From positions 1-64,000 of the forward strand of contig NZ_FOXP01000002.1 in NCBI RefSeq assembly GCF_900115745.1: a stretch of DNA of 64,000 bases. The letters run 5' to 3'. The notes under the pieces were generated by a model that worked only from the letters and a program-made list of their open reading frames with translations, was not told where the DNA came from and did no database searches. This document shows, piece after piece, positions 1-64,000 of this stretch. Source of the DNA: Sphingomonas rubra (lineage in GTDB: Bacteria > Pseudomonadota > Alphaproteobacteria > Sphingomonadales > Sphingomonadaceae). Within the stretch, counting starts at the first letter, position 1. Every line of letters begins with the position of its first letter. Both the position numbers and the translations under genes were made by a program.

Positions 1-671
1 CGGAAGGTGTGGACGCCGAACCCCTCCATGTTGGCGAAGGTACGCGGCAGCGTGCGGTCCGACATCGCCCACATGATCATGTGGGTGGATTCGGGCATCA
101 GCGAGATAAAGTCCCAGAAGGTGTCGTGCGCGGTCGCCGCCTGCGGGTAGCCGCGGTCAGCCTCCATCTTGGCGGCATGGATCAGGTCGGGGAACTTGAT
201 CGCGTCCTGGATGAAGAACACGGGGATGTTGTTGCCGACCAGGTCCCAATTGCCTTCGCGCGTGTAGAATTTCACCGCGAAGCCGCGCACGTCGCGCGGC
301 GTATCGATCGATCCCGCACCGCCGGCCACCGTGGAGAAGCGGACGAACACGTCGGTGCGCTGGCCCTTCTTCTGGAACAGGTCGGCGACCGTGATGTCGG
401 ACAGGCTGTCGGTGCATTCGAAATAGCCGTGCGCGGCCGAGCCGCGGGCGTGGACGATCCGCTCCGGGATACGCTCGTGATCGAAATGGTTGATCTTCTC
501 GCGATAGACCTCGTCCTCCAGCAGCACGGGCCCGCGTGCGCCGACCTTGAGCTGGTTCTGGTTGTCGCTGATCGGCGTGCCGTGGTTGGTGGTGAGCACG
601 GGGTGATCGTCGTCGGTCGTCTGGTGCGTCTCGCCGCCGTTGCCGGCGTTCAGGGCTGTGTAGTCGGTCAT
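1..671 (-). CDS. Heme catalase, N-terminal part (gene runs off the window)
   Basis: Disproportionates hydrogen peroxide in the cytoplasm. The minus-strand frame starts at ATG 671 and stays open to base 1, giving about 223 residues that lack the C-terminus. The order of motifs matches heme catalases: [16 protein letters not shown] with the catalytic His near residue 74, [11 protein letters not shown] near 111-121, and DLVGNN with the catalytic Asn near 147. The wording is closer to large-subunit (HPII/KatE-like) catalases than to small ones, but the proximal Tyr and any flavodoxin-like tail lie outside the window. A GCAAC-N17-CGTT element stands 30 bases upstream. Seen: motifs. Inferred: clade. 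Confidence 0.93.
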
Positions 672-700
672 GATGGTCCTCGTGCGATATCGATGTCGCC

Positions 701-726
701 AACGGATCGGGGTCGCCGCGGGTTGC
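701..726 (-). promoter_or_regulatory. EcfG-like (general stress sigma) promoter of catalase
   Basis: On the minus strand GCAAC, 17 bases, then CGTT, one mismatch from the alphaproteobacterial GGAAC-N16/17-CGTT consensus. The -10 end lies 29 bases before the catalase ATG. Inference from motif and spacing only. Confidence 0.45.
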
Positions 727-752
727 CGCGAAATCAGCCGTTTACGACGGCG

Positions 753-2618
753 TCATGCGGCGATCGCGGGTTCACCTTGGGCCAGGGTCGCCACCGCCTC
801 CGCCGCTTCGGCCAGCGACGACACGTAGCGGTCGGCGCCGAGCGCTTGCTGGACGCCGGCGTCGTCCAGCGCCTTCTCGCCCAGCGGCCACATGCCTACG
901 ACAACGCGGGCACCGGGCGCTTTGGCGCGCAGGCGGCGGACCAGGTAGCGCAGCTGTGCGGGCGAGCCGGTGACCTCGAGATAGGAGATGGCTATCACCT
1001 CGACGCCGCTCAGGTCGAGTGCCTCGATGCCGTCGCGCGTAACCTGGTTCGCAGCGATCCGACGTGCGGCGACGCTGCGCTCGCCAAGCAGCTGCGCCAG
1101 CATCGCGGTCACCGTTTCATCGAACACGCCGTGCCCGGCGATGAGCGCAATGCGCTGCCGGTCACCCGGCTCGTCGACAGGGGCGGCGCGCGGCTGCAGG
1201 TCGGCGACAATCGAGCGCATCGACCGCGTCATGCCCGCCGCGCGCGCCTGGTCGATAGTGCCGCGCGCCTGATCCTCGACGGCGAGCTTCAGCCCCTCCA
1301 GCACGACGCCGTCGTAGTAGTCGGCGAGCGATCTGTCGGTGAGCAGCGCCTCCGCTTGGGCCAACGCCTCGTCCGGATTGTCGGCGAGGATGCGCTGGTA
1401 GAAGGTCTCCACCGGCGTCAGCGCCGGCCTGTCGCCGAGCAGCACGTCGAAGAACTCCAGGCTCTTCACGTGGCGGCCCATGACAACCAGGCAGAGCGTC
1501 AGCGGCGTCGACATGATGAGGCCGATCGGCCCCCACAGCCACGTCCAGAAGATCGCCGACACGATCACCGACACCGGCGATAGGCCGGTCGAATGGCCGT
1601 AGAGCAGCGGCTCGACGACGTAGCCGGTGATCGGCTCGATCACGACGAACAGCGCCACCACCTCGATCGCCATGCCCCAGCCCGGATCGACCGCAGCGGC
1701 GAGCGCGGCGGGAGCTACCGCCGCGAGGAACGAGCCGATGTAGGGCACGAAACGCAAGAGGCCGGCCATGACGCCCCACATCGCGGGCGAGGGCACGCCG
1801 ATCAGCCAGAGGCCAATGCCGATCACCAGTCCGAAGCAGGTGTTCACCGCCAGCTGCGATAGGAAGTACTTGCTCAGCCGCTGGCCGGCATCGTCGAGCG
1901 CGCGGGTGGTCCGATGAAGGTCGCTCGACCCGAACAGGCGGATGAAGCGGTCGCGCAGGTCCTCCTTTTGCATCAGCACGAAGATGGCGACGATCAGCAC
2001 CAGGATCGTCGTCTCGAGTGGCCCTAGGATCGGCTCGACTACCGTCTTGGCGATGGCGAAGGGCGACGTGCCGGACTGGACCACCTCCACGGGCACGGGT
2101 CTGCGCTCGCCCGAGCCGGCCGGCGCAGCCGCCGAAGCCGACGCGGGACGCGCGTGCGATCCGCCCCCGAACTCCTTGGTGAGCGACGCCATGCGGGTGA
2201 GCGCGAAACCCTGCACGCCCTCGACCTTGGCCTGAATGGTTCGCGCGTACTGCGGCGCATCGGCGGTGAGCGATGCCGCCTGGCTGCCGATCAGCGTGCC
2301 GATGAGCCCGAGCACGCCGAGTGCCGCGAGCACCGTCACGATCACGGCGGGCGCGCGCCACAGCCGCCATCGCTGGAGCAGGTTGACCACTGGCGACAGC
2401 ACGAAGGACAGCATAACCGCGAGCGTGATGGGGATCAGCACGTCCTGGCCGAAGTAGAGCGCCGCGATCACCATCGTGCCGACGGCGACGGCCGCCAGCG
2501 TCTTCAGTTCGGGAGCGGATGCGGGACGAATCTGCGCCGCGCCGCCTTCGGGTGCTGGACCATCGCGACTGCCGGTCAGCACGTCCTTGTAACCCGCGGT
2601 GTTCTCCAACTCGGACAT
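753..2618 (-). CDS. AI-2E family transporter with extra C-terminal domain
   Basis: A 621-residue PerM/TqsA-like permease of the inner membrane. Hydrophobic helices lie at about residues 40-110, followed by a long soluble loop with an Ala/Ser/Pro-rich linker and a helix cluster at about 195-370 that includes the family's conserved VPYIGSFLAA stretch. Family members are usually about 350 residues. Here about 250 more follow: a helical stretch, then from about residue 488 an alternating beta/alpha segment (IALIAGHGVFDE, VEVIAISYLE, ARVVVGMWPLG) that reads like a Rossmann or B12-binding-type fold without an obvious DxHxxG cobalamin signature. Substrate unknown. It is on the same strand as the catalase, 81 bases upstream of it. 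Confidence 0.85.
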   Translation of the reverse strand: MSELENTAGYKDVLTGSRDGPAPEGGAAQIRPASAPELKTLAAVAVGTMVIAALYFGQDVLIPITLAVMLSFVLSPVVNLLQRWRLWRAPAVIVTVLAALGVLGLIGTLIGSQAASLTADAPQYARTIQAKVEGVQGFALTRMASLTKEFGGGSHARPASASAAAPAGSGERRPVPVEVVQSGTSPFAIAKTVVEPILGPLETTILVLIVAIFVLMQKEDLRDRFIRLFGSSDLHRTTRALDDAGQRLSKYFLSQLAVNTCFGLVIGIGLWLIGVPSPAMWGVMAGLLRFVPYIGSFLAAVAPAALAAAVDPGWGMAIEVVALFVVIEPITGYVVEPLLYGHSTGLSPVSVIVSAIFWTWLWGPIGLIMSTPLTLCLVVMGRHVKSLEFFDVLLGDRPALTPVETFYQRILADNPDEALAQAEALLTDRSLADYYDGVVLEGLKLAVEDQARGTIDQARAAGMTRSMRSIVADLQPRAAPVDEPGDRQRIALIAGHGVFDETVTAMLAQLLGERSVAARRIAANQVTRDGIEALDLSGVEVIAISYLEVTGSPAQLRYLVRRLRAKAPGARVVVGMWPLGEKALDDAGVQQALGADRYVSSLAEAAEAVATLAQGEPAIAA

Positions 2619-2790
2619 CGTCCGGTCCCCTCGTCGACGAAGCGGCGGTCTCGCCGCCTCGTCGCTTCCCTAGCGGGTACGCGGCGGATGGCATCGCTCT
2701 TTCATCCATCGCTTCGCGACGGACGCATCGATTAGCCGGCCGCACCAGCTTCGATCAGACCCGGTGCGCTTGCCTCACGTTTGGCCGGAC

Positions 2791-4311
2791 CTAAGATTTG
2801 CCTCTCGGTCTATAGGCGATCGTCGCGGTGCCGCTGGCGTCGACGGGTAGGAAGAGGCCGTCGCCCGTGACGACGATGCCACCGTTCCGCACCCGGTCGA
2901 TGGTGGTGAAGAAGACGAAGTCTCCTTCGCGCCGCTGACCGATCTCCTGCCGCACGTCGCCTAGCAACCGGGCAAAATCCTTGCCGAAGTCGTGGGTCAG
3001 CGCCTGCCGCACGCTGTCCTGCACGCCGGAGTCGCCGAACAGCGTCAGCAGCAGGTTGGCGACGCCGCTATCCGTGTCCCCGGCGATGCGGACGTCGCGG
3101 ACGCGTACGACCTGCGAATCGCGGTCATTGTAGGGAATGGCCGTCAGCCACACCGTCCCCTTGGTCGCGAAGGTGGTGCTGCCGCGCTTGCGGACCTTCG
3201 CCTGCACGCCGACCGCGAGATGGTCGCCGGTCGTGGCGAAGACGGTGACTCGTCCGAACTCGGCGTCAACCGGGCCGACGCCGGGAAGCGTGATACCCTT
3301 GGCCGCCAGCTTGCGGAGAGCGCGTCCGATCACCGGTTCCAGCTGCGCGTAGTCGGCGAGGACGGGGATGAAGAAGTGCAGACCGCGCGTGCCGACGTGC
3401 CGGCTGGGCGGCGGCAGGGGCGCGGGTGCGGGATCGGCGGGGCGGGGGCCGATGAACGTCTCGGTGATCGCGTCGGCCGCCAGTACCATCTCGATCCGGT
3501 CGCTGGTGACGCGGTAGCCACCGAAGCCGAGACGACGCGGCTCCAGCCGCATCCAGGCAGGCGGATTGTCGCGGTTGAGCGCAACGGAGGTGAAGCCCTG
3601 CCTCCAGGCGACGGCGAGCTGATCCCGGAGCTTCAGCTTGGCGAGTTCGCGCGGCAGTGTGCGCTCCAGATCGACGATGACTGGTTGGAGTCGCTTGTCG
3701 GCCATGCCGACGAACTCGATGCGCTGGCCGAGGATGTCGATGCCCGGCGGCGTAGTCCAGTCGTAGTCGATGTCGACCTTGGCCCGAGGCGACCAGTCCG
3801 ACGCAACGGAAAGATGAGCGACCGCGCGGACCGTCGCCGCGCCGGTGGCGGTCTCGCTGGCGATGCCACCCACCTTCCGAGCCGAGATCGTCGCGTTCAC
3901 CGGCAGCGTAATGACGAGCTCGTTGCCGCGGCCCGACAGGCGCACGCGCCCGCGGGTGACCTGCCCGACGATCCTGCAGCCGAGCTTCGGGAGCACCTTC
4001 AGTTTGGCGATGCCGAGGTCGACCCGCTTGGCGGCGACGCAGTCCGGCTTTCGCTCGTCGATCGTCCACAGTCTGCGCGGCAGCTCGGCGTCGAGCACCG
4101 CCGCGACCGACGACAGGGATGCGGTCACCGGTACGACGATGGTTGAGGTCTGCCGCGGGAAGCTGACCGGATGGTCCTCGCGCGGCGGCGCCGCGTTGCC
4201 GCCGCCCCGGCTGCATGCGCCTGAGGAGAGGCACAGCACTACACCGATCCCTACGGGGAGTGCCCATCGTGCGGGGTTCCCATGCCGCCGTTTGTCGAAG
4301 CCTTTGCTCAT
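2791..4311 (-). CDS. DUF4403 family lipoprotein
   Basis: About 506 residues from ATG 4311; an in-frame ATG four codons upstream at 4323 is the alternative. The N-terminus has basic residues, a hydrophobic stretch and a lipobox-like SSGAC, so it is probably a lipid-anchored periplasmic or outer-membrane protein. The rest has the length and pattern of DUF4403 proteins, with two similar beta-rich halves, and no catalytic motif is apparent. Function unknown. It lies 172 bases upstream of the AI-2E transporter gene in the same direction, so the two could share a transcript. Confidence 0.75.
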   Translation of the reverse strand: MSKGFDKRRHGNPARWALPVGIGVVLCLSSGACSRGGGNAAPPREDHPVSFPRQTSTIVVPVTASLSSVAAVLDAELPRRLWTIDERKPDCVAAKRVDLGIAKLKVLPKLGCRIVGQVTRGRVRLSGRGNELVITLPVNATISARKVGGIASETATGAATVRAVAHLSVASDWSPRAKVDIDYDWTTPPGIDILGQRIEFVGMADKRLQPVIVDLERTLPRELAKLKLRDQLAVAWRQGFTSVALNRDNPPAWMRLEPRRLGFGGYRVTSDRIEMVLAADAITETFIGPRPADPAPAPLPPPSRHVGTRGLHFFIPVLADYAQLEPVIGRALRKLAAKGITLPGVGPVDAEFGRVTVFATTGDHLAVGVQAKVRKRGSTTFATKGTVWLTAIPYNDRDSQVVRVRDVRIAGDTDSGVANLLLTLFGDSGVQDSVRQALTHDFGKDFARLLGDVRQEIGQRREGDFVFFTTIDRVRNGGIVVTGDGLFLPVDASGTATIAYRPRGKS

Positions 4312-4380
4312 GACCCACCCCACCGTCGCCGATCCATGTAGCTCAACCAGCTCCGATCGTCAGTGACGTTCTCCCGAACG

Positions 4381-4405
4381 GGAGCCGGAGCGTCCGAGGA
4401 TCGTT
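4381..4405 (+). promoter_or_regulatory. EcfG-like promoter of the SWIB gene
   Basis: GGAGC, 16 bases, CGTT: one mismatch from the general-stress consensus, ending 34 bases before the SWIB ATG. A GGGGAAG ribosome site follows. Inference from motif and position. Confidence 0.45.
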
Positions 4406-4439
4406 TCGCTTCTGAAAACATCCAGCAAGGGGAAGAACG

Positions 4440-4781
4440 ATGGCACGCACGGCGACGAAGCGCGGCAAGGACGAGACCAAGGCCGCGGAGAAGAAAGTCG
4501 AAAAGACCGGCAAGCCCGCAGGCGGCGCGCGCGGCGGCATCACGGCGCCGGTCACCCCGTCCGCCGAACTGGCCGAGATCGTCGGCGACAAGGACCTGCC
4601 GCGCAGCGAGGTGGTCAGCAAGGTCTGGGAGTACATCAAGAAGCACGATCTGCAGGATGCCAAGGACCGCCGCCAGATCAACGCCGACGACAAGCTGGAG
4701 AAGGTGTTCGGCAAGAAGTCGGCGAGCATGTTCGAGATGAACAAGCACCTGAGCGCACACCTCACCGCCAAGAAGGCCTAG
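4440..4781 (+). CDS. SWIB/MDM2 domain protein
   Basis: 113 residues. A Lys/Ala-rich basic N-terminal tail (residues 1-38) is followed by a SWIB fold at about 39-110 with typical wording: SEVVSKVWEYIKKHDLQD, RRQINAD, and a C-terminal MFEMNKHLSAHL. Bacterial SWIB proteins resemble the chlamydial and eukaryotic chromatin-associated domain. The basic tail suggests nucleoid or DNA association, but that is inference. The start is supported by a GGGGAAG ribosome site 6 bases upstream. A near-consensus stress promoter precedes it. Confidence 0.9.
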   Translation: MARTATKRGKDETKAAEKKVEKTGKPAGGARGGITAPVTPSAELAEIVGDKDLPRSEVVSKVWEYIKKHDLQDAKDRRQINADDKLEKVFGKKSASMFEMNKHLSAHLTAKKA

Positions 4782-4819
4782 GCGGCCCGGCGCAGCCTTC
4801 ATCCAAGCAGGACTCACTC

Positions 4820-5038
4820 ATGCGCTTCGTTCAGATGGACATGCTTCCGACCGGCAAAGCGCTCGTCGACATCGACAAGCTCACCCACGCCATTCCGCAG
4901 GAGCAGGGAAGTAGGTTGTTCCTGGGCGCGCAGCACCTCGACGTTCCGCACACGCTCGGCGAACTGGAGAACGTGCTGACCGGACGAGAGCGGACCGACG
5001 ATGGCGAGCAGGGAAGAGCCGGCTTCCACGTGCGATGA
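4820..5038 (+). CDS. Small hypothetical protein (72 aa)
   Basis: 72 residues starting 38 bases after the SWIB stop, with an AGGA stretch 7 bases upstream. The sequence (MRFVQMD, then ALVDIDKLTHAIPQEQGSR, LFLGAQHLDVPHTLGELENVL) reads as a small beta-rich protein and its codon use fits the neighbours. I do not recognise a named family. It is probably co-transcribed with SWIB and ends 100 bases before the acyltransferase start. Confidence 0.6.
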   Translation: MRFVQMDMLPTGKALVDIDKLTHAIPQEQGSRLFLGAQHLDVPHTLGELENVLTGRERTDDGEQGRAGFHVR

Positions 5039-5138
5039 GCCGGCGCCTGGATGCACTCGCGCCGTCCGCCGGCGTACTAGGCGCGATTATCAGTCGAAAT
5101 GGCGAGAAAGCGGCTCGGCGAATCTGCGGCGGAACCAG

Positions 5139-5702
5139 ATGAAATTTTTTACCGGCTGGACAGGTCGCAGCCGGCGCATAGAGGCGCACCGTCGCTCCCG
5201 ACTTCATCTCGAGGGCGAGGTTGTCGGCACCGGTCGGCTCGAATTCGGAGTGCAATGGCCAGGTCGCTTTTATCGCGAGTCCCACTTGGTCCTTCGCAGG
5301 GGCGGCACGCTGCGGGTCGACGGCGAGTTCAGCATCTACTCCGGCGCGACGGTGACGATCGGCGAAGGTGCGACGCTGAGCCTGGGCAGCGGATACGTGA
5401 ACGGGGACGCTTCGATCTCCTGCTTCCTGGACGTCCGCATCGGCCACGGTGTGGCGATCGGGCCGGAGTTCATGCTCATCGATGACGACCGCCACCAGCT
5501 GTCCGGCACTCGCGGCACCTCCGGTCCGATCGTCGTCGGCGATCACGTCTGGCTGGGGTCGCGGGTGACGGTGCTGAAGGGAGTGACGATCGGTAACGGT
5601 GCCGTGATCGCCGCCGGTTCGGTGGTCACCAAGGACGTGGCGGCAGGCGAATTGTGGGGCGGCGTTCCCGCGCGGCATCTGCGGACCGTCGAGTGGACCT
5701 GA
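5139..5702 (+). CDS. Left-handed beta-helix (hexapeptide) acyltransferase
   Basis: 187 residues from ATG 5139. An in-frame start at 5001 would add a low-complexity 46-residue extension overlapping the previous gene, so the inner start is preferred. From about residue 55 on there are hexapeptide repeats ([LIV]-G-x-x), ending in GDHVWLGSRVTVLKGVTIGNGAVIAAGSVVTKDV and the closing WGGVPAR, as in WcaF/CysE-type O-acetyltransferases. A likely catalytic His is in the DDDRHQL segment. It probably acetylates a sugar or small molecule; no polysaccharide cluster is adjacent. Confidence 0.85.
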   Translation: MKFFTGWTGRSRRIEAHRRSRLHLEGEVVGTGRLEFGVQWPGRFYRESHLVLRRGGTLRVDGEFSIYSGATVTIGEGATLSLGSGYVNGDASISCFLDVRIGHGVAIGPEFMLIDDDRHQLSGTRGTSGPIVVGDHVWLGSRVTVLKGVTIGNGAVIAAGSVVTKDVAAGELWGGVPARHLRTVEWT

Positions 5703-5790
5703 TCGCCCGCGCCCGGATGCCGCAGAGATCTCAGGCGACACACTCTGTTCCGAGCGCGTTCGCGTCATCAGCAACTTACCGGTGCCTGGG

Positions 5791-5816
5791 GCAACCACGC
5801 GGCATCGATCCGCGTT
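5791..5816 (+). promoter_or_regulatory. EcfG-like promoter of the DUF892 gene
   Basis: GCAAC, 17 bases, CGTT on the plus strand, 55 bases before the DUF892 ATG. It has the same variant (GCAAC instead of GGAAC) and spacing as the element before the catalase. Confidence 0.45.
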
Positions 5817-5871
5817 TGGGGGATCATCGGTCCGCGAACGGGCCGAACACCTCCAGATTGGGATCAACGAC

Positions 5872-6390
5872 ATGGGCTTGTTCAGCAAGGACATCGCCAC
5901 CTTCGACGACCTGTTCCTCCACCAGCTTCAGGACGTCTACTACGCCGAGAACCAGATCACGAAGGCGCTGCCCAAGATGATCGACAAGGCGACGGCGCCC
6001 GCGCTCCGCGCCGGGTTCGAGACGCACCTGCGCGAGACCGAAGGTCAGATCGCCCGGCTGGAGCGCATCTTCGACCTGCTCGGCGAAAAGGCGAAGGCGG
6101 TCACCTGCCCGGCGATCGACGGGATCATCAAGGAGGCCAACGAGGTCGCCGGTGAGATCGAGAACAAGGCGGTGCTCGACGCGGCGCTGATCGCGTCGGC
6201 GCAGGCGGTCGAGCATTACGAGATCACGCGCTACGGCACGCTGATCGCCTGGGCCGACCAGCTCGAGCGGCCGGAGATCGTATCCATCCTCCAGGAGACG
6301 CTCGACGAGGAATACGCCACCGACGACAAGTTGACTGCGATGGCGAAGTCGTCCGTGAACCCGAAGGCCGAGGCGGTAGTCGAGGCTTGA
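5872..6390 (+). CDS. DUF892 (YciF/YciE-like ferritin-superfamily) protein
   Basis: 172 residues from ATG 5872. The helical pattern and motifs FLHQLQDVYYAENQITKALPKM, TEGQIARLERIF, QAVEHYEITRYGTL and LDEEYATDDKLT carry the Glu and His residues typical of this ferritin-like four-helix family, which is induced by stress. The reaction of the family is not established. An in-frame ATG 30 codons upstream exists but lies in non-conserved sequence and would include the promoter region. The stress-type promoter supports membership in the general stress response. Confidence 0.92.
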   Translation: MGLFSKDIATFDDLFLHQLQDVYYAENQITKALPKMIDKATAPALRAGFETHLRETEGQIARLERIFDLLGEKAKAVTCPAIDGIIKEANEVAGEIENKAVLDAALIASAQAVEHYEITRYGTLIAWADQLERPEIVSILQETLDEEYATDDKLTAMAKSSVNPKAEAVVEA

Positions 6391-6462
6391 TGATGCTGCC
6401 GATCCGGCGGCCACGTCGGATCGGTATCTCCACTCCGGATGCCGCAGCGCAGGAGCTTGTTC

Positions 6463-6624
6463 ATGACCGACCAGGACAAAACCTTGAATGACGAGAAGAC
6501 CTGTGTCGAGAAGGGCGTCGGCGATGCCGAAGGCGGCGCGGACGCTGGCGGGCCGGGCAACATCCTCGGCGGCGTCCAGCCGTCGAACGAGAACGGCGGC
6601 GAGACCGAACGTCGTCACGACTGA
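6463..6624 (+). CDS. Small Gly/Asn-rich hypothetical protein (53 aa)
   Basis: 53 residues from ATG 6463, supported by AGGAGC 8 bases upstream. An in-frame ATG eight codons earlier is less likely. Composition is hydrophilic and Gly/Glu/Asp/Asn-rich (DAEGGADAGGPGNILGG), without hydrophobic segments, as in small disordered stress proteins. No named family recognised. It lies 72 bases after the DUF892 gene and ends 13 bases before the next likely start. Confidence 0.5.
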   Translation: MTDQDKTLNDEKTCVEKGVGDAEGGADAGGPGNILGGVQPSNENGGETERRHD

Positions 6625-6637
6625 TCAGAACCGGTTC

Positions 6638-6955
6638 GTGCGAAGCGCCTCGAGGGTTGGTCTTGCGGCCGCGATCCTTGTGGGCTGCGTTCCCGCCGGA
6701 GTCAGGGCCGAGACCATCCAGTACGCTTGCGGCGATGGCGTGAGCTTCACGGCCACGTTTCAAGGAAAGCAGGTCGTGATCGTCACCACGTCGGCGCGCT
6801 ACCTCCTACGACGTCGAGGCGTTTCGTTCGAGCGATACGGGTCGGCGAGCACGGCATTCATCCGCGACAGCGAGGACGCCGTGCTCGTGGGCGCGGCGGG
6901 AGGGCCATACATGGACTGTCGCTCGGCCAGAAGGACCAGGCCGGCGTCGGTGTGA
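6638..6955 (+). CDS. MliC-like secreted protein (putative lysozyme inhibitor)
   Basis: 105 residues if translation starts at GTG 6638; upstream ATGs in this frame give only non-protein-like sequence overlapping the previous gene. The N-terminus is a clear signal peptide (basic start, LAAAILVGCVPAGVRA, cleavage after ARA-like residues). The mature part begins YACGDGVSFTATF and ends YMDCRS. This resembles the two-Cys frame of MliC/PliC lysozyme inhibitors (YxCxDG... then C near the end), and the SAS-type segment is also present. Periplasmic location inferred. The start codon is the weakest part. Confidence 0.55.
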   Translation: MRSASRVGLAAAILVGCVPAGVRAETIQYACGDGVSFTATFQGKQVVIVTTSARYLLRRRGVSFERYGSASTAFIRDSEDAVLVGAAGGPYMDCRSARRTRPASV

Positions 6956-6994
6956 CCGGCAAGTCCGGTAATGTGCAACCCGCATCGAGATCGA

Positions 6995-7534
6995 TCAGGG
7001 AACGCTGATCTCGCCCGCCGTCTGGGTCGGATAGGAACTGAGCGCCGCCTGGCTGAGCGCGAACGCCACCTGATCGACGCCGCCATTTAACGCACCCGTG
7101 GAGCGCACCGTCACCGCCGCGCCATGCCACAGCACCGCCTGTTCTCCTCGGCGGCGGATGCGGATCTCGACCCTGGTACGCTGCAGCGGCACGAGCACGG
7201 ACTTGCCCTTGGAGATCGGGATGCTCACGCCCCCGCCGGTCGGCAGTGCCTGTCCCGACCGGCCTTGAACGACCGCGGTGCCGACCGCAGCGCGCGTGGC
7301 GACCACCTCGGCGACATAGGCGGCGTGAGCGGGATCGTTCAGGATCGTGAAGCCCCGCAGTCCGAAAGCCTTGGCGGCGGCGTCGACTGCGATCGCCGCC
7401 GGCGGGTCACCTTCGTGCGTGGCCGTCGCCGTGATGGCGACCGTACCGCCGGCCGCAGGCGACGCCTGAACCGCGATCGTGTGAGCCGCTACCAGCGTCG
7501 TCGCGACCAGCGCCTTGATGATCCTGCCAGTCAT
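6995..7534 (-). CDS. Hypothetical exported protein
   Basis: 179 residues from ATG 7534; a longer frame exists but its N-terminus is unconvincing. MTGRIIKALVATTLVAAHTIAVQASPA is a typical signal peptide. The mature part is beta-rich with no cysteine or catalytic motif (GTAVVQGRSGQALPTGG, VLVPLQRTRVEIRIRRRGEQAVLWHG). It could be a distant DUF4136-like protein, but I cannot assign it. Convergent with the MliC-like gene, with 39 bases between the stops. Confidence 0.6.
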   Translation of the reverse strand: MTGRIIKALVATTLVAAHTIAVQASPAAGGTVAITATATHEGDPPAAIAVDAAAKAFGLRGFTILNDPAHAAYVAEVVATRAAVGTAVVQGRSGQALPTGGGVSIPISKGKSVLVPLQRTRVEIRIRRRGEQAVLWHGAAVTVRSTGALNGGVDQVAFALSQAALSSYPTQTAGEISVP

Positions 7535-7689
7535 GCCCGTTCGTCCTTCCACTTCGCCGATGTACCTAGACGCGCGACCGGGCGCGGAGTTCGCCATGCG
7601 GATCGTCAATCCCGCCGAGGCCACCTTCCGTCCACATCGACCAGCCCTTCGCATCTTGGCGGGTGGGCAGAGGTGCGTCAGATGGACGC

Positions 7690-8244
7690 ATGAAGGTCTT
7701 CCTGGATTTCGAGGCGTCGTCGCTGTCCGATCGCAGCTATCCGGTCGAGGTCGCCTGGGTGTTCCAGGACGGCCGGTCCGAGAGCCATCTGATCAGGCCT
7801 GCGACGGAATGGACCGACTGGGACGAGGAGGCCGAGGCGATCCACGGTATCAGCCGGGAGCAGCTCGCCGGCGAGGGCGATCCGCACGACGTCGTCGGGG
7901 CTCGCATGGTCGAGGCGCTCATCGATCACGAGCTCTTCGCCAGTGCTCCCTCCTGGGACGGCAAGTGGTTGAGCGTCCTGCTGCGCGGCGCCGGTCTTCC
8001 CCGGCATGCCTTGCGCCTCCGGAACACGGACGAGGCGCTGCGGGCGACCGCCACCGAGATCCTGCAGGGCGCCCTGCCGGCCGCCAGACTGGACATCGAG
8101 GTGCACGCGCTCGTCGCGTCGGCGAACGCGGGCAAGCAGGCGCGGCCCGCCCACCGCGCTCTTCCCGACGCACAGGGAGAGTACGAGACGTGGCTTCGCC
8201 TCCGGCAGACCGCGCGCGAACTCCTCGCTCAGACCGGCGGCTGA
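7690..8244 (+). CDS. DnaQ-like 3'-5' exonuclease family protein
   Basis: 184 residues from ATG 7690. FLDFEASSL near the N-terminus is the ExoI Dx[ED] motif. IHGIS near residue 52 and SWDGKW near 91 fit ExoII-type spacing (D in the WDGKW segment), and the C-terminal half carries the HRALPDAQGEYET segment with the ExoIII-type HxxxxD. Such short proteins degrade DNA or RNA ends in the cytoplasm; substrate unknown. The damaged GIY-YIG gene follows after 14 bases, which suggests a nuclease pair. Confidence 0.8.
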   Translation: MKVFLDFEASSLSDRSYPVEVAWVFQDGRSESHLIRPATEWTDWDEEAEAIHGISREQLAGEGDPHDVVGARMVEALIDHELFASAPSWDGKWLSVLLRGAGLPRHALRLRNTDEALRATATEILQGALPAARLDIEVHALVASANAGKQARPAHRALPDAQGEYETWLRLRQTARELLAQTGG

Positions 8245-8258
8245 ACGGCCGAGGCGCG

Positions 8259-8646
8259 ATGGCGATCGATCCACCCTGGATGGCAGCCGCCAGGCGCGCA
8301 GCGCTGACGCTCCGAGCGTCCACGCGATCCACGCGATCCACGCGATCCACGCGCGGTGCCGGCCATTCCGTCCACGTCGTCCTGCTGCACGACCGCGGCT
8401 TTTTCGGAATGCCGTGGCCTCTACGTCGGGCAGACGTCCCGCGATCCGGATTGGCGGTTCGACCAGCACAAGTCCGGCAACAAGGCGAACGGGGCCGTGA
8501 GGCAATTCGGCGTGCAGCTGCTTCCGGACCTTTTCGAGCACCTGAACCCCCTCCAGCGCTGGGAGTCGCTGGAGATCGAGGCCGCGTTGGCGGACGCGTT
8601 CAAGGACATCGGGGTCGACTGGGTCGAAAGGGGGCCACTGACCTAG
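8259..8646 (+). pseudogene. GIY-YIG nuclease-like gene with a one-base frameshift
   Basis: Two frames together give one GIY-YIG-like protein. From ATG 8259 the frame reads through to HSVHVVLLHDRG. The second frame continues ECRGLYVGQTSRDPDWRFDQHKSGNKANG and LLPDLFEHLNP to the stop at 8646. The frames join if the T5 run at 8400-8404 is read as T4, giving VHVVLLHDRGFSECRGLYVGQT, which has the normal spacing of the family (VYVV...CVYVGMT). So this is either a single-T insertion that inactivates the gene, a sequencing error, or slippage. Before the core lies a nine-base tandem repeat encoding Thr-Arg-Ser units. Confidence 0.7.
8320..8352 (+). repeat. Nine-base tandem repeat (CCACGCGAT, about 3.7 copies)
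   Basis: Three exact copies of CCACGCGAT and a partial fourth. In the frame of the GIY-YIG gene it encodes repeated Ser-Thr-Arg triplets in a non-conserved N-terminal extension. Confidence 0.9.
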
Positions 8647-8836
8647 CTCGGCGGCTTGGCCGCCATGGAGTTGCCCATTTCGCCGAAATTCTGCGTGATG
8701 AACTAATGTCCGCTTTCGAGATTCCAAGAAAGCCGCGCCGAAGTCTGCTTCTGGGTCTCACTCCGTCCGTCACAGCCATTCGTGATTGAGGTGCAGGTCT
8801 ATATGCCCTGCAGCGACCTGCACCTTCCCCATCATG

Positions 8837-9256
8837 TCAGTCGCGCAGGCTGTCCGGCACGATGCCACCGTTCTCAGCCAGCTTCGCCATGACGGCCTTG
8901 TGGAGCGCTATGTTCTGCTCGGCAGTGCCGTCCGCTCCGGCATGGACGTTCAGCTCGCCGGCGAGCTCCTTGCGAGCGGCAAGGCTGGAGTCGAGGTCCA
9001 GCAGCTTCAGCAGGTCGACGATGGAGCTCTGATAGTTGCCGCCACCGTTCTTCATCGACGCCATCTCCGACAGCACCGCGCCGACGTCGACGCTCTGTGG
9101 CTGTGTAGGGGCCGGCTGAGCGGGTGGCGCCGCGGCGGCGGGTGTCGGCTGGGTGGGCGAGGGTTGCGCCTGCGGCGCTGCCGAGCCGGTGGGTGCCGCA
9201 GGCTTGTTCTGCCCGTGATGGAAGATCTTGCCCATGATGTTGCCGAAGATGCTCAT
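8837..9256 (-). CDS. DUF3597 domain protein
   Basis: 139 residues from ATG 9256 (MSIFGNIMGKIFHHG, the usual start of this family). A Pro/Ala/Gln-rich linker fills residues 18-55, then the conserved C-terminal part: VDVGAVLSEMASMKNGGGNYQSSIVDLLKLLDLDSS, a helical domain ending in LAENGGIVPDSLRD. It is LysM-like in other annotations, but function is unknown. Divergent from the DUF4142 gene, and both have stress-type promoter elements in the gap between them. Confidence 0.9.
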   Translation of the reverse strand: MSIFGNIMGKIFHHGQNKPAAPTGSAAPQAQPSPTQPTPAAAAPPAQPAPTQPQSVDVGAVLSEMASMKNGGGNYQSSIVDLLKLLDLDSSLAARKELAGELNVHAGADGTAEQNIALHKAVMAKLAENGGIVPDSLRD

Positions 9257-9302
9257 CGTGCCTGTTCCTGGATAACGACCGCATGACCGCGGCACCGGCC
9301 AC

Positions 9303-9328
9303 AACGACGCGGTCGAGCGCTTGGGTCC
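9303..9328 (-). promoter_or_regulatory. EcfG-like promoter of the DUF3597 gene
   Basis: Minus strand GGACC, 17 bases, CGTT, 46 bases before the DUF3597 ATG; one mismatch to the consensus. Confidence 0.35.
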
Positions 9329-9336
9329 GCGCTCGG

Positions 9337-9361
9337 GGAACGTCGAGGGGGTGCGAGCGCT
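9337..9361 (+). promoter_or_regulatory. EcfG-like promoter of the DUF4142 gene
   Basis: Plus strand GGAAC (exact), 16 bases, CGCT (one mismatch), 41 bases before the DUF4142 ATG. Together with the divergent element it makes the intergenic region a possible shared stress-control region. Confidence 0.4.
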
Positions 9362-9402
9362 TACCTCGATGCGCGCATAAGCGCTTGAAGGGGTTTGCCA
9401 CT

Positions 9403-9981
9403 ATGACCATCCGGACGACGATCATCGCTTCCACTGCGCTCCTTGCGCTCACCGCATGCGGGAGGAACGCTGAGACTACCCAGACCAACACGGCGACCAC
9501 CGCCCAGGCGGGTGACACCGGCATGGCCACCGCAGCTCCGACCCCGATGGCGGCAAGTGCGGCTCAGAGCTTCGCTAACGCCGCTGCGGCGAGCGATGCC
9601 TTTGAGATCGCAACCTCGCAGGCAGCACTATCGAAGAGCAGTTCGGCTTCGGTGAAGACCTACGCCCAGAAGATGATCGACGCGCATACGGCGTCCACGG
9701 CGAAGCTGAAGACGGCAGCTGCCGAAGCCACCCCGACACTCACGCCCGACCCGACGCTCAATCCCGAGCAGCAGCAGAAGCTCGATCAGCTGAAGGCGCT
9801 GAGCGGGACGGCGTTCGATCAGGCTTACATCGCGGAGCAGGCGGCGGGCCACCAGCAGACGCTCGACACGCTCAAGGCTTACGCCGCAACCGGCGACACG
9901 CCAGCACTGAAGACGTTCGCGACCAACCTGATCCCGATCGTTGCCGCGCACCTCAACATGGTCAAGGGCCTCAAGGCCTAA
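9403..9981 (+). CDS. DUF4142 lipoprotein
   Basis: 192 residues from ATG 9403. The signal sequence ends in a lipobox (LLALTAC), then a Thr/Ala-rich linker, then an all-helical domain from about residue 55: FANAAAASDAFEIATSQAAL, KTYAQKMIDAH, and the C-terminal AGHQQTLDTLKAYAATGDTPALKTFATNLIPIVAAHL. This is the ferritin-like DUF4142 pattern with conserved His residues; function in the family is not established. Likely periplasmic and lipid-anchored. The hairpin just after the stop probably ends its transcript. Confidence 0.92.
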   Translation: MTIRTTIIASTALLALTACGRNAETTQTNTATTAQAGDTGMATAAPTPMAASAAQSFANAAAASDAFEIATSQAALSKSSSASVKTYAQKMIDAHTASTAKLKTAAAEATPTLTPDPTLNPEQQQKLDQLKALSGTAFDQAYIAEQAAGHQQTLDTLKAYAATGDTPALKTFATNLIPIVAAHLNMVKGLKA

Positions 9982-10001
9982 CGCCTAGGGGCGATAAGGC
10001 G

Positions 10002-10034
10002 GTGGCTCTCCAGCGCTTCCTGCTGGGGAGCCAC
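10002..10034 (+). terminator. Hairpin after the DUF4142 gene
   Basis: A 13-base stem (GTGGCTCTCCAGC with GCTGGGGAGCCAC, one G-U pair) and 7-base loop, 20 bases after the stop. No T-run follows, so termination is inferred from stem strength and place. Confidence 0.55.
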
Positions 10035-10127
10035 GGTCGGTCACCGCAGCCAGGTAGCGGCAGGATGCGCGATGCTCGCATTCTTCAACGAACCGGAAGC
10101 ACGGGGCTCGCGGTAAGAGGATCGATC

Positions 10128-10553
10128 ATGGATGAGTTTGCCCGGATGATGAGTATGGAGGGCGTCCGCCCTCTCGACCAGACGAAGGCAGCAGTCCGTC
10201 CCACCGCTGAGAAGCAGTCGACAACACTCGATCACAAGATTGTAGTGCCGCCGACAGCGACGTCTGGAGGTCACGCGTGGGCTACCGGTCCTCGCGCGCG
10301 AACTGCATTAGAAACCGCGCTTGATCGCCTCGCGGCCGAGATCCGCGATGGACGGCGTGGCTGGGCTACCGGCATCCGTCAGGATGGCACGACTGTCACG
10401 TTGCCGGCGTCATCGGGGGCGGCGTCGCTGCTTAGCGCCGCGGACCGCCAGACGCTTCGGCTGATGATCGTCGGCGGCGATGGCTGGACCTTCGTCATGC
10501 ATCCGATGATGGGGGTCGCCACGCTCGACGAGGACCCTGATACCTCCGAATAA
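10128..10553 (+). CDS. Hypothetical protein
   Basis: 141 residues from ATG 10128; the frame is open further upstream, but AAGAGG sits 8 bases before this ATG and sequence upstream overlaps the hairpin. It has a polar N-terminal half and a C-terminal part with WATGIRQDGTTVTLP and GWTFVMHPMMGVATLDED, without signal peptide or known motif. Unrecognised; probably cytoplasmic. Confidence 0.5.
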   Translation: MDEFARMMSMEGVRPLDQTKAAVRPTAEKQSTTLDHKIVVPPTATSGGHAWATGPRARTALETALDRLAAEIRDGRRGWATGIRQDGTTVTLPASSGAASLLSAADRQTLRLMIVGGDGWTFVMHPMMGVATLDEDPDTSE

Positions 10554-10619
10554 ACGAGTGCCTGCTATCGGGATAACGGTAAGCCGCGCTTAACGTCGTC
10601 TTCTGGGTCAAAGCAAGGC

Positions 10620-11537
10620 CTACAGCTTCTGGCGGTCAGTTCGTTCTTTCTGCAGTCGATCGTCGAGCTTGGCCGCGCTCGCGGCTGCCAGATTGATGCA
10701 CCCGCGCGGGTCAACGAGGGGCTCCTCACCGGCAAGCCGGGCGTACAGGTCGCTTGCGGACGGATGCGGCGTGACTACCAAGTCACAGCGGAGCCTCGCC
10801 ACGGTCGCGAAGCTGGCCTTAAGTGCCGCCACGCGTTCACCATGGTCGGAGAAGCGGTAGCCGTCAGTTGATACGGCGCTAAGGCTGTCAGCGAAGACGA
10901 GGTCATGGCAGACCCGCCCCTCGCATGATCGCCACGACCAAGATGTGCCGCCCGGCGCATGCCCGGGCGTCGCATGTGCGGTAAGCCGCAGGGAGCCGAG
11001 CCGGACAACTTCGCCGTCGCGCACCACGCGATCGACGCGAACGCCGGGAAAGGCCGGCCTGTCCCCGTCGCGCTGCGGATCATTCGCAGCCATTACGCCG
11101 CTTTCCAACGAGCGGCGGGCGGCGGTGGTCGCGACCATCTGCCCGCCGGTGCGGCGCTTCAATTCGTTGAGGCCGCCGGCGTGGTCAGCATGCTCATGGG
11201 AGGAGAGCAGCAGCTTCACATCAGACAATCGCAATCCCAGCCGTTCGATATTCAACGCTATCATCGGGGCGGCATTGGCTGCGGCACCGTCGATCAACAT
11301 CGCGCCCCTGTCCCCCACCACGAGCACGACCGTGATGCCGCACGTGCCGACATCGTAAACGTTGCCGAAGATGCGCACGGGAGGCGCCGGATCGCTCCAG
11401 CCGTCCTTGCCCGCACATTGCGCCGCATGGGCTGCGAAGCTGGCCGGATGGAGCGGGGCGCCCGGCCGCATCGCGACGACGGAGGCAGCGACCCCGACGC
11501 TAACTGCTGCTGCAAGTAAGAAATGGCGGAGCGGCAT
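10620..11537 (-). CDS. Metallo-beta-lactamase, subclass B3-like
   Basis: 305 residues from ATG 11537, with a signal peptide (MPLRHFLLAAAVSVGVAASVVA), so periplasmic. Zinc ligands are in the B3 arrangement: SSHEHADHAGG with H114, H116, D118 and H119; PGHAPGGTSWSW with H193; and TPHPS with H258. B3-type wording also appears in ADSLSAVSTDGYRFSDH. Known B3 enzymes hydrolyse beta-lactams including carbapenems, and several come from environmental alphaproteobacteria. Activity here is inferred, since close non-lactamase relatives exist. A longer in-frame start would add 56 residues without protein-like pattern. Confidence 0.85.
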   Translation of the reverse strand: MPLRHFLLAAAVSVGVAASVVAMRPGAPLHPASFAAHAAQCAGKDGWSDPAPPVRIFGNVYDVGTCGITVVLVVGDRGAMLIDGAAANAAPMIALNIERLGLRLSDVKLLLSSHEHADHAGGLNELKRRTGGQMVATTAARRSLESGVMAANDPQRDGDRPAFPGVRVDRVVRDGEVVRLGSLRLTAHATPGHAPGGTSWSWRSCEGRVCHDLVFADSLSAVSTDGYRFSDHGERVAALKASFATVARLRCDLVVTPHPSASDLYARLAGEEPLVDPRGCINLAAASAAKLDDRLQKERTDRQKL

Positions 11538-11818
11538 CAGGTTTACCTTCGAATGCCGAGCAGCTGCACCGAAACAGTACCGTCGGCCATCAACATGGAG
11601 GTGCTTAACGAGCGTCCGCTTTCGGGCAAGGCTCAAGACGTCCTGGATGGCGTCTTCTGGGTCAGCGCGTGTAGCGGAGCGTGCTGTACTCGAAAGCACG
11701 AACATGCGGACGGTAATACGTCCCTCTCAGTGATCGTGCAGATCGGCCGCTCTCGCCCATTTGCGGACTTTGCCGCCCAGCGGCGCCCGTACCGGAGCAC
11801 TATGGGGAGAGTTACCTG

Positions 11819-12082
11819 ATGTCAGATGTGCCTTCGATCGGCGCCTTCGCGATCGTACCAAGCAACGACCATGAGGCTGCAACGGTCTTTTGGAAGCGGC
11901 TAGGGTTCAAGCGGGCTCGTGGCATCGACGACTACGTTATCATGGAAGATTGGGGTTGCGAGGTGCACCTGACCCAAGCTGGCCCGAGAGAATGGCGGGT
12001 GCGGGCGTCGGCTCGCTGGCGGGTGCTCGGTGCCCCTGGCACGATGACGAGGACGTTCGAGGGGGCAAGCGAGGACATATGA
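11819..12082 (+). pseudogene. Truncated VOC (glyoxalase/bleomycin-resistance-like) fragment
   Basis: 87 residues. The first 55 or so (GAFAIVPSNDHEAATVFWKRLGFK, YVIMEDWGCEVHLTQAG) are the N-terminal half of a VOC-fold protein, normally about 120 residues. After that the sequence becomes Arg/Ala/Gly-rich and unrelated, and the TGA overlaps the ATG of the next gene (ATATGA). Probably a remnant whose 3' half was replaced when the aldo/keto reductase gene was joined here. It could still serve as a translated leader for the next gene. Confidence 0.6.
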
Positions 12083-12909
12083 GAAGCGTGACGCTGCCTG
12101 TTGGCGAGGTCGTCCCCGCCTTGGGCCAGGGCACCTGGAGGATGGGCGAGCGTGTCGAGCGGCGATCCGACGAGATCGCCGCGCTTCGCGCGGGCGTCGA
12201 CCTGGGCATGACGCTGGTCGATACCGCCGAGATGTACGGCGACGGTGCGGCCGAGACGCTGATCGGCGAGGCGTTGGGCGATCGTCGCGACGAGCTGTTC
12301 CTCGTCAGCAAGGCCTATCCGCAGAACGCGTCGCGCGCGCGCCTCGCCGGTGCGTGCGAGGCCAGCCTGAGGCGGCTCGGCACCGATCGGCTCGATCTCT
12401 ACCTGCTGCACTGGCGGGGGTCGGTGCCGCTCGGCGAGACGGTCGAGGCGATGGAGGCGCTCCGGTCCGAGGGGAAAATTCGGCGCTGGGGCGTCAGCAA
12501 CCTCGATACCGACGACATGGACGAACTCGTCGCGGTCGGCGGACAAGACTGCGCTACCGACCAGATCCTCTACAATCTCGTTCGCCGAGGCCCCGAGCTG
12601 GACCTGCTGCCGTGGCTCGCCGATCACGCAATGGCGGTGATGGCCTATAGCCCCGTCGAACAGGGGCGACTTGCGAGCGATCCAACCTTGGGGAGGATCG
12701 CGGGCGAGATCGGCGCCACGCCCGCGCAGGTCGCGCTCGCCTGGACCATGCGGCACGAGGGCGTCATCGCCATCCCGAAGGCGGGATCGGTCGCCCATGT
12801 GCGGGAGAACCGCGTGGCAGCGGATATCGTCCTCTCCGACGCCGATCTGGCGATGCTTGATGCGGCGTTTCCCCGACCGCGCGGCCAGCGCCCGCTCGAG
12901 ATGCTCTAG
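12079..12909 (+). CDS. Aldo/keto reductase
   Basis: 276 residues from ATG 12079, overlapping the preceding stop by four bases. It has the TIM-barrel pattern of the superfamily: GQGTWRMGE, GMTLVDTAEMYGDGAAETLIGEAL with the catalytic Asp and Tyr, SKAYPQNASR with the catalytic Lys (SKAY), DLYLLHWRG with the catalytic His, WGVSN, and C-terminal IPKAGSVAHVRENR that binds NADPH phosphate. Reduces aldehydes or ketones with NAD(P)H; substrate unknown. Convergent with the DUF2721 gene. Confidence 0.93.
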   Translation: MRSVTLPVGEVVPALGQGTWRMGERVERRSDEIAALRAGVDLGMTLVDTAEMYGDGAAETLIGEALGDRRDELFLVSKAYPQNASRARLAGACEASLRRLGTDRLDLYLLHWRGSVPLGETVEAMEALRSEGKIRRWGVSNLDTDDMDELVAVGGQDCATDQILYNLVRRGPELDLLPWLADHAMAVMAYSPVEQGRLASDPTLGRIAGEIGATPAQVALAWTMRHEGVIAIPKAGSVAHVRENRVAADIVLSDADLAMLDAAFPRPRGQRPLEML

Positions 12910-12934
12910 CCGGCAGCTCCACCTTACCACCCGC

Positions 12935-13378
12935 TCAGGGAGCCGGCGGCGGCGCGGCGGGGTCCTCGGCGTCCACCATCTCGCGGACGGTGCGCCCGGC
13001 GAGCCCCATCTCCGCCGCGAACGCTGCCAACCCCGCGACCGCGCACACCAGCGCGCCGCCGAACAGCGCGAACAGGACGGTGCCCCCGCCGCCGCTGCGG
13101 AGCGCGCGCAGGAACAGGGTGAGCGCCGCGCAGCAGGTGAGCGCCCCCGCGATCGCCGCGAGCAGGACCGCGGCGTCGAGCAGTCTCGACCGCAGCCGCA
13201 ACCGGGCGAGCTGCCGGGGTCGCTGCGTCGGCTCCGCCGCGAGCCGGGCCACCTGGTCGGAGATCCGCGCGAGCCGCTGGGTGAAGACGTTCAGCAGCGA
13301 CGCGATGCCGGTAAGCAGGAACGCCGGCGTCAGCGCGAGCTGGACGACGTGCGCGGCGCTATCGGCGTCGGGCGACAT
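12935..13378 (-). CDS. DUF2721 membrane protein
   Basis: 147 residues from ATG 13378. HVVQLALTPAFLLTGIASLLNVFTQRLARISDQVARL at the N-terminus is the DUF2721 signature. Two further hydrophobic helices lie at about 70-95 and 102-125, giving three membrane segments. The C-terminus is Pro/Ala-rich. Function unknown. It lies 23 bases after the ThDP enzyme gene in the same direction and is probably co-transcribed. Confidence 0.88.
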   Translation of the reverse strand: MSPDADSAAHVVQLALTPAFLLTGIASLLNVFTQRLARISDQVARLAAEPTQRPRQLARLRLRSRLLDAAVLLAAIAGALTCCAALTLFLRALRSGGGGTVLFALFGGALVCAVAGLAAFAAEMGLAGRTVREMVDAEDPAAPPPAP

Positions 13379-13401
13379 GGGCACTCCTCGATCGACGCCG
13401 G

Positions 13402-15192
13402 TCAGAGCCGCTCGCGCACGCCGCCGATGATCTGCCGCGCGGTGTCTGCGACGACCTGCATCGCGCCGCGATCGCCCTTGGCCATCGACGTCATGAACGC
13501 CTTGGCCTGTTCCATCGTGACGTGCGGCGGCAGCGGCGCGACGTTGGGGTCGGTCTTCACCTCCAGCACCACGGGCCGATCGGCGGAGAGCGCCCGGTCC
13601 CACGCGTCGCCGAGCGCGGCCGGGTCGTCGACGAAGATGCCCGTCAGCCCGACCATCTCGGCGAACCGGGCGTAGGGGACGTCGGGCAGCGACTGCGTCG
13701 TCGCGAAGCGCGGGTTCCCCTCCATGATCCGCTGCTCCCAAGTCACCTCGTTCAAATCCTCGTTGTTGAACACGCAGACGACCAGCCGCGGGTCGGCCCA
13801 GCGCCGCCAGTATTTCTGGATCGTGATGAGCTCGGCCATGTTGTTCATCTGCATCGCACCGTCGCCGACCAGCGCGACCACGGGCCGCGTGGGGTGCGCG
13901 AACTTGGCGGCGATCGCGTAGGGCACGGCCGCGCCCATCGAGGCGAGGCCACCCGACAGCGACCCGCGCTGGCCGCGCTTCATCTGCCAGTCGCGCGCGT
14001 ACCAGTTGGCGCACGATCCCGAATCGGAGGTGACGATCGCGTCGGCGGGGAGGCGCGGCGACATTTCGTGCACCACGCGCTGCGGGTTGACCGGAGAGGC
14101 GTCAGCCAGGGCGCGGCCCTTCAGCGTCTCGCGCCAGTCGTCCATCGCGGCGGCGATGCCGTCCTGCCAGCCGCGGTCCTGCTGATGGTCAAGCAGCGGC
14201 AGCAGCGCGCGCAGGGTCTCGCCGGCATCGCCGTGGAGGTTGACCTCGGCGGGGTAGCGCAGACCGAGCATCTCGGGCGCGATGTCGATCTGCACGGCGC
14301 GGGCCTGGCCGTCGGCGGGCAGGAACTCCGCCCACGGAAAGCCGGTGCCAATCATCAACAGCGTGTCGCAATCGTCCATCATGTCGGACGACGGCTTCGT
14401 GCCGAGCAACCCGATCGCGCCGGTGACGAAGGGCAGGTCGTCGGGCAGCACGTCCTTGCCGAGCAGCGCCTTGGCGACCCCCGCGCCCAGCCGCTCGGCG
14501 ACCGCGACGACCTCGTCGGCGGCCTCGCGCGCGCCCGCACCGATCAGGATCGCGACTTTCCGCCCGGCGTTCAGCACCTCGGCGGCGCGGCGGAGATCGG
14601 CGTCATGCGGCAGCACGCGCGGCGCGGAGTAGCCGGGGCCGGAGCGGGTGAAGCCGTGCGCGCGCTTCGGCTCCTCCCACGCCTCGTCCTGCACGTCCTT
14701 GGGCAGGATCAGCACGGTGACGCCGTTCCGCGCCTTGGCGACGCGCAGCCCGCGATCGACCAGGTGGCGCAGCTGCGCGGGCGCGGCCGCCTCCTGCACG
14801 AAGTCGGCGACGTCGGCGAACATCCGGTCGAGGTTCAGCTCCTGCTGGTAGCTCGCGCCACGCACCGTCGTTTCCGCCTGACCGGCGATGGCGAGGACCG
14901 GCATGTGGTCGCTCTTGGCGTCGTAGAGCCCGGTGATGAGGTGCGTCGCGCCGGGGCCACCCGTCGAGAGGCAGACCCCGAGCTCGCCGGTGAACTTGGC
15001 GTGCGCGGTCGCCATGAAGGCGGCCATCTCCTCGTGCCGTACCTGGACGAACTCGATCTCGCCTTCGGTGCCCTCCGCGCGCTGGAGGGCACCGAGGACG
15101 CCGTTGATGCCGTCGCCCGAATAGCCGTAGATGCGCGTCACTCCCCAGGTCTTGAGGCGCTCGACGAAGAAATCGCTGGTGAGGCGGGTCAT
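13402..15192 (-). CDS. Thiamine diphosphate-dependent enzyme, PoxB/pyruvate-oxidase-like
   Basis: 596 residues from ATG 15192. N-terminal Pyr domain (GDGINGVLGAL, FVQVRHEEMAAFMATAHAKFTGE with the catalytic Glu), central domain (RKVAILIGAGAREAADEV), C-terminal PP domain with the cofactor motif GDGAMQMNNMAELITIQKYW. Length and order fit pyruvate oxidase, acetolactate synthase-like or related enzymes. The organism's true substrate cannot be read from the sequence, and no C-terminal membrane-binding helix like that of E. coli PoxB is obvious. A near-consensus stress promoter lies 31 bases before the start. Confidence 0.88.
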   Translation of the reverse strand: MTRLTSDFFVERLKTWGVTRIYGYSGDGINGVLGALQRAEGTEGEIEFVQVRHEEMAAFMATAHAKFTGELGVCLSTGGPGATHLITGLYDAKSDHMPVLAIAGQAETTVRGASYQQELNLDRMFADVADFVQEAAAPAQLRHLVDRGLRVAKARNGVTVLILPKDVQDEAWEEPKRAHGFTRSGPGYSAPRVLPHDADLRRAAEVLNAGRKVAILIGAGAREAADEVVAVAERLGAGVAKALLGKDVLPDDLPFVTGAIGLLGTKPSSDMMDDCDTLLMIGTGFPWAEFLPADGQARAVQIDIAPEMLGLRYPAEVNLHGDAGETLRALLPLLDHQQDRGWQDGIAAAMDDWRETLKGRALADASPVNPQRVVHEMSPRLPADAIVTSDSGSCANWYARDWQMKRGQRGSLSGGLASMGAAVPYAIAAKFAHPTRPVVALVGDGAMQMNNMAELITIQKYWRRWADPRLVVCVFNNEDLNEVTWEQRIMEGNPRFATTQSLPDVPYARFAEMVGLTGIFVDDPAALGDAWDRALSADRPVVLEVKTDPNVAPLPPHVTMEQAKAFMTSMAKGDRGAMQVVADTARQIIGGVRERL

Positions 15193-15222
15193 GGGGCAAT
15201 CCTGTGGGGGCGGCGCGTGGTA

Positions 15223-15247
15223 AACGCCTGACGAGCCTATGGGTTCT
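15223..15247 (-). promoter_or_regulatory. EcfG-like promoter of the ThDP enzyme gene
   Basis: Minus strand AGAAC, 16 bases, CGTT, one mismatch to GGAAC-N16-CGTT, ending 31 bases before the ATG at 15192. Confidence 0.45.
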
Positions 15248-15404
15248 CCTCGACGAGCGTGCGCGCGTTCCTTCGGCGATGCGATCACCCTGATCGGCGG
15301 TGCGCGGGGTTCGTGTCTCAAAACTCTCCCGAACCCGTGAACCCGCCACGATCCCCACGGGTTGTGCCGGGGACGGCGGAGCGCCGCTGGAACAGGAGAG
15401 ACCG

Positions 15405-15494
15405 ATGGGGACCAATGCACTGAGTCATGGGGCCAACATCGTCTGCGCGAGCGGCAAGGCCTCGCTGACGCGCGAGATGGTGGAGGCCGCATGA
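15405..15494 (+). CDS. 29-residue small ORF, translationally coupled
   Basis: MGTNALSHGANIVCASGKASL and eight more residues, ending in TGA that overlaps the next ATG (ATGA). AGGAGAG lies 7 bases before its ATG, the strongest ribosome site in this stretch, while the next gene has none of its own. So this is either a real micro-protein or a leader peptide that delivers ribosomes to the 82-residue gene. Too short for family assignment. Confidence 0.5.
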   Translation: MGTNALSHGANIVCASGKASLTREMVEAA

Positions 15495-15739
15495 CCCTTT
15501 CTGCACCCACGCCCGTCAAGACTGCGGCCGAACTGAAGAAGTTCGATGTCACCATCCGTCGCTTCGACCCGACGCAAGGGTCGGCAAGCGGAGAGGAGTT
15601 CGTGCTGCCGGTCGACAGCCCCGACGAGGAGCATGCGATCGCATCGACGATCGCCAACGCCGCATCGTGGTCGGGCAAGGTCGCGGACGGACAGCCGCTG
15701 CCGATCGCCTTTATGGCCGTCCGCGTCGCGCGGCGCTGA
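15491..15739 (+). CDS. Small hypothetical protein (82 aa)
   Basis: 82 residues starting inside the stop of the 29-residue ORF. Sequence such as KKFDVTIRRFDPTQGSASGEEFVLPVDSPDEEHAI then ASWSGKVADGQPLPIAFMAVRVARR looks like a compact beta protein. No named family recognised. It begins a plus-strand run: this gene, cupin, SDR and a membrane protein, with gaps or overlaps of 4, 8 and 20 bases. Confidence 0.6.
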   Translation: MTLSAPTPVKTAAELKKFDVTIRRFDPTQGSASGEEFVLPVDSPDEEHAIASTIANAASWSGKVADGQPLPIAFMAVRVARR

Positions 15740-15743
15740 GGCG

Positions 15744-16379
15744 ATGGACGATCTCGACACGCAGGCGAGCGGTGATGCTGCGGTTCGTCACGACGCGAGC
15801 GAGCCCGGCGGCAAGCCGAGCTTCGCGATGACCGACGGCGGCGGTGCCGACCCCACCCACCAGCACCTCTTCCATCTCGCGGGCGCCGCGCCCAGCCGGT
15901 TCGACGGCGGCGACCTCCGCGGTGCGGTGGCGGACAACTGGTCGGTGCTGAAGGGGCAGCAGGGCTCCGTCTACCTCGCCCGGCTCGCCCCTGGCGGCGT
16001 GCGCGAGCCGCACTGGCACCCGTCGGCGTGGGAGATGAACTTCGTCGTCTCCGGTCAGGTCCGCTGGAGCCTCGTCGGGCCGGGCGGCACCGGCGACGCG
16101 TTCGAGGGCAAGGCCGGCGATCTGGTCTTCGCGCCGCAGGGCCACTTCCACTATTTCGAGAACACCAGCGACACCGAGGACCTCGTTGTCCTGATCGTCT
16201 TCAACACGAGCGTCGCCGAGCCGGACGACGACATCGGGCTGGTGGAATCGCTGTCGGCGATCCCGCCCGACGTCCTCGGCGCGCTTTTCGGCGTCCCGGC
16301 CGACACGTTCAAGGCGGTCCCGAAGAACCGCGATCGCGTCGTGATCGCATCCAAACGGAAGGAGTCGGCGAATGGCTGA
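15744..16379 (+). CDS. Cupin domain protein (oxalate decarboxylase-like)
   Basis: 211 residues from ATG 15744. A single double-stranded beta-helix with the metal motif EPHWHPSAWEMNFVVSG (two His, one Glu) at about 92-108 and the second motif GDLVFAPQGHFHYFENT at about 128-145. This matches the single cupin of bicupin oxalate decarboxylases and auxin-binding-like cupins. A C-terminal segment of about 60 residues (LSAIPPDVLGALFGVPADTF) resembles the C-terminal helix region of oxalate decarboxylases. Enzymatic role inferred. Overlaps the SDR start by 8 bases. Confidence 0.88.
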   Translation: MDDLDTQASGDAAVRHDASEPGGKPSFAMTDGGGADPTHQHLFHLAGAAPSRFDGGDLRGAVADNWSVLKGQQGSVYLARLAPGGVREPHWHPSAWEMNFVVSGQVRWSLVGPGGTGDAFEGKAGDLVFAPQGHFHYFENTSDTEDLVVLIVFNTSVAEPDDDIGLVESLSAIPPDVLGALFGVPADTFKAVPKNRDRVVIASKRKESANG

Positions 16380-17244
16380 TCTATCGGGCAAGGTGGCGGT
16401 GGTGACTGGGGCGGCGCGCGGCATCGGCCGCGCCGCCGCAGAGGCACTCGCGAAGGCGGGTGCCGACATAGTTGGGATCGACATCGCCGGGCCGGTCAGC
16501 CCCATCCTCGACCTAGCGCCCGCCACGTCGGAGGAGCTTTCCGCCACGGGCCGCGCGGTCGAGGCGGCGGGGCGGCGCTGGCTGGCGATCACGCTCGACC
16601 AGCGCGACCTGCTGGCGCTCCGCAATGCCGCCGCCGAGGTCGTCGAGACGTTCGGGGGCGTCGACATTCTGTTCGCCAATGCCGGCATCCAGGCGTTCAA
16701 GCCAATCCTCGAAATGGAGGACATCGACTGGCACGACCAGATCGACGTCAACCTGACCGGGACGATGAACGCGGTTCGCGCCTTCGCCCCCGCGATCAGG
16801 GATCGTGCCGCCGCGACGGGTCACGGCCGCATCATCGTCACCAGTTCGACGCAGGGGCAACACGGCACCAGGCACGGCGCGGCCTATTCGGCGTCGAAGT
16901 GGGGGATCATTGGGCTGATGAAGTCCGCCGCGCTGGAGTTCGGCGAATATGGCATCACCGTCAACGCGCTGATCCCCGGCTTGATCGACACCGCGCTGAC
17001 CCGGCACGAGGACCGCTACGTACAGGCGATCGAGGACGGCCGAAAGCAGCCGACCGGCAACGAGGCGAAGGACGAGCAGCTCGCGGCACAGGCGATGATC
17101 GCCAAGACGCCGCTCGGCGTGCCGTGGATCGACCCCGCCGACGTCGCGCCGATGGTCGTCTTCCTCGCCTCCGACGCGGCGCGGATGGCGAGCGGCGGCA
17201 CCTATTCGGTGACCGGCGGCGACAGCGCCCACGGCGCCGCCTGA
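16372..17244 (+). CDS. Short-chain dehydrogenase/reductase
   Basis: 290 residues. Rossmann motif VVTGAARGIGRAAAEAL near residue 9-25, NAGIQ near 104-108, catalytic Ser in the IIVTSSTQGQ strand, YSASKWGIIGL with catalytic Tyr and Lys. The insert after the cofactor motif and the late DGRKQPTGNEAKDEQ loop are like mycofactocin-associated or carveol-dehydrogenase-like SDRs, but no mycofactocin genes are nearby. NAD(P)-dependent alcohol oxidation or ketone reduction; substrate unknown. Confidence 0.92.
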   Translation: MADLSGKVAVVTGAARGIGRAAAEALAKAGADIVGIDIAGPVSPILDLAPATSEELSATGRAVEAAGRRWLAITLDQRDLLALRNAAAEVVETFGGVDILFANAGIQAFKPILEMEDIDWHDQIDVNLTGTMNAVRAFAPAIRDRAAATGHGRIIVTSSTQGQHGTRHGAAYSASKWGIIGLMKSAALEFGEYGITVNALIPGLIDTALTRHEDRYVQAIEDGRKQPTGNEAKDEQLAAQAMIAKTPLGVPWIDPADVAPMVVFLASDAARMASGGTYSVTGGDSAHGAA

Positions 17245-17264
17245 CGGACAGAGGAGAGATCGGG

Positions 17265-17729
17265 ATGAACGGAAAACGGATGGCCGGTGCGATCGCGGGC
17301 GGGCTCGTCGCCGGCCTCGGCATCACCGCGCTGATGATCGCGGGAGAGCGGAAGAGCGGCAAGCCTTCGGAACTCGCCGACCTCGAACGGACCAGCGCTC
17401 ACCGGCTCGGCGTCCACCCGGTGCCGCCGGCGGACCGACTGCCTGACGCCGCCGAGCAGGCGGTCATCCAGGGTGGCCACCTGCTGCTGTCGGCGGCGGC
17501 CGGCGCCGTGTTCGCCACCACGGTCGAGGAGGACGCTGGCGTGATCCCGTCAGGCATGGCGTTCGGGCTCGCCTTCTACGCGGCGATGCACTGGATCGCC
17601 GGGCCGTTGCTCGGCGTGAAGAAGCCGGAATGGCAGGCGGACGCCGGCACGATCGGGATGCACGCCGCCAACCACGTCGCCTTCGGTCTGGCAACCGCGG
17701 CAGGCGCGAGGCTCGCTGCGCGCGCCTGA
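17265..17729 (+). CDS. Hypothetical membrane protein (DUF1440-like)
   Basis: 154 residues from ATG 17265, with GAGGAGAG 8 bases upstream. Gly-rich hydrophobic segments at about 6-26, 70-88, 96-112 and 135-152 suggest four membrane helices. The pattern of short YagU/DUF1440-like proteins is a possible match; I am not sure. Last gene of the plus-strand run and convergent with the MDR gene, only 7 bases apart. Confidence 0.65.
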   Translation: MNGKRMAGAIAGGLVAGLGITALMIAGERKSGKPSELADLERTSAHRLGVHPVPPADRLPDAAEQAVIQGGHLLLSAAAGAVFATTVEEDAGVIPSGMAFGLAFYAAMHWIAGPLLGVKKPEWQADAGTIGMHAANHVAFGLATAAGARLAARA

Positions 17730-17736
17730 CGCAGGC

Positions 17737-18669
17737 TCACTTTACGGTGAGGATGACCTTGCCGCGGGGGTGATCGGTGCGCGCGAAGCGGTGCGCCGCC
17801 TCCACCTCGTCCAGACGTACGCGACGGGCGATCTCGACCCGGACCGTTCCGTCCGCGACGAGGTCGAGGACGTGGCCGAGCGCGACCGCGTCGGGCGTCG
17901 CGTGCCAGCGCGGCACGGTGCGCACGCCGTGCGCCGCTGCGGCCGCATCGTCGGGGTTCAGCGTGGAGACGAGGATGCCGCCGCGCTTCAGCGTCGCGAA
18001 CGACCGCTGCTGTATCTCGCCGCCCTGCGTGTCGAAGACGAGGTCGAGATTGGTCGCGATCTCCTCGAACCGTTCGGCCTTGTAGTCGATCGCAGTGTCG
18101 GCGCCGAGTGCGCGCACGAAGTCGAGGTCGCCGCCGGAGGCGGTTGCGAAGATCGTGCAGTTCTTCCAGCGCGCAAGCTGGACGGCCAAATGGCCGACGC
18201 CGCCCGCGGCGCCGTGGACCAACACCCGTTGGCCGTCCCGAAGCCCGCCATGATCGAACAGCCCCTGCCACGCGGTCATCGCCGCCAGCGGCAACGCGCC
18301 CGCGACCTCGGTCTCGACGCCGTCGGGGACGCGGACCAGCTCGTTCGCGGTGACGAGTACCTGCTCAGCTTGCGCCCCGCGCGCCTGATCGATGAAGGCG
18401 CAGACCCGGTCGCCGACCGACCAGCCCTCGAGGTCGCTGCCGACCTCGGCGATTGTGCCCGCGAGGTCGCGGCCCAGCACGATCGGCAGCTTGTCCTCGC
18501 TGACGGGCGCGTACTTGCCCTCCGCGGTCTTCCAGTCGACCGGGTTGACGCTGGCAACCTCAACCCGGACGACCGCGGCGCCGCCATCGGGCGAAGGAGC
18601 GTCGATGCGCTCGATCTGCAGCGTCTCGGGATTGGTGAAGCGATGGACGCGGACGGCGGTGATGGTCAT
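17737..18669 (-). CDS. Zinc-independent MDR oxidoreductase (quinone reductase-like)
   Basis: 310 residues. GroES-like N-terminal domain (VEVASVNPVDWKTAEG, VLGRDLAGTIAEVG), Rossmann motif VLVHGAAGGVGHLAVQLARWK at about 147-167, and C-terminal domain. The zinc-binding Cys/His set of alcohol dehydrogenases is absent, so it fits NADPH:quinone reductase-type members. Last of five genes joined by short overlaps on the minus strand (ATGA with the preceding molybdopterin subunit), suggesting its substrate is related to the oxidase. Confidence 0.9.
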   Translation of the reverse strand: MTITAVRVHRFTNPETLQIERIDAPSPDGGAAVVRVEVASVNPVDWKTAEGKYAPVSEDKLPIVLGRDLAGTIAEVGSDLEGWSVGDRVCAFIDQARGAQAEQVLVTANELVRVPDGVETEVAGALPLAAMTAWQGLFDHGGLRDGQRVLVHGAAGGVGHLAVQLARWKNCTIFATASGGDLDFVRALGADTAIDYKAERFEEIATNLDLVFDTQGGEIQQRSFATLKRGGILVSTLNPDDAAAAAHGVRTVPRWHATPDAVALGHVLDLVADGTVRVEIARRVRLDEVEAAHRFARTDHPRGKVILTVK

Positions 18670-20930
18670 GGCGCGACCTCCAGCAGCTTGTCGATCGTGA
18701 TCGGCAGCGAGCGGATGCGCTTGCCCGTCGCATGATAGATCGCGTTGGCGACGGCGGCGGCGGTGCCGACGATGCCGATCTCGCCCAAGCCCTTGACGCC
18801 GAGCGGCGTGACCTCGGGATCGGGTTCGTCGACGAAAATCACGTCGATGTCCTCGACGTCGGCGTGGGCGGGGACGTGATATTCGGCGTAATTGTGGTTC
18901 ATCCAGCGGCCGAGCGCCCGGTCAATGAACGTCTCCTCGTGCAGGGCCATGCCGATCCCCATCACCACGCCGCCGAGGATCTGGCTCCGCGCGGTGCGGG
19001 GATTGATGATCCGGCCGGCCGCCACCGCGTTGACGACGCGGGTGACGCGGACCTGGTCGAGCTCCTCGTCGACGCGGACCTCGACGAATACCGCGCTGTG
19101 CGTGTTGCGCGCCTTTCTCGCCATAGAGACCATGTCGGAGAGGCCGGGTTTGGCGGTCTCCTCCACCTCGATCACGTCCAGCCCGCCCGCGCGCATCGCG
19201 TCGGTCAGGCTGACCCGCTTGGTCGGATCACTCTTCAGGACCATCTCGCCGTCGACGAAGTCGAGGTCGTCGATCGACTTCGCTCCCCACAGCGGCCGGT
19301 CTTCGACCTCGTCCGCCGCCTTGAACAGCTTCTCGGCGACGCTGCGGCAGGCGAGCTGCACCGCGGCTCCGGTCGACGCCGCTGCCCACGATCCGCCCTC
19401 GACCGGCGCCGCCGGCAGGTCGCTGTCGCCGAGCCGCGCGGTGATGCGGTCGGGCGACAGGCCCAACGTATCGGCAGCGACCTGCGTCATCACCGTATAG
19501 GTGCCGGTGCCAATGTCGGACGACGCGCTCGCCACCTCGAGGTCGCCGTTGGCCGACAGCCGCGCGCGCGCCGAGGTCTTGGAGAATTGCGCGTCCCACA
19601 TGCCGGTGGCGACGCCCCAGCCGATCAGCTCGCGCCCTTCCTTCATCGATCGCGGCTCCGGGGCGCGCTCGGACCAGCCGAACCGCTCCGCGCCCTCGCG
19701 ATACGCCTCGCGCAGCGCCTTGGAGGTGAACGGCACCTGGTTCATCGCCTCGGTCTCGGAATAGTTGACCATGCGGAATTCGAGCGGGTCGACCTTGGCC
19801 TCGTAAGCCATCTCGTCGATCGCGATCTCGAAGAGCGCCATGCCGGTCGCGGCGCCCGGCGCGCGCATGTCAGCCGAGGTGTAAGTGTCGCGCGGCGCGA
19901 TCGTGTAATGGCCCTCGGCGTTAGGGCAGTCGTAGTTCATCATTCCCCAGGTGACGATGTCCTCCATGTTGTTCTCGAACCGCGAGGTCGAGGTGGTGGC
20001 GTCGCCGTAGATCGAGGTGAGCTTGCCGGTATGCTCGGCACCGAGCCGGATCTCGTAGGTGCATTCGGGCCGGTGCGCATGGTAGAACATCTGTTGGCGG
20101 GTCATGACGACGCGGACGGAGCGTTCGAGCAGAATCGCGCCCATCGTCGCGAGCTGCACCTGCCACTGCGGGCGCAGCCCCGACCCGAAACCTCCGCCGA
20201 CATAGGCGTTGACGACGCGTACGTCCTTCTTGGACAGCTTGAACGCGCCGGCCAGATACGCTTGCGTGTTCTGCGAGCCCTGGACCTTGTCGTAGACGGT
20301 GATCTTGCCGTCCCCGCGCCATTCGACGGTGGAGGCGTGCATCTCCATCGGGTTGTGGTGTTCGGTCGCGAGGCGGTACTCACCCGACAGCTTGAGCGCC
20401 GCCGCATCGAACGCGGTGCCCGCATCGCCGCGTGCCTTGGGAGGATGGTAGGTGTTGCGGCGCATGCCCTTGGCCGGCAGGAACTTCTCGCCAAGCGACG
20501 TGTCGAAGTCGACGTTGTGCGCCTCCGCCTCGTAGTCGATCTCGACCAGGCTGGCGGCGAAGCGGGCCGCCTCGAACGTCTCGGCGATCACCAGCGCGAT
20601 CGGCTGGCCGGCGAACAGGATGCGATCGTCGTGGAGCGCCTTGAACGGGTCGCCCGGAATGCTGAGCTCGTCTTTCCAGCTATGGTCGAGCCACGCCTGC
20701 TTGGGACGGTTCTCGTGCGTCATCACCTCGACCACGCCCGGCACCGCGCGGGCGGCGGCAGCGTCGATCGACGCGATGCGGCCCTTGGCGATGCGGGCGG
20801 GAACGGCGACGCCGTAGAGGAGGCCGGGCACCGCGTACTCGGCGGCGTATTTGGCGCGGCCGGTCACCTTGTCGGCGCCGTCGACGCGGGCGAGGGGGGT
20901 GCCGATGCCGACCTTGTGGGGAGCGTTCAT
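18666..20930 (-). CDS. Molybdopterin-binding subunit of an aldehyde/xanthine-type oxidoreductase
   Basis: 754 residues. N-terminal hammerhead domain (ARVDGADKVTGRAKYAAE), MoCo motifs YVGGGFGSGLRPQWQ and RAPGAATGMALFEIAIDE, and near the C-terminus GVKGLGEIGIVG with the active-site Glu. Family enzymes hydroxylate aldehydes or N-heterocycles, passing electrons to the 2Fe-2S and FAD subunits encoded upstream. Resembles YagR/PaoC-type periplasmic aldehyde oxidases in operon layout, but no Tat signal is seen on the small subunit here. Substrate not assigned. Confidence 0.92.
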   Translation of the reverse strand: MNAPHKVGIGTPLARVDGADKVTGRAKYAAEYAVPGLLYGVAVPARIAKGRIASIDAAAARAVPGVVEVMTHENRPKQAWLDHSWKDELSIPGDPFKALHDDRILFAGQPIALVIAETFEAARFAASLVEIDYEAEAHNVDFDTSLGEKFLPAKGMRRNTYHPPKARGDAGTAFDAAALKLSGEYRLATEHHNPMEMHASTVEWRGDGKITVYDKVQGSQNTQAYLAGAFKLSKKDVRVVNAYVGGGFGSGLRPQWQVQLATMGAILLERSVRVVMTRQQMFYHAHRPECTYEIRLGAEHTGKLTSIYGDATTSTSRFENNMEDIVTWGMMNYDCPNAEGHYTIAPRDTYTSADMRAPGAATGMALFEIAIDEMAYEAKVDPLEFRMVNYSETEAMNQVPFTSKALREAYREGAERFGWSERAPEPRSMKEGRELIGWGVATGMWDAQFSKTSARARLSANGDLEVASASSDIGTGTYTVMTQVAADTLGLSPDRITARLGDSDLPAAPVEGGSWAAASTGAAVQLACRSVAEKLFKAADEVEDRPLWGAKSIDDLDFVDGEMVLKSDPTKRVSLTDAMRAGGLDVIEVEETAKPGLSDMVSMARKARNTHSAVFVEVRVDEELDQVRVTRVVNAVAAGRIINPRTARSQILGGVVMGIGMALHEETFIDRALGRWMNHNYAEYHVPAHADVEDIDVIFVDEPDPEVTPLGVKGLGEIGIVGTAAAVANAIYHATGKRIRSLPITIDKLLEVAP

Positions 20931-20941
20931 GGTGGTGATCC

Positions 20942-21951
20942 TCAGCGAATGCGCTTGTCGGTCTGCGACTGCGGTGTGCCGGCGGCAGCCTGCGCGAGCG
21001 CGCGGACGATCGCCTTGTGGGCGAGCCCGATCTTGAAGCCGTTGTCGCCCTGGCCGACCGCGCCGGCGAGGAGCGCGCGCGCGGCGGTGTCGAACACGGT
21101 GTCGGAGGGACGCTCGTTCTTGATCGCCTCCTCCGCTTCGATCCGCCGCCAGGGCTTGTGGGCGACGCCGCCGAGCGCGATCCGCACGTCGGCGATCCGG
21201 TCGCCTTCCAGCCGCATCGCCACCGCCACCGAGACGAGCGCGAAGGCGTACGACAATCGGTCACGTAGCTTGAGATAGGAGTAGTGAGTCGAGAAGTCCT
21301 CCGCCGGGAGGTCGATGGCGGTGACCAGCTCGCCCTGCTTCAGATTGTTGTCGCGCCACGGCTCGTCGCCGGGCAGCCGGTGATAGTCGGCGAAGGCGAT
21401 CGTGCGATCTCCCTCCGGCCCCGTCACCTGCACCTGCGCCTCAAGCGCGGCGAGCGCGACGCACATGTCGGACGGGTGGGTTGCGATGCATTGGTCGCTC
21501 GCGCCCAGGATGGCGTGGATGCGGTTAACCCCGCCGATCGCGCCGCAGCCCTGCCCCGGCACGCGCTTGTTGCAGGGCGTGTCGACGTCGTAGAAATAAT
21601 AGCAGCGGGTGCGCTGGTTGAGGTTGCCGCCGTTGGTCGCCGCGTTGCGCAGCTGCGGCGACGCGCCCGCCAGGATCGCGGAGGCGAGGAGCGGATAGCG
21701 TGACTGGACCCGCTCGTCATAGGCGGTGTCGGCGTTGGTCGCGAGTGCGCCGAGCCGGAGACCGCCATCGTCCCGGTCGGTGATCCGCGCCAGCGGCAGA
21801 CGGTTGATGTCGACCACCTCGAGCGGCCGGGCGACGTTCTCCTTCATCAGGTCGATGAGGTTGGTGCCGCCCGCCAGATAGGCGACGTGGTCGCCCGCGC
21901 CGTCGCGCACCGCCTCGGCCACGTCGTCGGGACGGGCATAGTCGAAGCGGA

Positions 21952-21955
<4 letters not shown>
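20942..21955 (-). CDS. FAD-binding subunit of the molybdenum oxidoreductase
   Basis: 337 residues from ATG 21955, overlapping the 2Fe-2S subunit stop by four bases. FAD-binding motif YLAGGTNLIDLMKENV near residue 25-40 and NAATNGGNLNQRTRC near 105-120. A Cys-rich insert (RCYYFYDVDTPCNKRVPGQGCGA) is like that in PaoB/YagS-type subunits, which hold an additional 4Fe-4S cluster. That supports an aldehyde oxidase (Pao/Yag) type over classical xanthine dehydrogenase. Confidence 0.92.
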
Positions 21956-22475
<520 letters not shown>

Positions 22476-22479
<4 letters not shown>

Positions 22480-23561
22480 GCTGGGATCTCCTCGATCGAT
22501 GCCGTATTCGCGGCGGCGACGCCGTTCTCGCGGTGGCGGAAGTCGCTGAGCGCCTGGTAGACCTGGAGCCGCGCGCGCATCACGCCGCCGAGCGGCCGGT
22601 GCGCCGCCAGGCTCTGCGCGGGGCGGAAGGTCATCACCTCGTCGAAGTAGCGGACGCGTTCCGGGCTGTAGGCGGCCTGCCGCGGCAGCCGGATGGTCGC
22701 GACGGTGCGATACTGGCTCGCCTGCGCCGGCCACTCGACCGAGGCATCCTCAATGGGCTGGGTCTCGGCATCGGCCCAGAGCTGCACGCGCAGGTCGAAG
22801 ACGGCGTCGTGCTCGTTGAAGTATTCGATCGCCGCGTGGCGGAAGCCGTCCTCGTCCTGGTGCGGGTCGAGCTGCCAGTCGTCGAGCGCGTCCTGGTAGG
22901 TCGAGGAGGGGAAGGTGCCGAGCTTGGCGACATAGTCGCCGTAGCGGACTGGGCACTGGCTGAAGTAATAGTCGTCGAGCGGATGGCTGTACGGGTGGCC
23001 ATAGAAGTCGAGCGTCGGGCTGGGGCCGCCCGCGACAGCGTTCAGGACCTTGTTGATGTTGCGCGCTATCGACGAGGCGGCACTCTTCACGCCCTCCGGC
23101 ATCGGGGTCGTCGCGCCGATCTTCTTCGCCTGGCTAAGGAAGCCCGCCGCCGTTCCGGCCGGGAAGGTCGGTCCGCTAGCGAAGACGAAGTCCTGGGTCG
23201 GCGCGTCGTGGCCGGGCAGCTTCTCGCCCTCGACCCCGAACACCTTGATGGCCATGCCGCGGTGGGTCGAAACACGGTCGCCGAGATGCTCGCCGGGGCC
23301 CTGCGCGAAGCGGACCGCGACGGGGAAGGTGCCGCCGTTGGCGAACAGCCCCTGCGCCAGCTCGGGCGGCAGGTCGTCCGCAACCGTCATCTCGCCGAGA
23401 ACGCAGGCCGTGCTCTTGGCGTGGCTGGCGCGCACCGCGTGACCCTCGCGCTTCTCGACGACCTCGCTCTCTTGCGTCATCCCCTTGATGATGCCGTCGA
23501 TCGACTCCTGCTCGTCGTCTTCCAGGGTCTCGACGTCGTCGCTGTAGCGCAGGTAGGTCAT
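22476..23561 (-). CDS. Catalase-family heme protein
   Basis: 361 residues from ATG 23561; a longer in-frame start adds 17 basic residues. It has catalase-like wording but is shorter than catalases: RASHAKSTACVLGEMTV with a His where the distal catalase His stands, GLFANGGTFPVAVRFAQGPGEHLGDR, GMAIKVFGV, TQDFVFASGPTF. The C-terminal part carries FDEVMTFRPAQSLAAHRPLGGVMRARLQVYQALSDFRHREN with a Tyr as possible proximal ligand. Probably peroxide-related or heme-dependent oxidation. First gene of the operon with the molybdenum oxidoreductase, which produces peroxide when it uses oxygen. Confidence 0.85.
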
Positions 23562-23735
23562 GCTTCTCTCCCCTCGGCGCGACGCTTTCCGCTCGCGTTC
23601 CGGCATCAACAATTGAGAACCGGCGGGGCGAGGATCGGTTCAGCAAATAGCCATGGGGTTTACCTGAATTAATCAGTTTCCATGAGATCGGGGGAACCCG
23701 AACGGATCGCTGCTTACAGGTCACGACCAATGTCG

Positions 23736-24122
23736 TCATCGCCCGCGGTCGCCGGGCCGGGTGGCCTCCTTCCCGGATGCCTTCTGCCACGGCCACCGTC
23801 CCTCGATCTCCACCTCCAGCGAGAAGCTGAGGAACGTGCGGATCAGGACGATGCCGGCGAGGACGATCAGGCTGCGGATCGTCGGCTCCACCGCCACGGT
23901 GTTGATGATGTCCGCCGCGACCAGGAACTCGAGCCCGAGCAGGATCGACTGGCCAAGACTGGAGCGGAAGCGCGACACCAGCTGGTCGCGCGACGCCGAA
24001 CGTCGTGCCATCCGCACGAGGAAGGTCCCCAGGGCGCCGAACGACCCCACGACGATGATCGCGGTGCCGACGATCTCGACCACGCGCGTGACCAGGTGTA
24101 CCCAAGCCGCTTCGTCCATCAC
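23736..24122 (-). CDS. DUF1622 membrane protein
   Basis: 128 residues. Hydrophobic segments at about 18-38, 60-78 and 83-101 with a basic loop between. The pattern (VVEIVGTAIIVVGSFGALGTFLV, RSSLGQSILLGLEFLVAADIINTV, FLSFSLEVEIEGRWPW) is that of DUF1622. Function unknown. It lies 12 bases downstream of the exchanger gene and is probably co-transcribed with it. Confidence 0.85.
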   Translation of the reverse strand: MMDEAAWVHLVTRVVEIVGTAIIVVGSFGALGTFLVRMARRSASRDQLVSRFRSSLGQSILLGLEFLVAADIINTVAVEPTIRSLIVLAGIVLIRTFLSFSLEVEIEGRWPWQKASGKEATRPGDRGR

Positions 24123-24134
24123 GATCCCGTCTCC

Positions 24135-25214
24135 TCAAGCCTTACCGAGGGCTATGGCGAACAGGCCGGCAGTGCCGATGGCGTAGAGGATGAGCACCGC
24201 GAGCGAGTCGATTCCCATCCCGAGCACCCGCCGCTTCGGCCGGAAGATCAGCCCGGCCAGGTAGACGCTGGTCAGGAGGACCGCGAGCCCGGCGAGATAG
24301 ATGTCGGTGGCCTGCGCCTGCGGTAGCACCGCCTGTCCGGAGATCAGCGTCGCCAAGAGGAAGAGCACGGGCAGGAAGGCGTTGCCGCCGAAGATGTCGC
24401 TGATCGCGAGCTGGTAGTCGCCCGCTCGCGCGGAGGTGAGCCCCGTCGACAGCTCGGGCAGCGACGTCGCCGCCGCCAGCACGGTCGCGCCGAACAGCAC
24501 GCCGCTCATGCCAATATGGTCGGCGATGCCGTCGCCCGCCCGCTCCAGCACGACGCCGGCGACAAGCGTCACGATCGCCGCGATGAGGAAGACGAAGGTC
24601 GTGCGGGCGGTGCTACGACCCTTGTCGGTCGCCTGCTGCTCCGTCTCGGCCTGCGAGTGACCCTTGGGCTCCGCCTGCGTGTCCGGCGCGTCGCCGCTGC
24701 TGTCGTGCCAGGGCAGATTCTTGTTCGCGCGCCCGATCAGCCAGACGCCGAGCATCCAGACCAGTGCGATGGCGAGCGCATCCGGCCCGATGCGGAACGC
24801 GACGAGCGAGCCCGGCAACTGCGTTCCCATAATGGCGATGATGAGCACCGCGACGACCAGCAGCCCCTCGATCACCAGCGTCAGGCTGGCCGCCTTGTAG
24901 GTCAGCGACACCTTCTCGCGCATGCCGAAGGCGTCGAGTGCGACCAGCACCAGCGTCTGGATGCCGATCCCGCCCAGGATGTTGCCGACCGCGACGCCGA
25001 GGTTGTTCGATGCCGCGGCGCTGGCGGTGATCGCGATCTCGGGCAGGTTGGTGGCGATCGCCAGCAGGATTACGCCGCCCAGTGCCTGCCCCAGGCCTAA
25101 TCGCCGCGACAGCACGTCGGTCGTGTTGGACAACTGCACGCCCGCTACCCAGATCGCCGCGGCGGCGACCGCGAAGATGCCGAGCAGGGGCAGGAGCGAC
25201 AGGGACTGGAACAT
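24135..25214 (-). CDS. Sodium/calcium exchanger family (CaCA) protein
   Basis: 359 residues from ATG 25214. Two inverted membrane repeats, each with the ion-binding alpha motif: ATNLPEIAITASAAASNN with VGNILGG in the first half, ATSLPELSTGLTSARAGDYQLAISDIFGGN in the second. A polar acidic/Gln-rich loop at about 185-215 separates them. Inner-membrane cation antiporter; whether Ca, Na/H or another ion is unknown. Confidence 0.9.
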   Translation of the reverse strand: MFQSLSLLPLLGIFAVAAAAIWVAGVQLSNTTDVLSRRLGLGQALGGVILLAIATNLPEIAITASAAASNNLGVAVGNILGGIGIQTLVLVALDAFGMREKVSLTYKAASLTLVIEGLLVVAVLIIAIMGTQLPGSLVAFRIGPDALAIALVWMLGVWLIGRANKNLPWHDSSGDAPDTQAEPKGHSQAETEQQATDKGRSTARTTFVFLIAAIVTLVAGVVLERAGDGIADHIGMSGVLFGATVLAAATSLPELSTGLTSARAGDYQLAISDIFGGNAFLPVLFLLATLISGQAVLPQAQATDIYLAGLAVLLTSVYLAGLIFRPKRRVLGMGIDSLAVLILYAIGTAGLFAIALGKA

Positions 25215-25242
25215 GGTCGATCGCTCCGAAAAACAAACAGGC

Positions 25243-27339
25243 TTACGATGCCGATCGCGGGTCGCGAGATGCACAGGTCCGGATGAACGCGGCGGACACC
25301 TGCGGGTGCGTGACGGGCAGCATGTGCCCGCCCTCCGTCATCTCCAGCGAGGCGCCGGCGATCGCCGAGCGGGCATGCGCTCCGTCCACGGTCGGATCGA
25401 CCACTTGGTCTTCGCGACCGTACAGCATCGCGACAGGCATCTCGATCGACCCGTAGCGGGAGGCGATGGCGGCCATGTCCCGGTCGACGCTCGCCATATC
25501 CAGCATCGCGGCGTTCACCGACATAGGGCGGTTGCCGAGCGCCGCCCCACCGCGGGTCGCGAAGTCGGCGGGCACCGCCTCGGGGGCGAAGATCTTGCCC
25601 CAGCGCAAGCCAAAGGTAGCCTGCGCGAGCGGGGTGCCGAGCAGCTCGGCGAATGCCTCCCGCGCGGCGCCGCCGTGCCTGATCGCGCCGGCGATCGGCG
25701 CGGGCATCGCGCCGGCGGGCTGCGTCAGCGGCGCGAGGAGCGCCAAGCCGCCGATCGCATCCGGGTGGTGGGTGGCGACTCCCAGCGCGATCGCCCCGCC
25801 CAGCGAGTGCCCGACGAGAAGGGGACGATCGAGCCCGAGCGCGCCGATGAACGCGGTGACGATCGCTGCCTGTTCGAGGATGCCCGGCTGGTCGCCGGTC
25901 GGCGTCGAGTATCCCGAACCGGGCCGATCCATCAGGATGACGCGATGGTCCGCCGCCAGCGCGTCCGCGACGCCGTAGGCGAAGTTGCGCAGCTGCGCGC
26001 CGAGCCCATGGAGGAGGACGATCGGTCGCCCGGCGCCGCGGTCGACGTAGTGGACGCGGGCGCCCGGCACGTCGACGATCGTCCCGTCGGCGGGGACCTG
26101 TCGCTCGATGCGCTCGACGCTGGCTCGCGTGTAGAGGGCCGACGCGGCTAGGCCCGCAGCGGCGGCGCCCAAGGTGGCGAGGACGGACCGACTCTTCCCG
26201 CCGCTTTCCCGCTCCGCCTGGTCGGCGAAGAACCGCCGCATGTCGGCGAGCAGCAGCTCGGGTTGCTCCAGCGCCGCGAAGTGGCCACCGGCCGCCATGT
26301 CGGTCCAGTGGACCACGTCGTAGGTCTTAGCGACCAGCGAGCGGGGTGGCGGCGGGAAGACGGGGTCGGAAAAGGCCGCGACACCGGTCGGCACGGTGAC
26401 GCGCCCGCCCGGTGGGAACTGCCCCGACCCCTCCAGCACGCGGCCGCGATACATCCAGGTCGAGGTCACGAACGAGCCTTCGACCAGGTAGAGCATGATG
26501 TTCGTGAGCAGCGTGTCCTCGTCGAACGCCTGCCACAGGTCCGGTCGGCCCTGCTCGTCGTGCGGGACGTCGGCCCAGGCGCCGAACTTCTCCAGGATCC
26601 AGGCGGCGACCCCGACCGGGCTGTCCGACATGGCGACGCCGAGCGTCTGGGGGCGCGTGCCCTGCTCCTGCGAGTAGCCGGTCTCCTCCTTCGCCAACTT
26701 CGCCCGTCTCGCCGCCCAGGCGAGCTCGGCGGGCTTCTTCGGCAGCGCGTCCCCCGCCTGGATCAGGACCATGTTGAGGTGGAGCGCCGCGACCGCCTCG
26801 GGACGGTCGTGCGCCATCCAAGCGCCGATCGCCGCACCCCAGTCGCCGCCCTGGATGAGGTACGGCAGCTCGCCGAACAACTCGCCCATCAGGCCGTGCA
26901 TCAGCTCGGCCGTGCGGCGCGGCCCGATCGGCGACGCCGGTCTACCCGAGAAGGCGTAGCCGGGCAGCGAGGGCACGACGACGTCGTGACCGTCGGCGAC
27001 GAGCGGCGCGACCAGCGCCTCGAACTCGATGAAGGAGCCCGGCCAGCCGTGGAGAAGCAGCAGCGGCGGCCGCGAACCGTCGCCGCGGGCGCGGACGAAG
27101 TGGAGGCGCTGTCCCGACACCTCGGTCGTGAACTGCGGCAGCGCGTTCAGCCGGCGCTCCTGCGCTCGCCAATCGTACCGCGTCTGCCAATAGTGGACCA
27201 AGCGCCTCAGGTCGTCGAGGCCGACGCCCGATCGCCAACCACCAGCGTCCGGCAGCGCCTCCCAGTCGAACGCTGCTACTTTCGCCTGGATGGCGGCAAG
27301 CCGTTCATCGGTCACTGCGATGGTAAAGGGCTTGGTCAA
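25243..27339 (-). CDS. Fusion of an epoxide hydrolase-like and an alpha/beta hydrolase domain
   Basis: 698 residues if it starts at TTG 27339, where GAGGAG stands 7 bases upstream; the ATG frame at 27486 adds 49 non-conserved residues. Domain 1 (about 1-385) is an epoxide hydrolase with its N-terminal EHN segment, HGWPGSFIEF oxyanion region, nucleophile motif GGDWGAAIG (Asp) and HWTDMAAGGHFAALEQP (His). A hydrophobic helix follows at about 395-415. Domain 2 (about 425-698) is a second hydrolase with HGLGAQLRNF, GHSLGGAIAL (Ser), and a late acid and EGGHMLP (His). Two enzymes in one chain are unusual. Both active sites look complete. Confidence 0.82.
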   Translation of the reverse strand: MTKPFTIAVTDERLAAIQAKVAAFDWEALPDAGGWRSGVGLDDLRRLVHYWQTRYDWRAQERRLNALPQFTTEVSGQRLHFVRARGDGSRPPLLLLHGWPGSFIEFEALVAPLVADGHDVVVPSLPGYAFSGRPASPIGPRRTAELMHGLMGELFGELPYLIQGGDWGAAIGAWMAHDRPEAVAALHLNMVLIQAGDALPKKPAELAWAARRAKLAKEETGYSQEQGTRPQTLGVAMSDSPVGVAAWILEKFGAWADVPHDEQGRPDLWQAFDEDTLLTNIMLYLVEGSFVTSTWMYRGRVLEGSGQFPPGGRVTVPTGVAAFSDPVFPPPPRSLVAKTYDVVHWTDMAAGGHFAALEQPELLLADMRRFFADQAERESGGKSRSVLATLGAAAAGLAASALYTRASVERIERQVPADGTIVDVPGARVHYVDRGAGRPIVLLHGLGAQLRNFAYGVADALAADHRVILMDRPGSGYSTPTGDQPGILEQAAIVTAFIGALGLDRPLLVGHSLGGAIALGVATHHPDAIGGLALLAPLTQPAGAMPAPIAGAIRHGGAAREAFAELLGTPLAQATFGLRWGKIFAPEAVPADFATRGGAALGNRPMSVNAAMLDMASVDRDMAAIASRYGSIEMPVAMLYGREDQVVDPTVDGAHARSAIAGASLEMTEGGHMLPVTHPQVSAAFIRTCASRDPRSAS

Positions 27340-27506
27340 TTCGCGCTCCTCAGGTCCTGGCTCGATCTCGTATCGGACGTCGTGAACGCTTGCGGGCCTA
27401 CGACGTTCACAATCTCGACGTTGCTGAAACGCTATAGAGATTGGCCTAGCGAGCGGAGGGACTTCAATCGTGGCGCATGCGATCATGAACAGACGTCGGG
27501 TTTACG

Positions 27507-27516
27507 CCCCCCCCCC
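27507..27516 (+). other. Homopolymer run of ten C
   Basis: Ten cytosines in the gap between the hydrolase gene and the broken insertion sequence. Nothing else with a recognisable pattern is in 27340-27623. The run is prone to slippage or sequencing error. Confidence 0.8.
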
Positions 27517-27623
27517 GGTGGGGTTCGCTAGCGGCTGAAAGCGGGTCACTGCCTCTGGCTAAATCCCGGCCGACGATGACGAAGTAGCCGATCTTCCTCG
27601 CCTCAGAACCAGCATTCTCTTCT

Positions 27624-28204
27624 TCAATCCTCGGGATCAACGGCCTGCTTGGCAAGTCGGGTCAGTACCGTGATCGGGTCGCGCCCTTCGCCGTAGCCGT
27701 ACTGGGCAGCCTCGCGCTTCGTACACCGACGCTCCATCGCCTCGCGGTCACAGCAGTCGAGCGCGAACGCGACGCGCACCTTCTCGCCATTGTCGCACGC
27801 GATCTCCAGCCCGTCGGAACACCAGCGGGTGTTGCGCTGGTCGACGGCGACGCGGCCGTCGTGACGGCGCTCCTCGTGCCGTTCGCCGCCTCGCTGGAGC
27901 AGCAGCCCATGCACCTTCATGACGCGGTAGATGCGCTTGGGATTGGGCGCCGCGCGCCCAGTCTGCTCGGCCTGGCGGCGCAGCAGGGCATGGACGCGGC
28001 GGTAGCCGTAGGTGGGCAGATCGGCGACGAGCAGCCGGATGTCGGCGACCAGCTCGGCATCCGGCAGCGGTGGCCGTCCGCGCGGTCGTGGCGGTGGTCG
28101 GTTACGCGTCGCAGACAGATGCGGGCGGGCGATGCCGAGCGCGTCGGCGACCGCGGTCACAGAACGTCCCCCGGCAACGAGGTCGAGCGCAAGAGCAGTT
28201 TTTT
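27624..28204 (-). pseudogene. IS2-group transposase OrfB, 3' truncated
   Basis: Read from the A7 slip site, the frame gives an IS2-like OrfB start: LPTYGYRRVHALLRRQAEQ, RWCSDGLEI with the first DDE Asp, and FALDCCDREAM. Full OrfB is about 300 residues. Homology ends after about 155, so the second Asp and the Glu are missing. The last 36 residues before the stop (ERRCTKREAAQYGYGEGRDPITVLTRLAKQAVDPED) are not IS2 and come from adjoining sequence. Non-functional. Confidence 0.8.
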
Positions 28205-28558
28205 TGGGCCTGCGGCCCGGGACACGGCCTCGCGGAGCAGCTCGTTCTCCATGGCCTTCTTGCCGAGCAGCCGCTGCAGCTCGCGCACCTGCGCCTCCAG
28301 CGCCCGGTACTCGGACGCCGGCACCACCTCCTCGCCGGCTGCCGCAGCGGTCAGCGCACCCTGGTTCATCAGGCGGCGCCAGGTGAAGACCTGACTGCCG
28401 CTGATGCCGTGCTGGCGGGCGACGAGCGACACGCTCATCCCCGGCAGATACGTCTCCTCGACGATCCGGACCTTCTCCTCCGGTGTCCAACGCCTCCGGC
28501 GCTGAACACCGGAGAGGACCTCCCCGTCATTGTAACGCCTGGTCGTACCGTCAGTCAT
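28157..28558 (-). CDS. IS2-group transposase OrfA (HTH protein)
   Basis: 133 residues from ATG 28558. HTH region RRRRWTPEEKVRIVEETYLPGMSVSLVARQHGISGSQVFTWRR, then EYRALEAQVRELQRLLGKKAMENELLREAV, a leucine-zipper-type segment shared with IS2 InsC. The A7 run near the end (28199-28205, read on the minus strand) is a -1 frameshift site into OrfB. The gene itself appears complete. Confidence 0.85.
   Translation of the reverse strand: MTDGTTRRYNDGEVLSGVQRRRRWTPEEKVRIVEETYLPGMSVSLVARQHGISGSQVFTWRRLMNQGALTAAAAGEEVVPASEYRALEAQVRELQRLLGKKAMENELLREAVSRAAGPKKLLLRSTSLPGDVL
28199..28205 (-). promoter_or_regulatory. A7 programmed frameshift site in the IS3 element
   Basis: Seven A on the minus strand at the OrfA/OrfB overlap, in phase for a -1 slip (OrfA CCA AAA AAA CTG, OrfB CCC AAA AAA ACT). 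This is the standard IS3-family way of making the OrfAB transposase. Confidence 0.75.
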
Positions 28559-28629
28559 ATGCCTCACTCTTATCTAAGAGCGAGACCCTGTCAGGTCATT
28601 TGAGGGGCCACCTCACAGAAAACCGTCGA

Positions 28630-28672
28630 CGCGCCCGGCAGGGTTCGAACCTGCGACTCTAAGCTTAGAAGG
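28630..28672 (-). pseudogene. 3' fragment of a tRNA-Arg(UCU) gene, possible attachment site
   Basis: On the minus strand CCTTCTAAGC, then GTCGCAGG, the T-arm GGTTCGAAC with CCCTGC, and acceptor CGGGCGCG. This matches the anticodon-loop-to-3' end of bacterial tRNA-Arg with anticodon UCU. The 5' half (acceptor GCGCCCG, D-arm) is absent on the other side, and the anticodon stem no longer pairs. Such 3' fragments are left when an element integrates in a tRNA gene. It stands at the left edge of the island. Confidence 0.7.
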
Positions 28673-28782
28673 CTCGTGCTCGCTTGTTGAGTGTCTTCTC
28701 TCCTGATGGCTGCCAATAACGTGTGCGACACAGATGACAGCCTGTTCCTGTAGTCGCCCCCAGGCCGAGGCGCGGTCCGCCC

Positions 28783-29730
28783 CTAATCATCAATCAAACC
28801 CGGATCAGGTGAGTCAATGCCTTCTGTGACGTTCACATCATCAACGATCGTCGGCTGCATCTCGGCTTTGCTACAGCGTCGGTATTCAGCCGTGCCGCCA
28901 TGGCCTGTCGCGATCGACATGGTGTCCATGGTTGCAGCCTCGATATACCGTGTTGTCCGATCTCCTTCGGCCGCAATGGCGAGCTCGATGCCCTTTAGGG
29001 CCCACCGGCCGACAGTCTCATATCCATCGTAGCTGCCGCCTTTGTTGAACTGATCGTAGGGGCCGTCGCTACAAGCTTCCGAACTTGCTGGATCGGGCAC
29101 CCAGCGCCCGATCAACCAGCCAGGCTTGACCAGCGCGTTCAGAGCTTCCGTCTTCTGCCGGAAGGCTTCGTTCTCTACTCTGTCTTCCTCGGCAGTGATC
29201 ATTGCCTGCGTCACGCGAGCGCGGAGGGGAGCAATCTCACCCGACACGAGGAAGGTGTCAGGATTTTGCGCCGATGGCGCGACAACGTAGTCGATCATGA
29301 CTCGTTCGATGATAGTTGTGCCTTTGCTGTCTTGGACGGTCAATGCCGTGTTGCAGGTGGCGCGCGCTACAGCCTTGTCGAACGCTTCGAGCGTAGTATC
29401 TGACAAGCCAACGGTGTAGTTGGCCGCCTCCTTGCCGGGGGGCAGGACCAGCTGCCGCAACGTGGCCTCGACGTCGCGGGCGATGCACACACCAGCATCT
29501 CCTGCCCGCAGCAAATCCATGGTTGTACGGTCGCCCTGCTGGCATGCTGCAAGCAGTAGCGCTGGGCACAGCAACAGCGAGGTGCGGGAGATGGTGGAGG
29601 AGGCGAGCGCGGCCTGTAGGTGTTGCAACACTGCTTCTACAGCGTTGCGCATGATTTGCGTGTCCGACCTTCCACTTCTCGGCGGTGTCACCTTTGTTGG
29701 TCGGGGTTGAAGAAGCGTCTCGATGCTCAT
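28783..29730 (-). CDS. Hypothetical lipoprotein of the island
   Basis: 315 residues from ATG 29730, which overlaps the stop of the upstream gene by one base (TGATG). A shorter start is ATG 29652. The hydrophobic stretch ends LLLAACQQG, a lipobox, so it is probably lipid-anchored. The mature part is helical and polar, with four further Cys, and carries RRCSKAEMQPTIVDDVNVTEG near its C-terminus. No known domain. Coupled to the next exported protein, so they may act together at the envelope. Confidence 0.65.
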   Translation of the reverse strand: MSIETLLQPRPTKVTPPRSGRSDTQIMRNAVEAVLQHLQAALASSTISRTSLLLCPALLLAACQQGDRTTMDLLRAGDAGVCIARDVEATLRQLVLPPGKEAANYTVGLSDTTLEAFDKAVARATCNTALTVQDSKGTTIIERVMIDYVVAPSAQNPDTFLVSGEIAPLRARVTQAMITAEEDRVENEAFRQKTEALNALVKPGWLIGRWVPDPASSEACSDGPYDQFNKGGSYDGYETVGRWALKGIELAIAAEGDRTTRYIEAATMDTMSIATGHGGTAEYRRCSKAEMQPTIVDDVNVTEGIDSPDPGLIDD

Positions 29731-30218
29731 CAAAACGCTGCCTGGCCAATGGTCGTGCAGGCGTTCACCTCGCGAGCGACAGCAGAGTAGATGGCCGCAG
29801 ATGAAATAGGATTGGTCAAGCTGACGGTGACGAACAGACCGTCACGAAGGGCGACCTTGACCCAGAAGATCGTCGCCGCCGACTTGCCGGATACCACTGT
29901 CCAGTCGGGCCGCGAACGGCGGTAAGTAACGCTACCACCGGCTTGAGTGATGACCGCGGCGGCATCAGCGGCTGCAGCCGCCGATTGGGTTCTCCCGTCA
30001 TCAACGGCATAGCGGGCCCACACGCGTAGCTCGGCACCAGCGGCGGATTGGAAGATGCGACCGTCGCCAGCGTCTGGTGCCGGCCGCGGCGTCATCAGCT
30101 TGCTGGGGTAACACGTGCTGTAGCCGTACCGGATATTGGTGTAGCGGCGCCAGCCCAGGTCGGTGGCAGACGGATCAGCACTCGCTGCGGCAGCCAGTGA
30201 CAGAAATAATGAGATCAT
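29730..30218 (-). CDS. Hypothetical exported protein of the island
   Basis: 162 residues from ATG 30218, with a short signal peptide (MISLFLSLAAAASADPS). The mature part includes GWRRYTNIRYGYSTCYPSKLM, AELRVWARYAVDD, GKSAATIFWVKVALRDGLFVTVSLTNP and two Cys. This is the pattern of small secreted proteins of unknown function with an exposed beta sheet. Overlaps the lipoprotein start by one base. Confidence 0.65.
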   Translation of the reverse strand: MISLFLSLAAAASADPSATDLGWRRYTNIRYGYSTCYPSKLMTPRPAPDAGDGRIFQSAAGAELRVWARYAVDDGRTQSAAAAADAAAVITQAGGSVTYRRSRPDWTVVSGKSAATIFWVKVALRDGLFVTVSLTNPISSAAIYSAVAREVNACTTIGQAAF

Positions 30219-30581
30219 GTGGCGTCCCCTGTTTGGGGCGTCAGCGGCGGTGAACCTCGTGCCTGCTGCTGCCCCTATGTCCGTCTCGGGGCAGCGGCCG
30301 AAGCCGGATGTTGGAAACCTGATCAGCGAGCAGGCGCATGCACCTTTACCGGTGAAACCGGCTGGACATACGCGCATGCCACCCGGCCCCCAGTTTCCTG
30401 GTGACCCGGTCATGCTGATTGAGGTTTCCACGCCCCACGCCGCGGCTTTCACGCGACGCAACGGTGATGCTAGGCGGCGGCTGACACGCACGCAAGGTGC
30501 GCGGTCGCTGCCGCCGGTGGCGTGCACTTGTGCGATTGCGGTACAAATACCACGAGTGCGAGAAGTGCATCGCTTGGCAGC
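30219..30581. other. Intergenic region inside the island, 363 bases
   Basis: Open frames here are short and lack ribosome sites or protein-like composition. I see no tRNA, hairpin terminator or repeat. It probably holds the promoter for the two exported-protein genes. Confidence 0.5.
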
Positions 30582-31403
30582 TCATCCCGACCCCGCCAAG
30601 TCGAGCCACCAGCGCCGGTAGACGAAGCCGAAAGCACCGTCTGCCAGCTCCTCATAGGCCAGCGGCTCACCGTCCACGTAGACGGCGTGCAGGGTAGGGG
30701 AGGGGTGTTGTACCCGTCCGTTCAACCCGCATGCTTCCCAGTTGCTGCACGACACGTAGGCGCGTGACCGGCCGTTGGCATGCGGCTGCGACAGGAAGCG
30801 GCGCTTGGCTGCCAATGTGCCGGCATTGCTCATCCGATCGTGCGTCGGATTGACGATGATGTCCGCCGCCATGAGCGCAGCACCAGCCTCATCGTCGACG
30901 AAGCTGAGCGTGTCGCGTCCGCGCACCAAGTTGAGCTCGCCGCAAACAAGCGCAAACGCGCTATACGGCCCAACCGCAATGTTGCGGTTGGGCAGGTGAC
31001 GGCGAAAGCGGGCGCGAGCTTTGCCGTCGGCCGCTGTCGCCTCTTCCATGGTCGAAAATGCTTGCCGGCCGAAGCGGTGGAGATCGCCGCGGCCGCTGAT
31101 CGCCCACATGGCGTGGCTGCGGCCGGAGCGTCGTTGCGTGCGGCCATCCCAGTGTACCTCGGTGATGATCAGGCCGTCGCGCTCATCGTCGGCGATCTCA
31201 CCGGCCAAGCGGTGCAGCTGCTTGCGGTTGTGAACGGCGTAGCCGGCAGTGACGAGCAGGTCGGGACCATAGGCGTCTGACGCTGCGAGGATGAGGCGGG
31301 TGCGCTCGGCCGGCGGCAGCAGCATGGTGTCCTGGCAGCGGGGAAATGAGAGGGTGCCCAACGACAGGCCGCGGCGAGGCAGCGGTGTGAGTTTGCGCGG
31401 CAC
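30582..31403 (-). CDS. Nitrilase/carbon-nitrogen hydrolase-like protein, divergent
   Basis: 273 residues from GTG 31403, two bases after the DUF3768 stop; longer frames overlap DUF3768. The pattern follows the nitrilase fold: GTLSFPRCQDTM, AASDAYGPDLLVTAG, then FALVCGELN with Cys 154 where the catalytic Cys stands, ADIIVNPTHDR, and RAYVSCSNWEACGLNGR. But the usual Glu (DLLVFPE) is replaced by DLLVTAG, and a catalytic Lys is not clear, so it may lack amidase activity or use other residues. Not a previously named family that I know. Probably co-transcribed with DUF3768. Confidence 0.6.
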   Translation of the reverse strand: MPRKLTPLPRRGLSLGTLSFPRCQDTMLLPPAERTRLILAASDAYGPDLLVTAGYAVHNRKQLHRLAGEIADDERDGLIITEVHWDGRTQRRSGRSHAMWAISGRGDLHRFGRQAFSTMEEATAADGKARARFRRHLPNRNIAVGPYSAFALVCGELNLVRGRDTLSFVDDEAGAALMAADIIVNPTHDRMSNAGTLAAKRRFLSQPHANGRSRAYVSCSNWEACGLNGRVQHPSPTLHAVYVDGEPLAYEELADGAFGFVYRRWWLDLAGSG

Positions 31404-31405
31404 CG

Positions 31406-31762
31406 CTAATACTCGCTGGCCAACATGACCGTCAGCACCCGCAGCGTTACCGAGGGGTCGGCAGCATCGGGCGAGGCGCCACGCATGTTGCGGTCGTAGC
31501 AGTCGATCTTCCAGAACAGCTTGGTGCCGCGCCACGCGAGAGCACCAAAGTCGTGCTCGCCATATGGATCGTTGTCGGAGGTGAAGGCGTCGAACGCCCG
31601 CACCTCCGCGACAATCGCGGTCAAAGCCCCTTGCGCCAGCTGGATCACGCCGGCGGTAGCAACCAGCATGCCTTCGACGCCGGTGGTGCGAAAACGGTCG
31701 TTGAGGCGGGCGATCGCACTCGGGTCGATCTGCTGAGGGCGTGCGTCATCCTTCGCGGTCAT
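31406..31762 (-). CDS. DUF3768 family protein
   Basis: 118 residues. The conserved block LNDRFR, GVIQLAQGALTAIVAEVRAFDAFTSDNDPYGEHDFGAL, KLFWKIDCYDRNMRGASPDAADPSVTLRVLTVMLASEY is characteristic of DUF3768, which is found mainly on plasmids and integrated elements of alphaproteobacteria. Function unknown. The small size and mixed charge suggest a soluble cytoplasmic protein. Confidence 0.92.
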   Translation of the reverse strand: MTAKDDARPQQIDPSAIARLNDRFRTTGVEGMLVATAGVIQLAQGALTAIVAEVRAFDAFTSDNDPYGEHDFGALAWRGTKLFWKIDCYDRNMRGASPDAADPSVTLRVLTVMLASEY

Positions 31763-31825
31763 GCGAATACTCCTTGGTTCAGCGGTGTTGGGGGTTAGGA
31801 AAGAAGGAGAGGAGGCGTGCCGGGC

Positions 31826-32404
31826 TCAGACGAGGCGGACGAGCTTGCGCTGGGCGACGCGGTCGCCTTCTATATACCGCTCGGTCGTGTGCAGGTGCCG
31901 GTGACCGGCGAGTTCCTGGACGTCGCGCAATGACCCGCCGCTACGTGGCAGCAGCCGAGCGGTTCGGGTGATGAAGGTGCGGCGACCAGAGTGCGAACTG
32001 CAGCCCTGTAGGCCCAAGGCCGCATAGGTCGCGGTAAACCAATTGACGATGCTGGCGGGCGTCATGTGGCGGTTGCGCTCGGACCGGATGACCGGTCCAT
32101 CCCCGGGCGACCCCGCTGCGGCGTGAAGGTGCTTCAATGCGACGGCGAGTTCGGGATGAAGCGGGATGCGGCGGGGCGAACCGTTCTTGGTAATGCTACC
32201 GGCCAGGTAGAGCTGATCGTTGAGGCGACCATTGGACCGCAGCACCATGGGCCAAGTGAGGCCAGCGATCTCGCAGGCGCGAAGGCCAGCTTTGAAGCTC
32301 AACAGGATGATGACGCGGTCGCGCGTCGCGTGCCGGCGCGCAGCAACGGACCGGACAAGCCGGCGCAAGTCGCCACGCTCCAGCACCCGGGCGGGGTGGG
32401 GCAT
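31826..32404 (-). CDS. Short tyrosine recombinase, catalytic domain only
   Basis: 192 residues from ATG 32404. Catalytic set: Arg in GLRACEIAGLTW, Lys in TKNGSPRRIPL, CSSHSGRRTFITR (His-x-x-Arg), LAGHRHLHTTERYI (His and Tyr). Full-length integrases have about 150 more residues at the N-terminus for core and arm binding; here only the catalytic domain exists, as in some mobile-element recombinases. A perfect 8-base inverted repeat is 22 bases upstream of its ATG. Confidence 0.88.
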   Translation of the reverse strand: MPHPARVLERGDLRRLVRSVAARRHATRDRVIILLSFKAGLRACEIAGLTWPMVLRSNGRLNDQLYLAGSITKNGSPRRIPLHPELAVALKHLHAAAGSPGDGPVIRSERNRHMTPASIVNWFTATYAALGLQGCSSHSGRRTFITRTARLLPRSGGSLRDVQELAGHRHLHTTERYIEGDRVAQRKLVRLV

Positions 32405-32425
32405 GATGCTTCCTTCGATGTAAGG

Positions 32426-32448
32426 GTACAGCCGTAACGCGGCTGTAC
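32426..32448. repeat. Palindrome GTACAGCC-7-GGCTGTAC upstream of the recombinase
   Basis: Perfect 8-base arms with a 7-base spacer (GTAACGC), in the leader of the short recombinase. The size fits a tyrosine-recombinase core (arms around a 6-8 base crossover) or a repressor operator. Confidence 0.6.
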
Positions 32449-32560
32449 TATCAAGCTACCACACCGCTGCAGCTTTGTCAAAGATGTTGCTTGCGTAGGC
32501 TGGTGACTGAATAGGCCGTATAGGGGCGGCGGCGCTTTGGCCCCGCCGCCCTAGTCTTTT

Positions 32561-34495
32561 TCACGCCTCCAAGTCGGTCACGATAAAGCGATAGGCCGGC
32601 ACCAACGCGCCATCTTCCCCGATCGGACGATCACGCACCTTCCGGCCCTTGGGAGGGTTCAGCCGCTGCATGAAGTCGGGATCGTCGCTCAGGGCCTGCC
32701 ACCCGGGAAAGACACGGTCCATATGGACGATCGGCACAAGGAGCTCACGCGGACCGGACCTACCGGTGTAGAGGAAAGCCGGACAGCGGCTCCGGACATC
32801 CTCGGCTACTTCGGTGATCTCCACCTTCGCCAAGTCGATCGTCGCGGGGTGCCGCATCAAGGCAACGAGTCGGTCGTCGAAGCTGATGGCGACGCGCGCA
32901 TGAGCCCGATGGAGCGAAAGGGCCGCCAACGCGGCGCGGCCGCATTGGTAGGGAGGTGGTAGAGCACCGGCCGTTTTCGCCAGGCGGCCACCTGCGTAAA
33001 CGAGCCCGATCGCCTGCGCGACGCGCAGGTGTGAGCCGTCGTTCGTGTTGGTGCCTGCACGCTCGATGAACTCCGCGACATAGCCCTCGACCTTGCGCCG
33101 CAGTGCCTTGGGCCGACGAGCAGCTTCCTTGGCGAGATACGCCAAGTAAACGGGCATAGCATGCCCATAGTTCTCCGCCGCAGCCCGCTTCAGTGCCTCC
33201 GCAAGCGCTCCCGATGATGGGAAGGAAGGCGGGCAGTTATCGAAGATGCCGTGGGGCCGCTCGTTAAGGATCGGCAGAGTGATTAGCCGGTCGGCGATCG
33301 CGTCTGCCTCAGCCACGTGTGCCGATCCGAGCAGTGTCGCGATAGGCTGGTTGGTCGAGAGAACATACACAAGGCGTGAACGAGGGCCTGCAGGCGTACC
33401 AAAGCGATGCTTCACCTGCCCCGCAGCAAGGCGAAAGGCTATGTCCCGAGTAGTTGCCGCCCGTGTCTGCGTCCTGCCTGCACCCTCCACGAGTCCCGCT
33501 TCATCCAGTACCATGGTCATGTCGTTGTAGTGCTCCATGACCATTTCGAGTGCATTGTTTGTGGCGTTTAGGCTGCGCCAGTAGGTGGCGTCGTCATCGC
33601 CGATGGCGGGGCCCGCAGCCGAAGCCATGATCAGCTGGAGAGTGGATTTGCCGCAGCCGGGCGGGCCGGCGAGCTCAAGGCCGATATTGTCGGCCCGATT
33701 GGTCCAGCGCAGCAGAGGCGCGGCAAACATGGCCATCATCATGAACGACGCCAGGTCATGCTCGGCGAGCGGAGCTGCGACCTGGTCGAGCCAACCGGCC
33801 AGCGTTCCACCTTGGTCCAACATGCCACTCACTGGGGCGAACGTCACCAGCGGGTAGGGTTCGTCGCCAGCAACGTAGACCCGCCCGCTTGCCGCGGCGA
33901 ATCCATGCTTGGTCCATCCCGGCTTGCTCACGATCTTGGCACTGTGGAAGCGCTTGATCTGGTCAACGGCTTCGCGAACATCACCCATGCCTCCGACGAC
34001 GATGATGCCAGCCTGCTTCAACGCGGCCGAACCCTCGCTGCTGCTACCGTGGAACACATCGTAACGAGTGGTGACCTCGCGACGACCTTGGCGGAAGTGG
34101 ATGTAACGGGTCCCGTCACCATCCCGCAGGCCATTGATGCCGATCTTGCTGCCGTTGCCCAGCACCACCGTCTGCTCCGGCTTGATGGTCACCCTCCGCG
34201 GCAGCGCAACATTCGCAACATTCGCGGTATTCGACCCCGGCTTGCCCTTCTCGCCCTCCTTGGTGCGAAGACGCTTCCGAAGCGTCTGGTCGCGAGAGAC
34301 CTCCGGAGCTGGCACGGAACTGTAATAGCGCTCAATCTTGCGGCGGGCGTTGCCGCAGTCGTCACCGTGCTTGAGGCGTGAACGCACAATTGTTTTGTCG
34401 AGTTCTGCCGCGAAGTCAGTGCGGTCAGCAGGGCGTTCTGAGGCGGGGGTCGGCTTGTCGCCGGCTTCACGGCGGGTCTTGAACTTGGAAGCCAT
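32561..34495 (-). CDS. DUF927 domain ATPase (replication-type)
   Basis: 644 residues from ATG 34495. After a basic, Glu/Lys-rich N-terminal 110 residues comes a DUF927 region (KIGINGLRDGDGTRYIHFRQGRRE) and an AAA/SF3-like ATPase core: Walker A GPPGCGKST near 277-285, Walker B TMVLDEAG near 327-334, and an Arg-rich sensor segment (LVYVLSTNQPI). DUF927 ATPases are found in plasmids, phages and satellites together with primase or Rep genes. Probably a replicative helicase of the island. Separated from the HUH-like gene by 183 bases. Confidence 0.85.
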   Translation of the reverse strand: MASKFKTRREAGDKPTPASERPADRTDFAAELDKTIVRSRLKHGDDCGNARRKIERYYSSVPAPEVSRDQTLRKRLRTKEGEKGKPGSNTANVANVALPRRVTIKPEQTVVLGNGSKIGINGLRDGDGTRYIHFRQGRREVTTRYDVFHGSSSEGSAALKQAGIIVVGGMGDVREAVDQIKRFHSAKIVSKPGWTKHGFAAASGRVYVAGDEPYPLVTFAPVSGMLDQGGTLAGWLDQVAAPLAEHDLASFMMMAMFAAPLLRWTNRADNIGLELAGPPGCGKSTLQLIMASAAGPAIGDDDATYWRSLNATNNALEMVMEHYNDMTMVLDEAGLVEGAGRTQTRAATTRDIAFRLAAGQVKHRFGTPAGPRSRLVYVLSTNQPIATLLGSAHVAEADAIADRLITLPILNERPHGIFDNCPPSFPSSGALAEALKRAAAENYGHAMPVYLAYLAKEAARRPKALRRKVEGYVAEFIERAGTNTNDGSHLRVAQAIGLVYAGGRLAKTAGALPPPYQCGRAALAALSLHRAHARVAISFDDRLVALMRHPATIDLAKVEITEVAEDVRSRCPAFLYTGRSGPRELLVPIVHMDRVFPGWQALSDDPDFMQRLNPPKGRKVRDRPIGEDGALVPAYRFIVTDLEA

Positions 34496-34678
34496 GAGTA
34501 ATCCTTCGATTCTGGATGGCGTGCAGCGTCGCACCGAGCGCACGAGTGTGAGCAACGGCCGGCGGCACGTAGTGCTAGCGTTAGGTAGTGGTGTTTGAGG
34601 GCAGTCTAGCCGTGTATAGCTGTTGCAGTTGGCCCTATCCGGTTCAACCAGCCCTCATTAGTGTACACTTGCAGTTGT

Positions 34679-35281
34679 TCAGGTAACCATCAGACCTGCG
34701 CTGGTGGCATGCATGCCCATCAACAACGTGACTTCTTCCAGGCGCCAGCGATCGAGGAAGCGGAGGTACTCGATCTCTGCTTCTCCCCGAATGCGGACAG
34801 CCTTGCTGTTGTAGGCCTTCCGCAGCCCGTCGACATCCATGTACGTCTCACGCAGACCCCAAAACCGCTTCATTGGGTACGTGATCGGATCGGGCATGTT
34901 CGTGAGCGGACCACGCTGCACCAGCACCGGGGTGATGGCAGCGTCGCGGCCGTCGTGAGGACACGCTGGACGATACTTGCGCAGGTGTCGCAAGCCGTCG
35001 ACGATCTGCACCATGGGGCCAACTGCAATGCCGTGAATGTGCAGCGGATAGCTCTTGGTAGTTGGATCGTAGGCGCCGTGAAGGAAGGCGATCAGCTGAC
35101 CTTCCATGGCTACGCCCATCTTGGCCGCCGAACGGTAGAGATGCTGCCGGAAGGCAGCCATGAAGCGGACGGGGTTGAAGAGATAGAGCATGCCCAACAG
35201 CACGCTCGAGTTCTCCGGTATTGTCGTGAATAATGCGTAGACTTCACGGCGTGACGGTTCGATGTAGCAGTTACTGACCAT
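34679..35281 (-). CDS. Possible HUH rolling-circle replication initiator
   Basis: 200 residues from ATG 35281. Three motifs in the order of rolling-circle Rep proteins: motif 1 ALFTTIPE (16-23), motif 2 SYPLHIHGIAVG with H81-x-H83 (HUH), motif 3 ITYPMKRF with Y135-x-x-K138. Spacing (about 60 then 52 residues) is in the range of small Reps. No HTH or helicase domain is attached. That DUF927 ATPase lies next to it fits a replication module. The match is by pattern, and a chance match cannot be excluded. Confidence 0.5.
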   Translation of the reverse strand: MVSNCYIEPSRREVYALFTTIPENSSVLLGMLYLFNPVRFMAAFRQHLYRSAAKMGVAMEGQLIAFLHGAYDPTTKSYPLHIHGIAVGPMVQIVDGLRHLRKYRPACPHDGRDAAITPVLVQRGPLTNMPDPITYPMKRFWGLRETYMDVDGLRKAYNSKAVRIRGEAEIEYLRFLDRWRLEEVTLLMGMHATSAGLMVT

Positions 35282-35597
35282 CGATCAGCTCCCAGATGGC
35301 CCCGATCACCCGAATGCGTTGGTCCCGCATGTAGCGGCTGGACGCGGCGGTGCGGGGATTGTGCGTGACCGCGGGGTCGATGGCGTCTGCCAACTCGCAG
35401 AGCGCCTGTGCTCGCCGCGGCTTGGCCGTCGATGCCCGGTTCCGGAGCACGGAAGCCCTATAACGATCCTCATCAGCGACGGCTTCCGCCGTCTCAAAGC
35501 CAGGCGTGTTGGTCAGATCGAAGCGCGGTAAGGGCGGCGGCAGCGAAGAGATGCCCGGACGGCCGACGTTCGTCGGCTTGGATGTAGCGTGAGTCAC
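35271..35597 (-). CDS. Small hypothetical protein of the island
   Basis: 108 residues from GTG 35597, overlapping the HTH gene by four bases (GTGA), and overlapping the next start by 11 bases. The N-terminus is Pro-rich (GRPGISSLPPPLPRFDLTN); the C-terminus is basic and helical (KPRRAQALCELADAIDPAVTHNPRTAASSRYMRDQRIRVIGAIWELI). Unrecognised. Probably an accessory DNA-binding or replication protein. Confidence 0.5.
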   Translation of the reverse strand: MTHATSKPTNVGRPGISSLPPPLPRFDLTNTPGFETAEAVADEDRYRASVLRNRASTAKPRRAQALCELADAIDPAVTHNPRTAASSRYMRDQRIRVIGAIWELIDGQ

Positions 35598-35821
35598 TCG
35601 GTCCCCGCTTCGCTGATGCCGTCCGCGACCAAGCGCTCTGCATCTGCAAGTAGGATGCGACGAGAGCGGCCAATGAGCATGCTTCGGACACGTTTGGTGC
35701 GCACCAGATCGCACGCCTTTGTGCGACCGCATTGAAGTAGCTCCTGAAGCTGTCCTATATTGATCAGCAAAGGCTTGAGGGTGGACGCCGCCCCCTTTTC
35801 TAGTCGGTCTTCGTTCATCAC
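35594..35821 (-). CDS. AlpA/MerR-like HTH protein (excisionase or regulator)
   Basis: 75 residues. LLINIGQLQELLQCGRTKACDLVRTKRVRSMLIGRSRRILLADAERLV is a winged-HTH (HTH_17/AlpA-like) pattern. In P4-type islands such proteins bind DNA at the attachment site or activate the integrase gene. It overlaps the following GTG start. Confidence 0.75.
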   Translation of the reverse strand: MMNEDRLEKGAASTLKPLLINIGQLQELLQCGRTKACDLVRTKRVRSMLIGRSRRILLADAERLVADGISEAGTE

Positions 35822-35911
35822 GATCGTTCCTTTCCTCCTAAGCCCTTGAGGGCAGGAAGTTGGGTTTAATCTCGTCGTGATCCGTAGCGTGAAAAGGTCA
35901 GGTCAGAATGG

Positions 35912-36685
35912 TCAACTTTTGGTCAACTGTTGGCTTCGCTGGATTTCCGCTGAAACCGCTTGTTCGTCCAGATCCATGAGCTTTCTGACGATCCGCTTGG
36001 CTGTCGAGTTCGATCCGACCTCGGGCCTCCGCGCAAGCATTAGCTTCACCAAGGCCGCCGGACCCCCCCGAGTTCGAATCGTCTGAATAATAGATTGTAG
36101 TTGACCCTGCGCCGCTGCAGCGAACAGGTCAGGAAACAACTCCTTCCACGCTTCATCGTTTCGGTGCAACTTTTTCTCCTTAATAAGCAGAGTTGTGCTC
36201 GTTTTATCGTTGGCGCGCAGTTTTCCAATGAGTCGGCTTACCGCCGCATTTTCCAGTTCAACGTTATATATGACTTTACGAACTGGAAGAATGGCGCGCG
36301 GCTTTCCAGACACCTTACCGATGGTGTACCTACTTGGTTGAGGGGCTAACCATGCCACATGGTTGTTGCGCCAGTTCCATAAGATTTGAGCACCTTTAGG
36401 CTCCCGTGCTAAATGGACCGGATCGATAGCAAGCATTATTCCATCTTGATTCAAATCAAGACGAATTTGCATGTTCACTCGGCGCTTTTCTAACGGCCTG
36501 ATATTACCGCATGCATATTCAGTAAGTAGAGCTTTTGCTCTAATCTTCAGTATTCCTTTCACCATGCCTTCTTTGAGCACGCTCTCAGCGATGAGATGTG
36601 ATCGGAATGCCTTTTGAGCGTGGGCAACAGCAGCGCTCAAGGAGATATAGTTCGAATCTAATTCTGTTGGATCAGTTTTCTTCAT
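35912..36685 (-). CDS. Unrecognised AT-rich gene before the integrase operon
   Basis: 257 residues, start overlapping the integrase stop by four bases (ATGA). Base composition is clearly AT-richer than the neighbours and codon use is unlike the genome (many AAA, ATT and TTT), a sign of transfer. Sequence: mixed-charge and helical, KKTDPTELDSNYISLSAAVAHAQKAF, a central beta-type region (PRAILPVRKVIYNVEL), and LRANDKTSTTLLIKEKKLH. No signal peptide, no known motif. Unknown function, co-transcribed with the integrase. Confidence 0.65.
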   Translation of the reverse strand: MKKTDPTELDSNYISLSAAVAHAQKAFRSHLIAESVLKEGMVKGILKIRAKALLTEYACGNIRPLEKRRVNMQIRLDLNQDGIMLAIDPVHLAREPKGAQILWNWRNNHVAWLAPQPSRYTIGKVSGKPRAILPVRKVIYNVELENAAVSRLIGKLRANDKTSTTLLIKEKKLHRNDEAWKELFPDLFAAAAQGQLQSIIQTIRTRGGPAALVKLMLARRPEVGSNSTAKRIVRKLMDLDEQAVSAEIQRSQQLTKS

Positions 36686-37908
36686 GTAGCACTCTGATTG
36701 AACGCATCTGGTTTGGCCGACGTTATGAAGGTAGACCAGCCTTCCAGCAGTGTGTGACGCATCGCGATAAAGTTCGTTCGCTTGTAAGCGGCCATCACCT
36801 TATCAGATACGGAATGTGCAAGGGCTGCCTCTGCCACCGCATCAGGTATGTCTGCCATCTGCTCCGCGGCCCAATCTCGAAATGAACTTCGAAAGCCGTG
36901 GACAGTGGCTTCCGTATCGGATTGCCGGACGATTTTTGATAGCGTCATGTCAGATAGGGGTTGTCCCTTGGTACCAGGGAAGAGAAGACAATGGCGTTCT
37001 CGTCGCAGTGGTTCAAGCTTTCGAAGAACGGCGACTGCACCTTCGTTCAAGGTCACAGTATGATCTCTTCGCATCTTCATCAGATGCGCGGGTCGCTTCC
37101 AGAGGCGCTGCTCAAGATCGATGTGTGACCAACAAGCGTGGCGTGTCTCGCCAGAACGTGCTGCCGTATAAATGGTAAAGAGTAAGGCTAAGCGACCAAT
37201 CGTCTCTGTGCTATCCTTGAGCAGGCTTATAAACGCCGGTACGTTCGCGTAAGGCATCGCGGCATAGTTACCGCCCTTGCTGGGCTTCGCTAGGCCGACT
37301 GATATAGACCTTCCCGGAGCCTCCGCAGGGCGCCATCCCTTGCTATGCGCAAAGTTTAACACAGTCCCGATGCGCTGTCGTACCTTCCTAGCCATATCGG
37401 GAATAGTATGCCAGATTGGCTGTAAGACCGCCTGGATGTCTGATACTGTTATCTGGTCGACCCTGCGTTGGCCAAGCAGTGGGAAGGCATGCCGCTGCAA
37501 CGACGACAGGAAAGCCTCCTGCTGACGTGGCGCCCACTGGCTCCTTAGCGTCGCGTGGGCGTGCTGCGCCGCTTCTTGGAAGGAGGGGACGCCGCGCCGA
37601 TCTTTGTCGCGTTCTGCGATCGGATCTAGCCCAGCTTCAGCAGCCTTCCGAAGGATTGCACACTTGTCTCGAGCTTCAGCCAAAGAGAGCCGCCGCCGGT
37701 GGAGCAGTGGTATTTCGATAAGCCCATCGCTTGCACGAGCTGTTAACTCAGCGGAACCGAGGCCGATGTCTCGTCGCTTGCCGTCAACCTGTACTCGCAA
37801 TAGCCAAGTACGACTGCCACTGGCCTTGACCAGAAGGTAAAGCCCATCCCCATCGGCATGCCGACCAGGCTTGGCATTTCGAACTCCAGCAGCTGTCAAT
37901 CGTGGCAA
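36682..37908 (-). CDS. P4-type tyrosine integrase
   Basis: 408 residues; starts at TTG 37908. N-terminal DUF4102 arm-binding domain (PRLTAAGVRNAKPGRHADGDGLYL), central core-binding helices (FQEAAQHAHATLRSQW), then catalytic motifs: Arg in TAARSGETRHACW, HGFRSSFRDW, and ALAHSVSDKVMAAYKRTNF with His and Tyr. Integrases of this class insert islands into tRNA 3' ends. It lies at the right border of the island and is transcribed inward. Confidence 0.93.
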   Translation of the reverse strand: MPRLTAAGVRNAKPGRHADGDGLYLLVKASGSRTWLLRVQVDGKRRDIGLGSAELTARASDGLIEIPLLHRRRLSLAEARDKCAILRKAAEAGLDPIAERDKDRRGVPSFQEAAQHAHATLRSQWAPRQQEAFLSSLQRHAFPLLGQRRVDQITVSDIQAVLQPIWHTIPDMARKVRQRIGTVLNFAHSKGWRPAEAPGRSISVGLAKPSKGGNYAAMPYANVPAFISLLKDSTETIGRLALLFTIYTAARSGETRHACWSHIDLEQRLWKRPAHLMKMRRDHTVTLNEGAVAVLRKLEPLRRERHCLLFPGTKGQPLSDMTLSKIVRQSDTEATVHGFRSSFRDWAAEQMADIPDAVAEAALAHSVSDKVMAAYKRTNFIAMRHTLLEGWSTFITSAKPDAFNQSAT

Positions 37909-38130
37909 AGTGCACCCCCAGATGTTCCCTCACCTGGCACCGATTAGCGGTGATCGTCAACGATCAACCACGACTAGGTCGGCCGAAAAATGCAAGCTGC
38001 TTCATCGTTATCGCGTGCCACCACGATCGGCAGCGACAACGAGTATGGTGTTTGTCGGGTGCGCCAATCCCTCATATGTCGCGTGATGGTTGTACCCTCA
38101 TGTGAAAGCGCTTCGCCGCCGACGCGAGAA

Positions 38131-38161
38131 AGCCGCCACCCCGTCGGTCGGGGCAGCGGCT
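38131..38161 (-). terminator. Hairpin terminator after the PEP-CTERM gene
   Basis: On the minus strand AGCCGCTGCCCCG, ACCGA, CGGGGTGGCGGCT, followed by TTTCTC. It lies 24 bases after the stop of the PEP-CTERM gene. Confidence 0.6.
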
Positions 38162-38184
38162 CTTCGGTCCATCCGGTGATGGGA

Positions 38185-38967
38185 TCAGGCGTCGACGCCG
38201 GCGGCGATCCGCTGGACCTTGAGGTCGAAGCGCGTGTTGGAGCGGCGCATGCCGTAGCGCATGCCGAACCCGATCATGCCGAAGCCGAGCAGCATCATCG
38301 CCCAGGTGGCGGGTTCCGGCACGGCGGCGAGCGGCGCGGTGTTGACCACGATGCTGGACAGCTTGAAGGCGTCGTTGGTCTGTCCGTTGACGTTGGCGGC
38401 GATCAGCCAGACGTTCGACAGCGCCGTGCTGTTGGTCTTGGACGTGGAGTGGTCCAGGTAGCTGAACCCGCCGAGCGGCAGGGAGGTCGGCAGGTTGGTG
38501 AGCGAGCCGGTATAGGCCATGTACGAGGCGTCGGTGTCCCTGTTCAGCGAGCCGGTGCCGTAATTGGCCCGGAAGATGGACGAGAGCGTCACGCTCTGGC
38601 TGAAGAACAGCGCCACGAAGTCGCTGCCGGTGCCGCTGTTGTCGATCTGGTGGGTGGCGTCGCTCGCCTTGTCGGTGCCGTAGGAGACGCCGAGACCCGC
38701 GCCCCTGAACACGCCGACACTGGCCGGCGAGAAGGTGGCCGAGCCTGAGCCGGTCGAATTGAGATGGCCGCCGAGCACGCCGACGCCGATCTTCTGGCTG
38801 TCGGCGCAGTTGCTCACGCCGGTCGGGCAGGCGGCCCAGCCGAGATTGCTGACGGGCGACTGGTTGGCGAAATCGATCGTGTAGGAAGCGGCGGACGCGG
38901 TCGTCGCGGTCAGTGCGGCGGCGATCGTCGCGGCGACCATGGTGGCACGGTGAAGAGATCGGATCAT
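38185..38967 (-). CDS. PEPxxWA-CTERM exported protein
   Basis: 260 residues from ATG 38967. Signal peptide (RATMVAATIAAALTATTASA), then a secreted beta-rich part with GTGSDFVALFFSQSV and VWLIAANVNG. The C-terminal sorting segment is VPEPATWAMMLLGFGMIGFGMRYGMRR, recognised by the exosortase/EpsH-type system of alphaproteobacteria. The tail after the basic residues (SNTRFDLKVQRIAAGVDA) is unusually long, since most end at the Arg cluster. Function of the body unknown. Confidence 0.88.
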   Translation of the reverse strand: MIRSLHRATMVAATIAAALTATTASAASYTIDFANQSPVSNLGWAACPTGVSNCADSQKIGVGVLGGHLNSTGSGSATFSPASVGVFRGAGLGVSYGTDKASDATHQIDNSGTGSDFVALFFSQSVTLSSIFRANYGTGSLNRDTDASYMAYTGSLTNLPTSLPLGGFSYLDHSTSKTNSTALSNVWLIAANVNGQTNDAFKLSSIVVNTAPLAAVPEPATWAMMLLGFGMIGFGMRYGMRRSNTRFDLKVQRIAAGVDA

Positions 38968-39133
38968 GATGGTTCTCCCTGTTGCGGCGATCGATGCGGT
39001 ATTGATGTCCCGGCCGATCGGAGCGGTTGACGAGGGAGTTAATCGGACGTTCAGATACTGTAAACGTGTGTTAACCTTCAATTCTTGGAGTTTCCCGAAA
39101 TGGAACAGCGGGGTTGATCTTAATCGTCGGGCG

Positions 39134-39973
39134 TCACCGACGCAGGAGTTTTGCGCGCGTCGACCGAGAACTTTTCGCTTGCAGCTGTGCGGCGAGGCTG
39201 CGGGCGGCGCGGACATAAGCGGGGCCGCCGCACACCGTCCAGGCCTGCGGCAGGCGCAGCCGCGCGATGCCGGCGAGGAGCGGGTGGTGGAGCATCTCCG
39301 TTCCCTGATCGGCGACGTGGTCGCTCGCCGTCTCGACGACGAGATAGTCGGGGCGGGCGAGCGCCATCTCCTCCAGCCCGACGCGGGCGAGCGGCGGCTT
39401 GCCGAGGACGGCGGCGAGATTGCGCAGGCCGAGGCGGCGTAGCAGCTCGTCGACCAGCGTGCCGGTGCCGGTGAGAAAACCGCGGCGCTGGTAATAGGCG
39501 GCGACGGCGCCGCGGCCGGGGCGGGGAAGCGCGGCGAGATCGCGGTTCATGCGCGCGATCAGCGCCTCGCCGCGCGCGGGATGGCCGACCGCGGCGGCGA
39601 CGAGGCGGATCTGCGCGACGATGTCGGCGTAGCTGTTCGCCTCCGCCAGCCCCAGCGTCGCGACGCCGCGCACCGGCAGCGTGGCCAGGCGATAGGGGGC
39701 GGCGATCACCAGGTCGGGCCGGAGCATCAGCACGTCCTCCGCACCGCCCTTGCCGACCGGCACCGCGCGTGCCGCCACCGCCGCGGCCGACATTTCGGGG
39801 TCGCGCGCGAGCCGGGTGAGCGCGGCGATTTGCGACCGGTCGGCGAGGGCGAGCAGATATTGATCGGCGCAGAGGTTGAGCGAGACGATGCGGGTCGGAC
39901 GCGATGGCGGCGGCGGCGCGGCGGCGGCGCCGGTGAGGAGCAGGAGGAGCGGCAGGAGCGGCGCGGGTCGCAT
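39134..39973 (-). CDS. btuF: Cobalamin/siderophore-type ABC periplasmic binding protein (BtuF-like)
   Basis: 279 residues. Signal peptide, then RIVSLNLCADQYLLALADRSQIAALT, a start typical of BtuF/FhuD-like helical-backbone proteins, RPDLVIAA, GVATLGLAEANSYADIVAQIRLVAAAVG, and C-terminal PDYLVVETASDHVADQG. It lies divergently to the permease-ATPase genes, and a cobalamin riboswitch controls the next gene. B12 or corrinoid binding is therefore inferred. The gap to btuC is almost 500 bases and filled with repeats. Confidence 0.85.
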   Translation of the reverse strand: MRPAPLLPLLLLLTGAAAAPPPPSRPTRIVSLNLCADQYLLALADRSQIAALTRLARDPEMSAAAVAARAVPVGKGGAEDVLMLRPDLVIAAPYRLATLPVRGVATLGLAEANSYADIVAQIRLVAAAVGHPARGEALIARMNRDLAALPRPGRGAVAAYYQRRGFLTGTGTLVDELLRRLGLRNLAAVLGKPPLARVGLEEMALARPDYLVVETASDHVADQGTEMLHHPLLAGIARLRLPQAWTVCGGPAYVRAARSLAAQLQAKSSRSTRAKLLRR

Positions 39974-40093
39974 GGCCCGCCCGCCTTGCCGCGATCCGCG
40001 CGGGTGCGCCAGCCCGCCGACCGGCCGGGGCCGAGGATGACTGAACGCGCGCCGAACGGCTTCCAGGACGGAGCGACATTCGGCATTTTCCTA

Positions 40094-40184
40094 CCCCGAA
40101 GGCCGGGGCCCAGTCGGGAAGGTCGTCAAACAGGCGCAACGACCGACCGTTCGCGTCTGCCAGCTGGACCCCGGCCTTCGCGAG
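40094..40184. repeat. Intergenic palindromic repeat, family 1 (copy in the btuF-btuC gap)
   Basis: CCCCGAAGGCCGGGGCCCAG, about 50 variable bases, then CTGGACCCCGGCCTTCGCGAG, the inverted partner. A second copy with the same arms lies at 55789-55873. Confidence 0.75.
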
Positions 40185-40295
40185 ACCTTTGCGAAACTAT
40201 TTGGTCATGCCGGACCCCTCGACAGAGCTGGGGAGAGCCCTGTTCCGGCATCCACCGTGCCGCAAACCAATAAGCTGTTGATTTCGCGGCGCCAT

Positions 40296-40346
40296 GGACC
40301 CCGGAACAAGCCTGTCTTGAGCCTGTCGAAAGGTCCGGGGTGACGG
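40296..40346. repeat. Intergenic palindromic repeat, family 2
   Basis: GGACCCCGGAACAAGC, then a sequence like TTGAGCCTGTCGAAAGG, then TCCGGGGTGACGG. The outer arms recur at 61908-61935 (TCACCCCGGAACAAGCCCGGGGTGA). The rest of the 39974-40471 gap shows no gene. Confidence 0.65.
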
Positions 40347-40471
40347 AAGAAGAATTGCCCTTCGAGGAGTTTCGCAGAAGTCTCGCCTTCGCCGGGGTGG
40401 ATGATGAGGCGTGGCGTTGAATGTCGATCCGCATTAGGCGGCGTGCCTCCTCCCGTTTCGAGAACCCGTGA

Positions 40472-41458
40472 ATGACCCGACGCTGGCTGTGGCCGGTCCT
40501 GATCCTGGCGCTGGTCGCCGCGCTGCTGCTCGGGGTTGGCGTCGGCAGCGCGAGCATTCCGCCGGCGCGGGCCTGGGCGGCGCTGATCGGGCATGGCGAC
40601 CCGGTGGAGCGCGCGATCCTGGTCGAGCTGCGGCTGCCGCGCGCGATCCTGGGACTCGGCGTCGGCGCAATGCTGGGCCTCGCCGGCGCCGCGTTGCAGG
40701 GATATCTGCGCAATCCGCTCGCCGAGCCGTCGGTGCTGGGCGCCTCCAACGGGGCGGCGCTGGGAGCGGTGGTGGCGCTCTATTTCGGGCTGGCCGCCCA
40801 GTACCCGGCGGCGCTGCCGCTGGTGGCGATCGCCGGCGCGCTGGCGGCGCTGGCGCTGTTGTTCGTCCTGGCCGGCCGGTCGGAGAGCGCGCTGACGCTG
40901 ATCCTGGCCGGCATCGCGGTGGCGACGCTGGCGGGGGCGGGGATCAGCCTGGCGCTGAACCTGTCGCCCAACCCGTTCGCAGCGATCGAGATCATGACGT
41001 GGCTGCTCGGCAGCCTGGAGGACCGGTCGTTCCGGCACGTGCTGCTGGCGCTGCCGTGCATCGCGATCGGCGTCGCGCTGCTGGCGGGACAGGGACGGGC
41101 GCTCGACGCGTTGACGCTGGGCGAGGACGGGGCGGCGGCGCTGGGCGTCGACCTGCGCCGCACGCGTGCGCGGCTGCTGCTGGGCACCGCGATCGGCGTT
41201 GGCGGGGCGGTGGCGGTGTCGGGATCGATCGGCTTCGTCGGGCTGATCGTGCCGCACCTCGTCCGCCCGCTGACCGATCGCAGCCCATCGGCGGTATTGT
41301 GGCCGAGCGCGGCGGCAGGTGCGGTGCTGCTGACCCTCGCCGACGTGGCGGTGCGGGTGATCCCGTCGACCAACGAGTTGAAGCTGGGCGTGGTCACCGC
41401 GTTCCTGGGCGTGCCGGTGTTCCTGGTCCACCTGATGCGGGAGCGGCGGCTGTGGTGA
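40472..41458 (+). CDS. btuC: FecCD/BtuC-type ABC permease
   Basis: 328 residues, about ten membrane helices. Family motifs: LRLPRAILGLGVGAMLGLAGAALQGYLRNPLAEPSVLGASNGAALGA near 50-95, GSIGFVGLIVPHLVRPL near 250-266, and ELKLGVVTAFLGVPVFLVHL at the C-terminus. Imports a metal complex across the inner membrane; the riboswitch and BtuB downstream favour cobalamin. Overlaps the ATPase start by four bases (GTGA). Confidence 0.93.
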   Translation: MTRRWLWPVLILALVAALLLGVGVGSASIPPARAWAALIGHGDPVERAILVELRLPRAILGLGVGAMLGLAGAALQGYLRNPLAEPSVLGASNGAALGAVVALYFGLAAQYPAALPLVAIAGALAALALLFVLAGRSESALTLILAGIAVATLAGAGISLALNLSPNPFAAIEIMTWLLGSLEDRSFRHVLLALPCIAIGVALLAGQGRALDALTLGEDGAAALGVDLRRTRARLLLGTAIGVGGAVAVSGSIGFVGLIVPHLVRPLTDRSPSAVLWPSAAAGAVLLTLADVAVRVIPSTNELKLGVVTAFLGVPVFLVHLMRERRLW

Positions 41459-42246
41459 GCGTGTCGGCGAGCGACCTGTCGGTGACGCTGGGCCGGCGCA
41501 CCGTGGTGCGCGGCGTTTCCGCGACGCTGAAGGCGGGCGCGCTGGTCGGTATCCTCGGCCCCAACGGGGCGGGCAAGTCCAGCCTGGTGCGCGCGCTGCT
41601 CGGCCTGCTGCCGCACGGGGGCGCGGTGTCGATCGACGGGGTGCCGCGCGCGTCGCTGTCGCGTGGCGAGATCGCGCGCCGTGTCGCCTATCTGCCGCAG
41701 GGGCAGCTGCTGCACTGGCCGGTGTCGGTGGAGCGGCTGGTGGCGCTCGGTCGGCTGCCGCATCTCGGCCCCTTCTCGCGGATCGGCGCCGCCGACCGCG
41801 CGGCGATCGACCGGGCGATGGCGCGCGCCGAGGTCGGCGCGCTGGCCGACCGCGTCGCCACCGAGCTGTCGGGCGGCGAGCGGGCGCGGGTGCTGCTCGC
41901 CCGCGCGCTGGCGGTGGAGGCACCGGTGCTGGTCGCCGACGAGCCGCTCGCCAGCCTGGACCCCGCCCACCAGATCGAGGGCATGGAGCTGCTGCGCGCC
42001 GAGGCGGACGCGGGCGGGCTGGTCGTCGCGGTGCTGCACGACCTGACGCTGGCCGCGCGTTTCTGCGACCGGGTGCTGGTGATGGCGGACGGCGCGCTGG
42101 TCGCCGACGGGCCGCCCGCGGCGGTGCTGACGCCGGCGTTGCTGGCGGAGGTCTATGGCATCACGGCCACAGTGACGGGCGGCGAACGACCGCTGCTGGT
42201 GCCGCTGGACCGCGTGCCGTTGACGGGGCGGTCGCCCCCCGCCTAA
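41455..42246 (+). CDS. btuD: BtuD-type ABC ATPase
   Basis: 263 residues from GTG 41455. Walker A GPNGAGKSS near 38-46, Q-loop LPQG, signature LSGGERARV, Walker B VLVADEP, and switch His in VLHDLTLAARFC. It is the energy-coupling part of the BtuCDF-type importer with the two neighbouring proteins. The cobalamin riboswitch begins about 15 bases after its stop. Confidence 0.93.
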   Translation: MSVSASDLSVTLGRRTVVRGVSATLKAGALVGILGPNGAGKSSLVRALLGLLPHGGAVSIDGVPRASLSRGEIARRVAYLPQGQLLHWPVSVERLVALGRLPHLGPFSRIGAADRAAIDRAMARAEVGALADRVATELSGGERARVLLARALAVEAPVLVADEPLASLDPAHQIEGMELLRAEADAGGLVVAVLHDLTLAARFCDRVLVMADGALVADGPPAAVLTPALLAEVYGITATVTGGERPLLVPLDRVPLTGRSPPA

Positions 42247-42259
42247 GGGCCGCGCCGCG

Positions 42260-42448
42260 ACAGGTTCCCCGGCAACGGGGATGAAAAGGGAACGGGGTTC
42301 GAGACCCCGGCTGCCCCTGCAACTGTGAGCGGCGAGCCAGCGTGCCACATGCCATTGGGGTTTCCCCGAGAAGGCGGCACGACGGGGTTCGGCAGGATCG
42401 CCCTGCCGGCCGGCATTGACCCGCGAGCCAGGAGACCTGCCCGTCGCG
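42260..42448 (+). ncRNA. Cobalamin (B12) riboswitch
   Basis: The B12 box GCCAGGAGACCTGCC at 42427-42441 is canonical, preceded by the core: AGGTTCCC near the start, ACTGTGAGCGG, and a GGGGTTT...CCCC arm. The element is about 190 bases and lies before the TonB-receptor gene. It represses when adenosylcobalamin is bound, in most bacteria by blocking translation or causing termination. It covers the non-coding gap between btuD and btuB. Confidence 0.93.
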
Positions 42449-42565
42449 GTCGTTCTTCGACCGGCCAGGGTGTGCCGGACGGACGGGGGTGAACCCGCGA
42501 AACGACGAACAACCACCGTCTCGAAGCCCAGGGCTTCGGGGCGCATCGTCATTTGGGGTTTATCA

Positions 42566-44560
42566 GTGAAGTATCTTCTTCTCGCCGGTATCGCGTCGAT
42601 CGCGCCGATATCCGTCCACGCCCAGGTCGCCACCGACGTGCAGGCGCCCGCACCCGACGCGGCCGCCCTGCCCGAGGCGCAGGAGGCGGGCGGCAGCAAC
42701 GCCGCCGAGCCGGGCACGATCGTCGTCACCGCCAACCGCGCGCCGACCGAGATCGACCGCGTCCCCGCCTCGATCACCGTGCTCGACAAGGCGGCGATCG
42801 ACCGCGCCGGGGATTTCGTCGTCTCCGACCTGCTGGTGCGCACGCCGGGCGTCACGCTGTCGCGCAACGGGGGCTACGGCACGCTGACCTCCCTGCGCAT
42901 CCGCGGCGCGGAGGCTGACCAGACGGTGGTGGTGGTCGACGGCGTCAAGATCAACGATCCGTCGTCGCCCGGCGGCGGTTACGATTTCAGCAAGCTGCTG
43001 GTCGGCGACGCGACGCGGATCGAGGTGCTGCGCGGCCCCCAGTCGATCCTGTGGGGCAGCCAGGCGATCGGCGGCGTCGTCAACGTGGTGACGCCGCTGG
43101 CCGACGCGCCGCTCGAAGGCAGCCTGGACGTCGAGGCGGGCAGCCGCGACACCGTCAGCGGCCGGGCCGCGGCGGGCGGGCGCACCGGCCCGCTCAGCTG
43201 GCGGATCGGCGCGCAGGCGTTCACCACCGACGGCATCTCCGCCTTTGACGAAGGTACGGAGCGCGACGGTTATTCCAACCGGTCGGTCGCGGGCCGCGCG
43301 CTGCTCGACCTGGCCGAGGGGATCAGCGCCGACCTGCGCGGCTATTACTCGGACGGGCGGGTCGATACCGACGGGTTCCTGACCGACAGCCTGGAATATG
43401 CGCGCAACCGCGAGTTCGTCGGCTATGCCGGCCTCAACGCCGCGCTATTCGACGGGCGGTTCCGCAATCGCTTCGGCTTCGGCTACACCGATACCGACCG
43501 CGACAGCTACAACCCGGCGCGCGCGCGCCCGCAGACGTTCGACGGCGTCGGCCGCAACGAGCGGTACGAGTATCAGGGCAGCGTCGGCATCCTATCCGGC
43601 ATCGACGCGGTGTTCGGCGCCGAGCATGAGGAAAGCCGCTTCCGCACCGTCTCGCCGCCGGCCAGCCTGGCGGTCGCGGTGCCGGCGGCGTCGCGCGCCA
43701 AGGCCGACATCACCAGCGTCTACGGCCAGCTCAACGCCGAGGTGGTGAGCGGGCTGACGCTGACCGGCGGCGTGCGCCATGACGATCACAGCCGCTTCGG
43801 CGGGCAGACGCTGTTCGCGGGCGGCGGCGTGTGGGCGCTGCCCACGGGCACGGTGATCCGGGCGAGCTATTCGGAGGGCTTCAAGGCGCCGACGCTGTAC
43901 CAGCTCTTTTCGGAGTTCGGGAACGAGGCGCTCGACGCCGAGCGGGCCAAGGGCTGGGAAGCGGGCGCGGAGCAGCGGTTCCTGGACGGCCGTGTCTCGA
44001 TCGGCGCGACCTATTTCGAGCGGCGGACGCGCGACCTCATCACCTTCGCCAGCTGCTTCGGCGCGGCGGCGGCGGCGGACCCGCTGTGCCGCACGCCGGG
44101 CACGGGCACGGCGCGCTTCGGCTATTACACCAATTTCGCGCGCGCCTTCGCCAAGGGCGTCGAGGCGGCGGGCCGCGTCGCGCTGTGGGACCGGGTGGCG
44201 ATCGACGGCAATTACAGCTGGACCTCGTCGGAGGATCGCTCGGCGGACTCGGCCGGGTTCGGCCGGCAGCTGCCGCGCCGTCCGCGCCACGCCTGGAACG
44301 TCGCGGCGAGCTACACCGTCCCCAACGCGCTGACGCTGAGCGCGGCGGCGCGCCATTCGGGCGCGACGTTCGACAACGCGTTCGATTTCACCCGGCTGTC
44401 GTCCTACACGCTGATCGACCTGCGCGGCGAGGTGCCGATCTCCGACACGGTGCGCCTGTTCGTGCGCGCGGAGAACCTGTTCGACGAGGATTACCGTACG
44501 GCCGCGGGCTTCGGCACGCTGGGGCGCAGCATCTATGCGGGGTTCCGCGGCAGGTTCTGA
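42566..44560 (+). CDS. btuB: TonB-dependent receptor, BtuB-like
   Basis: 664 residues from GTG 42566. Signal peptide (KYLLLAGIASIAPISVHA), plug domain with IVVTANRAPTEIDRVPASITVLDK near the TonB-box and VRTPGVTLSRNGGYGTLTSLRIRGAEADQTVVVVDGVKINDPS, LRGPQSILWGSQAIGGVVNVVTP, then the 22-strand barrel ending in RSIYAGFRGRF with the terminal aromatic Phe. Cobalamin import is supported by the riboswitch just upstream. The frame upstream of the GTG overlaps the riboswitch, so the inner start is preferred. Confidence 0.9.
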   Translation: MKYLLLAGIASIAPISVHAQVATDVQAPAPDAAALPEAQEAGGSNAAEPGTIVVTANRAPTEIDRVPASITVLDKAAIDRAGDFVVSDLLVRTPGVTLSRNGGYGTLTSLRIRGAEADQTVVVVDGVKINDPSSPGGGYDFSKLLVGDATRIEVLRGPQSILWGSQAIGGVVNVVTPLADAPLEGSLDVEAGSRDTVSGRAAAGGRTGPLSWRIGAQAFTTDGISAFDEGTERDGYSNRSVAGRALLDLAEGISADLRGYYSDGRVDTDGFLTDSLEYARNREFVGYAGLNAALFDGRFRNRFGFGYTDTDRDSYNPARARPQTFDGVGRNERYEYQGSVGILSGIDAVFGAEHEESRFRTVSPPASLAVAVPAASRAKADITSVYGQLNAEVVSGLTLTGGVRHDDHSRFGGQTLFAGGGVWALPTGTVIRASYSEGFKAPTLYQLFSEFGNEALDAERAKGWEAGAEQRFLDGRVSIGATYFERRTRDLITFASCFGAAAAADPLCRTPGTGTARFGYYTNFARAFAKGVEAAGRVALWDRVAIDGNYSWTSSEDRSADSAGFGRQLPRRPRHAWNVAASYTVPNALTLSAAARHSGATFDNAFDFTRLSSYTLIDLRGEVPISDTVRLFVRAENLFDEDYRTAAGFGTLGRSIYAGFRGRF

Positions 44561-44569
44561 CGGAAACAG

Positions 44570-44592
44570 CCCCTCCCCATTCGGGGGAGGGG
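44570..44592 (+). terminator. Hairpin terminator after btuB
   Basis: CCCCTCCCC-ATT-CGGGGGAGGGG followed by TGTTCTC, 9 bases after the btuB stop. It separates the B12 genes from the deaminase gene. Confidence 0.7.
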
Positions 44593-44651
44593 TGTTCTCG
44601 CGACCGGCGGCGGGGCATGACGCGCGGGACGGACCAGCGGGACGAGTGACC

Positions 44652-45653
44652 ATGACCGACTTCTTCAGCGCCATTCCCAAGGCCGAGCTGCACCTGCATA
44701 TCGAGGGCACGCTGGAGCCCGAGATGATGGTGGCGCTGGGCCAGCGCAATCGCGTCGCCATTCCGTTCGCCAGCGTCGAGGAGGTGCGCGCCGCCTACCG
44801 CTTCACCGACCTGCAGAGCTTCCTCGACATCTATTACGCGGGCGCGGCGGTGCTGCGCGAGGAGGAGGATTTCCACGACCTCGCTGCCGCCTATTTCGAC
44901 CGCGCGGCGGCGGACGGCGTCGTCCATGCCGAAATCTTTTTCGACCCGCAGACGCACACGCACCGCGGCATTCCGTTCGCGGTGGTGGTGCGCGGGCTGC
45001 TCTCGGCGATCGAGGGGGCGAAGGCGCGGCACGGCATGACCGTCGGCCTCATCATGAGCTACCTGCGCCACCTGGACGAGGAGGATGCCTTCGCCACGCT
45101 GGACCAGGCGGAGCCGTGGCTGGACCGGCTGGTCGGTGTCGGCCTCGATTCGTCGGAACTGGGCAACCCGCCCGCCAAATTCGCGCGCGTCTTCGCCGCC
45201 AGTCGCGAGCGCGGGCTGAGGCTGTGCGCGCATGCGGGCGAGGAGGGGCCGGCGGATTACGTGCGCGAGGCGCTGGACGTGTTGCGCGTCGACCGGATCG
45301 ATCATGGCAACCGCTGCCTGGACGATCCGCTGCTGGTCGCGCGGCTGGCGCGCGAGGCAATGACGCTGACGGTGTGTCCGCTGTCCAACGTGGCGCTGCG
45401 CAACGTCGCCAGCCTCGACGTGCATCCGATCGACCGGATGCTGAACGCGGGGCTGCGCGCGACCGTCCACTCGGACGACCCCGCCTATTTCGACGGCTAC
45501 GTCGCCGAGAACTACCGCGCCGTCGCCGCTGCGCGCGGGCTGTCGCGCGAACAGGTGGTGACGCTGGCGCGCAACAGCTTCCTGGGCGCGTTCCTGTCGG
45601 ACGAGGCGCTGGCCGGCCACCTGGCGCAGCTGGACGCCTTCGTGCGCGGCTGA
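44652..45653 (+). CDS. Adenosine/adenine deaminase
   Basis: 333 residues from ATG 44652. Metal-binding motif ELHLHIEGTLEPE, LRLCAHAGEEG, IDHGNR, and HSDDPAYF with the catalytic His and Asp residues. The wording HLHIEGTLEPE is that of the adenine-deaminase branch of the adenosine deaminase family (fungal Aah1-like) rather than E. coli Add (HRHLDG). Deaminates adenine or adenosine to hypoxanthine or inosine. The separation from btuB by a terminator suggests its own promoter. Confidence 0.9.
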   Translation: MTDFFSAIPKAELHLHIEGTLEPEMMVALGQRNRVAIPFASVEEVRAAYRFTDLQSFLDIYYAGAAVLREEEDFHDLAAAYFDRAAADGVVHAEIFFDPQTHTHRGIPFAVVVRGLLSAIEGAKARHGMTVGLIMSYLRHLDEEDAFATLDQAEPWLDRLVGVGLDSSELGNPPAKFARVFAASRERGLRLCAHAGEEGPADYVREALDVLRVDRIDHGNRCLDDPLLVARLAREAMTLTVCPLSNVALRNVASLDVHPIDRMLNAGLRATVHSDDPAYFDGYVAENYRAVAAARGLSREQVVTLARNSFLGAFLSDEALAGHLAQLDAFVRG

Positions 45654-45706
45654 CGGAACGGCGCGGCGCGCGCGCCGTTTGCGTCCCCGAACATCAGGAG
45701 CATCCC

Positions 45707-46132
45707 ATGACCAAGCGTTCCGCCACTGCCCAGTATCAGGGCCTCGGCAAGCCAGGCAAAGGCAGCGTCAGCACGCAATCGGGCGTGCTGTCCGACCAGC
45801 CCTACGGCTTCAACACCCGGTTCGAGGATCAGCCGGGCACCAACCCGGAGGAGCTGGTCGCCGCCGCGCACGCCAGCTGCTTCACCATGGCGCTCGCCTT
45901 CGCGCTGGCGAGCGAGGGATATAACGACGGCACGCTCGACACCAAGGCGGTGGTGACGCTGGACAAGGACGGCGACGGGTTCAAGGTGACCCGGTCGGAC
46001 CTGACGCTGACCGCCGAGGTGCCGGGCATCGGTGCCGACGATTTCGACCGTATCGCGAACGAGGCGAAGAAGAACTGCCCGATCTCCAAGCTGCTCACCG
46101 CGGAGATCACGCTGGAGCACAGCTTGCGCTGA
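45707..46132 (+). CDS. OsmC-family peroxiredoxin-like protein
   Basis: 141 residues from ATG 45707. Two conserved cysteines: AHASCFTMALAFALAS near 62 and KKNCPISKLL near 125, the OsmC pair. Also GTNPEELVAAAHA and the N-terminal helix. Thiol-dependent peroxide reduction, mainly of organic hydroperoxides. An AGGAG lies about 8 bases upstream. Confidence 0.92.
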   Translation: MTKRSATAQYQGLGKPGKGSVSTQSGVLSDQPYGFNTRFEDQPGTNPEELVAAAHASCFTMALAFALASEGYNDGTLDTKAVVTLDKDGDGFKVTRSDLTLTAEVPGIGADDFDRIANEAKKNCPISKLLTAEITLEHSLR

Positions 46133-46189
46133 GGCAACTTTCCGGGGCGATCGGACATTGGACGGTTATCATCCATCAGGAGATCGCCC

Positions 46190-46609
46190 ATGCGTTGCAC
46201 GTCCCTTGCCCTGATCGGCGCGGCGATGACCGCCGCCACGCTGACCGCCGGTTGTGCCGGCGGCGGCTATGGCGGCGATCCGCGTTACGCACGCTACGGC
46301 TCGTACGATTACAACCGGCCTGATCCGGCGTACGGCGGCTATTACGCCGATCGCTACTATGTCGACGGACCACGTTATCGCGAGCGCCGGCTCAGCCGCA
46401 ACGATCGCATCTATCGCGGCGAGAACGGGCGTTATTACTGCCGGCGCAACGACGGCACGACGGGGTTGCTCGTCGGTGCCGCGGCGGGCGGCGTGCTCGG
46501 CAACGTCATCGCGAGCGGCGGGTCGGAGACGCTGGGCACCTTGCTCGGCGCGGCCGGCGGCGCGCTCGCCGGACGGGCGATCGACCGCAACAATGTGCGG
46601 TGCCGCTGA
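46190..46609 (+). CDS. Glycine-zipper lipoprotein
   Basis: 139 residues. Signal peptide with lipobox (TLTAGC), then a Tyr/Arg/Gly/Asp-rich middle (YDYNRPDPAYGGYYADRYYVDG) and a glycine-zipper segment LLVGAAAGGVLGNVIASGG with LGTLLGAAGGALAGRAIDR. Similar to 17-kDa or rickettsial-type surface lipoproteins. Outer-membrane anchoring inferred. Confidence 0.85.
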   Translation: MRCTSLALIGAAMTAATLTAGCAGGGYGGDPRYARYGSYDYNRPDPAYGGYYADRYYVDGPRYRERRLSRNDRIYRGENGRYYCRRNDGTTGLLVGAAAGGVLGNVIASGGSETLGTLLGAAGGALAGRAIDRNNVRCR

Positions 46610-46623
46610 CGAAATGTAACGGC

Positions 46624-46662
46624 GGACCCGAGGCGGGGCGGCGCCCAGCCTCGGGTCCTTGT
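46624..46662 (+). terminator. Hairpin terminator after the glycine-zipper gene
   Basis: GGACCCGAGGC, 13-base loop, GCCTCGGGTCC followed by TTGTC, 15 bases after the stop. It may also serve the convergent small gene on the other strand. Confidence 0.7.
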
Positions 46663-46676
46663 CTCCCGTGTCGGCG

Positions 46677-46832
46677 TCAGGTCAGCGACGACTTGCGCGG
46701 GATCGTCTCTTCGGGAGGCGGCTGGTCGCGGTCGAGCTTGTCGCTGGGGCGGCGGGCGTCGCCCTGCTGCTGGTGCTCGGTTGAGAGATTGGGGCGGTCG
46801 GTTTCTTCGGTGGGCTTGATGGGATCGTCCAT
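46677..46832 (-). CDS. Small hydrophilic protein (51 aa)
   Basis: MDDPIKPTEETDRPNLSTEH, then QQQGDARRPS, DKLDRDQPPPEETIPRKSSL and T. Strongly polar, Pro/Asp/Glu-rich, with an AAGGAG ribosome site 7 bases upstream. The annotation is based on that site and on the lack of any frame in the opposite sense that makes sense. Unknown function, possibly stress-related and disordered. Confidence 0.55.
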   Translation of the reverse strand: MDDPIKPTEETDRPNLSTEHQQQGDARRPSDKLDRDQPPPEETIPRKSSLT

Positions 46833-46898
46833 GTGATGCTCCTTCCACCGCGGCCAACCGTTCGGATGGCCGCGGTGTTCCGCATCAGGAGCGACCGG

Positions 46899-49748
46899 TC
46901 ACGGGCGGCGCAGCGCGGGCGTGTTCAGGTCCAGCGCCGCCTCCGGGATCACCTCCATTTTGGGGTAGCGGGCGCGTAGCGGCTCGATGAACTGCTTGGC
47001 ATCGCCGACTACCACGATGCTCGCAGCCTTGGGGTCGAGCAGCGTGGCGGCAGCGGCCTGCGCGGTGCGCGGATCGACGCCCTCCACCTTGCCGGTGAAG
47101 CGCTGCAACTCGTCCAGCGCCACATTCTGGACGACGTAGCCGCCGAGAATGCCCGCAGTTCCCGACGTGGTCTCGATCGCGCGGCCGAAATTGCCGACCA
47201 GCACCGCCTTGCGGGTGTCGAGTTCCGCCATGGGCACGGGCTCGCTGCCCAGTCGTGCCATCTCGGCGGCGATCAACTGCACCACCTCGGGCGCGGTCGG
47301 GTTCTTGGTCTGCGTCCGCGCGACCACGTCGCCCGGCAGCCGCCCGGCCGAGACGCCGCTGCTCGCGCCGTAGGCGAGGCCCCGCTTGATCCGGATCTCC
47401 TGATTGAGCCGCGACGAGAAGCCGACGCCGAGCACCGCGTTGGCGACCGACAGCGGATAATAGCGCGGATCGGCGCGGGTGAGGCCCGGCCGCGCGACGA
47501 CGACGCCCGCCTGGCCGGCGGACGGCATGTCGACCACGATCACGCGCGGACTGGGGTTGGCGGCGGGCGCGACCGGCGGCGCGGGCGTGGCGGTCGCCTG
47601 CCAGCTGCCGAACTGCTTCTCGGCCAGTGCGCGCGCCGCGGCAGGCGTCACGTCGCCGACCAGCACCAGCGCAGCATGATCGGGCGACCAAGTGCGCGCA
47701 TAGGCGCCGACCACGTCGTCGCGGGTCAGCGCCTTGAGCGAGGCGGGGGTGCCATCGGCGGGTGCGCCGTAGGGACCGCTGCCGAACACCGCCCGGTCGG
47801 CGACCAGACCGGCGAGCTGCCCCGGATTCTTCAGCGCGACGGTGACGCTGTCGACGGCCTGGGTGCGCGCGCGCTCGATCTCGTCGGGCGCGAAGGCGGG
47901 CCGGCGCGCGACGTCGGCCATGATCGCGGCGGCGGCATCGAGCTGGTCCGACTTGACCGTCAGGTTGATCGTCGCGCCGTCATTGCCGGCATCGGCGCCG
48001 ATCGAGCCGCCGAGCTGCTCGACGGCGCGCGCGATCTCGGCGGCCGAGCGGGTGCGCGTGCCCTTGGTCAGCAGCTCGGCCGACATGCGCGAGGCACCGG
48101 CACGGCCCGCGGGATCGCTGGCCGCGCCGCCGGTCGCGACCAGCGTCGCGGTGACCAGCGGCAGGTCGTGCTGCTCGACGGTGATGACGCGCAGCCCGTT
48201 GGCGAGCCGCGCCTCCACAGGCTTTGGCAGGTTGACCGCCACCGGCCTGGCCGGTGGTGGCGGCAGCACGCGCTGCCCGGCAGGGGCGGGGGTGACGATC
48301 TCGATCCCCGCGGGCGCCCGCAGGTCGGCGACCTGCACGGTGGGCGCGATCGCGATGGCGTTCGCCGGCGCGCCGGCGGGCCGCTGCTCGAGGGGCAGGT
48401 AGCGGATCGTCGCCGACGCGTTCTCCGCGAGATATTTGCGAGCGACGCGCTGCACGTCGGCGGCGGTGACGCGGCCGATAGCGGCGATCTGCCGGTCGGC
48501 GGCACGCGGATCGCCGTCGACGATGACGGCGGCGGCGAGCGTCGAGCCCTTGTCTTCCGCCGTCTCGCGACCACGGATGGCGGCGGTCAGGATCTCGTTC
48601 TTGGCCTCGGCCAGCTCGGCGGCGCTGATCGGCCGGTCGCGGACGCGCGCGATCTCCCGGCGGAGCGCCGCCTCTCCGTCCGCCACCGATTTGCCGCCCG
48701 CCATGATCGCGTAGACGACGAAATTGCCGGTGCCCTGCTTGGTGTCGAGGAAGGTCGACGCCGATTGGGCGAGCTGGTCGCGATAGACCAGGCTCTCGTA
48801 CAGGCGCGAACTCTCACCCGTCGCCAGCACCGCGTTGAGCACGGTGATCGCGGCGATGTCCGGATCGCGATCGGGTGGCAGGTGCCAGCTCATCAGCACG
48901 GCCGGAAGCGGCGTGTTCGCCTCGTACACGGTGCGAACGACCGGCGTGGTGCGCGCGGGCTCGCGCACCGTTACCCGCGGGATCGGCGTGGAGGGGCGCT
49001 TTATCGGGCCGAAATACTGATCGACCCACGCGTTCAGCTGCGCCGGGTCGAAGTTGCCGGAGACGACGAGCACCGCATTGTCGGGGCGGTAATAAGTGGC
49101 GTGAAAGGCGCGCACGTCATCGATCTTCGCCGCTTCCAGATCCTCCAGGCTGCCGATGCCGGGACGGGCATAGGGATGCACGGTGTAGGCGAGTTCGGGA
49201 TAGTAGATCGACAGCAGCTTGCCATAGGGTTGGGCCAGGGTGCGCTGGCGCAGCTCCTCCTTCACCACGTCGCGTTCGGAGGCGAAGGATACCGGCTCGA
49301 CCACCAGGCTCGCCATCCGGTCGGCCTCCGCGAACAGCAGCCGTTGCAGGTGGTTGGCGGGAACCACCTCGAAATAATTGGTGTAATCGTCGTTGGTGGA
49401 GGCGTTGTTGTAGCCGCCCACGTCTTCGGTGAGGCGGTCGATCTGCTCCGGCACCAGGTTGCGCGTCGCCTTGAACATTAAATGCTCGAACATGTGCGCG
49501 AAGCCGGAACGGCCCTTGGGGTCGTCCTTTGAGCCGACGTCGTACCAGACCTGGACCGAGACGTTGGGCGTGCCTGTGTCGCGCAGGGCGTAGACGCGCA
49601 GGCCGTTCGCCAGCGTCCGCTCGGTAAAGGCGAGCGGCTTGACCGCGGTCGCTCCCGCAGCGGGCGCCGGGGCGGGGCGCGCCTGGGCGAAGGCCGTCGC
49701 GGGCGCGAGCAGCAGGGCGGACGCGAGCAGCGCCGAGCGGAAGGTCAT
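46899..49748 (-). CDS. M16 family zinc peptidase (two-domain)
   Basis: 949 residues from ATG 49748; a GTG two codons earlier overlaps the upstream stop. Signal peptide (FRSALLASALLLAPATAFA), so exported. First half has the zinc motif HMFEH (H85, E88, H89) and the downstream Glu in NNASTNDDYTNYFEVVPANH; second half (from about 520) repeats the fold without the zinc motif, as usual for these proteins. Degrades peptides in the periplasm. Last gene of the six-gene minus operon. Confidence 0.93.
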   Translation of the reverse strand: MTFRSALLASALLLAPATAFAQARPAPAPAAGATAVKPLAFTERTLANGLRVYALRDTGTPNVSVQVWYDVGSKDDPKGRSGFAHMFEHLMFKATRNLVPEQIDRLTEDVGGYNNASTNDDYTNYFEVVPANHLQRLLFAEADRMASLVVEPVSFASERDVVKEELRQRTLAQPYGKLLSIYYPELAYTVHPYARPGIGSLEDLEAAKIDDVRAFHATYYRPDNAVLVVSGNFDPAQLNAWVDQYFGPIKRPSTPIPRVTVREPARTTPVVRTVYEANTPLPAVLMSWHLPPDRDPDIAAITVLNAVLATGESSRLYESLVYRDQLAQSASTFLDTKQGTGNFVVYAIMAGGKSVADGEAALRREIARVRDRPISAAELAEAKNEILTAAIRGRETAEDKGSTLAAAVIVDGDPRAADRQIAAIGRVTAADVQRVARKYLAENASATIRYLPLEQRPAGAPANAIAIAPTVQVADLRAPAGIEIVTPAPAGQRVLPPPPARPVAVNLPKPVEARLANGLRVITVEQHDLPLVTATLVATGGAASDPAGRAGASRMSAELLTKGTRTRSAAEIARAVEQLGGSIGADAGNDGATINLTVKSDQLDAAAAIMADVARRPAFAPDEIERARTQAVDSVTVALKNPGQLAGLVADRAVFGSGPYGAPADGTPASLKALTRDDVVGAYARTWSPDHAALVLVGDVTPAAARALAEKQFGSWQATATPAPPVAPAANPSPRVIVVDMPSAGQAGVVVARPGLTRADPRYYPLSVANAVLGVGFSSRLNQEIRIKRGLAYGASSGVSAGRLPGDVVARTQTKNPTAPEVVQLIAAEMARLGSEPVPMAELDTRKAVLVGNFGRAIETTSGTAGILGGYVVQNVALDELQRFTGKVEGVDPRTAQAAAATLLDPKAASIVVVGDAKQFIEPLRARYPKMEVIPEAALDLNTPALRRP

Positions 49749-49750
49749 GG

Positions 49751-49945
49751 TCACTTGTCCTTGTTGCGGTTGGCGAACAGCACGGCGGCGGCGACCGCGG
49801 CGGACCCGATGCCGACGCCCAGCCCGATGCGGGCGATCGGCCAGCCCTTCGTCTTGTCGGCGACCGCCCCGGCGGCGGCCTCCGCCTGCGCCTTCATCGC
49901 GGCGGCGGCGGCGACGATCTCGTTGGGCTGGTCCTGCTCGGTCAT
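49751..49945 (-). CDS. Small single-helix membrane protein (64 aa)
   Basis: 64 residues: [20 protein letters not shown], a charged Ala-rich helix, then [25 protein letters not shown] as a C-terminal membrane segment and a Lys-rich end. Overlaps the tgt gene by four bases and ends two bases before the M16 ATG. Unknown; the context in a tgt-containing operon is common in sphingomonads. Confidence 0.8.
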
Positions 49946-51081
49946 CTTCTCTCTCCTTGCTCGCCGGCGTAGCTCGCGCGAAAGGCGTCGGCGAAGGCGG
50001 CGAGCCGCCCCTCCGCGATCGCCGCGCGCAGATCGGCCATCATCACCTGGTAGAACCAGATATTATGCTCGGTCATCAGCATCGCGCCGAGGATTTCCTG
50101 CGAGCGGACGAGATGGTGGAGATAGGCGCGGCTCCAGGTGGCGCAGACCGGGCAGGGGCAGGCGGGGTCGAGCGGGCCGTCGTCCTCCGCGAAGCGCGCG
50201 TTGCGCAGGTTGAGCGGGCCGGCGCGGGTGAACGCCTGGCCCGTCCGGCCGGAGCGGGTAGGCAGCACGCAGTCGAACATGTCGATGCCGCGCTCCACCG
50301 CGCCGACGATGTCGGTCGGCTTGCCGACGCCCATCAGGTAGCGGGGCTTGTCGGCGGGCAGCTGGCCGGGCGCGAAGTCGAGGCAGGCGAACATCGCCTC
50401 CTGCCCCTCGCCGACCGCGAGGCCGCCGACCGCGTAGCCGTCGAAGCCGATGTCGATCAGCGCGTCGGCGGAGCTTTTCCGCAATCCTTCGTCCAGGGCG
50501 CCCTGCTGGATGCCGAAAATCGCGTTGTTCGCGGCGTGATCGCCACCGGCGTCGAACGCCGCGCGGCTGCGCCGGGCCCAGCGCATCGATCGCTCCATCG
50601 CCGCGGCCTGCACCTCCCGGCTGGAGGTGGTGGGGACGAGTTCGTCGAACGCCATCACGATCGTCGAGCCGAGCAGCCGCTGGATCTCGATCGACCGCTC
50701 GGGCGAGAGGAGGTGGCGGCTGCCGTCGAGGTGCGACTTGAACGACACGCCCTCTTCCGACCGCTTGGTCAGGTCGGCGAGGCTCATCACCTGGTAGCCG
50801 CCCGAATCGGTCAGGATCGGCCGGTCCCAGCCCATCAGGCGGTGAAGGCCGCCGAGTTTCGCCACCCGCTCCGCGCCGGGGCGGAGCATGAGGTGGTAGG
50901 TGTTGCCGAGGATGATGTCCGCGCCCGACGCGCGGACGTCCGCCGGCTTCATCGCCTTGACCGTCGCGGCGGTGCCGACGGGCATGAAGGCGGGCGTGCG
51001 GATGGCGCCGCGAAGCGTGTCGATCACCCCGGTGCGCGCGCGGCCGTCGGTCGCGTCGATGCGGAAACCGAAGCGCGTCAT
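49942..51081 (-). CDS. tgt: tRNA-guanine transglycosylase
   Basis: 379 residues. Active-site segments [16 protein letters not shown] (catalytic Asp) and [14 protein letters not shown], with [13 protein letters not shown] and the zinc site CPCPVCATW...HH near 308-330. Exchanges guanine 34 for the queuine precursor preQ1 in tRNA-Asp, -Asn, -His and -Tyr. The queA gene is in the same operon, one gene apart. Confidence 0.97.
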
Positions 51082-51599
51082 CGCTTGCCCTTCTTCGACA
51101 CGCCGGACCGCGCCGGGCCGTTCGCGTCGACGGGCGCGGTGCGGAAGGTGAGCAGCTCGGCGCGGCTGATCCCCGGCCGCCCGTCCTTGTCGAAGCGGGT
51201 GTAGAGCTTGGCGAACTGGCGCTGCAATTCGTCCAGCGTCACCTGGTCGTCCGTGTCGCGGTCGACGTCGAACGGCGACGGCAGCGCGTTGGCGTCGCCC
51301 AGGTACCGCGCGGCCCAGTCGGCATAGGCGAGGTAGCGGAGCCTGCCGGTGCCGCCGATATCGATCGCGGCGAAAGAGCGGGCGACGCAGGCATCGAGTT
51401 CCGCGCTGGCGGTGACGCCGTCGCCGTCGGCGTCGCAGGCGGCGATGAACATTGCCACGGGCTCCACCACCATCGTCGCGGGCGTCTGCGGCGACGGCCG
51501 GTTGGACGAGCGCACCACCACCTCCTGACCGTCGGCGACGGGCGGCGTCGTCTGGGCGGTCTGGAGCGCGAGCGCCATCAACAACGCGGGCAGGATCAT
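51078..51599 (-). CDS. Exported EF-hand protein
   Basis: 173 residues. Short signal peptide, then three EF-hand-like loops: [14 protein letters not shown] near 55, [15 protein letters not shown] near 111, and [13 protein letters not shown] near 137. Probably binds calcium in the periplasm. Lies between queA and tgt with four-base overlaps at both ends (ATGA). Its presence inside a queuosine operon is functionally unexplained. Confidence 0.88.
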
Positions 51600-52633
51600 G
51601 GGCGTGTTCCGGGCAGGAGCAGCGACGCGTCGCCGTAGGAGTAGAAACGATACCCCTGCGCGATCGCGTGCGCGTAGGCCGCCTGCATCCGATCGGTCCC
51701 CATCAGCGCCGAGACCAGCATGAACAGCGTCGAGCGCGGCAGGTGGAAATTGGTCAGCAGCCCGTCAACCGCGCGGAGCGCCACGCCGGGGGTGATGAAG
51801 ATCGCCGTATCGCCCTCGAACGGCCGGATCGTGCCGTCCACGTCGGCGGCACTCTCCAGCAGGCGGAGCGAGGTGGTGCCGACCGCGATCACCCGGCCGC
51901 CGCGCGCGCGCACGGCGTTGAGGCGCGCAGCCGTGGCGGCGTCGATCCGGCCCCATTCGGCGTGCATCCGGTGGTCGTCGGTGTCCGCCGCCTTGACCGG
52001 CAGGAAGGTGCCCGCACCGACGTGCAGCGTCAGCGTCTCGTGTCCGATCCCCGCCTCGCCGAGCGCGGCCATCAGCATGGGGGTGAAGTGGAGCGCGGCG
52101 GTGGGGGCGGCGACGGCGCCGGGTTCGTCGGCGAACATCGTCTGGTAATCGTCCGCGTCGCTCGGCCGGATGCCGCGCCTGGCGGCGATATAGGGCGGCA
52201 GCGGCATGCGGCCGGCGCGCTCCAGCAGCAGCTCGACCGGCTCGTCGCCGGCGAAGTCGAGCGCCCAGCTGCCGTCCTCTCCGCGCGCGGTGCTGGTGGC
52301 GCCGACGCCGTGGCCGAAGTCGATCAGGTCGCCGTCGCGCAGCCGCTTGGCGCCCTTAACGAAGGCGCGCCAGCGGCGTGGCCCCTCGCGCTTGTGCAGG
52401 GTCGCGCCGATCCGCGCTTCACCGCGATGGCCGTCCAGTTGCGCGGGGATGACGCGGGTGTCGTTGAACACCAGGCAGTCGCCGGGGCGGAGCGCCGCGG
52501 GCAGGTCGGCGACCCCCGCATCGCGCGTCGCCTGGCCGTCCAGCACCAGCATCCGCGCCGCATCGCGCGGGGCGGCGGGGTGGAGCGCGATCCGCTCCGG
52601 CGGCAGGTCGAAATCGAAAAGGTCGACGTTCAA
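51596..52633 (-). CDS. queA: S-adenosylmethionine:tRNA ribosyltransferase-isomerase
   Basis: 345 residues. [13 protein letters not shown] at the N-terminus, [24 protein letters not shown], and the C-terminal [18 protein letters not shown] motif are diagnostic. Converts preQ1 in tRNA to epoxyqueuosine with the ribosyl part of SAM. Overlaps the cyclophilin gene and the EF-hand gene by four bases each. Confidence 0.97.
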
Positions 52634-53430
52634 CGGCGCGGCGCAGCCTGGCGGGGGGCGGGGCGAGGAGCGGTGCGGGAGGCCGGAGGCGGCGCCGGAT
52701 CGTTCGCGGCGGGCTTGGGCGCGGCGACGCCGGCGGGCGCGGCCGTGCCCGGCAGCGTCACCGGCGCGCCCAACCCTGCAGGCGGCGGCGCGGGGGCGGG
52801 CACGTAGGCGGGGGGATTGTCCGCGGCGATATAGGCGTGGACGATGCGGCTGGGATCGATCGGCGGCTCGCCCCGCTGCACGGCGTCGACATATTCCATG
52901 CCGTCGATCACCCGGCCGAACACCGTGTACTTCTTGTCCAGCGACAGCCGCGGCTGGAAGACGATGAAGAATTGGCTGTTGGCCGAATCCTTGTCCTCGG
53001 CCCGCGCCGCCGACACCGCGCCGCGCACGTGCGGCAGGTAGTTGAACTCGGCCGGCACGTTGGCCAGCTGCGACCCGCCGGTGCCGTCGCCCTTGGGATC
53101 GCCGCCCTGCGCCATGAAGCCATCGATCACCCGGTGAAAGGTGAGGCCGTCGTAGAAATGCTGGCGCGTCAGCGTCTTCACGCGTTCCACCATCTTGGGC
53201 GCGACGTCCGGCCGCAGCCAGATGGTGACGCGACCGCCGGTCGACAGGTCGAGCAGCAGCAGATTGGCCTTGTCGGTGACCGGCGGCGGCGCGAGGCGGG
53301 CCGCCTGCGGCGCGGTGGGCTCCACCTTCAAGGGCGCGGGCCTGGCCTGCTTAGCCTGCGCCAGGACGGGGGCGGGAGCGACGGTGGCGAGACAGGCGGC
53401 GAACGCGAACAGTTCGGCGAGAAGACGCAT
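52630..53430 (-). CDS. Peptidyl-prolyl isomerase, cyclophilin type (exported)
   Basis: 266 residues from ATG 53430. Signal peptide ([22 protein letters not shown]), a Pro/Ala linker, the cyclophilin domain ([61 protein letters not shown]), and a Pro/Ala-rich C-terminal tail of about 55 residues. Catalyses proline isomerisation in the periplasm. First gene of the operon. Confidence 0.93.
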
Positions 53431-53566
53431 CGAATTCCACTCAGAACAGGTGACCGGCGGCGCTGTAGAGCATCCGTCGCCTTGCGCCAAACTGAATAGA
53501 ATGGCCCGGAGGCCGGCTCCTTCCGCGAGATGGTCGGCGGGGTGGGCCGAGGCGGAAGGAGGAGGA

Positions 53567-53641
53567 TGGTGGGCGTAGCAAGGTTTGAACTTGCGACCCC
53601 TGCGATGTCAACACAGTGCTCTACCACTGAGCTATACGCCC
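53567..53641 (-). tRNA. tRNA-Val(GAC)
   Basis: GGGCGTA...TACGCCC acceptor stem, D-arm AGCTCAGTGGTAGAGC, anticodon loop TTGACAT (GAC), T-arm GTTCAAA, and encoded CCA at the 3' end. 75 bases, minus strand, 46 bases downstream of the cpdR-like gene. Confidence 0.95.
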
Positions 53642-53687
53642 ACGCGAGGAGGGGCCTTTACGGGCGCCCGGCCGGCTTGCCAAGGCC

Positions 53688-54065
53688 CTAAATGATGGTG
53701 GAGGCGCCGTCGGCCTGAAAAAGTCGGTCCACCTCCGCCACCAGCTCGCGCAGGTGGAAGGGTTTGGACAAGACGCGCGCGCCCGGCATCTCGCGCCCGA
53801 CGGTCAGAGTCACCGCGGCGAAGCCGGTGATGAACATGACGCGCATGTCCGGCGCGATCTCGCCGGCGCGGCGGGCGAGCTCGATGCCGTCCATCTCCGG
53901 CATGACGATGTCGGTCAGCAGCAGGTCGAACGCGTCCGCCTCGATCAGCGGCAGCGCCGCGGTGCCGCGGTCGACCGCGACCACCGAGTAGCCCGACCGC
54001 TCCAGCGCGCGGGCGAGATAGTCGCGCATCACGTCGTCGTCCTCGGCCAGCAGGATCCGGATCAT
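53688..54065 (-). CDS. CpdR-like single-domain response regulator
   Basis: 125 residues from ATG 54065; the longer in-frame start is unlikely. Receiver domain alone: IRILLAEDDDVMRDYLARALERSGYSV, DLLLTDIVMPEMDGIEL with the phosphorylation Asp near 51, TGFAAV and LSKPFHLRELV. This is the CpdR pattern, which in Caulobacter steers ClpXP to degrade cell-cycle proteins. No kinase is adjacent. Confidence 0.85.
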   Translation of the reverse strand: MIRILLAEDDDVMRDYLARALERSGYSVVAVDRGTAALPLIEADAFDLLLTDIVMPEMDGIELARRAGEIAPDMRVMFITGFAAVTLTVGREMPGARVLSKPFHLRELVAEVDRLFQADGASTII

Positions 54066-54154
54066 CGCGCGTCTCTCGTCATGAGCGGCTGTGTAGGGCC
54101 GCGGGGTTAAGAAATCTCGTCGCAATCGCGTGGAGCGCCGCTAGGCTGCGACGA

Positions 54155-54994
54155 ATGGAGCGAGGAGTGCAGCGCGGGTTCGACCAGCATGGCGGCGATG
54201 ATCCGGCGTCGCCGGTGATCGTGTCGGTGCCGCACGCGGGTCGTGATTATCCGGCAACGCTGCTCGCGGCGCTGCGCGTGCCGGTGGCGGCGCTGGTGAT
54301 GCTGGAGGATCGCCATGTCGACGCGGTGGCACTGGCCGCCCGCGGCGCGGAGACGCTGCTGGTGCAGCGGCGCGGGCGCGCGTGGATCGACCTCAACCGC
54401 TCGGAGCACGAGCGCGATCCGCGCGTGGACACCGGCGCCTCCGCAACGGCGCGCGCCTCCGCCAAGCTGCGCAGCGGCCTGGGGCTGGTGCCGTTGCGCG
54501 CCGGGCGAACGGGCGAATTGTGGCGTGGTCGCTTCGCCGGGGTGGAGATCGACGCGCGCATCGCCGCCGATCACCGGCCCTATCACGATCGGCTCGCCGC
54601 GCTGCTCGCCGCGGCGCGGGCGCGGCACGGGGCGGCGGTGCTGCTCGACCTCCACTCCATGCCGCCGCTCGGGTCGGGGCGGCCGCAGGTGGTGATCGGC
54701 GACCGGCACGGAACGAGCGCGGGCGCGTCGCTGGTCGCGCGGGTGGAGGCGGCCGCGGCGGGGTTCCGCGTCGCGCGCAACGCTCCTTATGCGGGGGGAC
54801 ACGTCACCGAGCGGCACGGCGACCCGGCGCGCGGCATTCACGCGATCCAATTGGAACTCGACCGGGCCCTGTATCTCGACGCGGCGCTCGACCAACCGGG
54901 CGACGGGCTGGCGCGGACGGCGGCGCTGGTGCGGCGGGTCGTCACCGCGCTGGAGCGGGAGATCGGCTGGCCGCTGAGCCAGGCCGCCGAATAA
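54155..54994 (+). CDS. N-formylglutamate amidohydrolase family protein
   Basis: 279 residues. VPHAGRDYPATLL, DRHVDAVAL, DLNRSEHERDPR, DLHSMPPLG and RNAPYAGGHVTERHGDP match HutG-type amidohydrolases with their zinc-binding Glu/His set. Cleaves N-formylglutamate in histidine degradation in some bacteria, but no hut genes are nearby, so the role may be different. Divergent from cpdR. Confidence 0.85.
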   Translation: MERGVQRGFDQHGGDDPASPVIVSVPHAGRDYPATLLAALRVPVAALVMLEDRHVDAVALAARGAETLLVQRRGRAWIDLNRSEHERDPRVDTGASATARASAKLRSGLGLVPLRAGRTGELWRGRFAGVEIDARIAADHRPYHDRLAALLAAARARHGAAVLLDLHSMPPLGSGRPQVVIGDRHGTSAGASLVARVEAAAAGFRVARNAPYAGGHVTERHGDPARGIHAIQLELDRALYLDAALDQPGDGLARTAALVRRVVTALEREIGWPLSQAAE

Positions 54995-55025
54995 AAAACC
55001 ACCCCGCGCTGATCGCGCGAGGTGG
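54993..55025 (-). terminator. Rho-independent terminator of the cytochrome b gene
   Basis: On the minus strand CCACCTCGCGCG, ATCA, GCGCGGGGTGG, followed by six T. It lies 126 bases after the stop of the cytochrome b gene. Confidence 0.75.
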
Positions 55026-55150
55026 CCAAGGTTCAGGGAGGAGACACGCTGAAAGCGTGTCGTACGGCGTCGCGAAAGGGGGGACACGATGCCGTACGAG
55101 ACTGAAATAATTATCGCGGCCAAAGGTTCAAGGGCGCTCCGGAAAAATCT

Positions 55151-55687
55151 TCACCGCTCCAGCGCGGGGGCCATCCGCGCGAGGATTCCGTCGCGCAGGA
55201 GCAGCCGGTGGCGCAGCGCCGCAGCGACGTGGAGCAGGACCAGCGCCAGCATCAGCCAGCCGAGCAGCCCGTGCGCGTCGTGGCCGAACCCGCCCGCCGC
55301 CTCGCCGACCGGCAGATAGGGCAGGTCGAACAGCCCGAACCAGGTCAGCGGCCGGCGGGTCGCCCCGCCCGACACCATCAGCCAGCCGGTCACCGGCATG
55401 GCGATCATCAGCAGGTACAGCGCCCAGTGCGTCGCGTGCGCGGCACCGCGTTCCCATGCCGGCGTGTGCGCGGGGAGCGGCGGCGGCCGATGCGCGATCC
55501 GCCAGGCGACGCGACCCGCCGTCAGCGCCAGCACGGTCAACCCGATCGCCTTGTGGATCGACATGCCGCCCAGTGCATCGTGGAAGATGCCGATGACCAG
55601 GTTGACGATCACCAGCGCGGCGATGGTCCAATGAAACCACATGGCGACGCGCGAGTAGCGCGCGGCGGGTTCGGTCCTGGCGTCCAT
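55151..55687 (-). CDS. Cytochrome b561 family protein
   Basis: 178 residues from ATG 55687. Four membrane helices with paired His for heme b: FHWTIAALVIVNLVIG, SIHKAIGLTVLALTAGRVAWRIAHRP, HATHWALYLLMIAMPVTGWLMVSGG, and HDAHGLLGWLMLALVLLHVAAALRH. Electron carrier in the inner membrane, possibly superoxide- or quinol-linked (YodB/CybB-like). Confidence 0.9.
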   Translation of the reverse strand: MDARTEPAARYSRVAMWFHWTIAALVIVNLVIGIFHDALGGMSIHKAIGLTVLALTAGRVAWRIAHRPPPLPAHTPAWERGAAHATHWALYLLMIAMPVTGWLMVSGGATRRPLTWFGLFDLPYLPVGEAAGGFGHDAHGLLGWLMLALVLLHVAAALRHRLLLRDGILARMAPALER

Positions 55688-55785
55688 CGTTCGGCTCCCC
55701 TGGTGCGGTTCCATTCCGCACATAGCCGGGTTTGCCGCGCAATACCCCCTTCATTCGGACGAAGGCGGGCCGCTTGCCCTCGTCG

Positions 55786-55875
55786 TCACCCCGGCGGAGG
55801 CCGGGGCCCAGGTGGGAAAGCGGTCTCGATCTACCGCGATTGTCCCTCAACTGGACCCCGGCCGTCGCCGGGGCG
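55786..55875. repeat. Intergenic palindromic repeat, family 1
   Basis: CCCCGGCGGAGGCCGGGGCCCAG, a variable middle, and CTGGACCCCGGCCGTCGCCGGGG. Same arms as the copy at 40094-40184. Confidence 0.75.
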
Positions 55876-55900
55876 GAGTGGCCCGACCGGGACGGCCGGT

Positions 55901-56665
55901 TTACCCCAGCTGCGCCGGCGGCGTCTTGCCCTGCTGCACCTGGCGCGCGAACACGTCGCGCATCAGCGACAGCGAGAACAGGTGGGCGTAGAGCAGCGGC
56001 AGCATGCCCGACTGGCTCATCTTGCGCAGCTGGTCGCCGCGCAGGTCGGCCAGTTTCTGCTCGTTGACCATCTGGAAGCCGCGATAGACGAAGGGCTGGT
56101 CGGCGCCCTCCGGCTGGATCGATACCTCGCCGTCCATCAGCAGGCCCTGCTCGCGCAGTTCACGCATGAAGTTCTGGGTGCGCTGGCCGGCCTGCTCGAA
56201 CGTCTCGTTGAAGCCGAGGATGTCCTTGGTCGCCTGGCTGGGCTCCTTACCCTCGAACAACGGTTCGCCCTCGTCGAACGCGCCGATCGCATCGCTGGTC
56301 GGGTCGAAGCAGAGCGACAGCTCGTCCGCGTCCGGGCGCAGCTTGGCCAGCATGAACGGGTAGCGGCGGACATAGGCGGGGACGTAGATGTTCGCCTCCG
56401 TCAGCTTGCCGTCGTCGCCGACGAACACGTTGACGCCCTCGTTCAGGCCCATCAGCGCGAGCGGGATGGCGTCGTCGCCGACCGAGAAGACGATGGGCAT
56501 GTGGCGCTGGACCAGCGGAAACTCGTCGGTGGTCACCGGGATGGCGTGCTGGCCGACCAGGAAGGGCGCCGAGTCCATCTGGCGGATGCGATAGCCCGTA
56601 TGCGCCTCGCTGGAGAGCGGCTCGAGACCGTTGTAGAAGAGCGGCAGTTGCGGCGCGCTGGCCAT
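55901..56665 (-). CDS. SapC family protein
   Basis: 254 residues. PLFYNGLEPLSSEAH at the start, FPLVQRHMPIVFSVGDDAIPLALMGLNEGVNVFVG, YPFMLAKL, and FYRGFQMVNEQKLADLRGDQLRKMSQSG-like C-terminal part are typical of the SapC-like family (an S-layer-associated name; function not clear). No signal peptide. Followed by the FAD oxidase gene in the same orientation. Confidence 0.88.
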   Translation of the reverse strand: MASAPQLPLFYNGLEPLSSEAHTGYRIRQMDSAPFLVGQHAIPVTTDEFPLVQRHMPIVFSVGDDAIPLALMGLNEGVNVFVGDDGKLTEANIYVPAYVRRYPFMLAKLRPDADELSLCFDPTSDAIGAFDEGEPLFEGKEPSQATKDILGFNETFEQAGQRTQNFMRELREQGLLMDGEVSIQPEGADQPFVYRGFQMVNEQKLADLRGDQLRKMSQSGMLPLLYAHLFSLSLMRDVFARQVQQGKTPPAQLG

Positions 56666-56700
56666 GGATCGGGAACTCCAGGTGGAACGTTGCCGCGGTC

Positions 56701-58170
56701 CTATGCCGCGGTGGAAACCGGCGCAAGCAGCTTGCCCGGGTTGAAGAGGCCGAGCGGGTCCAGCGCGTGCTTGATCGCGCGCATCGCGGCGAGGTCGCCG
56801 GGCGGCAGCAGCCGCGCGAGTTCGCCCGCCTTCATCTGCCCGATGCCGTGCTCGGCCGAGATGGTGCCGCCGGCCGCCGTCACCAGATCATGGACGAAGC
56901 CGCTGATCGCGGGCGCCTGCTCGGCGTACCAGCGGGCGGGATCGGCTCCCGCGGGCGCGCGGACGTGGAAGTGGATGTTGCCGTCGCCGAGATGGCCGAA
57001 GCCCGACGCGCGGGTGCCGGGAAAGCGCGCCTCGCACGCCGCGGCGGCTTCCTCCATGAAGCGCGGCATCGCGGCGACCGGCACGGCGATGTCGTGCTGG
57101 GCGGCGGGGCCGCGGGCGCGCTCGGCATCCGACAGGGCGTGGCGGAGCGCCCAGAACGCCTCCGCCTGCGCCTCGCTCGCCGCGATCGTCGCGTCGGCGA
57201 CCAGGCCGTCGTCGATCGCGACGGCGAGCACCTGCTCGATCGTAGCGGTCGGCGGCTCGGCCCCGGTCGGCGCGGTCGCCTCGATCAGCAGGTGCCAGGC
57301 GTGCGCGCCGGCGAGGGGAGGGCGCGCGCCCGGCAGGTGCGCCAGCGCGGCGGCGAGGGTGCCGGCGGGGATGATCTCGAAACTCTCCACCGCGTCGGTC
57401 GCGCGCTGGAAGCGGCGCAGCAGCGCCAGCCCCGCCGCCGGGTCGGCCACCCCCGCCCAGGCCACCGTGCGCGATCCCGCCGCGGGCACCAGCCTGAGCG
57501 TCGCGGCGGTGACGATGCCCAGCGTCCCCTCCGCGCCAATCAGCAACTGGTCCAGGTCGTAGCCGCGATTGTCCTTGGGCAGCGCCTGCAGCCCGTCGTG
57601 CACCGAACCGTCGGCGAGCACCGCCTCCACCCCCAGCGTCAGCCCGCGCATGGTGCCGAAGCGCAGCACCTGCGTGCCGCCCGCGTTGGTGGAGACGAGG
57701 CCGCCCACGGTGGCGTTACCGCGCGCGCCCAGCGTCAACGGAAAGCGGACACCGCGGTCGAGGGCCGCCTCGTGCAGCCGTTGCAGCACCACGCCCGCCT
57801 CCACCATGGCGAGCCCGGCCTCCGCGTCGATCCGGCGCACGGCGTCCAGCCGGCGGAGCGACAGCAGCAGCACGCCGCCGTCGGCGGGCGGGGTGGCGCC
57901 GCCGACCATGGAGCTGTTGCCCCCTTGCGCGACCAGCGGCACGCGGTGACGCGCGGCGGCGCGGACGATCGCCTGCACCTCCGCGGTCGTCGCGGGCGCG
58001 AGCAGCGCCGGCGCGGTGCCGGCGAAGCGCCGCCGCCAGTCGACCTCCCACGGCGCGATCAGCGCGCGATCGGTGACGATCGCGGGGGGCGGCAGAACCG
58101 CGCGCAGGTCGGCGAGCATGGCGTTCTGGGCGGGCGACATGCCGGTGATCGCTAGAGGGAGTTCATGCAT
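56701..58170 (-). CDS. FAD-binding oxidoreductase, D-lactate/glycolate oxidase type
   Basis: 489 residues. PCMH FAD domain with VPLVAQGGNSSMVGGATPPADGGVLL and TVGGLVSTNAGGTQVLRFGTMRGLTLGVEAVLADG, and the C-terminal FAD-oxidase domain (GFGHLGDGNIHFHVRAP, AEHGIGQMKAGELARLLPPGDLAAMRAIKHALDP). Oxidises D-2-hydroxyacids (D-lactate, 2-hydroxyglutarate) with membrane or cytochrome electron acceptors. Divergent from the next small gene with overlapping starts. Confidence 0.92.
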   Translation of the reverse strand: MHELPLAITGMSPAQNAMLADLRAVLPPPAIVTDRALIAPWEVDWRRRFAGTAPALLAPATTAEVQAIVRAAARHRVPLVAQGGNSSMVGGATPPADGGVLLLSLRRLDAVRRIDAEAGLAMVEAGVVLQRLHEAALDRGVRFPLTLGARGNATVGGLVSTNAGGTQVLRFGTMRGLTLGVEAVLADGSVHDGLQALPKDNRGYDLDQLLIGAEGTLGIVTAATLRLVPAAGSRTVAWAGVADPAAGLALLRRFQRATDAVESFEIIPAGTLAAALAHLPGARPPLAGAHAWHLLIEATAPTGAEPPTATIEQVLAVAIDDGLVADATIAASEAQAEAFWALRHALSDAERARGPAAQHDIAVPVAAMPRFMEEAAAACEARFPGTRASGFGHLGDGNIHFHVRAPAGADPARWYAEQAPAISGFVHDLVTAAGGTISAEHGIGQMKAGELARLLPPGDLAAMRAIKHALDPLGLFNPGKLLAPVSTAA

Positions 58171-58206
58171 CGTTCAATCATGGCCGCTACATCCCGGTCC
58201 AGCATC

Positions 58207-58629
58207 ATGGCGCCCTCCTTTCTTCTCATCCTGTCCACGCTGGTCCCGGCGATGATGGCGATCATGCCGGGCGGCGTGGTCCAGCGCTGGACGATCCACG
58301 AACGGGTCGTGATCCGGGTGCCGCGTACCGAGGCGGGCCCCGCCTCGCCCGTCCGCTGGCGGGAGCGAAAGGCGCCGCGCTGCCTGAAATTGACGGAGGT
58401 CAGCGCCGCGACCATCGCCGCGCCCGCCTCGGTCGACCTGTTGATGAGCGACGGGCGCCGCATCCGCGCGCGGCTGGAGGGCGAGTGCCGCTCGGCGGGC
58501 TTCTATTCCGGCTTCTACGTGCGGCCGGGCAGCGACGGCATGCTGTGCGCCGATCGCGACGTGATCCGCATCCGATCCGGCGCGGCGTGCGCGATCGATC
58601 GTTTCCGGTTGCTGACCCAGCGGCGATAG
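58207..58629 (+). CDS. Hypothetical exported protein
   Basis: 140 residues from ATG 58207; a start at 58165 adds 14 residues but overlaps the divergent oxidase gene. Signal-like N-terminus (APSFLLILSTLVPAMMAIMPGGV). The rest (VVIRVPRTEAGPASPVRWRERKAPRCLKLTEVSAATI) has several Cys and a short acidic C-terminal part. No family recognised. Confidence 0.55.
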   Translation: MAPSFLLILSTLVPAMMAIMPGGVVQRWTIHERVVIRVPRTEAGPASPVRWRERKAPRCLKLTEVSAATIAAPASVDLLMSDGRRIRARLEGECRSAGFYSGFYVRPGSDGMLCADRDVIRIRSGAACAIDRFRLLTQRR

Positions 58630-58736
58630 GGCTTCGCGCGGCGCCAGCACCCCCTTTGCCTTGACTTTTCGCGCCGGTTACGCGAGCGCGCGGGATGCCG
58701 GCGTGGGTTTCCTCGCGCCCTGATCCGGACAACTGC

Positions 58737-60095
58737 ATGCCCTTCGCCGATCTCGGCCTTTCCAACGAACTCCTCCAGGCGGTGACCGACGCCGGCTATT
58801 CGGAGCCGACGCCGATCCAGGCGGCGGCGATCCCGCCCGTGCTGATGATGCGCGACATCATCGGCATCGCGCAGACGGGGACGGGCAAGACGGCGAGCTT
58901 CGTGCTGCCGATGATCGACATCCTCGCCCATGGCCGCAGCCGCGCGCGCATGCCGCGCAGCCTGATCCTGGAGCCGACGCGCGAGCTGGCCGCGCAGGTC
59001 GCCGAGAATTTCGAGAAATACGGCGCCAACAGCAACCTCTCCATGGCCCTGCTGATCGGCGGCGTGCAGATGGGCGACCAGATCGCGGCGCTGGAGAAGG
59101 GCGTCGACGTGCTGATCGCGACGCCGGGCCGACTGATGGACCTGTTCGGGCGGGGCAAGATCCTGCTCACCGGCTGCTCGATGCTGGTCATCGACGAGGC
59201 GGACCGGATGCTCGACATGGGGTTCATCCCCGATATCGAGGAAATCTGCACCAAGCTGCCCAAACAGCGCCAGACACTGCTCTTTTCCGCCACCATGCCG
59301 CCGCCGATCAAGAAGCTGGCGGACAAGTTCCTCGACAATCCCAAGCGGATCGAGGTGGCGCGGCCCGCGTCCACCAACACCAACATCACCCAATGGCTGG
59401 TGCCGGTGTCGGGCGGCGGCCACGACAAGCGGCGGCGCTTGCGGGAATTGCTGGAACAGCCCGAGGTGACCAACGCGATCATCTTCTGCAACCGCAAGAC
59501 CACGGTGCGCGAGCTCAACAAGTCGCTGAAGCAGCACGGCTTCAAGTCGGGCGAGATCCACGGCGACATGGAACAGGCGCAGCGCATCGCCGAGCTGGAC
59601 CTGTTCAAGGACGGTCACGTCACCATCCTGGTCGCGTCCGACGTCGCGGCGCGCGGGCTGGACATCAAGGGCGTGTCCACCGTGTTCAATTTCGATGCGC
59701 CCTGGCATCCGGACGATTACGTCCACCGCATCGGCCGCACCGGACGCGCGGGCGCGACCGGCACCGCCTACACGATGGTGGGCCCCGAGGACGCGGAGAA
59801 CATCGACAATATCGAGAAGCTGACCGGGCAGAAGATCGCTCGGCTGGCTGCGCCCGCCGAGCCCGAGCGCGCCCCGCGCGACGAGGCCCGCGAGGAATCG
59901 GCGCGCCTGCCGCGGCGCGAGCGCTCGCCACGCGCCGAGCGGCCCCAGCCACGTGCCGAGCGGTCGGAGCCACGCACCGAGCGGCCCGAGCCACGCGCCG
60001 CTGCGCGTCCGCCGCGCCGCGAGGAGGCGGTCGACGCGGGCTGGAACGGCCCGGTGCCTGATTTCCTCCACGTCGCGCTGTCCGCACGCGGATGA
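58737..60095 (+). CDS. DEAD-box RNA helicase, RhlE type
   Basis: 452 residues from ATG 58737. Motifs: Q-motif SEPTPIQAAAIP, I AQTGTGKT, Ia PTRELA, GG, Ib TPGRLMD, II DEAD, III SAT, VI HRIGRTGR. An Arg/Glu/Pro-rich tail (RAERPQPRAERSEPRTERPEP) of about 70 residues follows, typical of RNA-binding extensions. Unwinds RNA, for ribosome assembly or decay. Overlaps the DUF1289 start by four bases. Confidence 0.95.
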   Translation: MPFADLGLSNELLQAVTDAGYSEPTPIQAAAIPPVLMMRDIIGIAQTGTGKTASFVLPMIDILAHGRSRARMPRSLILEPTRELAAQVAENFEKYGANSNLSMALLIGGVQMGDQIAALEKGVDVLIATPGRLMDLFGRGKILLTGCSMLVIDEADRMLDMGFIPDIEEICTKLPKQRQTLLFSATMPPPIKKLADKFLDNPKRIEVARPASTNTNITQWLVPVSGGGHDKRRRLRELLEQPEVTNAIIFCNRKTTVRELNKSLKQHGFKSGEIHGDMEQAQRIAELDLFKDGHVTILVASDVAARGLDIKGVSTVFNFDAPWHPDDYVHRIGRTGRAGATGTAYTMVGPEDAENIDNIEKLTGQKIARLAAPAEPERAPRDEAREESARLPRRERSPRAERPQPRAERSEPRTERPEPRAAARPPRREEAVDAGWNGPVPDFLHVALSARG

Positions 60096-60301
60096 TCGAA
60101 CTGGTTGCGCCGGAGCCAGCGAGCGTCGCCAGCCCCTGCGTCAACATCTGCCAGATCGACCCGGCCACCGGCTGGTGCCTGGGCTGCGGTCGCACCATCC
60201 CCGAGATCATGAACTGGAGCGCCAAGCCCGCCGACGAGCGCCGCGCCATCCGCGCGGCCCTGCCGCCGCGCATGGCGGCGTTGAAGGCGCGACCGGCATA
60301 G
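60092..60301 (+). CDS. DUF1289 protein
   Basis: 69 residues. SPCVNICQIDPATGWCLGCGRTIPEI with four Cys, as in the DUF1289 family, likely an Fe-S or zinc-binding small protein. Coupled to the RNA helicase by the ATGA overlap. Confidence 0.92.
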   Translation: MIELVAPEPASVASPCVNICQIDPATGWCLGCGRTIPEIMNWSAKPADERRAIRAALPPRMAALKARPA

Positions 60302-60432
60302 GAAGACTCGGCATCCAGCGTCGCGCCGACAAAGCCGTGAACACGCTTTCCGGAAACAACCATTTTCTATCGTTTCCATTTACGCGATGATCGGCGCTCC
60401 TCATCTTGGCGACAAGCAAGGAGTTCTCTTCG

Positions 60433-61149
60433 ATGACCGACCTCAGGAGCGCCGTCGAGCGGCGCGGTTTCGATACGCTGGGTCACGCCGATCATGGCTG
60501 GCTGGACGCGCGGCATCATTTCTCGTTCGGTGGCTATCACGATCCGGCGCGGATGGGCTGGGGCGCGATCCGCGTGTGGAACGACGACGTGATCGCGCCG
60601 AACAGCGGCTTTCCGCCTCATCCGCACCGCGACATGGAGATCATCACCTATGTCCGCAGCGGCGCGATCACGCACCAGGATTCGATGGGCAACCAGGGCC
60701 GCACCGCCGCCGGCGACGTGCAGGTGATGAGCGCCGGATCGGGCGTCCGCCACGCCGAGTATAATGTCGAGGCGGAGCCGACGACGCTGTTCCAGATCTG
60801 GATCGAGCCGACCCGGCGCGGCGGCGAGCCGAGCTGGGGAGCGAAGCCGTTCCCCAAGGGCGAACGCTCGGGCAGGCTGACCGTGCTGGCGAGCGGGTTC
60901 GCCGAGGACGCGGAGGCACTGCCGATCCGTGCCGAGGCGCGCGTGCTGGCGGCAACGCTGGCCGCGGGCGAGCGGGTCGAGCACCGGGTGGGGGCGGGGC
61001 GCCACGCCTATCTGGTGCCCGCCACCGGTGCGCTGCTGGTCGACGGTGAGCGGATCGACGCCCGCGACGGCGCGGCGATCCCCGGCGGCCGCACGGTGAC
61101 GATCGAAGCGCTCGAGGATGCCGAGATCGTGCTGGTCGACGCGGCCTGA
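60433..61149 (+). CDS. Pirin family protein
   Basis: 238 residues from ATG 60433 with AAGGAG 9 bases upstream. Bicupin fold with the pirin metal site: GFPPHPHRDMEIITYVRSGAITHQDSMGN and SGVRHAEYN (His-His-His-Glu set), FQIWIEPTRRGGEP. In bacteria some pirins are quercetinase-like dioxygenases. The role here is not known. A divergent or palindromic hairpin follows before wrbA. Confidence 0.9.
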   Translation: MTDLRSAVERRGFDTLGHADHGWLDARHHFSFGGYHDPARMGWGAIRVWNDDVIAPNSGFPPHPHRDMEIITYVRSGAITHQDSMGNQGRTAAGDVQVMSAGSGVRHAEYNVEAEPTTLFQIWIEPTRRGGEPSWGAKPFPKGERSGRLTVLASGFAEDAEALPIRAEARVLAATLAAGERVEHRVGAGRHAYLVPATGALLVDGERIDARDGAAIPGGRTVTIEALEDAEIVLVDAA

Positions 61150-61205
61150 ATCGTCGGCAGGCTCAGGCGTTACCCCGCAGACTTGGATCTGCCCGTTGCT
61201 GAGAG

Positions 61206-61225
61206 ACCCCGGCCTTCGCCGGGGC
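61206..61225. repeat. Short GC-rich palindrome before wrbA
   Basis: ACCCCGGCCTTCGCCGGGG: a hairpin that resembles one arm of family 1. It lies 25 bases before the wrbA start. Confidence 0.55.
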
Positions 61226-61250
61226 AAATGATCGATCGAAAGGTATTCTC

Positions 61251-61853
61251 ATGACCAAAATACTGGTGCTCTATTACTCCTCTTACGGCCATATCGAGCA
61301 GATGGCCGACGCCGTGGCCGAGGGTGCGCGGGCCGGCGGGGCGGAGGTCGACGTGCGCCGCGTGGCCGAGACGGCGCCGGACGAGGTGGTGAAGGCCGCC
61401 CATTTCAAGACCGACACCGCGCACCCCGTGATCGAGAGCCCCGACGCGCTGACGCAGTACGACGCGATCATCGTCGGCGCGCCGACCCGTTACGGGCGGA
61501 TGCCCGCGCAGATGGCGCAGTTCTGGGACACCACCGGCGGGCTGTGGGCGAAGGGGGCGCTGGTCGGCAAGGTCGGCGGGGCGTTCACCTCCACCGCCAG
61601 CCAGCATGGCGGGCAGGAGACGACGCTGTTCTCCATCATCACCAACCTGCTCCACCATGGCCTGTCGATCGTCGGCCTGGATTACGGGTTCCAGGGCCAG
61701 ATGGGCGTGGCCGAGGTGCGCGGTGGATCGCCCTACGGCGCCACCACGATCGCCGACGGCGACGGCAGCCGTCAGCCGCACGCCGAGGAGCTCGCCGGTG
61801 CGCGCTACCAGGGCAAGCGGATCGCGGAGATGGCGGGCAAGCTGTTCGGATAA
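61251..61853 (+). CDS. wrbA: NAD(P)H:quinone oxidoreductase WrbA
   Basis: 200 residues. Flavodoxin-like FMN site [61 protein letters not shown], and [17 protein letters not shown], the typical WrbA set. Reduces quinones with two electrons and protects against oxidative stress. Confidence 0.96.
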
Positions 61854-61907
61854 GCTCCACCGCCATCGTTCCGCGGGCCTCGTGCTAGGCCTTGGCGACA
61901 TTCCTTC

Positions 61908-62140
61908 GTCACCCCGGAACAAGCCCGGGGTGACGGAGAAGGACGTGCCTCGAAGGCGTTTTGCATAGAGTCGGATGACATCTCCGACCCGTTCGTGCTG
62001 AGCGACGTCGAAGCACCGGCCACAAACCGCCCGCTCGCCGCCTGCCTTCGACGTCGCTCAGGGCGAACGGTGATGGGTCAACATCTCGTCATCCCGTTCC
62101 AGAGCCAAGTGGCCGGGCGTGCGTGGCTCTGGATGCCGGG
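61908..62140. repeat. Cluster of three intergenic palindromes
   Basis: Three hairpins in the 306-base gap after wrbA: CGTCACCCCGG...CCGGGGTGACGG at 61908-61935 (family 2); CCGTTCGTGCTGAGCGACGTCGAAG with CTTCGACGTCGCTCAGGGCGAACGG at 61989-62070; and CCAGAGCCA...TGGCTCTGG at 62099-62132. No gene is in the gap. Confidence 0.75.
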
Positions 62141-62159
62141 ACGGGCCCGGCATGATGGG

Positions 62160-62891
62160 TTATCGGCGCCGGCGCTTCTTTTCCGGGGGCGGCGCGGGTC
62201 GTACCGGTGGGTCGGGCTGGCCGGTCAGGACGATGACGAGTGGCGGGGTAATGCCGGGATCGGCCGGGAACGCCGCGCGTGCCTTGGCGAAGGTGAAGCG
62301 CGCCCTGGCGGCTCCCGGCGCGGCGGCGGTGACGCCGACCCAGCGCCAGTGCCACGGCTCCCACTTGACGCCCTGCGCGTTGCCGGGCGGGAAGCTCAGT
62401 TCGAAGCCGAAGCGGGGCGCGTTGGCGTGGAGCCAGCGCGCCTGCGGCGTCACCGCCATGCACGCCTCGATGTCGGGGCAGTTGGGCGAGGGGCGCACGG
62501 CGAAGTCGATCGCGTAGCCGGTGGTGTGCTCGCTGTGCCCGGCGGGCGCGACGGAAATGGCGCGGTCCTCGCTCGATCCCTGGCCGCCGCCGGCGAACAC
62601 GCCGCGCTGCCGCTCGACCGATCGGTGGCAGGACAGGCCACGCAGCGCGCCGGGGCCGAGTGCGGCCGCGGCGGCGGCGAGCAGACGCTGCAGGTCGGGC
62701 AGCACCTCCGCCCGGACGCGGCATCCGTGCAGGCCGAAGCCGTCGGGCGCGTCGACCAGCTCGCCCGGCGCGACGTCGCCATAGGGATAATGGCCGAGCA
62801 CGCGACCGTCGGTCGCGGCAGGGATTGCCACTTGGGCGAGAAGGGGCGCCTGGGCGAGAAGAAGCGCGAGCATCGCCGGTGCCTCTGGCAT
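62160..62891 (-). CDS. M15-family (VanY-like) D-alanyl-D-alanine carboxypeptidase
   Basis: 243 residues from ATG 62891. Short signal peptide (MLALLLAQAPLLAQ), then GHSEHTTGYAIDFAV with zinc ligands (SEHxxGxAxD) and the third ligand in EPWHWRWVG. The fold matches M15B DD-carboxypeptidases, which trim peptidoglycan. The C-terminus is Pro/Lys/Arg-rich. Divergent from the pseudouridine synthase with only 29 bases between the starts. Confidence 0.85.
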   Translation of the reverse strand: MPEAPAMLALLLAQAPLLAQVAIPAATDGRVLGHYPYGDVAPGELVDAPDGFGLHGCRVRAEVLPDLQRLLAAAAAALGPGALRGLSCHRSVERQRGVFAGGGQGSSEDRAISVAPAGHSEHTTGYAIDFAVRPSPNCPDIEACMAVTPQARWLHANAPRFGFELSFPPGNAQGVKWEPWHWRWVGVTAAAPGAARARFTFAKARAAFPADPGITPPLVIVLTGQPDPPVRPAPPPEKKRRRR

Positions 62892-62920
62892 GCGCGGCTC
62901 CCCGGTGGCAAGGAGCCGCC

Positions 62921-63619
62921 ATGCACGGCGACCGCGTTCTGTTCCTCGACGGCGAGGCCCTGGTGATCGACAAGCCCGCCGGGCTGCCGGTCGACCGCCC
63001 TCGCGACGGCTCGTTGAGCCTGGAGAATCACCTGGAAAGCCTGCGCTTCGGCTTCCAGCGCTGGCCCGTGGCGGTGCACCGGCTCGATCGCGACACCAGC
63101 GGCTGCCTGTTGCTCGCGCGCAATCCCAAGGCGGGCGCGCGCTTCCAGCAGGCGTTCGAGCAGGGACTGGTGGAGAAGCGCTACCTGGCGGTGCTCGACG
63201 GCTTGGTCGAGGGCGAGGGGGCGGTCGAGCTGGCGCTGGGCAAGACCAGCACCGCCGAGGCGGGATGGCGGATCGTGCCCGACACGCGCGGCAAGGCGGC
63301 GCGGACGGCATGGCGCGCGATCGGGGCGCGAGACGGGCAGACGCTGGTCGAGTTCCGGCCGCAGACCGGGCGCACCCACCAGATCCGCGTCCACGCGGCG
63401 AGCGGGCTGGGCGCGGCCGTCGTCGGCGACCCGGTTTACGGCCGTGGCGATGCGGGTGGTCCTTCGGCAGGTTCGGGCCCGGGCCCTTCGACAGGCTCAG
63501 GACAGGGCATGCTGCTCCATGCCGCCGAGCTGGTGGTGCCGCGACCGGGCAAGGAGCCGATCCGCGGCGAGGCGCCGTTGCCCGAACGGTTCGGCACCTG
63601 GGCGGAACTCGCCCAATGA
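62921..63619 (+). CDS. RluA-family RNA pseudouridine synthase
   Basis: 232 residues from ATG 62921 with AAGGAG upstream. Catalytic motif HRLDRDTSGCLLLARN (Asp) near 55, EKRYLAVLDG, and QTGRTHQIRVHAASGLGAAVVGDPVYG. It lacks an S4 domain and is shorter than RluD. The segment encoded at 63461-63508 (GPSAGSGPGPSTGSGQG) is a Gly/Ser/Pro loop made from two copies of an intergenic-type repeat. Confidence 0.9.
   Translation: MHGDRVLFLDGEALVIDKPAGLPVDRPRDGSLSLENHLESLRFGFQRWPVAVHRLDRDTSGCLLLARNPKAGARFQQAFEQGLVEKRYLAVLDGLVEGEGAVELALGKTSTAEAGWRIVPDTRGKAARTAWRAIGARDGQTLVEFRPQTGRTHQIRVHAASGLGAAVVGDPVYGRGDAGGPSAGSGPGPSTGSGQGMLLHAAELVVPRPGKEPIRGEAPLPERFGTWAELAQ
63461..63508 (+). repeat. Intergenic-type repeat inserted in the pseudouridine synthase gene
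   Basis: Two tandem copies of CCTTCGrCAGGyTCrGG, the type often found between sphingomonad genes, read here in frame as Gly/Ser/Pro. Confidence 0.6.
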
Positions 63620-64000
63620 TCGCGGTGCCGGAGGACGCGCTCGACGAGCGGTTCCTCGCGGCGACGGGGCCGGGCGGGCAGAACGTCAACAAGGTGGCGA
63701 CCGCGTGCCAGTTGCGCTGCGACGTGTACCGGCTGGGGCTGCATCCGGAGACCTATCGAAGGCTGAAGCTGTTCGCGGGCAGCCGGCTGACCGCGGGCGG
63801 GACGCTGGTGCTGACCGCCCGGCGCTACCGGACGCAGGAGGCGAACAGGGCGGACGCGCGCGAGCGGCTGGCCGAACTGCTCGCCAAGGCGGAGGAGCGC
63901 GAGGCGCGGCGGGTGAAGACCAAGCCGAGCCGCGCGGCCAAGGCGCGGCGGGTGGACGAGAAGAAGGGCCGATCCCAGGTCAAGGCGGGGCGCGGCCGGA
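63616..64000 (+). CDS. arfB: ArfB-like peptidyl-tRNA hydrolase (cut by the window end)
   Basis: Starts at ATG 63616, overlapping the synthase stop by four bases (ATGA). The GGQ motif ATGPGGQNVNKVATACQLR near 15-35 and a basic Arg/Lys-rich C-terminal half fit ArfB/YaeJ, which releases peptides from stalled ribosomes. At least 128 residues are visible, and the C-terminus lies beyond the window. Confidence 0.9.
   Translation, partial: MIAVPEDALDERFLAATGPGGQNVNKVATACQLRCDVYRLGLHPETYRRLKLFAGSRLTAGGTLVLTARRYRTQEANRADARERLAELLAKAEEREARRVKTKPSRAAKARRVDEKKGRSQVKAGRGR

Follow-up and report, generated by a model that had tools for sequence, protein, structure and literature searches.

The window, that is, the whole stretch of 64,000 nt from Sphingomonas rubra that was analysed, carries a genomic island with an HUH-like gene. 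The features of the island used below all lie on the minus strand:

31406..31762, minus: DUF3768 protein, a recurrent neighbour (tblastn match in 6 of the 16 other loci)
31826..32404, minus: short tyrosine recombinase of 192 aa, XerC-like (L022 and L025 have copies at 62% identity)
32561..34555, minus: DUF927 AAA+ helicase-like protein (Pfam E 1e-20; by eye, the likely true ATG start is at 34495)
34568..34577, minus: TAGCACTACG, a degenerate variant of TAACACTRCA with 2 mismatches, 101 nt past the HUH stop
34679..35281, minus: HUH-like endonuclease domain, 200 aa (ATG start; F18-P22, H81/H83, Y135)
35271..35597, minus: N-terminal domain of the HUH protein as a separate ORF (GTG start, by eye, overlapping the stop of the HTH gene)
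35594..35821, minus: small AlpA/excisionase-like HTH protein (weak; matches in L022, L042, L050 and L051)
35912..36685, minus: 257-aa protein without family, between the integrase and HTH genes
36682..37908, minus: P4-type tyrosine integrase, 408 aa (Arm-DNA-bind_3, Phage_int_M, Phage_integrase)

A first, sequence-only reading had described a 200-aa ORF with three Rep motifs in this island, and its coordinates, ATG start and residue positions all agreed with what we found (F18-T19-T20-I21-P22; H81-I82-H83; Y135-P136-M137-K138). The two tyrosine recombinases that it placed nearby are the P4-type integrase of 408 aa and the XerC-like protein of 192 aa. Its description of the initiator as "minimal" had to be given up. 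The 200-aa protein corresponds to the C-terminal domain of a larger one, from which it has been separated: in most homologues an N-terminal part of ~100 aa and the HUH domain are fused into a protein of ~300 aa. In the window the N-terminal domain is encoded at 35271-35597 (minus), and the stop of this ORF overlaps the HUH start by 11 nt. The gene is also split in Novosphingobium fluoreni, where the two ORFs overlap as ATGA. The split follows the same domain border in both genomes, which makes a functional fission of the gene, with translation of the two parts coupled, more likely than decay. Locus L024 has two frames as well, but there the frameshift lies within the N-terminal domain.

The same reading had proposed an AlpA-type HTH gene upstream. 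The ORF is present at 35594-35821 (minus). Four other loci have ORFs in the corresponding position, and these matched HTH_17 better (E 8e-4 to 1e-7, with one above the cut-off); the window protein itself gave only sub-threshold HTH_17/excisionase matches (E 0.011 and 0.047).

Integration and cargo of the elements

The window integrase had a tblastn match in 10 of the 16 other loci. We found tRNA genes in 13 of the 16 fetched regions, and in eight of the ten integrase-matched loci a tRNA gene lay within about 0.3 kb of the integrase. Att repeats were recovered in two of the seven elements examined: the G179 element (25,231 bp) is bounded by a 17-nt repeat and the G992 element (38,923 bp) by a 15-nt repeat, in each case of the 3' end of tRNA-Ser, and ARAGORN reported no tRNA at the distal copies of these two repeats. 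For G195b the best repeat was a 13-mer, and for G828, G803, G168 and G387 no repeat of 12 or more was seen in the sequence at hand. Around the integrase of the window itself we found no att repeat, only scattered 12-14-mers and imperfect pairs of 14-21 nt. IS3-like transposase ORFs (27624-28567, minus; HTH_Tnp_1 in the first) lie at the left side of the island, and the left attachment site is possibly missing because of them. The flanking PEP-CTERM-like gene was matched in 11 of 60 other genomes of the genus at 33-60% identity and is thus too diverged for an empty site to be read.

Several further genes were recorded in the window. The pair of XerC-like recombinase and DUF3768 genes (31406-32404, minus) recurs in L022 and L025. 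The product of 30582-31535 (minus), 317 aa long, belongs to no known family; element L050 encodes a relative at 54% identity. A cobalamin riboswitch (Rfam RF00174, 111.5 bits) was found at 42245-42458 (plus) before a TonB-receptor-like ORF, with ABC-transport-like ORFs adjoining.

The content of a delimited element could be studied in G179 (Novosphingobium sp. MD-1). It carries matches to MzaB, C, D and E together with a C5-methyltransferase and Vsr (L098:2574-11895), i.e. an Mza-type anti-phage cluster, and furthermore a resolvase-family protein of 200 aa. Its scanned ORFs include an integrase and an HTH protein and showed no separate primase and no phage late gene.

Conservation and class of the HUH-like protein

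We collected homologues from 396 genomes of the order, 397 of the family, 385 of the class and from genome_contigs. The order search returned 11 loci in 10 genomes, the family search matched nine genomes (four already known) and gave 5 further loci, and the five loci from genome_contigs contributed 1 further distinct homologue. In total 17 distinct homologues were available, the window included, and the other 16 share 22-34% identity with the window protein. Four weak relatives (G148, G277, G109 and G248; E 0.003-0.007), of which three contain stops, were left out, as a profile search of the same set came out without them. In the class profile search the own genome was the sole match among the best 8 candidates listed for each of the 385 genomes. 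Plasmids and phages gave 0 matches with the window protein as query (in the profile searches, among the best 8 candidates listed per genome), plasmids gave 0 matches with the Qipengyuania protein, and viral contigs gave 0 matches with three queries. The hosts include Novosphingobium fluoreni, Novosphingobium sp. MD-1, Qipengyuania algicida, Sphingopyxis italica and Sphingopyxis sp. L1A2A. Three named hosts were looked up in the NCBI taxonomy and all belong to the Sphingomonadales, and the homologue genomes from the order and family searches, the named ones among them included, are of the same family as the window. So far the HUH-like family has been found only in relatives of the window genome within the Sphingomonadales.

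Only three columns of the 17-sequence alignment are invariant: G61, H83 and Y135. H81 is present in 16 of the 17 sequences (G in L025), T19 in 15 and P22 in 13. The conservation of H81, H83 and Y135, on which the sequence-only reading had staked its proposal, is thus borne out apart from the one H81 exception, and the presumed catalytic residues are under strong conservation. The Y135-x-x-K138 motif that it had named fared less evenly: it is present in the window and its tyrosine in all 17 sequences, but position 138 is K in 7, Q in 9 and E in 1 of the 17, and K138 is not a feature of the family. The lysine of YxxK is common to many Reps, though not universal. The L025 protein (L025:9055-9975) is a second HUH homologue in genome G195; it lacks the first histidine and still has a DUF927 gene downstream.

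With the 200-aa window protein as query, neither Pfam, PHROGs and NCBIfam (to E 1) nor the PDB sequences (to E 10) gave a match, in keeping with its supposed place outside the named Rep families. For 14 full-length homologues we obtained only scattered matches of single members, the best with E 0.069 (Pfam) and 0.095 (PHROGs). A comparison search for Rep_1 gave 0 matches in 120 genomes and also in 14 controls and is hence uninformative. For the comparison with PF23343 (REP_ORF2-G2P) we used an alignment of that family into which 16 out of 20 loci had been taken. The hhalign score of 18.9 (P 0.063, probability 0.9%) is without significance; the alignment keeps 99 columns in register and places HxH on the HUH motif and Y135 on the tyrosine of that family. 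The scores of 20 controls with shuffled columns were 8.2-12.9, and their alignments covered no more than 14 columns.

We consider it probable that the protein is a one-tyrosine HUH endonuclease, reduced in the window to its catalytic domain, that its family has no name so far, and that it serves as the replication initiator of an integrative element. The order of the motifs bears on an alternative which we regard as unlikely, namely that the protein is a mobilisation relaxase nicking an oriT for transfer by a conjugative helper, with the DUF927 protein as an accessory. Plasmid Reps carry their motifs in the order I-II-III and Mob proteins and relaxases in the order III-II-I (PMC5714925, in excerpt), so that the order I-II-III seen here is that of a Rep and not of a relaxase. 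Furthermore, no relaxase family was matched, and the scanned ORFs of the 25.2-kb G179 element had no Pfam match to a coupling protein or a T4SS. What speaks for transfer comes from other islands: an HTH gene and a DUF927 gene form a conserved pair in the mobilisable islands mobilised by IncC, with a role that is called elusive and with no need for them in laboratory mobilisation (excerpt of PMC7449626), and NicK of ICEBs1 is a single nickase serving both transfer and replication (PMC5714925, same excerpt).

The DUF927 partner and the predicted fold

If the HUH-like protein is an initiator, the gene downstream of it could supply the helicase. The sequence-only reading had seen a DUF927 ATPase there, and the assignment holds: DUF927 (PF06048) is matched with 74.9 bits against a cut-off of 22.6, with GPPGCGKS as Walker A and VLDEA as Walker B. 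The protein also matched the NCBIfam model SCCmet_Cch1 (E 4e-9), at 35.7 bits far under the model cut-off of 700. DUF927 has been termed a bona fide helicase (PMC5862659, available excerpt). The suggested co-occurrence was found in most loci: in 12 of the 17 the HUH-like gene has a DUF927 gene downstream of it on its own strand. In L019, L022, L024 and L042 there was no tblastn match to DUF927 in the sequence at hand, and L021 stops at a contig edge. The Walker A pattern was matched by 7 of the 12 DUF927 proteins. A reverse search of 121 family genomes with a DUF927 profile gave 8 loci in 7 genomes, the four best with and the four weaker without an HUH-like gene, a result biased by a profile made from seven HUH-partnered copies: the profile already contained two of the four best loci, and the HUH search had found all four beforehand.

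The partner gene allows a second alternative: DUF927 could bind the origin and load itself without help, an initiator of the kind proposed for SaPIbov1 Rep and Cch, and the HUH-like protein would then have another role, for example in regulation or resolution, or be degenerate. Cch is a predicted initiator-type helicase, a distant homologue of a self-loading initiator helicase, and its operon partner is an ssDNA-binding protein and not a nickase (PMC7581432, in the part available); one HUH-like homologue, that of L025, moreover does without H81. Against this, H83 and Y135 are invariant despite an identity of only 22-34%, and four loci have the HUH-like gene without a DUF927 match (one of them, L024, with the frameshift in its N-terminal domain). 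We therefore hold a lone DUF927 initiator to be quite improbable and keep to the HUH-like protein as initiator.

We then turned to predicted structures of this protein. Two AF2 models were computed from shallow alignments of 6 and 7 rows. The model of the window protein has low confidence (pLDDT 59.5, with residues 106-138, including Y135, below 50). It shows a strand at 15-22, a helix at 37-55, strands at 62-69 and 77-87 (the latter with HxH) and a helix at 90-99, followed further towards the C-terminus by short strands and a helix at 136-144. The model of the Qipengyuania protein (pLDDT 66.0; blocks of 76-89 over residues 121-210 and of 44-65 over 211-260, which include the tyrosine at 241) has three helices as its N-terminal domain. 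Both models thus share the order strand (motif I), helix, strand, strand (HxH), helix, at low confidence and with the tyrosine region among the least certain parts, and this order of elements is compatible with an HUH core, whose hallmark is an antiparallel sheet of five strands with the HUH motif on a central one. Foldseek gave no match at E <= 0.001 for either model (best fold-search E 0.008). Its weak rows include AAV2 Rep, duck circovirus Rep, Vientovirus Rep and pMV158 RepB as well as many ferredoxin-like folds. With VIA-align, the top row of one model was a SAM-AMP lyase (Z 4.9), and for the other model ribosomal protein S6 came first (Z 6.5), with NikR and other ferredoxin-like folds in the same list (Z 5.3-6.5); Z was at most 6.5 overall. 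The weakness of these rows rules out no HUH family. A third alternative is that the likeness is convergent and the protein an RRM/ferredoxin-like binder of nucleic acids which uses the conserved His and Tyr for something else. This would suit the S6 and NikR rows and the lack of a family match, but is very improbable given that the conserved columns are HxH and Tyr in the correct order, that the profile alignment with PF23343, weak as it is, stays in register, and that four viral and plasmid Reps are among the Foldseek rows.

Candidate nick site and the proposed replication module

An initiator of the HUH type would need a site to nick, and we compared the first 160 nt past the HUH stop in the 17 loci (34519-34678 in the window), a region that lies between the HUH-like and DUF927 genes in 12 of them. 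The motif TAACACTRCA, with the core AACACT, recurs 85-110 nt past the stop. The core was found in 8 of the 17 loci (L016-L019, L022, L042, L049 and L053), in each case with a copy that starts at 86-110 nt; L049 has two copies in this range and L053 an extra copy at 12 nt. In 300 first-order Markov shuffles the commonest 6-mer occurred in at most 7 loci, a number reached twice, compared to 8 for AACACT; TAACACT occurred in 6 of the 17 loci and shuffles gave at most 4. As the motif was found by inspection, the shuffle comparison serves as a guide and is not a corrected probability. We counted 8 copies of the pattern [TC]AACACT[AG]C over the 64-kb window and the 16 loci together, and five of these copies sit 85-93 nt past an HUH stop. 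These five loci are the closest relatives (42-58% protein identity to the N. fluoreni copy), and in a DNA alignment of nine sequences the motif lines up in them only. The core is missing from 9 of the 17 loci, among them the window, where the degenerate variant listed above lies in the corresponding region. AACACT was present in three of the five loci without a seen DUF927 gene and in five of the twelve with one. With three of the eight motif loci lacking a DUF927 match, the motif goes with the HUH-like gene. We take the region of TAACACTRCA to be a candidate nick site, judging by its place and recurrence in the DNA. Its complement resembles the CRESS nonanucleotide, TAGTATTAC. A conserved hairpin at the motif was considered and rejected: some loci have local dyads whose centres differ, and only two of nine folded sequences are conspicuous, L017 (z -3.8) and L053 (z -2.7).

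Taken together, the genes suggest the following course of events. Going by their families, the P4-type integrase and the AlpA-like HTH protein would excise the element. The HUH protein, together with its N-terminal domain, would then nick the DNA shortly past the end of its gene, in or close to TAACACTRCA, and by the chemistry of such enzymes, which cut ssDNA with the help of a metal and form a 5'-phosphotyrosine bond, would remain attached to the 5' end through Y135. Where present, the DUF927 AAA+ ATPase may unwind from the nick, helicase activity being reported for a DUF927 relative, while the host polymerase would extend the 3'-OH. HUH-like protein and DUF927 protein would thus be a two-gene counterpart of the HUH and SF3 helicase fusion of CRESS-type Reps. 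In its widest form this becomes a tentative proposal, which we regard as plausible and somewhat doubtful: a new family of HUH initiators and a separately encoded DUF927 (Cch-like) helicase may make up a self-contained module by which integrative elements with defence genes replicate from a nick, the origin being directly downstream of the HUH-like gene at TAACACTRCA. Such a module would have arrived independently, and with two genes, at what the CRESS Rep does in one polypeptide. The recurrent pairing of DUF927 with a likely nickase offers a testable mechanism for how islands could copy themselves after excision. The HUH endonucleases would gain a further family, and a candidate sequence for the origin is now available.

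Parts of this scheme are already known: HUH proteins acting with a helicase occur in integrated elements (pCRESS) and nick-primed replication occurs in integrative elements (ICEBs1). The open-licence papers of our literature search gave no description of an HUH-like and DUF927 pair. A close parallel for the partner gene is given by the Cch operons of SCCmec and by SaPIbov1 Rep, where an integrative element likewise has a gene for a DUF927 AAA+ ATPase next to another gene that acts on DNA. Ccr recombinases are of the serine type, and for an SCC-type element a Ccr recombinase would be expected; both recombinases of the window are of the tyrosine type. In SCCmec the partner of Cch is the ssDNA-binding LP1413 and the recombinases are CcrAB or CcrC (excerpt of PMC7581432), whereas here an HUH-like protein and a tyrosine integrase are found.

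Gram-negative PICIs resemble the island in having int, AlpA and a replication zone, and DUF927 matches are counted in their 'Primase' family (PMC10111431, available part). They differ in that the essential PICI replication gene is a primase; in our elements the HUH-like gene precedes DUF927. PICIs also have captured phage late genes, of which the scanned ORFs of the G179 element gave no match. Among thaumarchaeal integrated elements, a Cch homologue is encoded by one and a rolling-circle endonuclease by a different one, and the available part of the source does not name the pair in one element (PMC6563490). REP_ORF2-G2P (PF23343) is alike in the register of the HUH motif and the motif-III tyrosine, with a score that is not significant. 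ICEBs1 is, like the proposed module, an integrative element replicated from a nick, in that case made by NicK (PMC5714925, in excerpt). Unlike the HUH-like protein, NicK is a Rep_trans protein with an acidic metal site in place of HxH, and ICEBs1 is conjugative. The Reps of pCRESS plasmids and CRESS-DNA viruses, to which the HUH-like protein had no sequence match, share with it the use of an HUH endonuclease working with a helicase, and outside pCRESS7 and pCRESS9 97.5% of such Reps lie in site-specifically integrated elements (PMC6668415, in excerpt). In those Reps the HUH endonuclease and an SF3 helicase are joined in one polypeptide, whereas in the elements described here the two parts are encoded by separate genes and the helicase is of the DUF927 type.
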